Positions 1 through 46,304 of a stretch of 46,304 bases of DNA are shown here, piece by piece. The notes beneath the pieces were generated by a model. The model did not search any database. It was not told where the DNA came from and worked only from the letters and a program-made list of their open reading frames with translations. The DNA lies in contig VEFU01000036.1 of assembly GCA_007679095.1 (NCBI GenBank), positions 1-46,304 on the forward strand. The letters are read 5' to 3'. A program made the position numbers and the translations under genes. The DNA is from Paenibacillus bovis (lineage in GTDB: Bacteria; Bacillota; Bacilli; Bacillales; Bacillaceae_C). How positions within the stretch are numbered: the first letter of the stretch is position 1; each line of letters begins with the position of its first letter.

Positions 1-51
1 AAGGCAAATCCGTCCCTTAATAAGCAAATTGTCGTTGTCACACAGGTCTAA
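1..51 (+). CDS. 3' end of an unknown gene cut by the window edge
   Basis: Reading frame 1 is open from the first base and stops at TAA 49-51, giving 16 residues ending in KQIVVVTQV. The residue mix looks protein-like, but the fragment is too short to identify. Bases 52-200 after it hold no gene; a TATAAT at 123-128 could be the -10 of the next gene, although no good -35 lies upstream. Confidence 0.3.
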   Translation, partial: KANPSLNKQIVVVTQV

Positions 52-212
52 TTGTAAATTATTTCCAAATGGATGGAACCACCTTTAATTCGGTATTTAC
101 TTTTTTGGCTCTAAACAGAAGATATAATAAAACTGAAAATTAGTACATTATTTTTGCAACACTAGTGACTTAGGAACAATTTATATAGAAATAAGAAGTA
201 ATGGAGAATGTT

Positions 213-698
213 ATGGAAAACAAAATCAACATCACGCATACCTTCGATGCTCCACTTGAACTTGTATTTAAGTCTTTTACAGAAGCAGAGCATCTAAAGC
301 ATTGGTGGGGTCCTTTAGGTTGGACATTTGAGGTCGCGGAAGCAGATTTCCGTCCTGGTGGAATTTTTCATTACAGTCAAAAACCGGACAATGGAGACAT
401 CATGTGGGTAAAATTTGTGTACAGTGAAATTATTGTTCCAGAAAAGATTGTGTATAGCAGTTTCTTTTCGGATGAAGAGCGAAATACCATTCGAGCTCCA
501 TTTCACCCGCAATGGCCATTAGAAACGTTGAATACCATTACCTTCGTAGAGGAAAACGGGAAAACGATTGTCACAATCCTTGTAGAGCCAGTATCTCCAA
601 GCGAAGAAGAGCTAATAACATTCAACGAATCGATGGAAATGGTGAAGGAAGGAAATGCAGTAACCCTTCAGCAATTAGAAGACTACTTAAGAAAATGA
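213..698 (+). CDS. SRPBCC / AHSA1-like domain protein
   Basis: A single small START-like (SRPBCC) domain of the AHSA1 group, about 160 residues. It shows the usual N-terminal pattern in which a substrate-cavity strand is followed by WWGP and then FRPGG, as in this family. Members are cytoplasmic hydrophobic-ligand-binding folds, often of unknown ligand. I chose the ATG at 213 because GGAG at 203-206 lies 6 bases upstream; the ATG at 201 has its purine-rich stretch directly abutting it. The gene stands alone and ends in a strong terminator. The family assignment is firm; the ligand cannot be told from sequence. Confidence 0.8.
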   Translation: MENKINITHTFDAPLELVFKSFTEAEHLKHWWGPLGWTFEVAEADFRPGGIFHYSQKPDNGDIMWVKFVYSEIIVPEKIVYSSFFSDEERNTIRAPFHPQWPLETLNTITFVEENGKTIVTILVEPVSPSEEELITFNESMEMVKEGNAVTLQQLEDYLRK

Positions 699-710
699 TA
701 ATTGTGAATT

Positions 711-762
711 GGCTAGTTTTAGTTCGGTGATATTTAACTGATGGAAACTAGCCTAATTTTTT
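711..762 (+). terminator. Rho-independent terminator after the AHSA1-like gene
   Basis: The arms GGCTAGTTT and AAACTAGCC enclose a loop of about 20 bases and are followed by a T-rich tail at 755-761. Confidence 0.75.
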
Positions 763-766
763 ACAT

Positions 767-803
767 AAAAAAACACCCAAAGATAGATTCACACTTTTTG
801 GGT
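767..803 (-). terminator. Terminator for the DUF3231 pseudogene
   Basis: On the minus strand CACCCAAA pairs with TTTGGGTG across a loop of about 15 bases, followed by TTTTTTT. It faces the preceding plus-strand terminator. Confidence 0.7.
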
Positions 804-817
804 GCAGTCCGTAGACG

Positions 818-1826
818 CTACTTATTATCTTTATTCTTTATGAGCTCATCCTTATCTACTGTCGTTGGTGGCTGCTCCATCCAACCATTTCGTATCATAA
901 TATTGGCTCCATCTTTTGCATATAGCGCAATTTCGAGGGAAAGCCTTTCATAAGCTATTACTAAATCTGTTCGTTGACTTGCAGCAGCTGAGGTTGCATA
1001 ATTTCCAGTTCCTGCAGCACTTAATAATCCCATATGAAACATCATTAACTTGTCGGAAAATGGTGCTGTTGTGGAGTCCGTTACATATATCGGAAGAAAC
1101 AGGTGATTGGACATCATCCTTTATCAGTATATCTGAAAATAATTTCACATGTTTTTGCGCAATATCTCTACCTCGTAACATCCATTTTTCCACTTCTTCA
1201 TTTTGACATGTTTGCGCAAAGCTGAGTGACAGCTTACTTCCAATATCGTTTGATAAACCATTCATATATAAATGGGAAATTTCAATAGCATTGATTGGAC
1301 GTTGTTTGTTAAAAAAAGAAAAACCACTTAAATATTCTTTACTGTCTACAAAGGAACTTTCAGTTGGATACGGTATTTTCGGAGCTCTCACATATAATCC
1401 TTTTTCAAGTAAAACATCTGTACATTTTGCAAACAAATCTGCTGCTTCGCTCAAACCTTTTATGAAATATCTCTTAATATCTACCCTGGCAGACATCGTA
1501 ATAAAACCACTATACGCAAGCATGCCCACTCTCGCCATATGGGTTATGTACTGGAGAAGAAATGGATCCGTATATAAACGGGGGGCATTTACATTTACAT
1601 CTTCCTCTGTAAAGCCTGTTGGTAGCGGTAATTTTTCCGCTTGATATAATTCCGTAATATGTGCGGAAGATGTATTCTAAGCTAATTCCACAATGCGGCG
1701 AATATCTTTATCACCTACAATGTGTTGAAAGTAATTTAAAACACATTTGGACATACTATCATTCATATAAGCAGTCCAAATGATAGCAATTTCTGCTGAT
1801 GTCAATTGAATGTGATTCTTCGTCAT
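818..1826 (-). pseudogene. DUF3231 family protein, broken by a stop codon and a frameshift
   Basis: Starting at the ATG at 1826 (GGAGG just upstream), translation gives MTKNHIQLTSAEIAIIWTAY and a typical DUF3231 (ferritin-like, often spore-associated) sequence. It is interrupted by an in-frame TAG near 1679. The following segment (1538 down to about 1120) reads on in the same frame, then the match switches frame near 1080-1120 and continues as TDSTTAPFSDKLMMFHMGLL to the end near 818. The total of about 336 codons is the usual family length, so nothing large is missing. Two independent lesions make this a decayed gene. The conserved ending NIMIRNGWMEQPP supports the family call. Confidence 0.8.
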
Positions 1827-1926
1827 AATTTGGGAACCTCCATTATTATGGTATTGAGGTTATTATCATCTATTAACTGTTAAATTATGACGGGCATGAT
1901 ATTATTTACTTTGAAAAAGTCGCATA

Positions 1927-2571
1927 TTAGCGAACTTCGCTCATATAAGTGTTGTATAATTGATTGCATTTTTCCAAGCATTGTAAATAAATTGCTCTTA
2001 CGTTCGCATCTGGACACAATTTCAAATAGCTTTCGCTTTGGATTAAATCTATTAGTGGTTTCACCCGTAAGTAATATAAGGAATCATCGCTATCCAACAA
2101 TTTTAAGTATCCTTTTAAAATCGCACTATACTTTTTATCGATGATTCTATATTCACTTTTTGCTTTTTCATGTTTATAAAAGTGGTGGATTTCACTGGCG
2201 AAAGTGGAGCCGTTTTTAAAATAAATTGGACTTGCTGTGGAGTAGAAATAAGGCTCATCCTTGTAAAGAGTTTTCGTGATGCGAAAAACATGCCAGTTCT
2301 TTATTTCCTTGTACCGCTCCCCTAACACTCGATGCTCATTGGAAACGAACTTCCATTGGGAATTCGTTATTTCATCTAATAGTGCTGCATTGTGAGATTT
2401 GGAGTCCACCTTTGTAAAGGAGCACCACCCGATATAATTCTGATCGTATCTCCCCACGACACAAACCTCTTGCTCTGGGCTAATATAAATATCAAAATAC
2501 AATTCCTTTTCATTCAAGCGATAATTCGGTGTTAACTGATTTTCTTCATTCACTAAGTTGTGGAAATTCAT
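1927..2571 (-). CDS. Hypothetical protein, 214 residues
   Basis: I do not recognise the family. The protein is soluble, with no signal peptide or membrane segment, is rich in Tyr, Lys and Asp/Glu, and has alternating hydrophobic stretches suggesting a beta-rich N-terminal half and a helical C-terminal third. Start ATG at 2571 with AGGAGG at 2577-2582 (spacing 5). It begins 15 bases after the stop of the 62-residue membrane protein, so the two form an operon. No clear terminator follows; 1855-1926 holds nothing I can name. Confidence 0.65.
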   Translation of the reverse strand: MNFHNLVNEENQLTPNYRLNEKELYFDIYISPEQEVCVVGRYDQNYIGWCSFTKVDSKSHNAALLDEITNSQWKFVSNEHRVLGERYKEIKNWHVFRITKTLYKDEPYFYSTASPIYFKNGSTFASEIHHFYKHEKAKSEYRIIDKKYSAILKGYLKLLDSDDSLYYLRVKPLIDLIQSESYLKLCPDANVRAIYLQCLEKCNQLYNTYMSEVR

Positions 2572-2586
2572 ATTGCCCTCCTACGT

Positions 2587-2775
2587 TTATTGGGACTGCT
2601 TTTCCTTTTCCAATAATTCGATGATTCTATCCAGCTTCCTTTCAATCTCAGATGCTTGATAATTTTTTGCTGATGAATTGACCAACAGCCTGCGGATAAA
2701 AAGAGTAAACGAAACAACGAAAATAACAAAAAGCACCACAACAATACCAAAATAAACAATCGCACCTACATCCAT
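2587..2775 (-). CDS. Small single-span membrane protein (DUF4083-like)
   Basis: 62 residues: an N-terminal hydrophobic helix (about residues 4-30) followed by a basic stretch and a short coiled-coil tail with IERKLDRIIELLEKEK. This arrangement is typical of small Bacillus membrane proteins annotated as DUF4083. Start ATG at 2775 with AAGGTG 7 bases upstream. It is the first gene of a two-gene operon. The function is unknown; the tail could mediate oligomerisation. The topology is confident, the family name tentative. Confidence 0.65.
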   Translation of the reverse strand: MDVGAIVYFGIVVVLFVIFVVSFTLFIRRLLVNSSAKNYQASEIERKLDRIIELLEKEKQSQ

Positions 2776-2794
2776 ACTTGCTCACCTTCTTTCT

Positions 2795-2985
2795 GTAGGG
2801 ACATGGGGTCAGTAGGGACATGGGGTCAGGAACCTCGTCCCAATTTAGTGGGACATAGGGTCAGGTACCTCGTCCCCTCTTAGTACCTCATATTAAAGTT
2901 GGACGCGGGGGCAGCATCCCCATCCCAATTTGGAGTAATGGGACGCAGGGTCAGCATCCTCATCCCAACTAGTACCTCATATTGA
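2795..2985. repeat. Degenerate GGGAC...GTCCC intergenic repeats with a duplicated gene end
   Basis: At least four degenerate units of the form GGGACatgGGGTCAGgtacctcGTCCC can be seen, each an imperfect hairpin. The stretch TAGTACCTCATATT appears at about 2880 and again at about 2970. The second copy is the true 3' end of the neighbouring gene (FNMRY then stop), so a unit of about 90 bp that includes the gene end has been tandemly duplicated. Confidence 0.7.
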
Positions 2986-3499
2986 AAATAAAATGAATTG
3001 CCCCCACTTCCAGTATATGTAATTTTTCATTCAATAAAGTAATTCTTATGTTATAGGGTGGAAGCATTTTTTCATACGTCATCTCTACAAACAGTTCTTC
3101 TTGCTCATTCGTTATGAAAATTTTTCGATTGCCAAAGTTTTTCGTTATTAAATAAGTATCGCCAGCTTCTGTAACTAGTTCCATTCTTGGGTGTGTTTTT
3201 ATTTTTGTGCGATCAAACAATTGAAAGTTTCCTAGATTGCGAGATTGACCTTGCCAACTCGATCTTAGCCACGATTTAAAGTGCATATCTTCTTTTATGT
3301 TACAGAATATTTCCTGATGTTCATCATATGTTTGTACGTTTAATATTAAATCAGAGCTAATAATCCTGTCGATTACCTTTTGGAATTTATGCTTATAGTA
3401 TCGCTCGATTGTACCGACTTTCTTCTCTTCTTCATTACTTATATGCAATGTTTTTGTACTTCCTTTATAAAATGGAAACTCGTACATAAATAAATACAT
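2969..3499 (-). CDS. Tubby C-terminal / LURP-one-like protein
   Basis: 176 residues from the chosen start MYLFMYEFPF. The pattern of short beta strands with FQLFDRTKIKT, DTYLITKNFGNRKIFI and a final hydrophobic strand is like the LURP-one/tubby-C beta barrels found as small Bacillus proteins, often annotated only as hypothetical. The start at 3499 is preferred because AAGGGG lies 8 bases upstream; upstream in-frame codons overlap that site. Monocistronic. The antisense RNA of the type I locus fires in the opposite direction from just upstream. The fold call is tentative. Confidence 0.55.
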   Translation of the reverse strand: MYLFMYEFPFYKGSTKTLHISNEEEKKVGTIERYYKHKFQKVIDRIISSDLILNVQTYDEHQEIFCNIKEDMHFKSWLRSSWQGQSRNLGNFQLFDRTKIKTHPRMELVTEAGDTYLITKNFGNRKIFITNEQEELFVEMTYEKMLPPYNIRITLLNEKLHILEVGAIHFIFNMRY

Positions 3500-3569
3500 A
3501 CATAAATCCCCTTCCAGCCACAGCATGATGATGCTTGAAAGTATTATATCAAAAATGTATAATTAGAAA

Positions 3570-3719
3570 TGAATTGGAATACATTTAAAAATAACCGTCC
3601 AATGCTCGTACATTGAACGGTTCATGTAATAGTTGGTTCCCATCAAGGGGATCAGCTTTTTAGACAGGAATAACCCAACCAAAATGAGCCGCTAACTCAA
3701 GGATGGGTTATTTTTTATG
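3570..3719 (+). ncRNA. Antisense RNA antitoxin of type I locus 1
   Basis: The promoter TTGAAA (3535-3540), 17-base spacer, TATAAT (3558-3563) is near-consensus and predicts a start near 3570. The RNA would end at the hairpin AACCCA...TGGGTT followed by TTTTTT at 3672-3717. It would overlap the last codons and the whole 3' UTR of the convergent toxin mRNA, the arrangement known for B. subtilis TxpA/RatA and BsrG/SR4. The same layout recurs at 33.3 kb. Confidence 0.7.
3582..3622 (-). terminator. Terminator of toxin mRNA 1
   Basis: On the minus strand AACCGTTCAATG pairs with CATTGGACGGTT across 6 bases (one mismatch or wobble), then ATTTTTA follows. It defines the end of the toxin transcript inside the antisense RNA gene. 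Confidence 0.75.
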
Positions 3720-3791
3720 GTTAAATGACAGCATTGCCACGACCAGTGCTCCAAATGTAAAAGTAAGCGTTAACGTTTCAAATACTGACAC
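3708..3791 (-). CDS. Holin-like type I toxin, 27 residues (locus 1)
   Basis: A GTG start at 3791 with a very strong site AAGGGGGTGG (3796-3805) encodes MSVFETLTLTFTFGALVVAM followed by LSFNHKK. The pattern of a short polar N-terminus, one hydrophobic helix and a basic NHKK tail is that of the 'putative holin-like toxin' family of Bacillaceae. Such peptides insert in the membrane when the antisense RNA is lost. It is much shorter than usual annotation cut-offs. The 3' end overlaps the convergent antisense RNA and its terminator. A nearly identical peptide lies at 33392-33475. Toxicity is inferred from the family. Confidence 0.8.
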   Translation of the reverse strand: MSVFETLTLTFTFGALVVAMLSFNHKK

Positions 3792-3865
3792 GCGACCACC
3801 CCCTTCCATTTCGGGAGTGAGCCAACCACCCTTAAGCACCCAAATCTATTACATATCCAATATAC

Positions 3866-3879
3866 CACACGTATGTTCG
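3866..3879 (-). promoter_or_regulatory. LexA-box-like sequence upstream of toxin 1
   Basis: On the minus strand the sequence is CGAACATACGTGTG. It matches one half of the Bacillus LexA site (CGAAC-RNRY-GTTCG) well and the other half partly. The corresponding position at locus 2 reads CGAACGTATGTGTG, so the two copies vary only within the R and Y positions. It lies just upstream of a possible -10 (TAATAG) for the toxin mRNA. Confidence 0.35.
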
Positions 3880-3924
3880 TATTTCTATTGCAAATACACA
3901 GGACAAACTACCTAATTTTTCCGT

Positions 3925-3978
3925 GTGCCTGGCACCGAGACAATTGGGAATATTCCCAATCGTCTTGGTGCCAGGCAC
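3925..3978. repeat. Palindromic GTGCCTGGCACC element 1 (near-perfect 54-bp hairpin)
   Basis: GTGCCTGGCACC at one end and GGTGCCAGGCAC at the other flank an inner inverted repeat (CAATTGGGAATATTCCCAAT). The whole 54 bp is one near-perfect inverted repeat. It touches the stop codon of the DUF1697 gene. Confidence 0.9.
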
Positions 3979-4515
3979 TCATTTCTGCATTAGTTCATAG
4001 ATTTTGCGAGTTGTATTCACATTTCTAACGGTTACTTGTTTGTAAAGCTTTGTTCCAATAATTTTGTTCATGCCTGATTTCTTATAATGTTTCTTCTCTA
4101 GCGACCACAGAATCGCTCCAGGAACATATTTGACGGTATCTACTTCGGGATTAATAACTAACTTCTCAAGTACAGACTCATCATCCGCTTCCTCCCACAG
4201 AAACAGAACGTCACTTTTCATCTGTTGATCGTTTTTCCAAGTGTCTGGCAGGGCTTGTACAACCGCTGTGATATCATCCAAACTACGCACTAACACTTTG
4301 ATGTTCAATCCGAAGTCTGTTTCGATTGCTTCTTCTAATATTTCGGATATCCCTGTTTTGGAAGAATGATCCGTCGCGAAAACGATATTACCTGAATTAA
4401 TATAAGTAACTACGAAACTCATTCCAACTCTTTCAAACGTTGACTTTAGTAACTTCATATCCACCTTATTCTTTCCACCTACATTAATCCCTCTAAGCAA
4501 CGCAACATACTTCAT
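3979..4515 (-). CDS. DUF1697 domain protein
   Basis: 178 residues, full length for DUF1697. The family signature is clear at the N-terminus (MKYVALLRGINVGGKNKVDM) and in TYINSGNIVF. The family is a cytoplasmic alpha/beta fold of unknown biochemical function, common in Firmicutes. Start ATG at 4515 with AGGAGG 6 bases upstream. The stop codon TGA directly abuts palindromic element 1, and element 2 fills the gap to the helicase gene upstream, so the gene is framed by repeats on both sides. Co-transcription with the helicase is possible but the hairpins between them may interfere. Confidence 0.85.
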   Translation of the reverse strand: MKYVALLRGINVGGKNKVDMKLLKSTFERVGMSFVVTYINSGNIVFATDHSSKTGISEILEEAIETDFGLNIKVLVRSLDDITAVVQALPDTWKNDQQMKSDVLFLWEEADDESVLEKLVINPEVDTVKYVPGAILWSLEKKHYKKSGMNKIIGTKLYKQVTVRNVNTTRKIYELMQK

Positions 4516-4535
4516 AATGAACCTCCTATTGTTTG

Positions 4536-4617
4536 GGTGCCTGGCACCGGGAATCTTTCGAATATTGGCAATTGCTCGGGTGCCTGGCACCGAAACAATT
4601 TTCCGGTACTTGGCACC
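4536..4617. repeat. Palindromic element 2 (three GGTGCCTGGCACC copies)
   Basis: The 13-mers lie at 4536-4548 and 4579-4591, plus a degenerate GGTACTTGGCACC at 4605-4617, separated by AT-rich spacers containing CAATTG. It fills the gap between the DUF1697 start and the helicase stop. Confidence 0.9.
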
Positions 4618-4622
4618 CGAGT

Positions 4623-6770
4623 TTATTCTACTGCTTCGATTAGGCCCATGTTTAGGCATGTGTCGATGAGTAGGATTTTTTCTTTAGTTGGGAATTTTAT
4701 CGTAAATTTGTCTGTATCTACTTGTGTGATGGTACCTGTTCCGAAGACACGGTGTTTGACGATTTTCCCTTCGGTTATTTCTTCTTTTGCTTGGATCGCA
4801 TTTGGGTTGAACGGCACTTTGCCTGTCTTCGGTTTTTGCTTTAGCTCTCTCTTAGTTGGAGGATTCAAGATGTTTTTCACATGCACAACAAATTCTGATG
4901 CTTCGGTTTTGTTCCCATCACGATTTCGATATGTAAGCAGTTGTAGCTTTTTCTTTGATCTCGTCATCCCTACATAAAACAAACGAGTTGCTTCTTCCAT
5001 TAAATCACCAGAAGCACGGTCTTCCTTCGATGGGATAACTCCACTCACGCAATCAATCATATACACCTTTTCAAACTCTAACCCTTTGGAACTATGAAAC
5101 GTCGAGAACGTAACTGCGTTTTGACCTTTTTTATGTTTTGCTTGTTGCATCACGTTTTTTAAATAAGTTAATCTATTCGCAAATTCTTCTAATGTTTTGA
5201 GATGCTTCGCGATATCCTCGAGCGTATTTAATATCCCGATTAAATAGTCCTTGCGAAAACCAAGGCGCTCACACATTTTATCAATCGCTTTTTCATACCC
5301 GAGCTTTTCCCGAATGAGCTTAATTGCACGGACTGGGGTCATCCCGTTTATTTCTTGAAATAGCTTTTTGCATAACTGGATCTTCTTCACTTGATAATCC
5401 TGAACAGGAACGAACTTTAGTAAATTATCAAACACAGACTCGTTATTTACTATTCTTTTTACTGCTTCCATTTGCTGCTTCGTAATATACGCATCAAATT
5501 TCGTATGAATTTTTTCTAATATATCAGGACGCTTATCGGTAAAAGACATCCTCATAAAATTAAGTATATCCTCGACAACCCAATGCGAGAAAAAGCGGTT
5601 ATCTGCATCTTTCATATAAAATGGAATACCTGCACGGTCAAACTTGTTCATGAGTGTAATAGAAGAAGAGTTATTCCGGAACAATACAGCTACTTCTCGA
5701 AGGTTTTCGGTGTCCTTTATTTCTTTTACTAAGTAGTTAGATTGCTCGTTGTAATCATGAAAGTCGATAATTTTGATCGGCTCCGCTGTAGGATTATTCG
5801 TGAACATATTCTTCTCGTAACGATGTTTATTTCTTTTAATAAACTGATTCGCCGTGTCCACAATCTCTTTGGATGATCGATAATTTTGCTCCATAAACAG
5901 GGTTACAGCGTTTGGATATACCTTTTTAAAATCTAGTAAATACGAAGGCTCTGCCCCTCTCCAACTATAAATCGATTGATCATCATCCGCCACCACACAT
6001 AGATTTCCGTGTGTCTTCACGAGCTTTTCCATGATGGCATGCTGAACAAGTGAGGTGTCCTGACTTTCATCCGTTAACACATAATGGAATTTCTGTTGAT
6101 ATTTTCGCAGAATGTGAGAATCTTTCTCGAGTACTTCATTCCCGATCGTTAACATATCATCATAATCGATTAATAGCTTGCCCGGGTTGTTGCGTTTGAA
6201 CGCCTCATATTTAGTGACAATTTGCACTGCATTTGGAACATCGCAACCTACCGAATCCCATTTTTCAGGAGGAAGCATTTTATTTTTCACATAACTGATG
6301 AAAGTCGTCAGCTCGTCCATCTGGTCTTCGGTGATGTTCTCGCCTGTGAGCGACTTGAACAAATTACGTAAAATCATGTTCTTATGGAGATGTTGATTAT
6401 CTGCATCCATTGTACCTTCAATAATATGAAAGTGGGTACGTGTTTTATAAAAATATTCACGTACTACTTGGAACGCAAAACTATGTATTGTAGAGAAATC
6501 TACTGGTTGTAATTGTGGAAAAAAGCGCGCAAACCGCTCCTCCATGTCTTTCGCGGATGCCTTGCTGAACGTAACCGCCTTGATGTTAGAAGGATCTACA
6601 CCCTTTTCTTCTATTATAAAACCAATTCTCATAATAATCGTCGTCGTTTTTCCAGAACCCGGTGAAGCTAACAATAGAAGTGGCCCCTCCGTCTGAAGAA
6701 CAGCCTGCCTCTGCACATCATTAAGACGTACCCCTAGCTCCTCTTCCTTCCTCCTAAAAAAATCCACCAT
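4623..6770 (-). CDS. UvrD/Rep-type SF1A DNA helicase
   Basis: 715 residues. Motif I ASPGSGKTT (residues 35-43), the DESQD Walker B near 237, VVADDDQSIYSWRGA (motif III), NYRSS, TFHSSKGLEFEKVYMID (motif V) and RLFYVGMTRSKKKL (motif VI) are all present, so it should be an active 3'-5' DNA translocase. The C-terminal 60 residues (HRVFGTGTI...) form a small Tudor-like beta domain, as in PcrA/UvrD. It resembles the B. subtilis YjcD group more than PcrA, which is usually next to ligase. Start MVDFF chosen at 6770 because GGAGGA lies 6 bases upstream; the longer reading frame upstream only translates palindromic element 3. Confidence 0.9.
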   Translation of the reverse strand: MVDFFRRKEEELGVRLNDVQRQAVLQTEGPLLLLASPGSGKTTTIIMRIGFIIEEKGVDPSNIKAVTFSKASAKDMEERFARFFPQLQPVDFSTIHSFAFQVVREYFYKTRTHFHIIEGTMDADNQHLHKNMILRNLFKSLTGENITEDQMDELTTFISYVKNKMLPPEKWDSVGCDVPNAVQIVTKYEAFKRNNPGKLLIDYDDMLTIGNEVLEKDSHILRKYQQKFHYVLTDESQDTSLVQHAIMEKLVKTHGNLCVVADDDQSIYSWRGAEPSYLLDFKKVYPNAVTLFMEQNYRSSKEIVDTANQFIKRNKHRYEKNMFTNNPTAEPIKIIDFHDYNEQSNYLVKEIKDTENLREVAVLFRNNSSSITLMNKFDRAGIPFYMKDADNRFFSHWVVEDILNFMRMSFTDKRPDILEKIHTKFDAYITKQQMEAVKRIVNNESVFDNLLKFVPVQDYQVKKIQLCKKLFQEINGMTPVRAIKLIREKLGYEKAIDKMCERLGFRKDYLIGILNTLEDIAKHLKTLEEFANRLTYLKNVMQQAKHKKGQNAVTFSTFHSSKGLEFEKVYMIDCVSGVIPSKEDRASGDLMEEATRLFYVGMTRSKKKLQLLTYRNRDGNKTEASEFVVHVKNILNPPTKRELKQKPKTGKVPFNPNAIQAKEEITEGKIVKHRVFGTGTITQVDTDKFTIKFPTKEKILLIDTCLNMGLIEAVE

Positions 6771-6791
6771 AGGGGTTCCTCCTTCCTTCAC

Positions 6792-6847
6792 GGTGCCTGG
6801 CACCCGTACTATTCCAAACATTCGAAATCGTGCCGGTGCCTGGCACC
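6792..6847. repeat. Palindromic element 3
   Basis: GGTGCCTGGCACC at 6792-6804 and 6835-6847 with a 30-base spacer. It lies immediately upstream of the helicase ribosome binding site, so it is probably within the 5' leader of that mRNA. Confidence 0.9.
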
Positions 6848-6975
6848 CACTCAATTTAATCATACTATCCATCCTCTTCAGAAATCAAAGATGCTATACT
6901 TATATAGTGAGGTTTTTCCTATTTTTAAGGGTTTTCACTTGATAAAGGATTTAGATTTAGGAGGAAAAGTTACTT

Positions 6976-7536
6976 ATGCAATCTATAGAAATACATATGT
7001 TACCAAGAGAAGCTAGTCATAATATGGAGGATTTGGAGCGGATTGTGAGCATTGTAAATCATGTATATGCCGTATCAGAGGGTGGATTGTGGCTAGGTGG
7101 TGCAAAACGCACGTCAGTGGAAGAAATAGCAGAATTGACTCGTAGCGGTGAGCTAGCGGTTGCTCAATACATGGGGAAAATCGTTGGGAGTGTTCGTGTT
7201 CATCGTCTCGATGAAGAAACGGCTGGATTCGGCATGCTTGCAGTGGACGAGGAGTACCAAGGAATGGGAATTGGACGAGACTTAATCCGTTTTGCTGAGG
7301 AGAAGTTCCAACAAGAAGGTTTTCATAAGGTGCAACTAGAGTTATTAGTACCACAGGAAGGTACACATCCCGCGAAAGAATTCTTGCGAAACTGGTATAT
7401 GCGCTTTGGCTATCAACCAGTACAAACAGACTCTGTCGCAGTCTCCATTCCACAATTAGCACCAATGCTCGCCCTCCCATGCGAATTTATCATATTTCAC
7501 AAGTGCCTGGCACCCGTACAATTAAAAACATTCTAA
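6976..7536 (+). CDS. GNAT family N-acetyltransferase with a repeat-derived C-terminus
   Basis: 186 residues. The acetyl-CoA loop is recognisable in VDEEYQGMGIGRDLI (Q-x-x-G-x-G), preceded by the AGFGMLAV strand and followed by an FYxRFGY-like end (NWYMRFGYQPV). Substrate unknown. AGGAGG lies 9 bases before the ATG. The last ten residues (CLAPVQLKTF) and the stop codon are encoded by palindromic element 4, so the original end has been replaced by repeat sequence. It is divergent from the helicase gene; 6850-6975 is their shared upstream region. Confidence 0.85.
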   Translation: MQSIEIHMLPREASHNMEDLERIVSIVNHVYAVSEGGLWLGGAKRTSVEEIAELTRSGELAVAQYMGKIVGSVRVHRLDEETAGFGMLAVDEEYQGMGIGRDLIRFAEEKFQQEGFHKVQLELLVPQEGTHPAKEFLRNWYMRFGYQPVQTDSVAVSIPQLAPMLALPCEFIIFHKCLAPVQLKTF

Positions 7537-7557
7537 ATCGTTTGGGTGCCTGGCACC
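7502..7557. repeat. Palindromic element 4, overlapping the GNAT 3' end
   Basis: AGTGCCTGGCACC (7502-7514) and GGTGCCTGGCACC (7545-7557). The first arm and spacer are translated as the GNAT C-terminus. The second arm ends 6 bases from the stop of the convergent membrane protein gene. Confidence 0.9.
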
Positions 7558-7563
7558 CAAACA

Positions 7564-7932
7564 TTACTTCTTCCGGACAAGGTGCAGTATTCCTTGTACA
7601 ACTAGCCCGGCGATTAGGCCTATTCCCGCCGCAAAGAATAGTGACATTAGTCCTGTTAAGTCTCCCCATCCGTCCATGTTCTTGCTAAATTGCGTGTACA
7701 TCATCGTGAAGCCGATGATCAAACCGCCAAGGAAGATGAAAAATGTTGCCTTCATCCGCAATATATAAGCCGCTCCTGAAATTCCACCAAACATAATCGA
7801 AAGAATGGCGTATGCCAAAATATTTTGTCCTGTCACATCCTGTTCTAACATTACTTTAACTCCGAAAAATAACAGTAAAAAAGAAAGAATAAAAACAATT
7901 ACTCCTACTGTGAAAAACCTTTTTACTTTCAT
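7564..7932 (-). CDS. Four-helix integral membrane protein
   Basis: 122 residues with four predicted transmembrane helices (about 7-27, 38-57, 63-82 and 93-116) and a basic C-terminus (LVRKK). I do not recognise a named family. Start ATG at 7932 with GGGAGG 6 bases upstream. It is convergent with the GNAT gene across palindromic element 4, which may serve both transcripts as a hairpin end. No partner gene suggests its role. Confidence 0.7.
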   Translation of the reverse strand: MKVKRFFTVGVIVFILSFLLLFFGVKVMLEQDVTGQNILAYAILSIMFGGISGAAYILRMKATFFIFLGGLIIGFTMMYTQFSKNMDGWGDLTGLMSLFFAAGIGLIAGLVVQGILHLVRKK

Positions 7933-8032
7933 TGTGAGGCCTCCCTTTGCATAGGTAAGAAGTATTACTAACTCCCTTTTATTATATGTGTAAATTGGCA
8001 TTTAGAGTTAAAGTTAAGATACTTTATTTTTT

Positions 8033-8336
8033 GGCTCTGATAAAGTTCATTGTTGTTAACAACTTAGTTGATTGTAGCGGATATACACGAGACTCCTACC
8101 ATGGAAATAAAGCTTTAAAAAGTTGAATCTAACTTATACATGCATCGTATAGACAACTACCACTAGCATTATTTCCATTCTCTGTGGTGTATTTTTGGTA
8201 TACATAATTGACTGCGGGAACAGCACGAGCCGAAGATCCACTTGGCAAAGCGGTTTTCTTTGCCAAGTTAGCTGAGGCCGTGCCCGCGGAAAGCGAGTGT
8301 ACTGGAGCGCAAATCAACAACAGAGTTTAACAGAGC
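8033..8336 (+). mobile_element. MITE-like element, copy 1 (with a 117-bp internal insert)
   Basis: The ends are imperfect inverted repeats (GGCTCTGATAAAG... and ...TTTAACAGAGC) and are flanked by a 9-bp direct repeat TTATTTTTT (8024-8032 and 8337-8345), a target-site duplication. The core (GCGGGAACAGCACGAG..., GAGGCCGTGCCCGCGG) matches copy 2 at 40.3 kb in opposite orientation. Relative to copy 2, bases 8097-8213 are extra; this insert carries TGGAAATAA and TTATTTCCA as an inverted pair. No transposase is encoded. Confidence 0.8.
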
Positions 8337-8345
8337 TTATTTTTT

Positions 8346-8700
8346 AAAGAGATATTGAAATTAGATTAGCTATGAAAGAAAAAATGCACCAACTAATTGT
8401 TGGGCTTGTGACTCTATCTAAATCAAACCTTACCAATAATACTTTTTTTAAAAAAAGTAAGCAGCCCTGCTTTTTAAAAATAGTTTGTATATATAAATTG
8501 CTTCACTATCCTGATTTTTCTCCATTAATTAGTAAAACATCATAACTTATCGTGACACTAGACTATATCCAAAATGCTCTTGTATCAATATATTTGTGAG
8601 GAATAGATCAATCTCTAGTTAAATAGAACATTTATTGCTTTGTCCGCTTATCACTAGCTCGTTTCATTTATTACGTGCATAAACTATGATACCTAATCTA
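8346..8700. other. Intergenic stretch with no supported gene
   Basis: An open frame of 57 codons starts near 8371, but it has no ribosome binding site and an unconvincing composition. Near the right end CATAAACTA (8678-8686) resembles the -10 of sporulation sigma factors E/K and is placed about 30 bases before the YjcZ start. Confidence 0.4.
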
Positions 8701-8715
8701 AAGGGGGTGTTGTAT

Positions 8716-8832
8716 ATGAGTTATGGCGGATATGGCAATGGCTATGGCGGTGGAGGAAGTAGAAATTCTTTCGCTTTAATTGTTGTGCTTTTCATCTTGT
8801 TGATTATTGTTGGCGCATCATTTTTATACTAA
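8716..8832 (+). CDS. YjcZ family tiny sporulation-type membrane protein
   Basis: 38 residues: a Gly/Tyr-rich head ([19 protein letters not shown]) followed by one hydrophobic helix ([19 protein letters not shown]) at the C-terminus. This is the YjcZ/tiny-TM pattern seen in many Bacillus genomes, generally associated with sporulation. AAGGGGGTG at 8701-8709 is 6 bases from the ATG. A CATAAACTA sequence upstream may be a sigma-E/K -10, consistent with expression during sporulation. Monocistronic; 8833-9097 after it holds nothing I can name. Confidence 0.9.
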
Positions 8833-9097
8833 TCAACACATTTCCTAACCGGAAAACTAGCTAATTTTCACAATGTCTTTTCCTCCAAATTGGTCCGACC
8901 CCGACGCCCATTCGGGAGCTAGGGGGATATGTTCGATTTGCTATAGGAAATAACTCAAAATGAGCAAGTGCACTTTAATTTCAGATGTAACTGCCACCAC
9001 AACTCCTTTTATTATTGGTGAAAATTAACTTCACCCAACTGTGCTGCAGCTTATTTATGTTGTATCTGTGAAAGCAAATAATAGACTAGCCCCCAAT

Positions 9098-9144
9098 AAA
9101 AAAGTAATTACCGCTCGGTTTTACGCGAGGGTAATTACTTTTTT
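9098..9144. terminator. Bidirectional terminator
   Basis: AAAAAGTAATTACC and GGTAATTACTTTTTT form a long stem with A and T tracts on both sides. It serves the minus-strand AhpD-like gene and could also stop plus-strand transcription. Confidence 0.85.
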
Positions 9145-9152
9145 CCTTTTAC

Positions 9153-9809
9153 CTATTCTGTTTGATAACTTTCAATCATATTAGCGATATGGGCATATGC
9201 ACCACCAGCAAGTAAAAGAGATGTAACCATAATTGCTTCTGCTAGTTCTTCGTTACTAGCACCAGCTTCGACTGCCTTTTTCGTATGAACATCGATGCAA
9301 TATGGACATTGGGATGCGTGAGCAACTGCTACCGCGATAAGTTCTTTCATTTTAACGGACAATTTTCCAGCCTTCATTGCGGTTGCACTAAAATGGGAAT
9401 ATCCTTTAAACCCATCTGGTGCAAACTTACCTAATTGACCAAGTTGTTTCAAGTTCGATCGTTTATACAGCTCATCTTCGGCTTCGGAGTTTAAGGCATT
9501 GCTAGCATGTGTACTATGCGTTACCGCTCCTCCTGCCTCCACAGCGGCCACCACATAAATTGCCTCGACCAATTCCTCCAGAGATGCACCTGCTTTTTTG
9601 GCACTTTTCGTATGTGTATCAATACAATACGGACACTCTGTCACATGCGTAATCGCTACTGCAATAATCTCCTTTTCCTTTTTAGAGAGAGCTCCATCTT
9701 TCAGTACACTCGAACTATATTCCAAAAAAGCTCGTGTCTGTTCTGGAGCAAGATCCCGCACTTGCCGTAAATTCTTCACATACTCTTTTGCATATAATGG
9801 GCTCGACAT
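9153..9809 (-). CDS. Double-domain carboxymuconolactone decarboxylase / AhpD-like protein
   Basis: 218 residues made of two tandem copies of the CMD/AhpD fold. Each carries the redox CxxC motif in the same context: TECPYCIDTHTKSA (Cys59, Cys62) and SQCPYCIDVHTKKA (Cys168, Cys171), followed by GASxEELxEAI. AhpD proteins are peroxidase-linked thiol reductants, and single-domain proteins normally trimerise, so an internal duplication is less usual. The start at 9809 is supported by AAAGGGAG; an in-frame ATG six codons upstream lacks one. Monocistronic, ending in a strong terminator. Partner peroxidase genes are not nearby. Confidence 0.85.
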   Translation of the reverse strand: MSSPLYAKEYVKNLRQVRDLAPEQTRAFLEYSSSVLKDGALSKKEKEIIAVAITHVTECPYCIDTHTKSAKKAGASLEELVEAIYVVAAVEAGGAVTHSTHASNALNSEAEDELYKRSNLKQLGQLGKFAPDGFKGYSHFSATAMKAGKLSVKMKELIAVAVAHASQCPYCIDVHTKKAVEAGASNEELAEAIMVTSLLLAGGAYAHIANMIESYQTE

Positions 9810-9917
9810 CGTATAACTCCCTTTCATGTAAGGTCTTTCCTATTATTTGAATAAACTTTTAAAAGATACCATTACTACTACCCATTATACCCAAATCAAA
9901 ACGAAGTGAATTGTTTA

Positions 9918-10067
9918 GGTACCAGGCACCGGGACAATTCTGAATCTTTCGGGTGCATGAATCTTTCGGGTGCCTGGCACCCGAGCAATTCTAAATACTC
10001 TAAATAGTGCGGGTGCCTGGCACCAAAATAATTCTAAACACTCTAAATAGTGCGGGTGCCAGGCACC
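9918..10067. repeat. Palindromic element 5 (four 13-mers)
   Basis: GGTACCAGGCACC (9918), GGTGCCTGGCACC (9969 and 10012) and GGTGCCAGGCACC (10055) in a 150-bp block. It also contains a short local duplication of GAATCTTTCGGGTGC near 9942-9974. The last unit encodes the C-terminus of the nuclease-like gene. Confidence 0.9.
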
Positions 10068-11392
10068 TTTGGCACCTTTTTGCATTTTGAGCAGCCGCGT
10101 CCTTCTTTTACATGGGAGAGGTTGCGTTCGAAGGTGTGGCCGTTTTCGCATTGCCATGTTAGTTTTGTGCGGGCATTTTTGTATTCGGTTGAGAGGCATT
10201 TCCAGCCTTTTTCTGCGGCAATGCGGTGTATTTCATTCGCATCTAGTCGTTGGGAAGCACCTGCTCGTTCTGTTTCGAAGCACTTTCTACACCAATTTCC
10301 TTTTTTTATCCGCCATGGTGTTGTGGAGAAGTGATGACCCTTTTCACATACAAAATCCATTTTTGTATCAACATTGATATACTCATTTGATAAACATTTT
10401 CCACCTTTTGCTTCAGCAATATCCTGTATTTCCTGGAGCTCACTTTTCGTAGGATAGTAGTTATCAAAATTAATATCTTCCGGCTCAATTTTAAACTGAA
10501 AACCTCTTTCGGAAAGCTCATTCACTATAAAAGAAACATGATCTGCTGGATCGACCGTATAAGGAATCACTAGCAACACAATGCCCAATTCTTCACAGCG
10601 TTTTTCCTTCAGCTTATCTCGTGCGATTCTATCTTCTAAGCTCATGTCACCTCGCGAGTAAAAGAAATCGACTTCCTCATAATGTTGTTTTCCATGATAC
10701 TCAAAAGCAAGCTTTAATTCAGCATTATAGCCATCCAGTTCATATCCATCTAACACAGAATGATCCTTCACAAATTTCATTTCAAATAACGATTCTAGTA
10801 TAAAGCGGCAGCGTTGCTCATTTAAATAAGTAGTACAGTTAGGACACCAATGCCCATTTAACACATGCTTTGGAATCGCATGGAATTGATGACCATTTGC
10901 ACACTCCCATACTAAATGAGTAAACACATTTTTATAGGAAGTCGATAAACATTTACCGCCACGCTCTTTTGCGATTTTCTTCATTTTTTCAATCGAATTT
11001 TTATGCTTTCCGGCACAAAATGAACACCAATTCCCTCTTAAAATCTCAGCCGGTCTTGTTTCAAAAACATGGCCTTCTCCACACTTGAACTGAAGTTTCG
11101 TAGATTTATTCACATATGTATCAGATAGACATTCTCCACCGCGTTCTTTCGCCATACGTTTCATGTCCTCTATCGTAACAGTTCCATAACTTTTTCTGTT
11201 TTCTTTTTTACGTGCGCATGTTGGACACCATGTTCCTTTGCGGATATGCTTTGGCAGTGTCTCCCACACATGCCCTTCTGCACACTTCCATGTTAATTTT
11301 GTTAATTGATTAATATATTCTTCTGACAAGCACCATCCACCATTCTCTGTTGCCATTTGTCTCATGTCCTCGATCGTAAGTGTCTTTGCCAT
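10043..11392 (-). CDS. Multi-zinc-ribbon protein with a central PD-(D/E)XK-like nuclease domain
   Basis: 449 residues. Five repeats of about 55-65 residues share the pattern GGxCLSxxYxNxxTKLxWxCxxGHxFxxxPxxIxxGxWCxxC, with four Cys/His ligands each: three before and two after a central domain (about 195-300). The centre contains LDGYELDGYNAELKLAFEYHGKQHY, which fits the D-(x)n-ExK core of Vsr/PD-(D/E)XK endonucleases, then a basic helix and LLVIPY. This looks like a DNA-binding array around a nuclease, as in orphan homing or defence-like proteins. Start at 11392 chosen for its GAGGTG site. The final residues (VPGTRTI) are encoded by palindromic element 5. Function inferred. Confidence 0.75.
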   Translation of the reverse strand: MAKTLTIEDMRQMATENGGWCLSEEYINQLTKLTWKCAEGHVWETLPKHIRKGTWCPTCARKKENRKSYGTVTIEDMKRMAKERGGECLSDTYVNKSTKLQFKCGEGHVFETRPAEILRGNWCSFCAGKHKNSIEKMKKIAKERGGKCLSTSYKNVFTHLVWECANGHQFHAIPKHVLNGHWCPNCTTYLNEQRCRFILESLFEMKFVKDHSVLDGYELDGYNAELKLAFEYHGKQHYEEVDFFYSRGDMSLEDRIARDKLKEKRCEELGIVLLVIPYTVDPADHVSFIVNELSERGFQFKIEPEDINFDNYYPTKSELQEIQDIAEAKGGKCLSNEYINVDTKMDFVCEKGHHFSTTPWRIKKGNWCRKCFETERAGASQRLDANEIHRIAAEKGWKCLSTEYKNARTKLTWQCENGHTFERNLSHVKEGRGCSKCKKVPKVPGTRTI

Positions 11393-11524
11393 CGAATGCA
11401 CCTCATTTTTCATACAATTTCAACTATCATTCTATTATAATACGAAGTGACAATAATCGAATCATCTAGGTCTATTGGATCACTGCCATGATATAATAAT
11501 TGGTATATAAAAGATGAAAGGTAT

Positions 11525-12280
11525 TTGATTTTAGTGAAGAAGTTCATTTACATCCTGTTCCTACTGGTGATTGGTGTAATTACGGCCAATATTGTTCTTT
11601 GGTCTGATTATTTTGCAGACCGCAATACAACAGAAACAAATGAGAAAATAACGGAAGTTTCATCTAGCTCGGATGAAACTGAAGATCAAAGTGAATATGA
11701 ATCTATTGAAGACACTATAGAAGATTTATCTGCTGTAAAACCAGAAGCTGCTGGCGAAGTTGCCAACATCATTGCAGAAGGTGAGTATTCCGTGAATGAT
11801 ATTGAATTAGTCTATAGTTATTTCATGTCCGAGATTTATTGGGGAAACAACTATTTGTATAAAAATTTTGACGTGATTGCCGATGAATGGTTGGATCTGG
11901 ATAGTTATAAAATTGAAATGATAGATTTATTAGAGGATTATAGCGCACTTGCTGGTAGACTCCGCGGTGGAAAAGGCCGAAACGGAATTCCAGTGTTTGA
12001 AGACTTGCGAAAAGAATACGTAGAAGCAGTCGAGGAATTAACAAAGCTATCATTACCTTACCGTGATGACATTACGTGGCTCGAAATTGTCGCCAGTGAC
12101 GAGTGGGCGATACTTGAGGAGAAAACACACAACGCCTTTCGAATAAAAGAAGAACTACAACAAAACATCGACACCTTCCTACGAGAAGTCTCAACCACAC
12201 AAGCCTACCTCGTAGAAGAACGAATCAAACGCATGGAAAAAGAAAACGAAGACAGAGACAAGTGGCGACGGTACTATTAA
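11525..12280 (+). CDS. Membrane-anchored hypothetical protein, helical outer domain
   Basis: 251 residues: one N-terminal membrane anchor (residues 5-27), an acidic Ser/Glu/Thr linker (about 33-65), then a mostly alpha-helical domain ending in a charged coiled-coil-like tail (ERIKRMEKENEDRDKWRRYY). I do not recognise the family. The start is uncertain: TTG at 11525 lies 3 bases after GAAAGG, and GTG at 11534 lies 12 bases after it; both keep the anchor. It is convergent with the isomerase gene, and palindromic element 6 starts right after its stop. Confidence 0.6.
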   Translation: MILVKKFIYILFLLVIGVITANIVLWSDYFADRNTTETNEKITEVSSSSDETEDQSEYESIEDTIEDLSAVKPEAAGEVANIIAEGEYSVNDIELVYSYFMSEIYWGNNYLYKNFDVIADEWLDLDSYKIEMIDLLEDYSALAGRLRGGKGRNGIPVFEDLRKEYVEAVEELTKLSLPYRDDITWLEIVASDEWAILEEKTHNAFRIKEELQQNIDTFLREVSTTQAYLVEERIKRMEKENEDRDKWRRYY

Positions 12281-12283
12281 AAA

Positions 12284-12382
12284 CGTGCCAGGCACCCATA
12301 CAATTGGAAACATTCACAATTGCTCGGGTGCCTGGCACCAAAACGATTTGGAACATTCATAATTGGGCGGGTGCCTGGCACC
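12284..12382. repeat. Palindromic element 6 (three 13-mers)
   Basis: CGTGCCAGGCACC (12284), GGTGCCTGGCACC (12327) and GGTGCCTGGCACC (12370) with 30-base spacers containing ACAATT. It occupies the gap between two convergent genes. Confidence 0.9.
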
Positions 12383-12402
12383 TTACTGCTGCAGGCACCT
12401 CA

Positions 12403-13146
12403 CTACAATCCTTCCACGATAAATCGATAGCACTCTTCTAGTCCCTCTATGATCCCATCGCCGCTTTCTTCGTCTGCGGAGATCCAGCCGTTGTATCCGA
12501 TGTCACGGATTGCTTGGAAGATTGGTTGGAAATCGATGTCTCCTTTTCCAAGTACCTTCCAGTCTCCATCTGCAAAATCTTTTAAATGGAAGTTATCAAT
12601 CACCGAATGAAAGCTATGAATAATATCTGCTACATCTGTAATGCCTGACTTCACCAAATGTGCTGTATCAACCGTTAATCCTACTGCATCGTCTTTTACC
12701 GAGCTAAAAAACACATCGATATCTTCTTTATACATTACCGGATTATCATAATGTTGATGCAGTGAAAGCTTCACACCTTTTTGTCCCGCTTCTTTTCCAA
12801 GTTCGGAAAGAATCCCAGCATATGCGCGAATATCGTCTGCTGTCACGCCTTTTCTCGGATGCGAATGGCAAAAAACGATGATCTCACTACCGGCTTTTTC
12901 CGCAAAAGTGAACAGCCTCCTCAGATGCTCCTGGTTCTCTTCATTCAGAGAGCCTCCCGCAATGAGCGCTGATGCTACCCCTTTTGGATTTCCCCAAGCT
13001 TCTAAAAATATTTCCGGACTCCCAATATATGGCGCATATTGGGAGTGTTTTAGCTGCAAACCGTCATATCCGACCGCTTGGTAATGCTTAAATAAAACTT
13101 CCTGCTCTTCGATTGTACTTGTTGGCCTAGAGAATGCTAATTTCAT
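12403..13146 (-). CDS. Sugar phosphate isomerase/epimerase (xylose-isomerase-like TIM barrel)
   Basis: 247 residues of the AP-endonuclease-2/xylose-isomerase-like TIM barrel. Metal-site candidates are visible at the strand ends: FCHSH, LSLHQHYDN, GLTVDTAHLVKSG, DNFHLKDF and SADEESGDG. These proteins isomerise or epimerise sugars or inositol derivatives with a divalent metal; the substrate is unknown. The start ATG at 13146 (GAAGGG 9 bases upstream) lies inside the last codons of the Gfo/Idh gene, a 20-base overlap that implies translational coupling and a shared pathway. Confidence 0.85.
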   Translation of the reverse strand: MKLAFSRPTSTIEEQEVLFKHYQAVGYDGLQLKHSQYAPYIGSPEIFLEAWGNPKGVASALIAGGSLNEENQEHLRRLFTFAEKAGSEIIVFCHSHPRKGVTADDIRAYAGILSELGKEAGQKGVKLSLHQHYDNPVMYKEDIDVFFSSVKDDAVGLTVDTAHLVKSGITDVADIIHSFHSVIDNFHLKDFADGDWKVLGKGDIDFQPIFQAIRDIGYNGWISADEESGDGIIEGLEECYRFIVEGL

Positions 13147-14146
13147 TTTGCAACAACCCTTCTGCATCAAAAGAGATAACCGAATTCTCCTCTGCTGCTT
13201 GATAGGCCCCCGCCAACAAGGATACCGTTTTCAAATTATCGATCACATTATTCGTTGGGACATGTCCACTCTCGATACACATTAATAATTGATTAAGACC
13301 GCCAAAAGTAGCTTCCTCCCGAGAAATGTGATGTTTCCATGTTTTTATCGGCTCAGCTTGTCCACGTTGATATAATTTTACAGACGTATGGTTCGCGACA
13401 ATCGTCCCTTTTTCCCCAATGACAATCATTTCATTTTTACTAAAAGAGCTAGAAAAACTTTGTACATACGTGACAATCGCGTCGTTATCAAACGCAATTT
13501 GCACCGTTGCCTCTGTTTCCCCTGCACAATTTATCGCGGATGATGACCTCGTTTGGCACGCAATCGTCACCGGATTCGCATCGAGCACTAACCTAAATCC
13601 ATCTAACCAATGAATCCCCATTACAGATATCGCATGACGCTTATTATTTAATCGCCAACCAGCATCTTGTCGGAAAAAAATCTCAGTAAACATGATCTGA
13701 CTAATTTTCCCGATCGCATTTTCCTTTACAATCCCACGGATTAGCTCAAACGGATAATGCCTTCTAAAATTTTGATTAACTGCCATCGGAAGCTTTGCCT
13801 TGCTCGCTTTATCGACTATCGCAGCAGCTTCCGTTAATGTATCGGAAAAAGGTTTTTCCACAAAAATTGGAATACCTGCTTCGATGATTGGAAAGAGCAC
13901 TTCTTTTCTCACTGACGTCGGGGTACAAACAACGGCAACATCGACATGACTATTTTCAATAAAATCCTGCAAATCTGTGAATCTATGTTTAATTCCATAT
14001 TCATCTGCTCGTTTATTTAATACTTCCTCATTCGGATCACAAATAGCTACTACCTCGACACGCTCCGGATGATTTTTATACCCATCTAAATGTAACTGTG
14101 TCACTCCACCCGCTCCAACTAACCCAACTTTAAACACCTTGTCCAT
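13127..14146 (-). CDS. Gfo/Idh/MocA family NAD(P)-dependent oxidoreductase
   Basis: 339 residues. The N-terminal Rossmann motif VGLVGAGGVTQLHLDGY, the family's EKP (FVEKPFSD, a substrate-side Lys), the NQNFRRHYPF segment and GIHWLDGFR are clear. Members oxidise or reduce sugars, inositols and their derivatives. Start MDKVFK at 14146 has GGAGGG 6 bases upstream. It overlaps the isomerase gene by 20 bases, so the two form an operon for an unidentified sugar or inositol. A terminator separates it from the large glycosidase gene, although read-through is possible. Confidence 0.85.
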   Translation of the reverse strand: MDKVFKVGLVGAGGVTQLHLDGYKNHPERVEVVAICDPNEEVLNKRADEYGIKHRFTDLQDFIENSHVDVAVVCTPTSVRKEVLFPIIEAGIPIFVEKPFSDTLTEAAAIVDKASKAKLPMAVNQNFRRHYPFELIRGIVKENAIGKISQIMFTEIFFRQDAGWRLNNKRHAISVMGIHWLDGFRLVLDANPVTIACQTRSSSAINCAGETEATVQIAFDNDAIVTYVQSFSSSFSKNEMIVIGEKGTIVANHTSVKLYQRGQAEPIKTWKHHISREEATFGGLNQLLMCIESGHVPTNNVIDNLKTVSLLAGAYQAAEENSVISFDAEGLLQNEISIL

Positions 14147-14217
14147 CTCCATCCCTCCAATTTTATTATCCAACTCTCTTAACATCTATGTCCCCTACTA
14201 AAATACTGTGATGAGGC

Positions 14218-14252
14218 AAAAAAAAAGACCAACTATTATATGTATAGTTGGT
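14218..14252 (-). terminator. Terminator after the large GH43 gene
   Basis: On the minus strand CCAACTAT and ATAGTTGG form an 8-bp stem with a short loop, followed by TCTTTTTTTTT. Confidence 0.85.
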
Positions 14253-14283
14253 AGATTGGCAATTTATTCTATTAATCTGTCAT

Positions 14284-17200
14284 CTATTTTTTCATATCAT
14301 TCATTACACTTAAAATGTCTTTCTCCAATTCTTCTTTCAGCACAGTGGAAATGCTATTCCCTGCTTTCTTTATGTGCTTCAACATATCTTCTAATGCCTT
14401 CGTCGATTGTTTTAGCTTACCATCATGAAAATGTTTTTCTGCTAATCTAAGTCTATTATTTAGTACATTTACGACGGAACCAGATATGTCACCTGACTCC
14501 ACAGATGTCTGTAATGTTGTTGATAAAGACGCAAATGTTGCGTGACCAAACACTTTCACTTCCCATAGTTGTGGAGTATACCAGTTATTTGGATTGTTAT
14601 GGAGCTTCGCATCAACTAGTTGAACTCTAATATATCTCGCTTCTCCTTCTAGTGTATCGGTCGTAAATCCATAATCAAACTTAATATTGCCCTCCGTCGT
14701 ACGGTCAATTGCGGTTGTAAAATTCACACCATCCGTACTAATTTCTACTTTGTATTGATAGTACGCTTCCGAACCATTAAATAAAAACCACGAAATGTCG
14801 ATATTGCTTAGGCTGTACGTATTGCCTAAATCGACCATCCACCATTTCGGCCAAGCATTATTTTCCGAAATCCATCTAGTAGAATAATCGCCATCATTGA
14901 CATTAGAAGGCGCATTGATGCCCAGTCTGTCCGGTGCATATGCTTGTTTCCCTTGTGATAGATTAATATGTTCCTTCACAGGTACGACAATACCTGTCGA
15001 CTCACTAAATAATATTTGCTCATAATAATCAAAAGATGCATACCCATTATTAAAAGCAATTGGCAACCAGCGTTGGCCAGTACCTTTATCTTCACTTGGC
15101 CAATCTGCCCAGCCATGGATCCATCTATTCGCATGCATGACATAAGATGTCGTTTCTGTTCCAGATCTCGTGACAATGCCACCTGATTGCGCAGAGAAAG
15201 TCGTTGCATTTCCAATTGGACGTAGCTCTGACCATGGTCCTTCAATCGAAGTGGCGGAAGCATACATCCCTTGGCTCGGGTACCAACCCGATGCTCTCGA
15301 TGTGAACAAATAATAGATACCATCTTTCTTAATCATAGAAGGCGCTTCACGATATTGACCTTCGAATATTTTCGCTACTTGTTTCACTACTTTCGTGTGT
15401 GTTTCATCTAGTTCATAAATGAATAAATCACTGTTCGTATTTCCGGCAGAAATAATATACCCTGTACCATCATCATCTTTAAAATAAGTGATATCCCTCG
15501 AGTCATTCCCTTCAGGTCTAAAGCTACCATGGAATGTTAATTCTTCCCCTGGTTCTCCGGAAAAAGACGCGGCTCTTCCTAAAGAATAATCCGGGCCACT
15601 TAATTCATAATGCAGCCAGCCAATCACTTTTTCGGTTGGTTCATGATACGTAATATGCAATCCTTCAAATTTCGCATCTTGTAAATCCGGATGCGAGTTC
15701 GTATCTAACACAACCTTCTTATTCCCCCAAGAAACACCGTCATCAGAAGTATACACATTTAATTGCTTAAATCCGCTTCTCCCATCTTCATCCCAATTAA
15801 AACTTACGTACTCGTAATAATAATAAGTGGAGCCAATTTTTAGGGTAGGGAAAATTCTTGGGTTCCCATCCTCATCTGTATAAGTGGTCCCTGTCTTATT
15901 GTTATAAGCTTGCATGTCATCCGCTAGCTCAAAAGTAGTTACTTTAATCGGTTCAGATGGAACAGATTCCCCACCAGGATGGAATGCTTGAACTTTGTAA
16001 TAATACGTTTGATTCACATCTAAACCATAATCTGCGAATTCAACCGCTCTTCCGTTATACACTTCTTCATATGTCCCAAATTTATCCGCACGATATACCG
16101 TATAGTTCGTTGCATTATCAACAGCATGCCATTTTAGGTCGACACTTGTAGCTGCTTTTGCATCTGGAGAAGTGACGAACGGCATGGCAGTTAAACCAAC
16201 CGGCTGATCTAATTCCGTTTCAGATGTAAAAACCTTTACCTCATGAAGTCCCGTATACCAAGTAACTGGCCTATCTGCATTGTTTGTATGTCCGTATTGT
16301 CCTAAAATCTTCACGCGCACATAGCGGTATTCACCTTCAAGATCTAAACTTTGGAAGGATGGTGTTTTATTTTTACTCTGGTCTTGTAAAACGACGAAGT
16401 TTTCTCCATCATTACTTCCCTCGACTACATACTGAACATATACTTCCGAGCCATTCCATTGTCTCCAGCTTAAATCGATTCTGCTTAAGTCATACGCACG
16501 TTCCAGATCAACCGTCCAATGTACTGGTAGATCGCCACCGAACTCAAAATAGTTCTGTTCATCGCCATCATTGGCAGCTGCTGGATTTTCCCCTTTGTCC
16601 GACTCTACCGGTTTTCCGACCGAAACAAGTAAATCACTATATACATGTACTTCTCCAGTCTCCGCATTCAAATCATATTCTTTCGCATAGCTCATTTCCG
16701 CAAAACCGTTATTTAACTCTAGTGGGAGCCAAATATATTGGGATTCCCTTAAAGCTGTCGGATTCCAGCGATCTCCTGCATACATGAGCGTATCTTGCTT
16801 CGAGCCTTTTATCGTAAAAATAAACGATGGTTGCGTGTAAAAAGTGGACGGATTTCCAAGATTTCGTAGCTCCGACCAGCCATTTGGATCGGTAATATCT
16901 GCTGTTACTGCATATTTCCCTTGGTTCGGATACCAGCCTGCCGACCCCGATGAAATAAAATAATACAATCCATCTTGTTTCACAACTGCTGGTGCTTCAC
17001 GGTGTCCACCTTTAAAAATGGTATACATATATTCATCCACATACAGATAATCATCTGTTAGACGGTACACATTTGTATCGAATAAATTAGCGGTACTAAA
17101 CAAATATGCTGTCCCATCCGTATCTTGGAACACGGTAAAATCACGGGAAGTAAAGCCTTTCGGTTGGAAACGATATACAAATTCATAATCACCATCAATT

Positions 17201-20200
17201 GTGTCGGAAACTGCGACGACAACATTTCCTTGATTATAATTATCCGCTTCTTCCCAATGGCCCCAAAGCACATATTTACCAATCTTTTCATTGTACAGTA
17301 CTTTCGGACGTTCTATCTTGGATTCGGCAAGCTCTGGATGTGAAGCAGGTGTTAAAACTGCATTGCGAAACTCCCAATTCTTCAAATCCTTCGAAGCATA
17401 CACATTCACACCTTTTAATGTCGCACCACTATGTCCTTTGTCTTCCCCGAACCAATAATATGTGTCTTCTACTTGGATGATATGACCACCATGTGCCTGA
17501 ATCATCGCTCCGTCCGTATCGTACCAGAACTCCCCATTTTTAATCGTATCGGTTGTTGTATCCTCTAATACTGTTACAGTAGCAGTAACTTCTGTATCAA
17601 AACCTTCCACTGTCCCTGTAGTAGTAAATGTACCGGTTTCTGCGTATTTACCCGCATCGATGTCATCCCAATCGACGTTTACCATCGTATACAAACCGCT
17701 CATATACACAATACGAACTAGTTCCGGCATTTTAGGAGCATGACCTTTTTTCGTCGTCACATCGACAACGTCCAAAGATCTCGGTTCTGATAAAGGATGA
17801 ACTAATTGTATCCATTCTGATTCGACAATTGGCTTAAACGTTCCATCTAATGCATTTGCTGGAAGGGAGTGATTAGAATCAACAACCCAATCACCACCAT
17901 CTGGACTGTCGGCAGCATATAAAGTCCATGCATTATTGGCATATTCATACTTATACCATTTGTCCTCATTTTTAAGCTTGAACACATTACTTCCTTCAAT
18001 TGGTTTCACTACATTCGCTTCGGTACCGAGTTCTACCCAATTACGACCATAGCGGCTAATGGCATAGTGTAATTTTTCTTCCCCATCAACAAGTTTTTTA
18101 TAAGCAAACAAATATGCCGTAACTGGATCTTGCTCGAGGATGGTGATCGTGAATTCCTTCGTTTTGGTGGAAGCTCCTTTTGAAACAGTCGCAGTTAATG
18201 TCACATCGATATCCCCTGCGCCGATTTGTGGACGACTCACCATTCCGTCAAATCGTAAATGAAATGGATTACTAGATTCCCAGCTAATCGTTGTTCCATT
18301 TGGCCCTTCTGTCGGAAGCGTTAGTTTTGCCGTCACTGCATCCTTATTCGGAATCGTTAATAAATCCATATCTACTTTTACGGAATCCTCCTCACTTAGA
18401 AGCTCCAAAACAGTTATTTGAAATTCCTTTGTTGTAACGGCATTTCCTTGTGTGATTGTTGCCGTTAATGTGACCGTCGCATTTCCTGCACCGATTTCCG
18501 GACGCGTAACCGCTCCATTATGGCTAATAATATCTTCATTGCTAGACTTCCATGTTATTGTACTTAAGTTTTTCCCTTGCGTTGGCAATGTTAAATCTTG
18601 CATGACGGCACTCGTATCACCTAACGTTATCGCATCTGCATCCGCCTGCACATTCGCTTCGTTTTCAGGAGCAGTAAACAATGCTACTTCTGCTGGAGAT
18701 AAAGCGCGATTAAAAATATAGAAATCATCAATTTTCCCATCTAAATATGGATCTGGATATTGAGATTTCCCAATAAAATTGTTGCGTGTATTCCCTAAAT
18801 CACTAGGTTTTATGGAAACCTCACTACGAGCTACTTCTTCCCCATTCACATATAAAACCGCTGTATTATTTGCAACGGTTACTGCATAGTGAAACCACTC
18901 ACCAATTGCTATTTGAGGTGGTGCCTTACTAACAACTTGTTCCGAACCACCATTTTTCAGCGCAAATCGAGTGTCATTTCCACCACTAGTCGGGGTCAGG
19001 AACATATTAATGTTTTCATCGTTGCCAAAATCAAAAATACGACTCCACGTTTTTTGAGCATCTAATTTTACCCAGGTGGCAATGGTCATTTCAGCGGCAT
19101 CACGTACAATTCCTGCAGGAAGCTGGACATATTCATCTGAACCATGTAAATCAACAGCCCCACCGGTTCTTCCTTCTGTCCAAGTAGCTCCGTTGATAAG
19201 TGTTGCTGAACCACCATCTCCTGCACTGCTATTCGCCGTAGTGCCTTCTGTTTCGTCAAATTTATAAGCTGCAATAATTCCTTGAAGTTCATCTGGTGTA
19301 TCTGGAATCCGTAATTCAGTTCTTACTTCGATAATATTGGATGGAGAGGATTGGTCGACGCCATTAAAATACGCCAACTTATAAAAATACAGCTGTCCTG
19401 TGTTCAGTTTACTGTCTTCAAATTGTACATCTTGGCCACTATAAATCAGCTCATATGGACCGTCTTTTCGTAAAGCGCGATACAAATGATATTCGATGGC
19501 TTCATCCTGCTCTGACCAGCTTAATGAAATCGTACTATCCGTTTTACCGTCGATGGATATTTCAGGAGCAGGAGGTGCTTCCGTTGTTGTGATGGATTGT
19601 GCGGAACTCATTGCTGATTCTACGCCACCAGCTTCAGCTGTGATTTTATAAAAATACGTTGTTGTAGGGGATAAATCTGTGTCTTTAAAGGAAGCCTGCT
19701 CACCCTTATAAATTTGCGTATACGTTCCAGATTCTTCTTCGGAGCGATATAGTCTGTAGGATTTGGCTTCCGCGACCGTCTCCCAACTAAACTGGGCAGT
19801 GCTAGCTGTCACGTTATCAACTGTAAAAGTAGCAGGAACATCTGGTGCAATAGATACGCTCGTTACACGCACATCATCAAAAGCGACATTCCCCCATTTC
19901 GTCCGAAATCCAATTTTACCTGCAGTGAATGTGCTATCAGCCACTTCTATTAGTCGTTGATCATTCACATACCCAATAATTTTGTCACCGTCTAGTACCA
20001 TTCTTAATTCATACCAAGTACCAGCTTTAACTTCGTACGGAACTTCACCAATGACATGATCTTGTCCATTTTCTCTTTTAAAAAGTTCTACTTCACCGTC
20101 AGGATGTAATCGCAGCATATAGAAGTTATTCTGATCTTTATATCTTGCTAGAATTCCAGAAAAAACACCTTGCTCTGGTTTGATTTTTGCTTGAACGGCA

Positions 20201-20532
20201 ATATCGTCCCAAGCCGCATCACCCGTTATCGCAAATGCTTCTGTCCCGCCAGCATTTTGGTATAATACTTTATTGTCGGATTCATCATCCTGAATCGTCC
20301 AAGATCCATTTGCCCCTTCCAAATCCCAGCTAGAAAGATCGCCAGAATGAAAATCTTCTTCTAGTAAAATATAAATGGAAGAATCTTTCGGTGGCTGTTC
20401 TTCTGCTGAAACGTGCGTTAAAGATGGAAGAAAACAATTAGCAATCAAAGTGATAATTAATATAATCCTCAGCGATTTACTAAACTTCATGAACAGAATT
20501 ACTCCCTTCTTCTTCATTTTCTTTTTTACCAT
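14284..20532 (-). CDS. Giant secreted multi-domain glycosidase with two GH43-like domains
   Basis: 2082 codons. Domain order (approximate residues): signal peptide with cleavage after VSA (14-44); concanavalin/LamG-like carbohydrate-binding domain (50-230); two FnIII (235-405); LamG (414-614); two atrophied bacterial Ig domains (627-800); Big_4-type Ig (900-990); GH43-like propeller 1 (1000-1297; IQAHGGHIIQVEDTYYWFGE, REAPAVVKQDGLYYF); F5/8C sugar-binding domain (1297-1440); FnIII (1445-1537); GH43-like propeller 2 (1540-1850; REAPSMIKKDGIYYLF); F5/8C (1855-1997); FIMAH-like helical tail. The AHGG segment resembles exo-beta-1,3-galactanase-type GH43. In propeller 2 the first catalytic region is altered, so it may bind rather than cleave. 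No cell-wall anchor is seen. True start may be ATG 20490 (MKFSKS), with GGGAG 11 bases upstream. Confidence 0.85.
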   Translation of the reverse strand: MVKKKMKKKGVILFMKFSKSLRIILIITLIANCFLPSLTHVSAEEQPPKDSSIYILLEEDFHSGDLSSWDLEGANGSWTIQDDESDNKVLYQNAGGTEAFAITGDAAWDDIAVQAKIKPEQGVFSGILARYKDQNNFYMLRLHPDGEVELFKRENGQDHVIGEVPYEVKAGTWYELRMVLDGDKIIGYVNDQRLIEVADSTFTAGKIGFRTKWGNVAFDDVRVTSVSIAPDVPATFTVDNVTASTAQFSWETVAEAKSYRLYRSEEESGTYTQIYKGEQASFKDTDLSPTTTYFYKITAEAGGVESAMSSAQSITTTEAPPAPEISIDGKTDSTISLSWSEQDEAIEYHLYRALRKDGPYELIYSGQDVQFEDSKLNTGQLYFYKLAYFNGVDQSSPSNIIEVRTELRIPDTPDELQGIIAAYKFDETEGTTANSSAGDGGSATLINGATWTEGRTGGAVDLHGSDEYVQLPAGIVRDAAEMTIATWVKLDAQKTWSRIFDFGNDENINMFLTPTSGGNDTRFALKNGGSEQVVSKAPPQIAIGEWFHYAVTVANNTAVLYVNGEEVARSEVSIKPSDLGNTRNNFIGKSQYPDPYLDGKIDDFYIFNRALSPAEVALFTAPENEANVQADADAITLGDTSAVMQDLTLPTQGKNLSTITWKSSNEDIISHNGAVTRPEIGAGNATVTLTATITQGNAVTTKEFQITVLELLSEEDSVKVDMDLLTIPNKDAVTAKLTLPTEGPNGTTISWESSNPFHLRFDGMVSRPQIGAGDIDVTLTATVSKGASTKTKEFTITILEQDPVTAYLFAYKKLVDGEEKLHYAISRYGRNWVELGTEANVVKPIEGSNVFKLKNEDKWYKYEYANNAWTLYAADSPDGGDWVVDSNHSLPANALDGTFKPIVESEWIQLVHPLSEPRSLDVVDVTTKKGHAPKMPELVRIVYMSGLYTMVNVDWDDIDAGKYAETGTFTTTGTVEGFDTEVTATVTVLEDTTTDTIKNGEFWYDTDGAMIQAHGGHIIQVEDTYYWFGEDKGHSGATLKGVNVYASKDLKNWEFRNAVLTPASHPELAESKIERPKVLYNEKIGKYVLWGHWEEADNYNQGNVVVAVSDTIDGDYEFVYRFQPKGFTSRDFTVFQDTDGTAYLFSTANLFDTNVYRLTDDYLYVDEYMYTIFKGGHREAPAVVKQDGLYYFISSGSAGWYPNQGKYAVTADITDPNGWSELRNLGNPSTFYTQPSFIFTIKGSKQDTLMYAGDRWNPTALRESQYIWLPLELNNGFAEMSYAKEYDLNAETGEVHVYSDLLVSVGKPVESDKGENPAAANDGDEQNYFEFGGDLPVHWTVDLERAYDLSRIDLSWRQWNGSEVYVQYVVEGSNDGENFVVLQDQSKNKTPSFQSLDLEGEYRYVRVKILGQYGHTNNADRPVTWYTGLHEVKVFTSETELDQPVGLTAMPFVTSPDAKAATSVDLKWHAVDNATNYTVYRADKFGTYEEVYNGRAVEFADYGLDVNQTYYYKVQAFHPGGESVPSEPIKVTTFELADDMQAYNNKTGTTYTDEDGNPRIFPTLKIGSTYYYYEYVSFNWDEDGRSGFKQLNVYTSDDGVSWGNKKVVLDTNSHPDLQDAKFEGLHITYHEPTEKVIGWLHYELSGPDYSLGRAASFSGEPGEELTFHGSFRPEGNDSRDITYFKDDDGTGYIISAGNTNSDLFIYELDETHTKVVKQVAKIFEGQYREAPSMIKKDGIYYLFTSRASGWYPSQGMYASATSIEGPWSELRPIGNATTFSAQSGGIVTRSGTETTSYVMHANRWIHGWADWPSEDKGTGQRWLPIAFNNGYASFDYYEQILFSESTGIVVPVKEHINLSQGKQAYAPDRLGINAPSNVNDGDYSTRWISENNAWPKWWMVDLGNTYSLSNIDISWFLFNGSEAYYQYKVEISTDGVNFTTAIDRTTEGNIKFDYGFTTDTLEGEARYIRVQLVDAKLHNNPNNWYTPQLWEVKVFGHATFASLSTTLQTSVESGDISGSVVNVLNNRLRLAEKHFHDGKLKQSTKALEDMLKHIKKAGNSISTVLKEELEKDILSVMNDMKK

Positions 20533-20765
20533 CCAGATTTAGTTTCCTACCATTGGCATCCCCCCTTTTAAAAGCGATACCTTACAGATTGAAACCGGTA
20601 CCAAAAATGAGCTTAAGAAATATATTTAGCTTGTTGCATTTCATTCATGCTTCGCTAAATTAAGTTCCACTCGATTCTATGAAACTGGTTTCATAAATGT
20701 GTAGCATCATCCCTTCCCTCTTTATTTATCCATAGGACTTTCCCTGTTTTTTCATGCTGAAGTTC
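20533..20765 (-). promoter_or_regulatory. Leader of the GH43 gene with two repressor-operator-like palindromes
   Basis: ATGAAACTGGTTTCAT (20679-20694) is a dyad and GAAACCGGTACC (20591-20602) is a variant of it; both look like LacI-family operators. A strong ribosome site AAAGGGGGG (about 20568-20576) precedes a mini-ORF (ATG GTA GGA AAC TAA) a few codons before the giant gene, in the same frame. Confidence 0.45.
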
Positions 20766-20793
20766 ATTTTATTGATAACGCTTTCATTTCCAA
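20766..20793 (-). promoter_or_regulatory. Candidate sigma-A promoter with a cre-like site in its spacer
   Basis: On the minus strand: TTGGAA (20788-20793), 16-base spacer, TAAAAT (20766-20771). Within the spacer TGAAAGCGTTATCA (20773-20786) matches the CcpA cre consensus with one mismatch, which would place carbon catabolite repression directly on the promoter of the GH43 gene. Confidence 0.5.
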
Positions 20794-20967
20794 TTTTATC
20801 ATCCATTACCATTAAAATGAACAGGTACTTTTAACCATTCGATTCTCGAAAAATATCAAAAATATACCCTACCTAATCATATTGACCTATGAGTTTTGCC
20901 TTTTTATCAATGTATGCTTAGTAGTTTATAATAGATTTCTATTATTCAAAAAAATTGGAGGGGTTAC

Positions 20968-22362
20968 ATGAAGAAAGTTTTAGTGTTGGCATTATCATTA
21001 TTCTTAGTTTTATTCTCTTTACCAGTTCAAGCAACAAATACGAATGCATCTAATACGATGTTTACCGTTGCATTTACAGGCGATCAAGTTTCTCCAGATG
21101 TTATTAAACAAATTGAACAAGCTGGTGGAACAATCGTTGCTACGTATGAAAAAGTTGGAGCTCTTCAATTCAGAGGTCCAAGCTCCTTAATGAAGTCACT
21201 GAAAGGTATTAAATCCGTTCAGGCAGTAAGCCCTTCTTTTATGTTACAGCTACCAAAAACGAGTATGGTAGAATTCAATGACACTCAAGCAGTTAGTACT
21301 GAAGATGCAGACTTATATGAGATGTATCAATGGGATATTAAACAAGTGACAAATGATGGAGCTAGTTATGACTTAGAAACTGGAAATCATAACGTTGTCG
21401 TTGGCATTATTGATTCTGGCGTAAGCTCCACTCACCCTGACTTACAGGCTAACTTTTTAGGCGGAAGAAACTATGTACCTGCTGGCGGTTTTAGCGGTAC
21501 CGATCCAACAGAAACTGGTGACGAAACAGATTATGAGGACCGCAACGGCCATGGTAGCCATGTTGCAGGAACGATTGCCGGAAATGGTCGCATCCTGGGT
21601 GTTGCACCAAATGTTGGATATAAAGCATATCGTGTGTTTGGAGCGGAAGGTGGCTCACCTACAGCGGCAATTGCAGCAGCGATGATCGATGCGGTGGATG
21701 ATGGCGTTGATGTCATTTCCATGAGTTTAGGTGGCTTTGCTATGATGGGTCAATATACATGGACAGACCCTGTCACTGGCGAAACTTTTAAATTAGGCAA
21801 TGATGTCGCAGACCGCGCAATTTATAAACGCGCAGTAAAATATGCAAATGACCATGGCGTAACAGTTGTAGTTGCTGCTGGAAACGACGAATTAAACGCG
21901 ACAAAGAAAAAAGAAGTTACCGACTTCATGAACGCACAATATGGTCCAGAAGGCTATAAATTTGTTGGTGCAGGATTTGGTGTTCCGAGCTCCGTTCCAG
22001 GGGTTATCACGGTTTCCGCAACAGGACCTGATTACTCTTTAGCATCCTATTCTAATTATGGTGCTGGATTCATTGATGTAACTGCTCCTGGAGGCGACTA
22101 CCAACGTTTCCCAGAACCAGATTACCATCTCGATATGAATTTAAGTGCCTACATCGGTACTGGATATGTTTGGATGGCTGGCACATCAATGGCTACACCA
22201 AAAGTATCTGCAATAGCCGCTTTAATCATTGCTAAGCATGGAAATATCGGCCCAGTGAAAGTCGCGCAAATGATCGAAAAAACAGCGATTGATATTGGAC
22301 CGAATGGAAAAGATATTTATTTTGGAAAAGGAATCGTTAACGCATATAACGCATTAAGATAA
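20968..22362 (+). CDS. Secreted subtilisin-like serine protease (S8)
   Basis: 464 residues. Signal peptide (1-22, ending in PVQA), an I9-type propeptide (about 30-100), then a subtilase domain with the catalytic triad Asp149 (VVGIIDSGVSSTHPDL), His195 (NGHGSHVAGTIAG) and Ser407 (GTSMATPKVSAIAALI). It should be an active exported protease. TTGGAGGGG lies 5 bases before the ATG, and a TATAAT at about 20922 may be its -10. It is divergent from the giant GH43 gene, so both exported degradative enzymes share one intergenic region, and it is convergent with the GDPD gene. Confidence 0.92.
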   Translation: MKKVLVLALSLFLVLFSLPVQATNTNASNTMFTVAFTGDQVSPDVIKQIEQAGGTIVATYEKVGALQFRGPSSLMKSLKGIKSVQAVSPSFMLQLPKTSMVEFNDTQAVSTEDADLYEMYQWDIKQVTNDGASYDLETGNHNVVVGIIDSGVSSTHPDLQANFLGGRNYVPAGGFSGTDPTETGDETDYEDRNGHGSHVAGTIAGNGRILGVAPNVGYKAYRVFGAEGGSPTAAIAAAMIDAVDDGVDVISMSLGGFAMMGQYTWTDPVTGETFKLGNDVADRAIYKRAVKYANDHGVTVVVAAGNDELNATKKKEVTDFMNAQYGPEGYKFVGAGFGVPSSVPGVITVSATGPDYSLASYSNYGAGFIDVTAPGGDYQRFPEPDYHLDMNLSAYIGTGYVWMAGTSMATPKVSAIAALIIAKHGNIGPVKVAQMIEKTAIDIGPNGKDIYFGKGIVNAYNALR

Positions 22363-22406
22363 AAATAAAGCTAAGGCCGATTATTGTGCCTTAGCTTTTA
22401 TTTTTC
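22361..22406. terminator. Bidirectional terminator shared by protease and GDPD genes
   Basis: AAAGCTAAGGC and GCCTTAGCTTT form an 11-bp stem, with ATTTTT on the plus side and TATTTTTATC on the minus side. The GDPD stop codon lies in the stem. Confidence 0.85.
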
Positions 22407-23146
22407 AGAATCGACAATGCCGGCATTGGATCATTACATGTCATCAACGTTGCTCCGCATTCTAACGCATATTGCACCTGCGCTCCATCATCCGGACAAT
22501 AACACCACGCTAAAATTCCTTGTTTTTGAAAAAATTCAATTCTTTCAGGGGTTAACAAATCCATACTTAGCGCGCCTGCCCACATCTTTGAGTAAGTGCC
22601 GTTTTCACTTGGATCAAAATTTTGCATCACTTCTCCCAGAAAGCCTTGCGTTTTCAACCCATACGTATCATAAATATGAGCAATAACTTCGGCATCGAAG
22701 GACGTGAACACACAGCGAGTAAGATAGTCATACTCCTTCAACATCACAATCGCTTCGTCTGCCGCTTCCTTCGCATCGGCACTAGGTTTTATTTCCACAT
22801 TTAATAATATATCTGGGAATGGTTTCAATAGCTCACAAAGCTCCCGAAAGGTTGGTATTTCCAGCTTCCCATACTGTTGGAATTCATTACTTGCATCGAA
22901 TTCCTTCAGCTCTTTCATCGTAAAATCACGAACCTTCCCAGAACCATTCGTCGTTCTATCAACGGAATCATCATGAATCACCATGAGCATCTTATCTTTC
23001 GAAAGCCTTAAATCGAACTCAACCATCTCTAACCCTAAATCTATAGCTTTTTGAAAACCAAGCAGTGTGTTCTCTGGATACGCAGACAAATAACCACGAT
23101 GGCCTGCAACAACGATCGAATTGGAGTTTTGTAAACGATCTATCAT
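22391..23146 (-). CDS. Glycerophosphodiester phosphodiesterase
   Basis: 251 residues of the GDPD TIM barrel. Active-site segments are intact: AGHRGYLSAYPENT (general His and Glu), VEFDLRLSKDKMLMVIHDD (Glu/Asp metal ligands and second His) and LLNVEIKP. It hydrolyses glycerophosphodiesters to sn-glycerol-3-phosphate plus an alcohol. No signal peptide, so cytoplasmic. The start is between ATG 23146 (AAAGGA 12 bases upstream) and ATG 23158 or TTG 23167; I prefer 23146. Its promoter is embedded in a 55-bp dyad, suggesting a dedicated repressor. Confidence 0.88.
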   Translation of the reverse strand: MIDRLQNSNSIVVAGHRGYLSAYPENTLLGFQKAIDLGLEMVEFDLRLSKDKMLMVIHDDSVDRTTNGSGKVRDFTMKELKEFDASNEFQQYGKLEIPTFRELCELLKPFPDILLNVEIKPSADAKEAADEAIVMLKEYDYLTRCVFTSFDAEVIAHIYDTYGLKTQGFLGEVMQNFDPSENGTYSKMWAGALSMDLLTPERIEFFQKQGILAWCYCPDDGAQVQYALECGATLMTCNDPMPALSILKNKS

Positions 23147-23232
23147 TCTAATTCGCATTCCTTTCAAATTAGGAGATTGGTGATATTAATTCCAAGAAAC
23201 GCTCCTAGACTAGGGTAGCATTGCATTTTTCA

Positions 23233-23287
23233 ATGTAATAGCATATCATTATTTGTATAAAATACAAATGGGTCAATGCTATTACAT
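23233..23287 (-). promoter_or_regulatory. GDPD promoter embedded in a 55-bp two-layer dyad
   Basis: On the minus strand TTGACC (23271-23276), 17-base spacer, AATAAT (23248-23253). The spacer is the palindrome ATTTGTATTTTATACAAAT (23251-23269). Outer arms ATGTAATAGCAT (23233-23244) and ATGCTATTACAT (23276-23287) are perfectly complementary and share the same centre (23260). Confidence 0.65.
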
Positions 23288-23310
23288 GCGCTTAAAAAAC
23301 GGCAGACCCG

Positions 23311-23372
23311 AAAAAAGTGTAGAAGTAATTACCTAACTTTTTCCTGGAGCGGTGGGCGATTACTTCTTTTTT
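23311..23372 (-). terminator. Terminator of the TauE/small-protein operon
   Basis: AGAAGTAATTACC and GGCGATTACTTCT form an imperfect stem with AAAAAA on one side and TTTTTT on the other, so it can act in both directions. Confidence 0.7.
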
Positions 23373-23419
23373 CTATTGGTGACGAGCAATTCCATTAGAA
23401 TAATAACGAACAAAGCCCC

Positions 23420-23587
23420 CTATTCCGTTTTCTGTTTTTTCTTCCTAATATCTGTCACGACGAAATATATTACGACAACAGCTAAAATTCCAATTACCCA
23501 TGCCATAAAACTTCTAGGTACACCTAAAGTTCTTAATACAAAGTACATTAAGAAAGCGAATATTGCATATTTTAGATTAGTATTCAT
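23420..23587 (-). CDS. Small two-helix membrane protein, 55 residues
   Basis: The sequence MNTNLKYAIFAFLMYFVLRT is followed by a second hydrophobic helix (WVIGILAVVVIYFVV) and a basic tail (DIRKKKQKTE). AAGGGGAG lies 4 bases before the ATG. It starts 24 bases after the stop of the TauE/SafE-like gene, so it is its operon partner. I do not recognise a family; it may be a small accessory subunit of the transporter. Confidence 0.7.
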   Translation of the reverse strand: MNTNLKYAIFAFLMYFVLRTLGVPRSFMAWVIGILAVVVIYFVVTDIRKKKQKTE

Positions 23588-23610
23588 AGGACTCCCCTTC
23601 GTTGTCTCTA

Positions 23611-24381
23611 TTAAAATATCTTTGGACTAATCAACGCGATTGCCCCCAGCGCCCCTAGTACTAGAACAATTACTTGGAACACTTTTTGTGGGATTAATGG
23701 GATGAGCTTGATGCCGATGAACGCCCCTAGTCCAATAAACGGAATCATCATCACATTATATTTCAATGAATCTACTGTAATGATGTCGATATGTATGTAG
23801 AATGGTATTTTGATAAGGTTCACTGCTAAAAAGAACCACGCGCCTGTTCCGATAAACTCCTTCTTTGGCAGGCCTTTCGAAAATAAATAAATCGCCATAA
23901 TGACTCCAGATACATTACCAATCATGGTGGCAAACCCAGCTAATATCCCCATTATAGGACCAAACACTTTCGTAGTTTTAGAGCTAAATAGTTTTAACTC
24001 TTTCTTTTTATAAAAATCGTTTACAAATTGGAATACGATTAAACAGAGGATTAAGATTCCTAATACTAATTGAAATTCATCCCCCGGCACTTTCCATAGA
24101 ACGACAAACCCAGCTAATATACCGATTAACACCCACGGGATCAATTGCAACAAATACCGCCATACTACCGCTTTACGATAATACGAAACTGCAATAATAT
24201 CCCCAATAATCAGCATGGGCAGCATCACCCCAACCGATTCCTTTGCCGGAAAAATTTGCACGAGTAAACTAACATTAAAAATCCCGATCGTAGAAATCCC
24301 CGTCTTCGAAAAACCAATAAAAATCCCAATAATAGCAGATAAAAACCATTCAAAGATCGATAAAAAACTAAAGATAAACAT
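23611..24381 (-). CDS. TauE/SafE family anion exporter-like membrane protein
   Basis: 256 residues with about eight transmembrane helices. The N-terminal half has the family's GIFIGFSKTG motif and the second half the corresponding GILAGFATMIGNVSG. The family includes putative sulfite, sulfonate and sulfoacetate exporters; the substrate cannot be told here. AAAGGGGTGC directly precedes the ATG. It forms an operon with the 55-residue membrane protein. The upstream region is filled by a 52-bp tandem repeat array. Confidence 0.85.
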   Translation of the reverse strand: MFIFSFLSIFEWFLSAIIGIFIGFSKTGISTIGIFNVSLLVQIFPAKESVGVMLPMLIIGDIIAVSYYRKAVVWRYLLQLIPWVLIGILAGFVVLWKVPGDEFQLVLGILILCLIVFQFVNDFYKKKELKLFSSKTTKVFGPIMGILAGFATMIGNVSGVIMAIYLFSKGLPKKEFIGTGAWFFLAVNLIKIPFYIHIDIITVDSLKYNVMMIPFIGLGAFIGIKLIPLIPQKVFQVIVLVLGALGAIALISPKIF

Positions 24382-24423
24382 GCACCCCTTTCGTTATTGA
24401 TAGTTTACGATTCGAATTGCCGG

Positions 24424-24631
24424 GTCTAATGGACATTTTGGGTGGGTATTGCAGGTGAAATGTCTGTTAGAGATGCCCTATTGGACATTTGGAACAGGAT
24501 CCACGAGTGAAATGTCTGATAGAAACAGTCTAATGGACATATTGATCTAGATTCGCGAGTGAAATGTCTATTACAAACAGTCTAACGGACATTTCGAACT
24601 CCAACCTCCCATAAAATGTCCAATAGCACAT
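24424..24631. repeat. Four tandem degenerate 52-bp hairpin repeats
   Basis: Units begin at about 24424, 24475, 24528 and 24580 with GTCTAATGGACAT or close variants, and each contains GTGAAATGTCT... or a variant that pairs with it, so each unit is an imperfect hairpin. They occupy the upstream region of the TauE gene. Confidence 0.75.
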
Positions 24632-24792
24632 CCATTCACCTTGTCGAGAGTATTAAAAACTCCATTTTCTTCTACTCAAATGTTGCAATGGATATATTAT
24701 TAGTGTTTGAATATTTATAATATAACAATATGTAACTGTTTGTATATGAGTCTCGTTAAATAGTTGTAGATATGATGATGGGGGTTGAATGA

Positions 24793-25185
24793 ATGAGGAA
24801 GTTGTTCATGTTGCTGGCCGTACTATTATTACTCACTGCTTGTACGAAAGGAAAAACGCAATCATTAGGTGAATTTTTTAAAGATGCAAATGTGGAGCAT
24901 GTAGAAAAAGTGAGGATTGTAGATGGTTCAACTGGCTACAAAAAAACGATAACAGATCAAGAAGAAATTGATACGTTTATTTCTTTAATTAAAGATATCG
25001 AATTTTCCCCGCAAGAAAATCAAGAAAAACGGGATGGCTGGCGATATAGTATTACTCCTTTTGATGAGGAAAATGAATTTCAATTTGGGCTTCATAAAAT
25101 TGACGATGTTTATTATGATTCAAATCCAGATATTCATCCAATTGTAGATAGCTATTATAAACAACTTGAAATAAAAGAAGAATGA
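24793..25185 (+). CDS. Small lipoprotein
   Basis: 130 residues. A lipoprotein signal peptide with lipobox LTAC (Cys17) anchors it outside the membrane. The remainder is a small mixed alpha/beta domain with many charged residues; no family recognised. GGGGG lies 8 bases before the ATG. The gene is followed by the MFS gene on the same strand without a clear terminator between, so it could be co-transcribed with it. Confidence 0.7.
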   Translation: MRKLFMLLAVLLLLTACTKGKTQSLGEFFKDANVEHVEKVRIVDGSTGYKKTITDQEEIDTFISLIKDIEFSPQENQEKRDGWRYSITPFDEENEFQFGLHKIDDVYYDSNPDIHPIVDSYYKQLEIKEE

Positions 25186-25246
25186 TAGCATCAAATCGAA
25201 CTCCCGCATCATCCCCCTCCCTCTTCACAAGCTCGTCTATTTTTTT

Positions 25247-25275
25247 CACCTCTAACATACAATATGTTGGAGGTG
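25247..25275 (+). promoter_or_regulatory. Hairpin that sequesters the MFS ribosome binding site
   Basis: CACCTCTAACATA and TATGTTGGAGGTG form a 13-bp stem (one T-G pair) with a CAA loop. The right arm contains GGAGGTG, the ribosome binding site of the transporter. No T tract follows, so it is not a terminator. It could act as an RNA switch or be a repressor operator. Confidence 0.6.
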
Positions 25276-25281
25276 AATTGT

Positions 25282-26445
25282 ATGCAAGATGCGACTATAG
25301 ATAAATTACATATTTTTATTACGATGTTTGTGATTAGTTTCATTATGAGTATTCAAGGCCCGATTTTTACACCGTATGCATCGATGTTAGGAGCCTCTAG
25401 TATCATGATTGGGATGATGTTAAGCGCCTCCCAACTAACCGATTTAACAGGAAATTTAATGGTCGGACCGTTAGTGGACAAGTATGGAAAAATAATTTTC
25501 ATTTCGATACCGATTTTCATTTCAGGATTGTTATATGTTGCACATGGCTTCATTGCCGACTATACTAGTTTACTCGTTTTACGCGCCATCAATGGATTTG
25601 CACTTGCCTTTTTAATGCCAGCAGCGTTCGCCTTAATTTCTGGATATGCAAAAAACAGTCGACAACAAGGTAAAAATATGGCGATTGTCGGTATCTTGGG
25701 AGTCATTGCCGATATTATCGCGCCTATTCTCGGTGGAAAACTCGGAACCACGATTGGCTATGCGAATACATACTCGATCATGGGATACGCCTTACTCGTT
25801 ATCGCTGTCTACACTGTTATTTTTTTACGAGATAGACAATTACTTTCGGTCAAAAATAAAAAAGCAAAGGCAACAAATTTGCTAACTGTTTTTCAAAATA
25901 CGCAGCTGCAACTCGTGTATTTAACGGGATTTGCGGTCATGTATATTCATGGAGTCATCAATTATGAGGTTCCGTATTTAACTGTTGAAAAAGGGTACTC
26001 GACATTACGAACGGGGCAACTTTTTGGCTTTGAAGCAGTTGGAACATTAGCATCCTTGTCCTTATTCTTTTTACACCGATACGACCCAATCAACCGCATG
26101 ATGTTTGGCTTATTCTGGCTTTGTATGAGTTTGGCCGCCTTTTTTAATGGACTGCTCGATTTACCTTTATCCTTATTTTTAATGGGCTTTTGCTTTGGAT
26201 TGGTGATGCCTGCTGCCGGAACAGCTGTTACAAATGCAGTACCAAGCACCGAACACGGAAAAGCGTTCGGCGTTCTATCAGCAGTTTATTCACTCGGGAT
26301 GATCGCGAGCTCCTTCCTCACCGCCATCATCCGTCAAGCAGTCTCTCCGTATTTCATCGCTTTTTTAGTTGGAATGATGATATTAACGCTGATTGGTTTT
26401 ATAAAATTTAGCACTCCAAATACGATACGGGATTCGAGGTATTGA
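25282..26445 (+). CDS. MFS family transporter
   Basis: 387 residues with about 12 transmembrane helices. The MFS loop 2-3 signature is present as GPLVDKYGKIIF, and the second half has the matching MPAAGTAVTNAVPSTEHGKAFG. It is most like drug/metabolite efflux carriers of the DHA1 type; substrate unknown. Start ATG at 25282, with GGAGGTG 6 bases upstream lying in a strong hairpin that should limit translation. An in-frame ATG at 25264 lies within that hairpin and is unlikely. Confidence 0.88.
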   Translation: MQDATIDKLHIFITMFVISFIMSIQGPIFTPYASMLGASSIMIGMMLSASQLTDLTGNLMVGPLVDKYGKIIFISIPIFISGLLYVAHGFIADYTSLLVLRAINGFALAFLMPAAFALISGYAKNSRQQGKNMAIVGILGVIADIIAPILGGKLGTTIGYANTYSIMGYALLVIAVYTVIFLRDRQLLSVKNKKAKATNLLTVFQNTQLQLVYLTGFAVMYIHGVINYEVPYLTVEKGYSTLRTGQLFGFEAVGTLASLSLFFLHRYDPINRMMFGLFWLCMSLAAFFNGLLDLPLSLFLMGFCFGLVMPAAGTAVTNAVPSTEHGKAFGVLSAVYSLGMIASSFLTAIIRQAVSPYFIAFLVGMMILTLIGFIKFSTPNTIRDSRY

Positions 26446-26473
26446 AAAAGGGCCAGTCCTTCATGGGCTGCCC
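26446..26473 (-). terminator. Possible terminator of the truncated SDR gene
   Basis: On the minus strand GGGGCAGCCC and GGACTGGCCC pair imperfectly and are followed by TTTTTC. Confidence 0.4.
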
Positions 26474-26480
26474 CTTCATT

Positions 26481-27056
26481 TTACAATGCTCCCATACCAC
26501 CGTCGACTCGATACTGAACGCCAGTAATAAATGAACTTTCATCAGAGGCAAGGAACAAAACTAAATTCGCAATATCATCTGATTCCCCATACCGTCCTAG
26601 TGGGATGCTTTTTGCTAGTGTTTCTTGTTCTACTTCCAATCCTTCCTCTAAAGAACGCATCATTCTTGTGTTCACTGGCGATGGATGAATGGAATTTACA
26701 CGTACATTTGCACCTGCTACTTCTACTGCCGCTGCTTTTGTTAATCCGACAACTGCATGTTTCGAAGTGATATAAGGTGCTACTCCAGGGCTACCGCTTA
26801 ATCCAGCGACCGAGGATGTGTTAATGACACTTCCATGACCTTGTTTCGTTAAGACTGGAAGCACATATTTTAACCCTAAAAATACTCCCCGTACATTGAC
26901 ACTAATGACTTTATCGAAGTCCTCCACTTTTTGATCCACAAGTGGTGCTACTTTTCCTTCAATCCCTGCATTATTAAAAAACACATCGATCTTTCCGAAA
27001 TGTTCCACTGTCTTTTTCACATAGTTTTCTACATCCGCTTCTTGAAAGAATCCTTG
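26481..27056 (-). pseudogene. 5'-truncated short-chain dehydrogenase (SDR)
   Basis: The C-terminal three quarters of a classical SDR is intact: FFNNAGIEG (NNAG motif), INTSSVAGLSG with the catalytic Ser, PYITSKHA (YxxxK), and the C-terminal FITGVQYRVDGGMGAL. Homology can be read back to GFFQEADVENYVKKTVEHFG near 27056. The first 60-65 residues, including the TGxxxGIG nucleotide-binding loop, are absent and the sequence changes abruptly. No ribosome binding site precedes any internal ATG. The gene has lost its 5' end by deletion or rearrangement at about 27056. Confidence 0.8.
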
Positions 27057-27097
27057 TTTTCTGTTAGGTTATGTAAATGATTATTGTTACTATAAGG

Positions 27098-27130
27098 TAA
27101 AAAAAGAACTTCCAATTTTCTGGAAGTTCT
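27098..27130 (-). terminator. Terminator of the 27.2-kb gene
   Basis: On the minus strand AGAACTTCCA and TGGAAGTTCT form a 10-bp stem with a 6-base loop, followed by TTTTTTT. Confidence 0.85.
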
Positions 27131-27210
27131 ATTTCGTAATAATGTTTTATTCAATTAAACACCCGTTAGTTTAAGTACAATACTACACCACATTACAATC
27201 CTCTTGTTCA

Positions 27211-27708
27211 TTATTCTTTGTTTATAAATGTATCTATTATCACACTTGCTCTTGCTGCACTTAATATTGTTTTTGTATCTTTAATCGAGATGACATAGGA
27301 ACTTTTTCCTCCAGATGGTGTATATTGGTATGTGCTTAAATCATTACCATATTCAAGATTAAGCTTGTATCCATCTTCTAATTGGTAAATTCCCAAGGTA
27401 TATTTCAATTCTTTCTTTTCATAATAGTTAACTTCTGCTACCGGTTGTCCGGTCACTATCTTTTTGTCTTTCCCTTCTAAAATATGAAAATTTTCGTACA
27501 CATTTACCAAATCTTTAAAAGCAGGATCTGGATTTGAAAATGTTAAGAGTTCCCCATTTGTTTTGCTATGCTTAACCGTAATCAAATCAATTTCTGGGCT
27601 AGTCTTCATAATATGTTTGAGCCCGTCAAGTTCTCTTTGCGAAAGCCAATTTGTAAATATTAATCCCCCTAATATAACAATGATAATGAAGAATATCCAT
27701 TTTTTCAT
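27211..27708 (-). CDS. Membrane-anchored hypothetical protein
   Basis: 165 residues from the ATG at 27708 (AGGGGA 8 bases upstream). An N-terminal hydrophobic helix (MKKWIFFIIIVILGGLIF) is a signal anchor; the rest is a beta-rich domain with no recognised family. It ends in a strong terminator. A 62-codon frame upstream (27814 to 27629, MEIYDYIFLVGSNAVKPKMK) overlaps its start and looks partly protein-like, but it has only a weak ribosome site and may be a remnant. Confidence 0.6.
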   Translation of the reverse strand: MKKWIFFIIIVILGGLIFTNWLSQRELDGLKHIMKTSPEIDLITVKHSKTNGELLTFSNPDPAFKDLVNVYENFHILEGKDKKIVTGQPVAEVNYYEKKELKYTLGIYQLEDGYKLNLEYGNDLSTYQYTPSGGKSSYVISIKDTKTILSAARASVIIDTFINKE

Positions 27709-27899
27709 TTCCAATATCCCCTAACTTTTCAGCCTTGCTCATTAAATCTTTTCTTTTCATTTTTGGTTTCACAGCATTACTTCCAACTAAAAATATATAA
27801 TCATAGATTTCCATTTCAACTTAATCTCTTGTTGTACTAATCTGCCCCTTTAGTATAATAAATACCTCTTACACATCATGTTCGATATATTCCTCAAGT

Positions 27900-28058
27900 T
27901 TATCTTGTCATAGCATAATAGATTACATAAAACCAACTAAAAAAACCATGAATACATGCCCATATAATTGATTCGTGTAAACTCCAAGATATTGCGATTG
28001 CCAATGCTGAACCGAATGTAATTCCCGTTCTAGCTACTGATTTACCTGTATCGTTCAT
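27900..28058 (-). CDS. Small conserved membrane protein, 52 residues
   Basis: Sequence MNDTGKSVARTGITFGSALA followed by two hydrophobic stretches (IAISWSLHESIIWACIHG and FFSWFYVIYYAMTR). Small Firmicutes proteins with the same ARTGITFGSALAxxIS and IHGxxxWxYVIYY pattern are widely conserved and uncharacterised. Start at 28058 is supported by AAAGGGTGG 8 bases upstream; longer frames upstream lack a site. Monocistronic. Confidence 0.75.
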   Translation of the reverse strand: MNDTGKSVARTGITFGSALAIAISWSLHESIIWACIHGFFSWFYVIYYAMTR

Positions 28059-28109
28059 TTTCTTTACCACCCTTTCGTTACCGTCGCAAATGCACACAAA
28101 AACTTCCAT

Positions 28110-28456
28110 TACATTTTCAACTAAACTGTCCTATTAGTTGTAGAAGCAACAGTGTTTTACAGCTGATTTAGTTAATTTGATTGTATCATAAGTTTCTGAA
28201 TTTTTTACTTAATTCCCATCTCATTCAGTCATTCATTGTTACTTCATTTCTTTGTTGGACGTTTTCCTAAACTTAAAACCAAGCAAGGAATTATTTAAAC
28301 ACTTGCTCGCTCCATCCTTTTCGTCTTCTTGATAATTATTCACGTTCTGGATGTGATATACATTCGTTCCTGAAATCAATTATTAACAACTAACTTTATC
28401 AAAAACTTCTGTTAAAATAAGGATAATTGACGATAGAGAAGAGATTGGGGTGGAAG
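28110..28456. other. Intergenic region without a supported gene
   Basis: It contains AACTGTCCTATTAGTTG near 28125, one of three copies of a short motif (others at about 43305 and 43893), and a GCAAG/CTTGC hairpin near 28285. Nothing else could be assigned. Confidence 0.4.
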
Positions 28457-29074
28457 ATGTTGAAATTATTACTAACCTCTAACGGTTTTTACACGGATAC
28501 GATTAAAGAGCGATTTCTAACACTTATTCATGGAGAACCAAATGAACTGGACGTTGCTATTATCACGACTGCTTCGCCACATAAAGAAAATAATAGGTAT
28601 GCTCAGAAGGCAAAAGAGGACTTTCAGAATATGGGTTTTCAAAACATTGATTTCATCGATATCGAGTTTGATAACCCAAATAGTTTGGCGAATAAGGACG
28701 TCATTTACATAAATGGTGGAAATCCTTTTAACTTATTATTTCATACGAAAAAGAGCGGAGCAGATAAAATCTTACGAGAGTTAGCTGCCAAAAATGTTGT
28801 CATTGTTGGTGTTAGTGCAGGTGCGGTCCTACTTGGTCCAAATATGAAATTCGTTCAGTTCTTCACACCACATATGAACACATTCCATATGGAGGAACTA
28901 TCTGCATTAGGATTAACAGACAAACTCATTTTCCCTCACTACGATCGAGAAGATTTATTCCAAGATCATACAAACAAGACGATTGAACATAGACTAAGAG
29001 AATTTGAAACCATGGAGAACTGTGAAGTTACGAGATTGAAGGATGAGGAATATATTATTGTGGAGCTTGCGTAG
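28457..29074 (+). CDS. Peptidase E-like (S51) / class I glutamine amidotransferase fold protein
   Basis: 205 residues. The nucleophile elbow GVSAGAVLLG carries the catalytic Ser of the S51 dipeptidase family, and YINGGNPFNLL is the typical glycine-rich strand before it. PHYDRED near the C-terminus is also family-like. S51 enzymes (PepE, YgaJ group) release N-terminal Asp from dipeptides or related substrates. Start ATG at 28457 with GGGGTGGAAG directly upstream; the frame opens 10 codons earlier without a site. The relic of a type I antitoxin RNA lies downstream and its hairpin may end this transcript. Confidence 0.82.
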   Translation: MLKLLLTSNGFYTDTIKERFLTLIHGEPNELDVAIITTASPHKENNRYAQKAKEDFQNMGFQNIDFIDIEFDNPNSLANKDVIYINGGNPFNLLFHTKKSGADKILRELAAKNVVIVGVSAGAVLLGPNMKFVQFFTPHMNTFHMEELSALGLTDKLIFPHYDREDLFQDHTNKTIEHRLREFETMENCEVTRLKDEEYIIVELA

Positions 29075-29108
29075 CATTAGGGAAAAAACCTGTGATTCTA
29101 CTATCATG

Positions 29109-29250
29109 ATTGAAAGTTATATGCGGGGCGTCCAATTACCGAACATGGAACGGTTTACTGTGTTGGTTCCTCAATAGGGACTCGCCATTAAGGCTGACAT
29201 AACCCACCCATAATGAGCAGTTACTCAGGGGTGGGTTATTTTTTATCATA
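29109..29250 (+). pseudogene. Decayed type I toxin-antitoxin locus (RNA half only)
   Basis: It retains the -35 TTGAAA, a fragment of the GTCCAAT...GAACGG stem, TTGGTTCC and the plus-strand terminator AACCCACC...GGTGGGTTATTTTTT found in loci 1 and 2. About 30 bases including the -10 are missing, and the toxin frame is gone after the terminator. Confidence 0.7.
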
Positions 29251-29272
29251 AGGACAGAATTTTATTTTTTAA

Positions 29273-29734
29273 CTATTCCGTATACTCCACATCATGTTTT
29301 TCGCAAAATTCTACTGCGATTTCTTTATATTTTTCTTCCCGGTACGCATACCATTCGTCAACCAGTCCAAAACGTTCCACATTGTCTCTAAAACGTTTAA
29401 ATGCACCTTTGCCTTTTATCACACTCAGAAGTGTATCTCGTTTGGTATCATCGGAAACGTTATAGCAGAATCTTTCCATGATGTCATAATCATTAATATC
29501 ATAACTAGTAGGAAGCTGAGCATATTTCTCAAAGTTCTCCTCTATGTCAATGGCTATTTCCATTTCACCTTGTTGCCAATCTGAAAGATGATCAAATTCC
29601 TCTCTATCTTCTGCCATCATTAATAATTCTTCTGACATAAAGACTATTTCCCCTGTTTCAAGATTCAAGTAAGCACTGCTTTCCTCTGATTGCATTTCCA
29701 TTCCATCTAAAATGTCAATTAGTTTTACCTGCAT
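29273..29734 (-). CDS. UPF0158 family protein
   Basis: 153 residues, full length for UPF0158, a small acidic cytoplasmic family of unknown function. Recognisable features are SSAYLNLETGEIVFMSEE at the start, RFCYNVSDDTKRDTLL in the middle and the C-terminal GKGAFKRFRDNVERFGLVDEWYAYREEKYKEIA. GAGGGATC lies 6 bases before the ATG. The 5' part of this gene and its upstream region are repeated as a decayed copy at 30.7-31.05 kb. Confidence 0.85.
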   Translation of the reverse strand: MQVKLIDILDGMEMQSEESSAYLNLETGEIVFMSEELLMMAEDREEFDHLSDWQQGEMEIAIDIEENFEKYAQLPTSYDINDYDIMERFCYNVSDDTKRDTLLSVIKGKGAFKRFRDNVERFGLVDEWYAYREEKYKEIAVEFCEKHDVEYTE

Positions 29735-30029
29735 AGATGATCCCTCACTTTGCTTTTAGCTGAAATATGTATATGTTAAGTATAACGTACGGTAAAGGAT
29801 GATTTCGAGCTTTTTACAGAGTTACTCAATTAACAACGCTTCTCATCTTTAGGAATGCGATAATGTTTCAAATATAATTTTAGGCTGATGATGGATGAAT
29901 TGTTGTTTTCGACAAATAACTAAAATAACATGATAATAAAAGGTGTTAGAATATTCTCGACATGGGTATATATTCATTTGCAGGACTGTTCAATGTCTTA
30001 ATGTCATTTATGAAAAGGTGAAAATGTTG

Positions 30030-30626
30030 ATGGAACCACTTGAAAAACGCTTTTACTCTCAACCTACACTTACACTCGCAAAAGCATTGTTAGGAAGTTT
30101 TCTTATTAAAGAGACACCAATCGGAACCGCAGTGGGGATGATTGTAGAGACAGAAGCATATATAGGGCCGAATGATCGTGCAGCCCATAGCTATGGTGGT
30201 CGCCGAACGAAACGAACGGAAATTATGTTTGGTGAACCTGGTGTTACTTATACATATTCCATGCACACACATTGTCTTTTTAACGTGGTAAGTGGTGAAG
30301 TCGGGGAACCTCATGCAGTTCTTGTAAGGGCGTTGGAACCATTTGAAGGGAAAGAATTAATGGCAAAGAGAAGACCAAAAGCTAAAAACGAAACCCAATG
30401 GACAAATGGGCCAGGGAAACTAACAAAGGCTCTCGGGATTACGATGGACGACTATGGTCATCCCCTTGATAAATCTCCTCTTTGAATTGCAAAGGGAATG
30501 GATATTGACGCAAATAATATTGCATCGGGAGCACGAATTGACATACAAAATTCTGGTGAAGCTGTTGATTATCCGTGGCGCTTTTGGATTTATGGAAACA
30601 AATTTGTATCTCCCAAAACCCGATAA
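30030..30626 (+). pseudogene. DNA-3-methyladenine glycosylase (AAG/Mpg type) with one in-frame stop
   Basis: 198 codons matching the AAG family over its whole length (LLGSFLIKETPIGTAVGMIVE TEAYIGP in two parts, YTYSMHTHCLFNVV, VLVRALEP, NGPGKLTKALGI). A single TGA at codon 152 (30483-30485) interrupts it; the frame then continues as IAKGMDIDANNIASGARIDI and PWRFWIYGNKFVS to a normal end. The simplest origin is TGG to TGA. The truncated 151-residue product lacks the final beta strands and is probably inactive. Start at 30030 supported by AAAGGTG 9 bases upstream. B. subtilis counterpart: YxlJ-type. Confidence 0.82.
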
Positions 30627-30719
30627 TTACGATTTGGTATTTTCCCTAAAATCAGACTTCCTTCCATTAGCGAAAGGTGAAGTGTAATAGTGCCCGTCCA
30701 ATCGTTTTTTCTACATCTA

Positions 30720-30915
30720 CCATTCTTAGAAGGAAGCTGAATGTTTTTATCAAAGTTCTCCTCTATGTCAATGGCTATTTTTTATTTCATGTTGTTGCCA
30801 ATCTGGGAGATGATCAAAATCCTCACCAAGTTCCGCCATCCTTATAAATTCATCTGAAACAAAGACACTTTCTCCATTCTGTCCACAATTTTTTTTTAGT
30901 TTTACCTGCATCATG
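30720..30915 (-). pseudogene. Decayed duplicate of the UPF0158 gene 5' end
   Basis: The stretch TCCTCTATGTCAATGGCTAT, GTTGTTGCCAATCTG and the final TTTTAGTTTTACCTGCAT (start codon region) match the intact gene at 29512-29734, with gaps and frameshifts. The 3' two thirds are absent. Confidence 0.8.
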
Positions 30916-31052
30916 ATAACTCGCTTCGCTTACATATCAACTGCAATGGAAAAGGATATTTTCGAGCCTTTTCCAAGTTATACCCACTACAAGTGCTTCT
31001 TCTATCATTAGAAATGCTATAATGTTTCAAAGATAATATTAGGGTGATGAGG

Positions 31053-33176
31053 ATGATTCGAAATAAAAGAGATTTGAATCGGTTAGAATCTGAATTACTT
31101 CAAATTCAAGCTAATATTAATCGATTCTCAGAAGAATTTTTTAATCAAGAAATCAAAGATATATGGGAAAAGATGAAGATAAGTGAAGGTAATGAAATGT
31201 TAAAATCCATGCCAGTAGATGTTATTTCTACTTTAGAAAAAGGGATGCCCATTAATCTTCTCGTGAATAAAGGTTTCCGAACTATTTATGATATCGCGAA
31301 TCAAACACCGCTCGAACTAATGCAACTCGATGGTATTGGAGAGAAGACTGCTTACCCAATTTACGATGCAGTCTCCAGAATAAAAGAGTCTGTTTATCAA
31401 CAAGCACATCCTAGAATTAATCCAGATGATATGTCTAGCGAAAATATCAATTTACTAGAAACCATTTATAAAAAATGGGAGCTTTTAAAAGATATTGAAA
31501 CGTTAAAAGTAGACTTCGAGCAATTTTACAAAACAATTAGTCATGATATACAAATAGCGAAAATGCAAAAAGGTATTATTGGCTCCCTATTTCAAGCTAA
31601 AACCGAAAAGTTAAAAATCAAGTCTGCAATCGACAATTTAAACAAAGAGAAAAATAAAAGTACCTTATACGACATTAAAGAAAAGCTACACTCTATCATT
31701 CATTTTTCCGTGAATAAAGAGGAATTAACTCAACACTTTGTTCGAGAAAATGCATCCTATTACACGGAAGTTGAAAAAGTGACTGGCTATACACAAGCTG
31801 AGTTGTATGAAAATTTACCAACAGAAATTGTAGATGCGGTAAATAATTTTACATTAGATACAACTAATCTAGAGGTTACATTAAGAGGTTACCAAGAGTT
31901 CGGGGCGAAGTATGCCTTATATTTTAAACGGACCTTACTTGGAGATGAAATGGGACTGGGAAAAACAATCCAAGCATTAGCGATGATCAATCATTTAACT
32001 CAAAATAATCAAAAACATGCCATGGTCGTTTGCCCTTTAAGTGTTATGACGAACTGGAAAAAGGAAATTAACCAGCGTTCAAAACTACATACATATATTT
32101 ATCATGGAAATAACCGTGATGCTGAATTTGAAAAATGGCAATCCAATTCTGGTGTTCTGATTACGACATATGAACAAACATTACGAATGAATTTTGAAGA
32201 GAATCACGAGTTAGATGCATTGATTGTAGACGAAGCCCATTATGTGAAAAACCCAGGTGCAAAGCGCTCTCAAAGTGTGTATAAACTTGCAGGTATAGCG
32301 GAGTATGTTTTATTTATGAGTGGTACACCAATTGAAAATAGATTAGAAGAAATGAAACAATTAATATCCATTTTACAGCCAGACATTGCGGAACAATTAT
32401 CAACAGAATTGCATTTATTGCAACCAAGTGAATTTAAACAAGTTGTAGCACCAGTTTACTTACGTAGAAATAGAAAAGATGTACTGAGTGAGTTGCCAGA
32501 ACTAGAAATCGTTCCACTGTGGATGGATTTTGGAGAAGAAGAAGAAAGATTCTATCATCAAGCAGTGATGGCAGGTCAATTAATGGCGATGAGACGTGCG
32601 GCATGGCAAGGTGGTTCTCCTGAAAAATCACCTAAATTAGAGAAGCTGTTGGAGATATGTGAAGAAGCAGCTGAAAACGGACACAAAGTTTTGGTATTTT
32701 CCTTTTTCAGAGATGTAATTACGACAATACATCAGTATATAGAAGGTAAAACATTTGAAGCAATTACTGGTGATGTTCCTAATGCGAGAAGACAAGAAAT
32801 AATTGATGAATTTACAAAAGCAGAGCCGGGATCCGTTCTTCTAAGTCAAATTACTGCTGGAGGCGTCGGGTTGAATATACAAGCTGCTAATATTGTAATT
32901 CTATGTGAACCGCAATGGAAACCCTCTATAGAAGAACAAGCAATTAGTCGTGCATACCGAATGGGACAATCTAGAAATGTGATTGTATATCGACTACTAA
33001 CGGAAGAAAGTATTGATGAAACAATGCTTGAAGTATTAGGTGAGAAGAGTAACATATTCAATTTATATGCTAGAGACTCAGATGTAGCTTCACTCGCATT
33101 ACAAGAGCAAGAAGAACCAGAAGAATCTGTTAAGCAAAGAGTATTAAAATTAGAGAAGGAACGACTGGCAATATGA
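31053..33176 (+). CDS. SNF2-family ATPase with an N-terminal helix-hairpin-helix
   Basis: 707 residues. An N-terminal helical region carries an HhH motif (LMQLDGIGEKTAYPIYDAV, about residues 92-110), then a coiled-coil segment, then a full SNF2 motor: GDEMGLGKTIQALA (motif I, near 300), VDEAHYVKN (DEAH), MSGTPIENR (III), a helicase C-half with SQITAGGVGLNIQAAN (V) and QAISRAYRMGQSRNVIVYRL (VI). It should be a dsDNA translocase. It lacks the SWIM domain common in Bacillus YwqA-type proteins. Start at 31053 chosen for AGGG 8 bases upstream. It follows a DNA-repair glycosylase gene. Role in repair or defence is inference. Confidence 0.85.
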   Translation: MIRNKRDLNRLESELLQIQANINRFSEEFFNQEIKDIWEKMKISEGNEMLKSMPVDVISTLEKGMPINLLVNKGFRTIYDIANQTPLELMQLDGIGEKTAYPIYDAVSRIKESVYQQAHPRINPDDMSSENINLLETIYKKWELLKDIETLKVDFEQFYKTISHDIQIAKMQKGIIGSLFQAKTEKLKIKSAIDNLNKEKNKSTLYDIKEKLHSIIHFSVNKEELTQHFVRENASYYTEVEKVTGYTQAELYENLPTEIVDAVNNFTLDTTNLEVTLRGYQEFGAKYALYFKRTLLGDEMGLGKTIQALAMINHLTQNNQKHAMVVCPLSVMTNWKKEINQRSKLHTYIYHGNNRDAEFEKWQSNSGVLITTYEQTLRMNFEENHELDALIVDEAHYVKNPGAKRSQSVYKLAGIAEYVLFMSGTPIENRLEEMKQLISILQPDIAEQLSTELHLLQPSEFKQVVAPVYLRRNRKDVLSELPELEIVPLWMDFGEEEERFYHQAVMAGQLMAMRRAAWQGGSPEKSPKLEKLLEICEEAAENGHKVLVFSFFRDVITTIHQYIEGKTFEAITGDVPNARRQEIIDEFTKAEPGSVLLSQITAGGVGLNIQAANIVILCEPQWKPSIEEQAISRAYRMGQSRNVIVYRLLTEESIDETMLEVLGEKSNIFNLYARDSDVASLALQEQEEPEESVKQRVLKLEKERLAI

Positions 33177-33256
33177 TTGTATACTGGGTTCTATTTAACG
33201 ACACCCAGTGTTTCACTAAGCTTGAAACCAACCTACCAACAATGTATAATTAGAGT

Positions 33257-33401
33257 ATACTAAGAATACATTAAAAAGTACCGTCCAATGCGCTAACATT
33301 GAACGGTTACTGTAATAGTTGGTTCCCCCAAAGGGAATCGGCATTTAGGCTGAAATAACCCACCCAAAATGAGCCCTAACTCAAGGATGGGTTATTTTTT
33401 A
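33257..33401 (+). ncRNA. Antisense RNA antitoxin of type I locus 2
   Basis: Promoter TTGAAA (33222-33227), 17-base spacer, TATAAT (33245-33250), predicted start near 33257. The RNA ends at AACCCACC...GGATGGGTT plus TTTTTT (33356-33400), giving about 145 nt. It overlaps the toxin stop codon and the toxin mRNA 3' UTR. Layout and promoter spacing are identical to locus 1. Confidence 0.72.
33273..33308 (-). terminator. Terminator of toxin mRNA 2
   Basis: On the minus strand ACCGTTCAATG pairs with CATTGGACGGT (one wobble), followed by ACTTTTTAA. Confidence 0.75.
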
Positions 33402-33475
33402 TGGTTAAATGACAATATTGCCACGATTAACGCTCCGAATGTAAGACTAAGCATTAACGATTCGAATACTGACAT
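33392..33475 (-). CDS. Holin-like type I toxin, 27 residues (locus 2)
   Basis: ATG at 33475 with AAAGGGGGTGG 5 bases upstream encodes MSVFESLMLSLTFGALIVAI followed by LSFNHKK, 20 of 27 residues identical to the locus 1 peptide. Same single-helix design with a basic tail. The upstream block, including CGAACGTATGTGTG (minus strand, 33546-33559), is also conserved between loci. It separates the SNF2 gene from the helicase cassette. Toxicity inferred from the family. Confidence 0.82.
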   Translation of the reverse strand: MSVFESLMLSLTFGALIVAILSFNHKK

Positions 33476-33586
33476 ACGACCACCCCCTTTCATGGGAGTG
33501 AGCCGACCACCCTTGAGTACCAAATCTATTACACTCCAATTACACCACACATACGTTCGTGTTTCTATCCTATCATTCTTTCATTT

Positions 33587-34339
33587 TCACGAGATTTCTG
33601 CCCATTTCTCGCGCCATTCCAAGCGTTCTTTTTCTTCTATTTGTTGTTCGAGAATATCATCCCAGCGCTTTAATCCTGTATTCCAGACACGCGCAAAGAA
33701 AATGTCTTTTTCCTTATTGTACAGTTGAAATTCGATGCATGGAATATGTGCCACCTCTTGTTGATCGTAGCTATTTACGTCCGATACTACTGTTTGAAAA
33801 CCATCCTCATCCAGCCGATTTTCTGTTTCAGCTAAAACTTCCAATAGCCTATCCGTGTTTACTTCATCCAAATCTATTTTATAACGAAAAGGCTCCAATT
33901 CTTCTTTTTGCTCTAGTGAAGGTTCGTTTATCTCTGCCCAAAACTGATCGTGAACCGGGCTGTAATGAAGAACTGTCGACTCTTCATCCAGTTCTTCTTC
34001 CATAATTCCTGTCTGGATTTGCGCCTCTCCTTTTGACGTAAGCTGGTACACTTCCCTATCTAAACGAATCAAGCCCATTCGCTGCATTTTTATGAGTAAA
34101 TCTTCAATGAATAGCTCCTCGACCAACAGCAGTTCCGACAGATTAGCTGCGCGGCGGATAGTCGTTTGCTCGAAGGTGAGGAGCATCATTTTCATAAGAA
34201 TGTCCATTTTCGACCGTTTTACGCGGGTAAAAGCGACATCATAGGTCGTCACTGGCAAATACCAAATAGAAGATTCCTTTATTTCGATTGCTGGATTTTG
34301 TAGTAATGTCGAGCGTAATTGTTTTTTCAGTTTATCCAT
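33587..34339 (-). CDS. Winged-helix-like acidic protein, partner of the SF1 helicase
   Basis: 250 residues, family not recognised. Residues about 45-115 have a winged-helix pattern (ILMKMMLLTF, then RRAANLSELLLVEELFIEDL, then MGLIRLDREVYQLTSKG). The C-terminal half is acidic, rich in Glu and Asp, and ends in a helical segment with many Trp and Glu (RWDDILEQQIEEKERLEW). Start ATG at 34339 with GAGGTG 7 bases upstream, overlapping the helicase stop by 8 bases, so translation is coupled. It probably works together with the helicase, as adaptor or regulator; that is inference. Confidence 0.7.
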   Translation of the reverse strand: MDKLKKQLRSTLLQNPAIEIKESSIWYLPVTTYDVAFTRVKRSKMDILMKMMLLTFEQTTIRRAANLSELLLVEELFIEDLLIKMQRMGLIRLDREVYQLTSKGEAQIQTGIMEEELDEESTVLHYSPVHDQFWAEINEPSLEQKEELEPFRYKIDLDEVNTDRLLEVLAETENRLDEDGFQTVVSDVNSYDQQEVAHIPCIEFQLYNKEKDIFFARVWNTGLKRWDDILEQQIEEKERLEWREKWAEIS

Positions 34340-37300
34340 GCACACTCACCTCTTCCAGCATTCGCAGTCCATTTTGCTTTTTCACAGCGTCCAACACATT
34401 CGCATACATCAATCTCGTATCTTTTTGCTTCGTCCGTTCCGTGAACATCTTCGTACTTCCGATTAAAACAAGCAATTCCCTTGCACGCGACAGTGCAACA
34501 TTGAGCCTACGGTAATCTCGCGCAAAGCCGATAGAATCATTATTATCGTGATTCCGCACCATGCTTAGCAGAATGACATCCATTTCCATGCCCTGAAACT
34601 TGTCTACTGTTCCCGTACGAATCGTCAAATTCGGTAAGCGGAGTTCCTGATGAATGAGGCGGTCAATCCTTTTCACTTGTTCGCCGTAAAAACTAATGAC
34701 ACCAATGCTTTTTTTCTCATTAGTATCTATTCTTCCCACTTGCTTTGCCTGTGCGACTGCTTCATCTAATTCCTCAAGCAATTCCACAATACGATCCAAT
34801 TCTGCCTGATTGTACAGACTTTTTCCACCTTTCATTCTTGCTTCAAAAAACGGTGATTCGTTCGGCATATCCATCCACAATAGATGATTATGGCGCTCTA
34901 TGTGCCGTGATACAAGCATGTGATCGCGATCGACATCCGAATTTGCTAGACCGCAGCGCAGTCCTTCATTTTCTTGTTCATAAAACTGTGTAATGGTCGA
35001 CATGATGTTTTCATGCATCCGATATTGGATGGCAAGCATCGTTTTATTGCTTTTTGGCAGATTTTTAAACAGACGTTCAAACAGCGACTCATGAAGCAGC
35101 TGCTTTAATTCTGCTTTTCCTTCAAAATCCTCATTGTCATCCGCCAATTCTTGTAGTGTTTCCTCCAATGTATCATCACCTAACAGCGGTGGCAGCTGGT
35201 GATGATCGCCAACTAAAATAATCTTCTTCCCTTTTAGCATTGGCAACAGTAACTCTGGCGGCGTCGCCTTCGAAACTTCGTCTATGATGACTACATCAAA
35301 TTCAGGATAGCTATCGATAAAATCTTTACGTGCGGAAGCAACACAAGTTGTCCCAATGACATTCGCGTGTTTTACATAAAGCTTACGAATTTCATTCAAG
35401 TCATGGTCACTTGCTTCTTGCAGTAAAGAAAGCCACTTACCCTGTATGGATTGAAATGTAGGGAGCTTCTGCTTTTCGTCTTTTAAGGATTCTCGTGTAA
35501 AAGAAACACTCGCCATTTTCCGTAAAAGCTGTTCGTGCTCTCGTTCCGGTTCTGTTTGGATGATTTCTTGTAAAGGTGTTAGCTTTTCTTCCTCTTCTTT
35601 TAGGAGGCCGTGTAATTGCTCCAGACGGGATTCCTGTTGAGCTTGTTGCTTCTCTATTTCCTCTAGCTGCAGTTCGTCAACCTTACATTTTTGTTCATTC
35701 GCATCAAGTCGAACTTTTGCTTGCTCATACTCTGCCTGTTTTTTCTCTAAGTCGTCCAGTTTGGCTTTCGTATCTTGTAGTAATGCTTTTGCGTTTGGAA
35801 TGAGTTCTACTGAATCCTGCATATCCTTTTGTTTAAGTTGTAGAGTAGTGAGCTTGGTCGTCAGCTCATCTTTTTCACGTTGCACATGTTGCAGCGTCAT
35901 TTTATTATCGTTTTGCACAGGCTGAAATTGCACAATTAGTTCCTGCTTCAAAAAGCGGAATGCCTGTTGTGCCTTTTGGATCGCCGTATTATCTGGCTTC
36001 GACCGCTGTGCTCTATCCCACACATACCGTCTCCTAGCATATAAACCTCCGAGAAATTGGACCAATCTTTTAGGATAAACTGGACCGTTCCTTAATTCAT
36101 TTCTCATATTCTCTAAAAACTGATCAATTTCTGCAGAGTTCGTTGTAGCAGGATTCATTTGAGACATGCTTTGCTGGATCTGGGCGATGGATACATTCCC
36201 TTTCTCCAATAGCTGTTCTACATAAGCAATGGCACGATTTAATGTATCATTATACGTTTTTAACTTACTTAATTGGCTATTCTTTTCGCGAAGTCCATCT
36301 AGTTCTGCGATTAATTGCAGAACCCTTGGCGACCGCTTTATATTGCGTTCGAGGATGATCCACTTTAAGCTATCAACTTTGCTGGCGTCTGAAATTCTTG
36401 CAATGACAGCATCCGTCTCTTCCACAATCCCCATCCAGTTTTCAACATCTGCCGTCATCTGTTCGATAGTTTTCTTTTTTTCATTGATTTCATCTACCAG
36501 TTCCTGAAAAGCAATGCTATTTTGCAGACGAGTTATTTCCTGATGAAAGGCTTCAGATTGTTGTTGGATTTCGAGTTTATCAGGCTTACTAGCGAGAAAT
36601 GCACGATCCTTTTCAATCGTATCTTCTAATAATTGAAGTGATTGGCGGATATCTTGTACTTGTGTCCGTGCTTCTTCGTGTTCCTTTTCGGCAGTCTCGA
36701 GATCCATTTTAAGTTGATCAATGCTTGCTTGGATTTCCGTCATCTGTTGTTCTGCCTCTTTTTTCGCTGCTAGCTGTGTTTCAACACGTGGCAGTTCCTC
36801 ATCGATTTGCGCTTGCTCCTGCTCATTCGCCGCCCATTCATCTTCTATTTCTTGTTCACGACGTTTACGAGTTTCATATTGAGTGGAAACTTCCTGCAAC
36901 GTGTGGTCCTTCCAATATTGGCCGACATTTTCCTCAATGAACTTCTTACCTTCTTCTTCAATACTTTCCGTGCGCCCAACTCGAAGAATGCGAATGTCCT
37001 TATTCGCTAGTAATCTACCAAGCGCATTGTCAACGGCTAAATTGGACTGAGAAGCAACCAACGTACGCAGCCCAGCTCTAGCATTTTGTAGGCAGATTTC
37101 CGAGATAACCGTCGTTTTCCCCGTTCCTGGTGGCCCTTGAATAACATATAAATCTTCCGCAGATACTGCACCGATGACCGCTTCTTGTTGGAACTCATTT
37201 AAGCGATTGTGAAATTGCAGATTTTCTTTTCTTTTTACTTCTTTTACAGGTGGTTTGTTTTCAAATAAAAGTCGCTCTAATTCCGGATTGGCAGCTAGTC

Positions 37301-38123
37301 CATTTTCCAATTGCTTGAAGCCTTGGCGTAGCCTTTTTACCTGGCTTAATGTCGCGAAATTACTAAAAATAACTTCCTTAGACTGTGTCTCCAGTCGTTG
37401 CTCACGCGCACGTTGTTCCATATGCTTCGACAATTCCACTTCCACCGTTGCAGCAGAACGATTCGCTTTCAGCACCTTGCCGATTTCTTGGTCCATTCCT
37501 TTTAGCTTCACACTCAAGTCCTTGAGCGACTTCCATTCCTGATCTTTTAGCTGGCAACCCGTCATCGTTACACGGCTAAAATCATCATTGAAAATAAGCC
37601 TCGAATAGCGTGAAATCATATCGGGAATATCGGCAGCCCGCTCCTGGATTTTCAAGTACCCTTCCCAACTCGCAATTCGTTTTTTCACATAGGTGGAAAA
37701 TTCCTTTGCAACTGGCATTCTGTTAATTAAGTTCAGCAACTCAACGGAAATCGGTTCATTCCGAAGAGTTTTATGATCAAACGTGAGATGTACTGGAAGA
37801 CGCCAATTCGATTGCACTGGAATATGAGCCGGACGCGTCGTCACATTCGTCACGACAAATCGCTCCTGCTTCACGACACAATGCAGCACCATCACTTGCC
37901 CATTCATCTTGTTTGCTAGATTTACGTTCGCGACATTATCTAGAAACAAAGCAACCGAAACAATGCGATCCGCTGACTGTGGGTACTTCTCTATATAAAC
38001 GTGAAAGGATTTTTCCAATAAAAAAAACGATTGCTCCTCCAACCCGAGCTCCCGTATTTTATCCTTCGCTGTATTGGTCACCGTAATCGGACAACGATAT
38101 GTCGTCTTCTGTATATTCACCAT
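34332..38123 (-). CDS. Large SF1 (Upf1/DNA2-like, COG1112-type) helicase with coiled-coil insert
   Basis: 1263 residues. Walker A GPPGTGKTTVISEICLQ near 330, then a very long coiled coil (about 395-925, Glu/Gln/Lys-rich), then Walker B VVIIDEVSKATPPELLL near 946, LVGDHHQLPPLL near 975, QYRMHENI near 1037, VDKFQGMEMDVILLSMVRN near 1177 and RRLNVALSRARELLVLIG near 1207. All motor motifs look intact. The N-terminal 300 residues form a separate domain of unknown type. The coiled coil placed between motifs I and II gives an SMC-like architecture. Start at 38123 with GCAGGTG 6 bases upstream. First gene of a two-gene cassette with the winged-helix protein. Confidence 0.85.
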   Translation of the reverse strand: MVNIQKTTYRCPITVTNTAKDKIRELGLEEQSFFLLEKSFHVYIEKYPQSADRIVSVALFLDNVANVNLANKMNGQVMVLHCVVKQERFVVTNVTTRPAHIPVQSNWRLPVHLTFDHKTLRNEPISVELLNLINRMPVAKEFSTYVKKRIASWEGYLKIQERAADIPDMISRYSRLIFNDDFSRVTMTGCQLKDQEWKSLKDLSVKLKGMDQEIGKVLKANRSAATVEVELSKHMEQRAREQRLETQSKEVIFSNFATLSQVKRLRQGFKQLENGLAANPELERLLFENKPPVKEVKRKENLQFHNRLNEFQQEAVIGAVSAEDLYVIQGPPGTGKTTVISEICLQNARAGLRTLVASQSNLAVDNALGRLLANKDIRILRVGRTESIEEEGKKFIEENVGQYWKDHTLQEVSTQYETRKRREQEIEDEWAANEQEQAQIDEELPRVETQLAAKKEAEQQMTEIQASIDQLKMDLETAEKEHEEARTQVQDIRQSLQLLEDTIEKDRAFLASKPDKLEIQQQSEAFHQEITRLQNSIAFQELVDEINEKKKTIEQMTADVENWMGIVEETDAVIARISDASKVDSLKWIILERNIKRSPRVLQLIAELDGLREKNSQLSKLKTYNDTLNRAIAYVEQLLEKGNVSIAQIQQSMSQMNPATTNSAEIDQFLENMRNELRNGPVYPKRLVQFLGGLYARRRYVWDRAQRSKPDNTAIQKAQQAFRFLKQELIVQFQPVQNDNKMTLQHVQREKDELTTKLTTLQLKQKDMQDSVELIPNAKALLQDTKAKLDDLEKKQAEYEQAKVRLDANEQKCKVDELQLEEIEKQQAQQESRLEQLHGLLKEEEEKLTPLQEIIQTEPEREHEQLLRKMASVSFTRESLKDEKQKLPTFQSIQGKWLSLLQEASDHDLNEIRKLYVKHANVIGTTCVASARKDFIDSYPEFDVVIIDEVSKATPPELLLPMLKGKKIILVGDHHQLPPLLGDDTLEETLQELADDNEDFEGKAELKQLLHESLFERLFKNLPKSNKTMLAIQYRMHENIMSTITQFYEQENEGLRCGLANSDVDRDHMLVSRHIERHNHLLWMDMPNESPFFEARMKGGKSLYNQAELDRIVELLEELDEAVAQAKQVGRIDTNEKKSIGVISFYGEQVKRIDRLIHQELRLPNLTIRTGTVDKFQGMEMDVILLSMVRNHDNNDSIGFARDYRRLNVALSRARELLVLIGSTKMFTERTKQKDTRLMYANVLDAVKKQNGLRMLEEVSVHG

Positions 38124-38229
38124 GCTGTCACCTGCCCTACCAACACCATATCCTCGTTCAATGGCATCTCAAAAATCTATTAAAGTACTTCTATATTTAG
38201 TAATAGAATTATAGCACAAAGTTGCATCT

Positions 38230-38325
38230 GGTGCCTGGCACCCGAACAATTGGGAATCTTTTCAATTGCACCGAAATTGCGCTGGTGCCAGGCACCTAAA
38301 CAATAAAGTTCGGGTGCCAGGCACC
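38230..38325. repeat. Palindromic element 7 (three 13-mers)
   Basis: GGTGCCTGGCACC (38230), GGTGCCAGGCACC (38284 and 38313) with CAATT-containing spacers, upstream of the helicase cassette. Confidence 0.9.
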
Positions 38326-38344
38326 TAAACAATTACACACAAAG

Positions 38345-38374
38345 AAAGACTAATCGGAAGTCCAATTAGTCTTT
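38345..38374 (-). terminator. Probable terminator of the DUF2207 gene
   Basis: AAAGACTAAT and ATTAGTCTTT form a 10-bp stem with a short loop; on the minus strand CTTTG follows, a weak T tail. Confidence 0.5.
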
Positions 38375-38495
38375 ATATAGAGATTATCTTTTTCAAGCCC
38401 TCCACACTATAACCGTATGTCCAGCTTGGTTTATTGTTTATTTAGCACCTAATCAGAAAGGGGCAAAAACCGGGTGCATGCATTTTATCATTTTA

Positions 38496-40196
38496 TCAGA
38501 ATGCTCCGGAACCGCCACCTCCACCACCAACGCCGCCGCCCGCACCAGGTGTTCCACCGCTTCCAGTTGAGATGTTGGGCATCGTAGCTGCTTCCGCCTT
38601 ATCAAAATGAGTATGTGCTGATGATGCAATCATTAGGAACAAAAGCATGTTCGTTCCTGAATTATGGTTCAGTTGATTATACTGTGGCACATGTTCCATA
38701 AGGATCTTGCTTTTCTTTTGAATCGTATGGTTGTTTCGGCCAAGCCCATAAATAAAGGCTCGTTTCTGATCATCGTCAAGCCATTCATTCCACTCTGTTG
38801 GTACTAAATCTGCAAACTTTACCTCGAATCTTTCCCATTGTGCTTTAATATTAGCACCCTCCACCGTTTTACGTTTATCAATGATTGCAAAGACAATCAC
38901 GTAAACTGCCAATACAATTGCGGCAAACATCCAGCCATACAATTCATGTATCCCAAATAGGATGATGAAAGGAAACAGAATAAGACTCGAAAGCCCGACT
39001 GTCATTCGTGTGTTATCTCGTTTTTCATAAAACTCTTTTGCGTCTACTTCCCGTTTGACACTTTTCTTCCAGTTCGCGAAATATTTCTGATAACTTTCAT
39101 GATTGTTTTTATTTTTCGTGTATGTTTCAAGATCTGTCAGACGGAAAGTTCCATTTTTACCAATAATGTCGAATAACCAAGTAAGCAGTATTTGTTCATG
39201 CTCATGGTCCGTCTGCCTGTTGACGACGACAAATGTCTCCTGATCATTTTCTTTCACATAGCCATTACGCACTAGATCAAGCAGTGCTGCCGTCAAAGCA
39301 TGTGTGTCCAGTACACCGTTGTTCATGTACTGGATCGTGGCAGGCATACTCAATCCTGTTTTTGGCACGAAAAAACTATCCACAAACTGACGCTCCAGCT
39401 CCGATTTAATTTGACGTTTATATTGACTACGCCTCATCATCAGGATAAGCAAATAAAGTGCAAATCCAACGATAACAAAAGGTGCAATACGATGAAAGAG
39501 TTCTTTGCGCTTGTTAAATGCTGCAATTTCAGCTTCTTTCTTTTCTATATCCGATAAAATATCTTGCCTAATGGACTTATCTCCCGCAGATGAAGCTCCA
39601 GTAAATAGCGATGAATCATAAGCTACCCGTACATCACCTTTTTCACCTGAAGATACATGACCCATGGCAAAATGGACAACACCGTCTTTGTCCACCTTCC
39701 CCGTATCCCAGGCACTGTCGTAGCCAATGAATTCAACATCCCTCGTCGGTTTTGGTGGGTGAATGTAAATATTGAGGTCATTATAATCGGATTCATTACT
39801 TTGATCAAAAAATGGCCAGTAAAATTGAGCCATGTCTGCGTATACCTCAACGCCGTTTATAATGGTATATGTCAATTGGATTGTGACCGTTTCATCGGTA
39901 CCTTTGCGATGGACTTTGTATAAATTGTCCTCTTGTTCCACATTCAATGCCTTGCCGTTTTCTGTAGCTTTCATATCCTGAATTTCTGTGCCTTTTTTCG
40001 CAATTAATGTGCGGGTAATCCCATTGAAATCCCCGTCAAAGGCATACGTATGTGTTTCCTCTACTTGGATATTACCATCAGACTGTAAATATGCATGGAT
40101 ATCTGTCTTTTCAATATCGTACTCAACAGCTAGGGACATGATTGGAAATATCATAAATGCCAGCATGGCGACTATAATTACAGATAACTTTTTCAT
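38496..40196 (-). CDS. DUF2207 family membrane protein
   Basis: 566 residues. Signal peptide (1-23), an extracellular beta-rich DUF2207 domain (about 25-210) with QVEETHTYAFDGDFNGITRT, a transmembrane helix near 236-253, a cytoplasmic region, two closely spaced helices near 400-440, and a glycine-rich end (GGTPGAGGGVGGGGGGSGAF) typical of this family. Function is unknown. GGAGGA lies 6 bases before the ATG. Monocistronic. Confidence 0.88.
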   Translation of the reverse strand: MKKLSVIIVAMLAFMIFPIMSLAVEYDIEKTDIHAYLQSDGNIQVEETHTYAFDGDFNGITRTLIAKKGTEIQDMKATENGKALNVEQEDNLYKVHRKGTDETVTIQLTYTIINGVEVYADMAQFYWPFFDQSNESDYNDLNIYIHPPKPTRDVEFIGYDSAWDTGKVDKDGVVHFAMGHVSSGEKGDVRVAYDSSLFTGASSAGDKSIRQDILSDIEKKEAEIAAFNKRKELFHRIAPFVIVGFALYLLILMMRRSQYKRQIKSELERQFVDSFFVPKTGLSMPATIQYMNNGVLDTHALTAALLDLVRNGYVKENDQETFVVVNRQTDHEHEQILLTWLFDIIGKNGTFRLTDLETYTKNKNNHESYQKYFANWKKSVKREVDAKEFYEKRDNTRMTVGLSSLILFPFIILFGIHELYGWMFAAIVLAVYVIVFAIIDKRKTVEGANIKAQWERFEVKFADLVPTEWNEWLDDDQKRAFIYGLGRNNHTIQKKSKILMEHVPQYNQLNHNSGTNMLLFLMIASSAHTHFDKAEAATMPNISTGSGGTPGAGGGVGGGGGGSGAF

Positions 40197-40290
40197 TTTT
40201 CCATCCTCCTCGCCTCATAATCTATACGATTTAACTAGAGTAAAGGTTTCAAACGCTATGGGTTTGGTTACCTAATCCATTTTTTGGTTA

Positions 40291-40478
40291 GCTCTGTTAA
40301 ACTCTGTTTTTGATTTTCGCTCCTGTACACTCGCTTTCCGCGGGCACGGCCTCAGCTAACTTGGCAAAGAAAACCACTTTGCCAAGTGGATCTTCGGCTC
40401 GTGCTGTTCCCGCTGGAGTCTCGTGTACATCCGCTACAATCAACTAAGTTGTTAACAACAATGAACTTTAACATAGCC
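40291..40478 (-). mobile_element. MITE-like element, copy 2 (188 bp) inside a toxin relic
   Basis: Ends GCTCTGTTAAAC... and ...GTTAACAACAATGAACTT TAACATAGCC (in two parts) are imperfect inverted repeats, flanked by the 9-bp direct repeat TTTTGGTTA at 40282-40290 and 40479-40487. The core (CTCGCTTTCCGCGGGCACGG, GGATCTTCGGCTCGTGCTG) matches copy 1 at 8.0-8.3 kb in reverse orientation. Non-coding. Confidence 0.85.
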
Positions 40479-40522
40479 TTTTGGTTACATGATAATATTG
40501 CCACGATGAACGCAAACCATCC
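40479..40522 (-). pseudogene. Fragment of a holin-like toxin gene, cut by the MITE
   Basis: On the minus strand the last part reads GWFAFIVAILSCNQ, aligning with GALIVAILSFNHK of the intact toxin at locus 2. The 5' part is replaced by unrelated sequence and palindromic element 8, and the other side is the MITE target duplication. Confidence 0.65.
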
Positions 40523-40529
40523 ACCAAGC

Positions 40530-40576
40530 GGTGCCAGGCACCGAAACTATTTTGAAAAGTTCGGGTGCCTGGCACC
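40530..40576. repeat. Palindromic element 8
   Basis: GGTGCCAGGCACC (40530-40542) and GGTGCCTGGCACC (40564-40576). Its right end directly abuts the -35 box of the oxidase promoter. Confidence 0.9.
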
Positions 40577-40606
40577 TTGAAAATTCTGTCTTCTTAGGCG
40601 TATAGT
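40577..40606 (+). promoter_or_regulatory. Sigma-A promoter of the alditol-oxidase-like gene
   Basis: TTGAAA (40577-40582), 18-base spacer, TATAGT (40601-40606). The start would be near 40613, leaving a short leader with AAGGAG. Confidence 0.6.
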
Positions 40607-40641
40607 TAAGTAAATGAAACCGTTATAAAGGAGAAGGATTC

Positions 40642-41904
40642 GTGGAGATGAAGAGAAATTGGGCAGGTAATTTTCAGTATAGTACGACGAATTGGCATGA
40701 ACCTGAATCGATGGAAGAGCTTCAACAATTAGTCTCACAATTAACGAAGCTACGTGTCATAGGATCGCGCCATTCATTTAATAGTATCGCAGATTCGAAT
40801 GAAAATATCGTTAGCTTGCAAAAGATGAACAAGGTGTTATCGATTGATCATGAAAATGCAACCGTTACCGTTCAAGGTGGAATTAAATATGGAGACCTTT
40901 GTCACGAGCTTCAGAAACATGGCTATGCCTTACATAACCTTGCTTCTCTACCGCATATTTCAGTTGCTGGAGCCTGTGCAACCGCAACACACGGCTCTGG
41001 AAATCACAATCAAAACTTAGCTGCAACTGTACGGGCAATGGAAGTAGTTACAGCGGATGGGAATATCGTAACTTTTTCAAAAGATCAATCAGAAGACGAA
41101 TTACACGGAGCGGTAGTTGGACTAGGGGCGGTCGGAGTTGTCGCAACCTTAACGCTAGATATTCTACCAAGCTTTCAAATGAGACAAGATGTTTACGAGA
41201 ATCTACCCTTAGCACAATTAGAAAACAATTTTGACAAGATATTTTCCAGCGCCTATAGTGTGAGTCTGTTTACAGATTGGCAGGATAAAACGTTTAATCA
41301 GGTATGGCTAAAAAACAAACTGACAGATGATCAGACTTTTAAATTGGAAGAGGACTTTTTTGGAGCAAAAGCAGCGAAAGAAAACGTTCATCCTGTACCA
41401 GGGGTTGGAGCAGAGAACTGTACTGCCCAATTAGGGGTTTCAGGAAATTGGCTAGATCGTCTGCCACACTTCCGAATGGATTTTACACCAAGTGCGGGCC
41501 AAGAACTGCAAAGTGAATATATTTTGGCACGCAAACATGCCTATGATGCTCTTTGTGCTATAAGTGAAATCCGTGACCAAATCGCACCACATTTGTTCAT
41601 ATCCGAAGTACGAACCATTGCCAAGGACGAGCTATGGATGAGCCCATCTTACAAGCAAGACTCCGTGGCGTTCCATTTTACTTGGCATGACAATTGGGAA
41701 GCAGTCCAGCACGTGCTCCCACTTATAGAAGCACAACTAGAACCTTTCCAAGCAAAACCACACTGGGGAAAACTATTTACAACCTCCCCTAAAAAAATAC
41801 AATCACTATATGAACAGTTACCTGACTTTCAACAACTGGTTACGAAGTATGATCCACATGGGAAGTTTCGCAATGACTTTTTGGATAAATATATATTTAA
41901 TTGA
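40642..41904 (+). CDS. Alditol/xylitol oxidase-like FAD-linked oxidoreductase (VAO family)
   Basis: 420 residues. An N-terminal FAD-binding PCMH domain contains GSRHSFNSIADS; His44 corresponds to the histidine that carries covalent FAD in AldO. SVAGACATATHGSGNHNQNLA follows as the second flavin loop. The C-terminal half is an ALO-type (arabinono-lactone oxidase) domain ending in HGKFRNDFLDKYIF. AldO oxidises xylitol, sorbitol and similar polyols at C1, making hydrogen peroxide. GTG at 40642 is chosen as start because AAGGAG lies 8 bases upstream; the ATG at 40648 is too distant. Cytoplasmic and monocistronic. Confidence 0.88.
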   Translation: MEMKRNWAGNFQYSTTNWHEPESMEELQQLVSQLTKLRVIGSRHSFNSIADSNENIVSLQKMNKVLSIDHENATVTVQGGIKYGDLCHELQKHGYALHNLASLPHISVAGACATATHGSGNHNQNLAATVRAMEVVTADGNIVTFSKDQSEDELHGAVVGLGAVGVVATLTLDILPSFQMRQDVYENLPLAQLENNFDKIFSSAYSVSLFTDWQDKTFNQVWLKNKLTDDQTFKLEEDFFGAKAAKENVHPVPGVGAENCTAQLGVSGNWLDRLPHFRMDFTPSAGQELQSEYILARKHAYDALCAISEIRDQIAPHLFISEVRTIAKDELWMSPSYKQDSVAFHFTWHDNWEAVQHVLPLIEAQLEPFQAKPHWGKLFTTSPKKIQSLYEQLPDFQQLVTKYDPHGKFRNDFLDKYIFN

Positions 41905-41943
41905 TTTGAGTAAGCACTCCAACAAATTATAGAAAAATTAGAA

Positions 41944-41987
41944 GGATAGGAGAGCAGTACTTACATCTGCTTTACCTATCCTTTTTT
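41944..41987 (+). terminator. Terminator of the oxidase gene
   Basis: GGATAGG and CCTATCC form the base of a longer imperfect stem (GAGCAG/CTGCTT inside), followed by TTTTTT. Confidence 0.85.
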
Positions 41988-42076
41988 GTATTACAAATAA
42001 CCTCATATATAACAAGACCAGAGTTGAATATTGTTGAACTAACGCACCGATAGATTATTAAACTATTTGATTATGA

Positions 42077-42901
42077 TTAGGCTTGGAGAGCTTTTTGTAA
42101 TGATTTTTCCATTGTTTCTACAAAATTCTGACGTGTTTCAGCAGATAATTCTAATAGGGAAAGGTAGGGATTTAAATCTTCCAATTCGACTAATAAAAGC
42201 TCCCCTTGCTCATTCCGACAAGCATCAACTCGTTGAATTCCCCAATCAAGATTGTTCCATTCAATAAATCGTTTAGCAAAAGCTAGATCTTCTTCCGTAG
42301 GTACATACTCTTTCAATTCCCATCTTTTATCTTTATCTGGTGCATAAAGAGCATACTGAAATTCTTTGTCGATAAAATAAAATGAGACTTCATATTCAAA
42401 ATTGATAAATGGTTGTACCAATGTATTTTTCAATTCTGAATTAACTTTTTCACTCAATTCATCTTTTGTAACAAATTCCATCCCGATAGAGTCTGCTCCA
42501 TCTTTCGGCTTTACGATATACGTGTCTACACTAGGAAGTTTATTTAGGGAATCAAGGGTATCAATGGTTGGAATAACAGGAAAATGAGCATTTGTTAGTT
42601 CAATTAAATATTCTTTTCCGTTCATATCAGCCTTCCCATCAAACGAATTATATGTGTTTAAATGTTTAGAAACAATCCGGCTGCGGAATGCTTCATATTT
42701 GTCTTTAAAATTTGCGACTGGACCTGCATTTCGGAAAACAATTAAATCAGCATTATCTTCAAATGCTTCAATATCTTCAGGATGACAGATGACTAAATTA
42801 AAGGCTTCTCTAAGTTTTGAAGTTAGAAATAAATCCTCTTCATAATAGTTTCTTCCTTTTGCTTCATAATATAAATCTGTTACAAATAGTAGCGTCTTCA
42901 T
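42077..42901 (-). CDS. ATP-grasp ligase-like protein under T-box control
   Basis: 274 residues of the ATP-grasp superfamily (RimK/glutathione-synthetase-like). IVKPKDGADSIGMEFV is the ATP-binding Lys plus flexible loop, LVQPFINFEYEVSFYFID the second nucleotide strand, GIQRVDACRNEQGELLLVELEDLNPYLSL the metal-binding Glu/Asn segment. Such enzymes join a carboxylate to an amine via an acyl phosphate. The substrate is unknown and it does not match RimK, Ddl or CphA closely. Start at 42901 (AGGTGA 6 bases upstream); the longer frame translates the leader terminator. The T-box leader suggests production when an aminoacyl-tRNA, probably Ile, is short. Confidence 0.82.
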   Translation of the reverse strand: MKTLLFVTDLYYEAKGRNYYEEDLFLTSKLREAFNLVICHPEDIEAFEDNADLIVFRNAGPVANFKDKYEAFRSRIVSKHLNTYNSFDGKADMNGKEYLIELTNAHFPVIPTIDTLDSLNKLPSVDTYIVKPKDGADSIGMEFVTKDELSEKVNSELKNTLVQPFINFEYEVSFYFIDKEFQYALYAPDKDKRWELKEYVPTEEDLAFAKRFIEWNNLDWGIQRVDACRNEQGELLLVELEDLNPYLSLLELSAETRQNFVETMEKSLQKALQA

Positions 42902-42936
42902 TACGACTTCACCTGCTTTTCTTAGATTTTTGTTGC

Positions 42937-43228
42937 TAAAAAACAAAAAATCCCGTCTCAGTAAGAGACGAGATTGAAACTCGCGGTACCACTCTTGTTT
43001 AATAAGATGTTTGAAAACATTTTATTACCCTTTACAAACGTACAATCATACGTTGTCCCTTGTAACGGAGGAAACCGATAAAGCTTACTAAACATTCGGC
43101 TTTACTTCTCAGAGATGATTTTCAGTTATTATCTGAACACTGGTTCTCAGCAAAACACCAGCTCTCTTTGGAACAGAAACAATAACGTACTCTTTCTCTT
43201 CATAGAATTTTATATAAAGTAAGTTAAA
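42937..43228 (-). promoter_or_regulatory. T-box riboswitch leader, specifier probably ATC (Ile)
   Basis: On the minus strand: Stem I with AGAGAGCTGG...GAACCAG, a helix GTTATT/AATAAC, then GAAA-ATC-A as specifier loop; further down the T-box AACAAGAGTGGTACCGCGAG (42980-42999) with TGGT for the tRNA acceptor end; then the terminator AATCTCGTCTC/GAGACGGGATT and TTTTTTGTTTTTT (42937-42975). The discriminator pairing T of TGGT fits an A73 tRNA such as tRNA-Ile. All parts are in the canonical order and spacing. Confidence 0.93.
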
Positions 43229-43234
43229 TTTATG

Positions 43235-43263
43235 ATTATATATTAGACAGAAAATAAAATCAA
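43235..43263 (-). promoter_or_regulatory. Sigma-A promoter of the T-box/ATP-grasp unit
   Basis: On the minus strand TTGATT (43258-43263), 17-base spacer, TATAAT (43235-43240). Confidence 0.8.
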
Positions 43264-43470
43264 TAGTGGTAAAAGGTAAATACTTCTTTTTCCTTCTTCC
43301 ACTAACCTGCCCCGTTACTTCAATAAAAAAAAGATGTTGCCGAAACAACACCTTGTCTCACTCAAGCACCCTTTAGTTTTTGGAAGGTCGGTAACCTTAA
43401 TTATCATACTTTTAGTTTTCCTGCTAACAGTAATATTGTATAGTCTATACATAGAGAAAGGGGCTTTAAA

Positions 43471-43746
43471 ATGTATATTAAATATATTGAAGGTACATTG
43501 GACGAAATTAAAGAAGAGATAGGAAGTGATGATTTAAACAATCTATATGTGCGAATTGGTGAAAAAGTTCAGGTAGGTTCAACATTGTGTGAGGTAATTG
43601 ATATTGTACACTACCCTGGAACATATTATGAAGAAGAGTATAGTGTAGATGTTTTTGTGAAAGTAATCAAAAAACTCCCTGAATCATCTTTAGGTGCAAC
43701 TATAGCTGGGGGTGTCTTGGCTTTCCTAAATAGAAAAAAAGGCTAA
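43471..43746 (+). CDS. Small hypothetical protein, 91 residues
   Basis: Not recognised. A short beta-rich protein (YIKYIEGTLDEIKEE, LYVRIGEKVQVGSTLCEVID) with acidic Tyr-rich centre (YPGTYYEEEYSVDVFV) and a weakly hydrophobic C-terminal segment (LGATIAGGVLAFLNRKKG). GAAAGGGG lies 7 bases before the ATG. It is divergent from the T-box unit. The stop codon falls in the stem of its terminator. Confidence 0.65.
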   Translation: MYIKYIEGTLDEIKEEIGSDDLNNLYVRIGEKVQVGSTLCEVIDIVHYPGTYYEEEYSVDVFVKVIKKLPESSLGATIAGGVLAFLNRKKG

Positions 43747-43773
43747 GAACCGTTTTAGTGGCTCTTAGCTTTT
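43741..43773 (+). terminator. Terminator of the 91-residue protein gene
   Basis: GCTAAGAACC and GGCTCTTAGC form a 10-bp stem with one mismatch, followed by TTTTG. Confidence 0.65.
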
Positions 43774-43942
43774 GATGCGATATGTCAACCTTACATGGAT
43801 GAATATTCAGGTGAGGAAATTCTCGGATAATTACGTAAAATGCTTCTACTATGTATGTATGTATTAAGAATGATGGTTTAACTCCTCAATTAAACTGCCC
43901 CGTTAGTTGAAGAAGAATATGTAATACTTTTCATTGTACCAC

Positions 43943-44072
43943 CTATTTAAACATCTCAAGATGATTCGCTACCAACTTTGTATTATTTTCTGCGATATAT
44001 TGTTCTGCCAATTCGCTTTGGTACGAATGGTATTTGGTTACATAGTAGAAAGGCAGTTTTTTACTTTGTCAT
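43943..44072 (-). pseudogene. Possible small gene with an early frameshift
   Basis: AAGGTGAT precedes ATG ACA AAG and then an immediate TAA. Shifting frame at the run of six A gives a protein-like ending KKLPFYYVTKYHSYQSEL AEQYIAENNTKLVANHLEMF (in two parts) to a TAG at 43943. It may be a broken gene for a protein of about 42 residues. Elsewhere in 43774-44159 only the motif AAACTGCCCCGTTAGTTGA (about 43892) stands out. Confidence 0.3.
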
Positions 44073-44159
44073 TTTGTATCACCTTAAACCTTGGATCTTT
44101 GAAAACTAATTGAAACCTACATAACTTATATTGACATTTGAATGTAGGGTGATGATTCA

Positions 44160-44618
44160 ATGGTTTTTCGTGCAAAAGTAGATGCGTTTTTTGTTAATTT
44201 TATGTTGATAGTGATAATAGTTATTGGTTTGGGGTCATTTTTTCCATTTTTCATGGAGGAAATTCGAAATGAGGCGGCTGGGGTTCTAGTACAAGTAGTA
44301 ATCATACTGACTTCCATATTCCTTATTGTGATAAGTTTTATTTTATGGGTTGCTTTTTCAGTGAGGTATGTTTTTTATCAAGATTATTTATTTATTAAAG
44401 GTGGTCCGTTTAGAAGTCGGATTCCATACGAAAATATAACAAAGGTATCACCTACAACCAAAATTTTTACAGGGCATAGAATATTGTCATCGAGAGATGC
44501 AATTGAAATTTTCAATAAAACAACATTTATGGGGAGCATGAAAACTTCACCAAGTAATAGAAAAGAATTTATTAGCGAACTAAAAAAACGATGTCCTAAC
44601 ATACAAATTCAAGAATGA
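44160..44618 (+). CDS. Membrane protein with a bacterial PH-like domain
   Basis: 152 residues. Two N-terminal transmembrane helices (about 12-31 and 43-66) followed by a small PH-like beta domain (YVFYQDYLFIKGGPFRSRIPY, ENITKVSPTTK, DAIEIFN) ending in EFISELKKRCPNIQ. This is the layout of small Bacillus PH-domain (bPH/YdbS-like) proteins, whose ligands are largely unknown. AGGGTGATG lies 5 bases before the ATG. Monocistronic, with a clear terminator. Confidence 0.75.
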   Translation: MVFRAKVDAFFVNFMLIVIIVIGLGSFFPFFMEEIRNEAAGVLVQVVIILTSIFLIVISFILWVAFSVRYVFYQDYLFIKGGPFRSRIPYENITKVSPTTKIFTGHRILSSRDAIEIFNKTTFMGSMKTSPSNRKEFISELKKRCPNIQIQE

Positions 44619-44627
44619 AAATTACCA

Positions 44628-44656
44628 ATGCCTTTTGTTGAAAGGGCATTTTTTAT
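44628..44656 (+). terminator. Terminator of the PH-domain gene
   Basis: ATGCCTTT and AAAGGGCAT (one bulge) followed by TTTTTTA. Confidence 0.8.
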
Positions 44657-44774
44657 GTTTCTCTTCACATATGAACAGTCCTAGTTAAGTCGTCAATTCT
44701 TCGTTCACATCTTTCCATATAACCGACTAGTAGATTAGCAATAAGTGGTTTTAAGGTAGAGACAGAGGATTCTT

Positions 44775-44922
44775 GCGTGACCTCTTCAAGAAGATTCGGC
44801 ACTTGGAGGGAACCGTGGAATCCGACGCGTGACCTCTTCAGGAAGATTTGGCACTTGGAGGGAACGATGGACGGCGCCGCGTGACCTCTTCACATAGATT
44901 TGCATCTAAATAGAAACGATGA
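44775..44922. repeat. Three tandem 52-bp repeats
   Basis: Units begin at 44775, 44827 and 44879 with GCGTGACCTCTTCA; the first two continue GGCACTTGGAGGGAAC, and the third has diverged. Period exactly 52 bp. The rest of 44660-44989 holds only the hairpin ATGGCTCC/GGGAGCCAT at about 44929-44964. Confidence 0.85.
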
Positions 44923-44989
44923 AAGCGAATGGCTCCAATCAGCAACTGATGATGGGAGCCATAGTATGGAACAGTCATTACTTGCCCAT

Positions 44990-45403
44990 CTATTCACTAT
45001 CAGATGGTTCAACTTTTACACCTAGTTCATTAAACACTTCCTGAGTTACCTTTAAAGCATTAAGAACACTTGGGAATCCTACATATGGGATGAGGTGGAT
45101 AATGCATCCTACAATCTCTTCTGGTGTTAAACCCACGCTTAGGCCAGTTTTAATATGCATTCCAATTTGTGGCTTTCCTTGGGTAACAAGGGATGTAATC
45201 GTTGTAAGTACTTTTTGTTTGTTATCCAATCCTGGGCGGGAATAAATATCTCCAAAGGCAAATTCAACTACGTACCTGCTTAAATCAGGGGCAATATCTT
45301 TAAATCCTTCGCCAATATCCATAAAGCCTGTTGGATTATCATCTCCTGAAGACGTTAGTTCCTTTATCTTTTCAATTCCTTTTTGATATTTTTCTGAAGT
45401 CAT
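44990..45403 (-). CDS. Carboxymuconolactone decarboxylase family protein (PcaC-like)
   Basis: 137 residues, a single CMD domain without the CxxC pair of AhpD, so it is of the PcaC-like decarboxylase group rather than a thiol reductase. Typical segments are FGDIYSRPGLDNKQKVLTTI, QIGMHIKTGLSVGLTPEEIV and HLIPYVGFPSVLNAL. Start ATG at 45403 is chosen with AGGAGG 9 bases upstream; the TTG two codons earlier is too close to it. Substrate unknown; no aromatic-degradation genes are nearby. Monocistronic. Confidence 0.85.
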   Translation of the reverse strand: MTSEKYQKGIEKIKELTSSGDDNPTGFMDIGEGFKDIAPDLSRYVVEFAFGDIYSRPGLDNKQKVLTTITSLVTQGKPQIGMHIKTGLSVGLTPEEIVGCIIHLIPYVGFPSVLNALKVTQEVFNELGVKVEPSDSE

Positions 45404-45637
45404 TTCCAAAATCCTCCTTAGTATTCATTCTTTCATTCCTAAATGGTGGAATGCTAGCTTTAATAGCCATCTTAACAAAGATTCGACTAAATAGAATGAA
45501 TAATGCTCAACTTCTGAATTTTGGAAGAAAACGGGTTCTATTTAAATCGCAACTACCAAAATACATATAATAAAAGCTCTTTCCATTGTGGACAAGTGCT
45601 CTCATGCAAGGTGCTCTTTTATCATTTAACAACATCA

Positions 45638-45949
45638 TCATTTTTGGTTCAAAACAGACAAATAATCTTGTGCACCATGTAAAACGCGGTACACATATAC
45701 TTTGTTTTCCAAAACCCGATAAAATGCTACGTACGGGTCCATAATTAACATCCGAAAATCATAATGTCTTATTAACTTATCAGTTAATTTAACACCTAAA
45801 TTAGGATAATCTTGTAATTGTTCAAGGCTGGAAAAAATTTTATCGAGCATATGATAAGCAGCATCTGGGTTATCAAGCAAAATGTAATCAAATATACCAT
45901 CTAAATCTCTATTTGCCTCTGCTAAAAGTTCAACCTTGTAACTTCCCAT
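45638..45949 (-). CDS. RelE/ParE-family toxin of a type II toxin-antitoxin pair
   Basis: 103 residues with the ParE/RelE fold pattern: MGSYKVELLAEANRDLDGIF (first helix), a helical hairpin, LGVKLTDKLIRHYDFRMLIM (basic beta strand), VAFYRVLENKVYVYRVLHGAQD. Toxins of this family act on gyrase or on ribosome-bound mRNA. The ATG at 45949 has AAAGGA 8 bases upstream and overlaps the antitoxin gene by 20 bases, the normal coupled order with antitoxin first. Confidence 0.88.
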   Translation of the reverse strand: MGSYKVELLAEANRDLDGIFDYILLDNPDAAYHMLDKIFSSLEQLQDYPNLGVKLTDKLIRHYDFRMLIMDPYVAFYRVLENKVYVYRVLHGAQDYLSVLNQK

Positions 45950-46205
45950 CAATCTTATCCTTTATTTTCTTTTTTGCATGTGCAAGTGTGATTGTTTCTT
46001 CGCCAAGTATACGTTGTTCTTCAGCGATTAGTAACTTTTCTTTCAAATCAAGAAGGCCTTCCCGTTTTTCAAATGCCTCAATACTCATTACAACAAGATC
46101 GCCTTCCCCATTTTTAGTAATATAAATTGGTTCAGCCTTCTCTCTAACTAAATTAGAAATCTCATTATAATTATTTCGAAGTGTCGTTGAAGATTTAATT
46201 ATCAA
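45930..46205 (-). CDS. Phd/YefM-family antitoxin
   Basis: 91 residues: an N-terminal DNA-binding Phd/YefM domain (IIKSSTTLRNNYNEISNLV, then PIYITKNGEGDLVVMSIEAF) and a charged, flexible C-terminal toxin-binding tail (AHAKKKIKDKIDGKLQG). Such antitoxins repress their own promoter and neutralise the toxin. The start is TTG at 46205, supported by GGAGGGG about 5 bases upstream and by the normal family N-terminus; upstream codons show no homology. Confidence 0.85.
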   Translation of the reverse strand: MIIKSSTTLRNNYNEISNLVREKAEPIYITKNGEGDLVVMSIEAFEKREGLLDLKEKLLIAEEQRILGEETITLAHAKKKIKDKIDGKLQG

Positions 46206-46304
46206 ACTTACCCCTCCAATAGCAATAGGTACTGTCAATATTTTTGTGTAAATGACTTTTCAACCTCTCAAGGTAGATGATCACCTTCGTATTCAAATAG
46301 ATTT

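Follow-up and report, generated by a model that had tools for sequence, protein, structure and literature searches.

T-box riboswitches normally run genes of amino-acid supply, and a T-box before a lone, uncharacterised ligase gene is an unusual use which raises the question of what such an enzyme might make, and for which condition. We address this question for a locus of Paenibacillus bovis (assembly GCA_007679095.1, contig VEFU01000036.1, positions 1 to 46,304 of the forward strand; this whole stretch of 46,304 nucleotides is referred to here as the window). T-box specifiers have been used before to predict the roles of unknown genes.

An earlier note, made from the letters of the window, had described a promoter, a T-box with its specifier and a terminator in order before a single ATP-grasp gene. 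The whole set, promoter, T-box, terminator and gene, is indeed found in this order inside 42077-43263, with the following parts:

43235..43263, strand -: promoter-like site of the sigma-70 type, TTGATT-17-TATAAT, from a promoter scan, its place kept in the leader alignment
42961..43212, strand -: full-length class I T-box leader, RF00230, from the Rfam covariance model at 141.0 bits
43117..43119, strand -: specifier codon ATC (Ile), from the covariance alignment, the spacing against resident T-boxes and 26 related leaders
42988..42991, strand -: TGGT in the T-box bulge, the complement of A73-CCA in tRNA-Ile(GAU), from the covariance alignment and the tRNA
42949..42975, strand -: intrinsic terminator hairpin, alternative to the antiterminator, from a terminator scan and folding
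42909..42914, strand -: ribosome-binding site AGGTGA, by eye
42077..42901, strand -: ATP-grasp ligase gene P0001, 274 aa, ATG at 42901 and stop at 42077, from fold and alignment

The Rfam model RF00230 (gathering cut-off 93 bits) matches 43212-42961 (-) with an E-value of 1.5e-31 and over model positions 1-219 of 219, and the covariance search which the earlier note had proposed thereby gives both the boundaries of the leader and its ATC specifier. The terminator hairpin (42975-42949) has 11 pairs and a T tail and overlaps the antiterminator; the scan returned 2 terminator-like sites compared with 0.7 in shuffles, and the 3' end of the leader folds at -17.6 kcal/mol (z -2.45), with 5 of 200 shuffles equally good. 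At the promoter-like site 10 of 12 consensus positions match. Such a consensus is weak when taken alone, because the scan found 9 promoter-like sites compared with 6.4 (sd 2.2) in shuffles; the position of the site is constant across 20 aligned leaders, and both hexamers are variable. Since the downstream neighbour (40642-41904, +) is convergent and the upstream neighbour (43471-43746, +) divergent, the T-box by this layout controls the ligase gene alone, as a monocistronic unit. By model score, by specifier and anticodon, by bulge and discriminator base and by its terminator, the leader is a class I transcriptional T-box.

A chance or decoy T-box is ruled out by the full-length model score, by conservation and by a slide control. 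The leader alignment holds 20 leaders, of which the 18 distinct ones were used for the structure statistics, and in these 90.0% of 824 cells are paired under the Rfam structure, compared with 41-49% after sliding by 1-3 columns. Column shuffles, in contrast, come close to the observed values: paired cells reach 89.5% (2 of 500 shuffles as high as observed), pairs changed on both sides number 4 compared with 2.7 (65 of 500 as high) and further pair types 17 compared with 17.2 (395 of 500 as high), so that two of the five structure measures are not distinct from the shuffles and the support which covariation lends to the leader structure is modest. The covariation score itself is 0.071 compared with 0.058, a value which none of the 500 shuffles attains. 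We also considered whether the leader is a copy of a resident one, an idea that finds no support: its identity is 50% to the ileS leader and 47% to the ilvB leader, no closer than to other residents, the range over all 21 resident T-boxes being 44-55%.

The genome carries 22 T-boxes at E <= 0.001, 18 of them above the cut-off, and in each of the other 21 the first gene, translated and named by eye, is an aminoacyl-tRNA synthetase or an amino-acid biosynthesis gene, which bears out the view that the ligase is an unusual target. The specifier loop stands in the covariance alignment as GAA-A-ATC-A, with ATC at 43119-43117. A spacing rule, which takes the three bases before six bases and GAG, returns a codon that fits the downstream gene in 15 of the 21 other resident T-boxes and fails in six (L010, L012, L016, L017, L018 and L021); it gives ATC for both ileS and ilvB, and ATC at the same spacing for the leader under study, in agreement with the isoleucine specifier first proposed. 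The genome has a tRNA-Ile with anticodon GAT (L116) whose A-CCA end fits the TGGT bulge, as had been suggested for A73. ATC is found in all 26 related leaders matched by the covariance model, some of which come from the same strains, and in the alignment of 20 leaders it is invariant while the preceding base varies. A pattern scan of leaders required ATC and so counts fitting leaders; all 26 covariance-model matches fit it. Two other registers were rejected: AAU would turn to GAU or UAU in L034, L035 and L036, where ATC is constant, and UCA/UCC (Ser), although compatible with the invariance, has the wrong spacing in comparison to the resident T-boxes. By its sequence, then, the leader is isoleucine-specific.

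If the leader works as others of the T-box family do, transcription would stop at the terminator (42975-42949) when tRNA-Ile is charged, while an uncharged tRNA-Ile would pair by its ACCA end with the TGGT bulge, favour the antiterminator and allow the gene to be transcribed. In its full Rfam anatomy, in an ATC specifier at the same spacing and in its terminator the leader resembles the class I T-boxes of ileS and ilv operons, and it differs from them in that its target is a lone ATP-grasp gene with which it goes together in several families.

A scan of one genome per species gave 35 loci with a relative of the ATP-grasp protein, 13 of which carry, immediately upstream, a T-box that exceeds the gathering score. 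The expectation that the leader would accompany the gene in relatives holds for 13 of the 14 intact homologues of at least 84% identity, but not for the fourteenth (L026, Paenibacillus lautus, 96% identity), where no T-box is found even at a relaxed threshold and the sequence is unrelated beyond about 45 nt upstream of the ATG, nor for an 80%-identical homologue in the genus of the window (L059), nor in the other phyla scanned, so that the refuting case named in the earlier note, close relatives whose homologues have no leader, is partly borne out. In the genus of genome G213 a full-length copy is present in 13 of 36 genomes and a T-box at all 13, some of these strains overlapping with the 35-locus scan. 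Homologues in Clostridia, Bacteroidota and an archaeal bin have no T-box at the gathering score. Second gene copies without a T-box (L044, L070/L071, L084) are broken by stops or frameshifts, and the T-box copies in those genomes are intact.

The distribution of the gene is patchy. It occurs in 2 of 16 genomes of the genus, 3 of 34 of the family and 5 of 397 of the order sample, the genome of the window being counted each time. Homologues lie on 6 of 72,556 plasmid records, including plasmids of Paraclostridium, Streptomyces and Deinococcus on which a pattern scan alone finds no T-box, and in two viral contigs, likewise with no T-box. In one of the latter (L087, 3646-4470) the homologue was seen by eye between terminase-like and portal-like ORFs, with packaging genes on one side. 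Phages may carry the ATP-grasp gene as cargo; in the phage collection none of 50,697 records matches the gene, and the best PHROGs match of the window protein has an E-value of only 0.13. Two homologues without a T-box have a different riboswitch upstream, scoring 80.5 bits (L049) and 70.1 bits (L060) with a cut-off of 35:

L049, 2424-2513: c-di-GMP-I riboswitch upstream of an ATP-grasp homologue
L060, 1207-1304: c-di-GMP-I riboswitch upstream of an ATP-grasp homologue

Each is followed by a stretch that looks, by eye, like a terminator, and the L049 homologue has an interrupted reading frame. At the window gene a T-box takes the place of this riboswitch, and some further homologues have no known RNA upstream.

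Promoter, T-box and gene form a conserved unit of about 1.2-1.3 kb in Lysinibacillus, Ureibacillus, Caryophanon, Peribacillus and Paenibacillus, with flanks that are mostly unrelated between loci. By blastn, the 13 T-box loci begin to resemble the window 309-429 nt before the ATG, and the resemblance stops somewhere between 7 nt short of the end of the gene and 44 nt past it. Clustering of neighbours over the window and the 35 loci of the species scan gave no shared partner genes; the common neighbours are those of L034, L035 and L036, which share theirs, and of L024, which shares one each with L025 and L054. An aminotransferase was considered as a partner and rejected, being adjacent at only L037 and L049. 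The nearest protein, 99% identical, is from a record named Paenibacillus camelliae, with which the window has a block (42033-43330) of 97% DNA identity in common. In a protein tree of 42 rows these two proteins are paired (96/97), most cross-genus T-box copies are unresolved, and a test for a single origin of the T-box clade gave 2 label changes (no more than that in 27 of 500 shuffles), with 20 of 39 inner branches open. Joint spread of leader and gene, as one self-contained unit, belongs to the reading preferred below.

Two short matches mark the edges of the unit in the window:

43307..43323: repeat CTGCCCCGTTACTTCAA, at the upstream edge of the conserved unit
42034..42044: inverted 11-base match (1 mismatch) to the CTGCCCCGTTACTTCAA repeat, at the downstream edge

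The repeat is dispersed, with a second occurrence in the window at 43895-43911. Six of 14 T-box loci (the window, L027, L028, L030, L032 and L054) have a form of it with <=4 mismatches located 414-533 nt before the ATG; by this measure it is absent from that vicinity at the other 8. Overall, the 93 kb of T-box loci hold 10 matches and the 140 kb of 22 other loci hold 2, of which one is likewise upstream of the gene (L047, -325). The 11-base form matches at both edges in the window and in L024, such matches occurring at 0.41 per kb in the window. Terminal repeats that may move the unit are thus a lead. For the 14-base core CTGCCCCGTTAGTT, the genome of the window holds 1 exact copy and that of L033 holds 21, many of them on high-numbered contigs. 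Five genomes of the genus share at least the neighbouring oxidase gene (78-83%); the stretches concerned hold no matching flank beyond the unit, and no empty site was found because the flank on the other side is unmatched.

Two further features of the window were seen in passing. The BsrG RNA family (cut-off 55) occurs twice, at 3596-3853 (-, 111.8 bits) and 33282-33533 (-, 114.5 bits), each copy overlapping a short ORF and both ORFs ending in a similar stretch; a pair of type I toxin-antitoxin modules is probable. The end of the contig carries a 73-base stretch (46228-46300) of which four other contigs of the genome hold exact copies, at least two of them right at their start; it is a repeat that broke the assembly.

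The product of the gene is predicted to have an ATP-grasp fold over its whole length. Its score with Pfam ATP-grasp_3, 22.8 bits, is just under the cut-off of 23.2, and the same family matches 21 of 30 relatives at E 0.01. A protein alignment of 30 rows combines the window protein with those of 29 of the 35 loci, L044, L045, L049, L055, L056 and L058 being left out as broken or partial, and K131, D226, E239, E241 and N244 are invariant in all 30; from the alignment with DcsG and from what is known of such enzymes, these residues would include the ATP-binding lysine and the metal-binding acidic positions. G16-R17 and E21-E22-D23 make up a further invariant stretch. Over 14 pairs dN/dS is 0.060-0.184, which shows purifying selection on the protein. 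DcsG (PDB 6jil), which cyclises O-ureido-D-serine, is the sole match in a PDB profile search and also the best fold match, and it has the VKPxDG, RVD and ExE..xPxLxL motifs in common with the window protein. The two differ in that they are 21% identical, that the window gene is under T-box control and that the protein scores 19 bits with the NCBIfam DcsG equivalog, far below its cut-off of 360. BacD and RizA are ATP-grasp enzymes which make dipeptides in Bacillus, where the bacilysin genes respond to branched-chain amino-acid signals via CodY; neither L-amino acid ligase is among the matches listed in the Pfam, NCBIfam and PDB searches. No PADLOC family of known anti-phage systems is matched. 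For a precursor peptide gene beside the ligase, as expected with graspetide (RiPP) ligases such as PsnB, the conserved unit has 47 nt from terminator to ATG and no more than 44 nt past the stop codon.

Our preferred reading, held tentatively, is that the unit encodes a portable ligase which acts on a small compound resembling an amino acid, yields a starvation-induced product and is turned on when tRNA-Ile is uncharged. From fold and motifs, the enzyme would be a compact ATP-grasp ligase of the DcsG/RimK/LysX fold, which converts a carboxylate to its acyl phosphate for ligation to an amine or for ring closure. Its substrate would be small, free and amino-acid-like, and the product would be made under starvation from ordinary metabolites, the charging of tRNA-Ile serving as the nutrient signal.

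The other leading reading, possible but less probable, is inducible protection: natural inhibitors of isoleucyl-tRNA synthetase (IleRS) or analogues of isoleucine would leave tRNA-Ile uncharged, and the T-box would then induce an ATP-grasp enzyme, which would render the agent harmless by ligation. A single-gene, portable and patchy unit with no shared partner genes and under purifying selection would suit such a role, as would homologues on plasmids and in viral contigs, none of them with a T-box. A figure legend of an earlier survey (PMC2494555) lists, for B. anthracis, a T-box ahead of a tRNA ligase resistant to mupirocin, presumably an isoleucine T-box. Against this, the two homologues behind a c-di-GMP-I riboswitch and others with no known RNA are a misfit for a sensor of a toxin's effect. 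We know of no ATP-grasp enzyme that disarms IleRS inhibitors or isoleucine analogues, and none is among the titles listed for mupirocin with T-boxes. That the unit as a whole is a mobile, self-contained defence, in which the T-box senses the effect of a toxin that starves the cell of Ile-tRNA and the ATP-grasp enzyme inactivates that toxin by ligation, we regard as doubtful.

Less likely than either is the tagging of a protein or peptide, in which a RimK- or LysX-like enzyme would attach an amino acid to some protein or carrier of the cell under isoleucine starvation. In the fold comparison RimK, LysX and ArgX score only slightly lower than DcsG, and a modifier of a universal protein needs no dedicated partner gene. 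The PDB profile search, however, matches DcsG only; the window protein is 11-16% identical in the RimK, LysX and ArgX rows and, though the fold is similar, no RimK/LysX family match is listed for it in Pfam or NCBIfam. RimK-type enzymes carry E-x-N, and VELEDLNPYLSL of the window protein resembles LEMELCEPSLNL of DcsG instead; tagging is improbable. That the enzyme makes, stores or salvages isoleucine or a precursor, the tie to branched-chain supply proposed in the earlier note, is very unlikely as a housekeeping role, because ileS and ilvB with isoleucine T-boxes of their own are already resident and most relatives searched are without the gene, and because a ligase consumes amino acids and does not free them, even though the specifier is that of isoleucine and 92% of T-boxes, according to the same survey (PMC2494555), precede tRNA ligase, amino-acid transport or amino-acid biosynthesis genes.

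What is new here, at the level of the sequences compared, is the promoter, T-box and gene as a conserved unit across five genera with mostly unrelated flanks; among the titles listed from the open-licence literature none concerns the pairing of T-box and ATP-grasp gene, its isoleucine link or its travelling unit, which TBDB or supplements may list. An odd T-box target is in itself not unprecedented. By its isoleucine specifier the leader links an ATP-grasp enzyme of no assigned class to the charging of tRNA-Ile, and the two remain paired although the unit appears in different families and genomic places of many soil bacteria. Were the defence reading true, the T-box would detect chemical attack in a portable unit instead of managing amino-acid supply. 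Because the enzyme is found behind a T-box in one clade and, at two other homologues, behind a c-di-GMP riboswitch, one can ask directly which condition the product serves, and the unit is a small and testable way into a new ligase activity.
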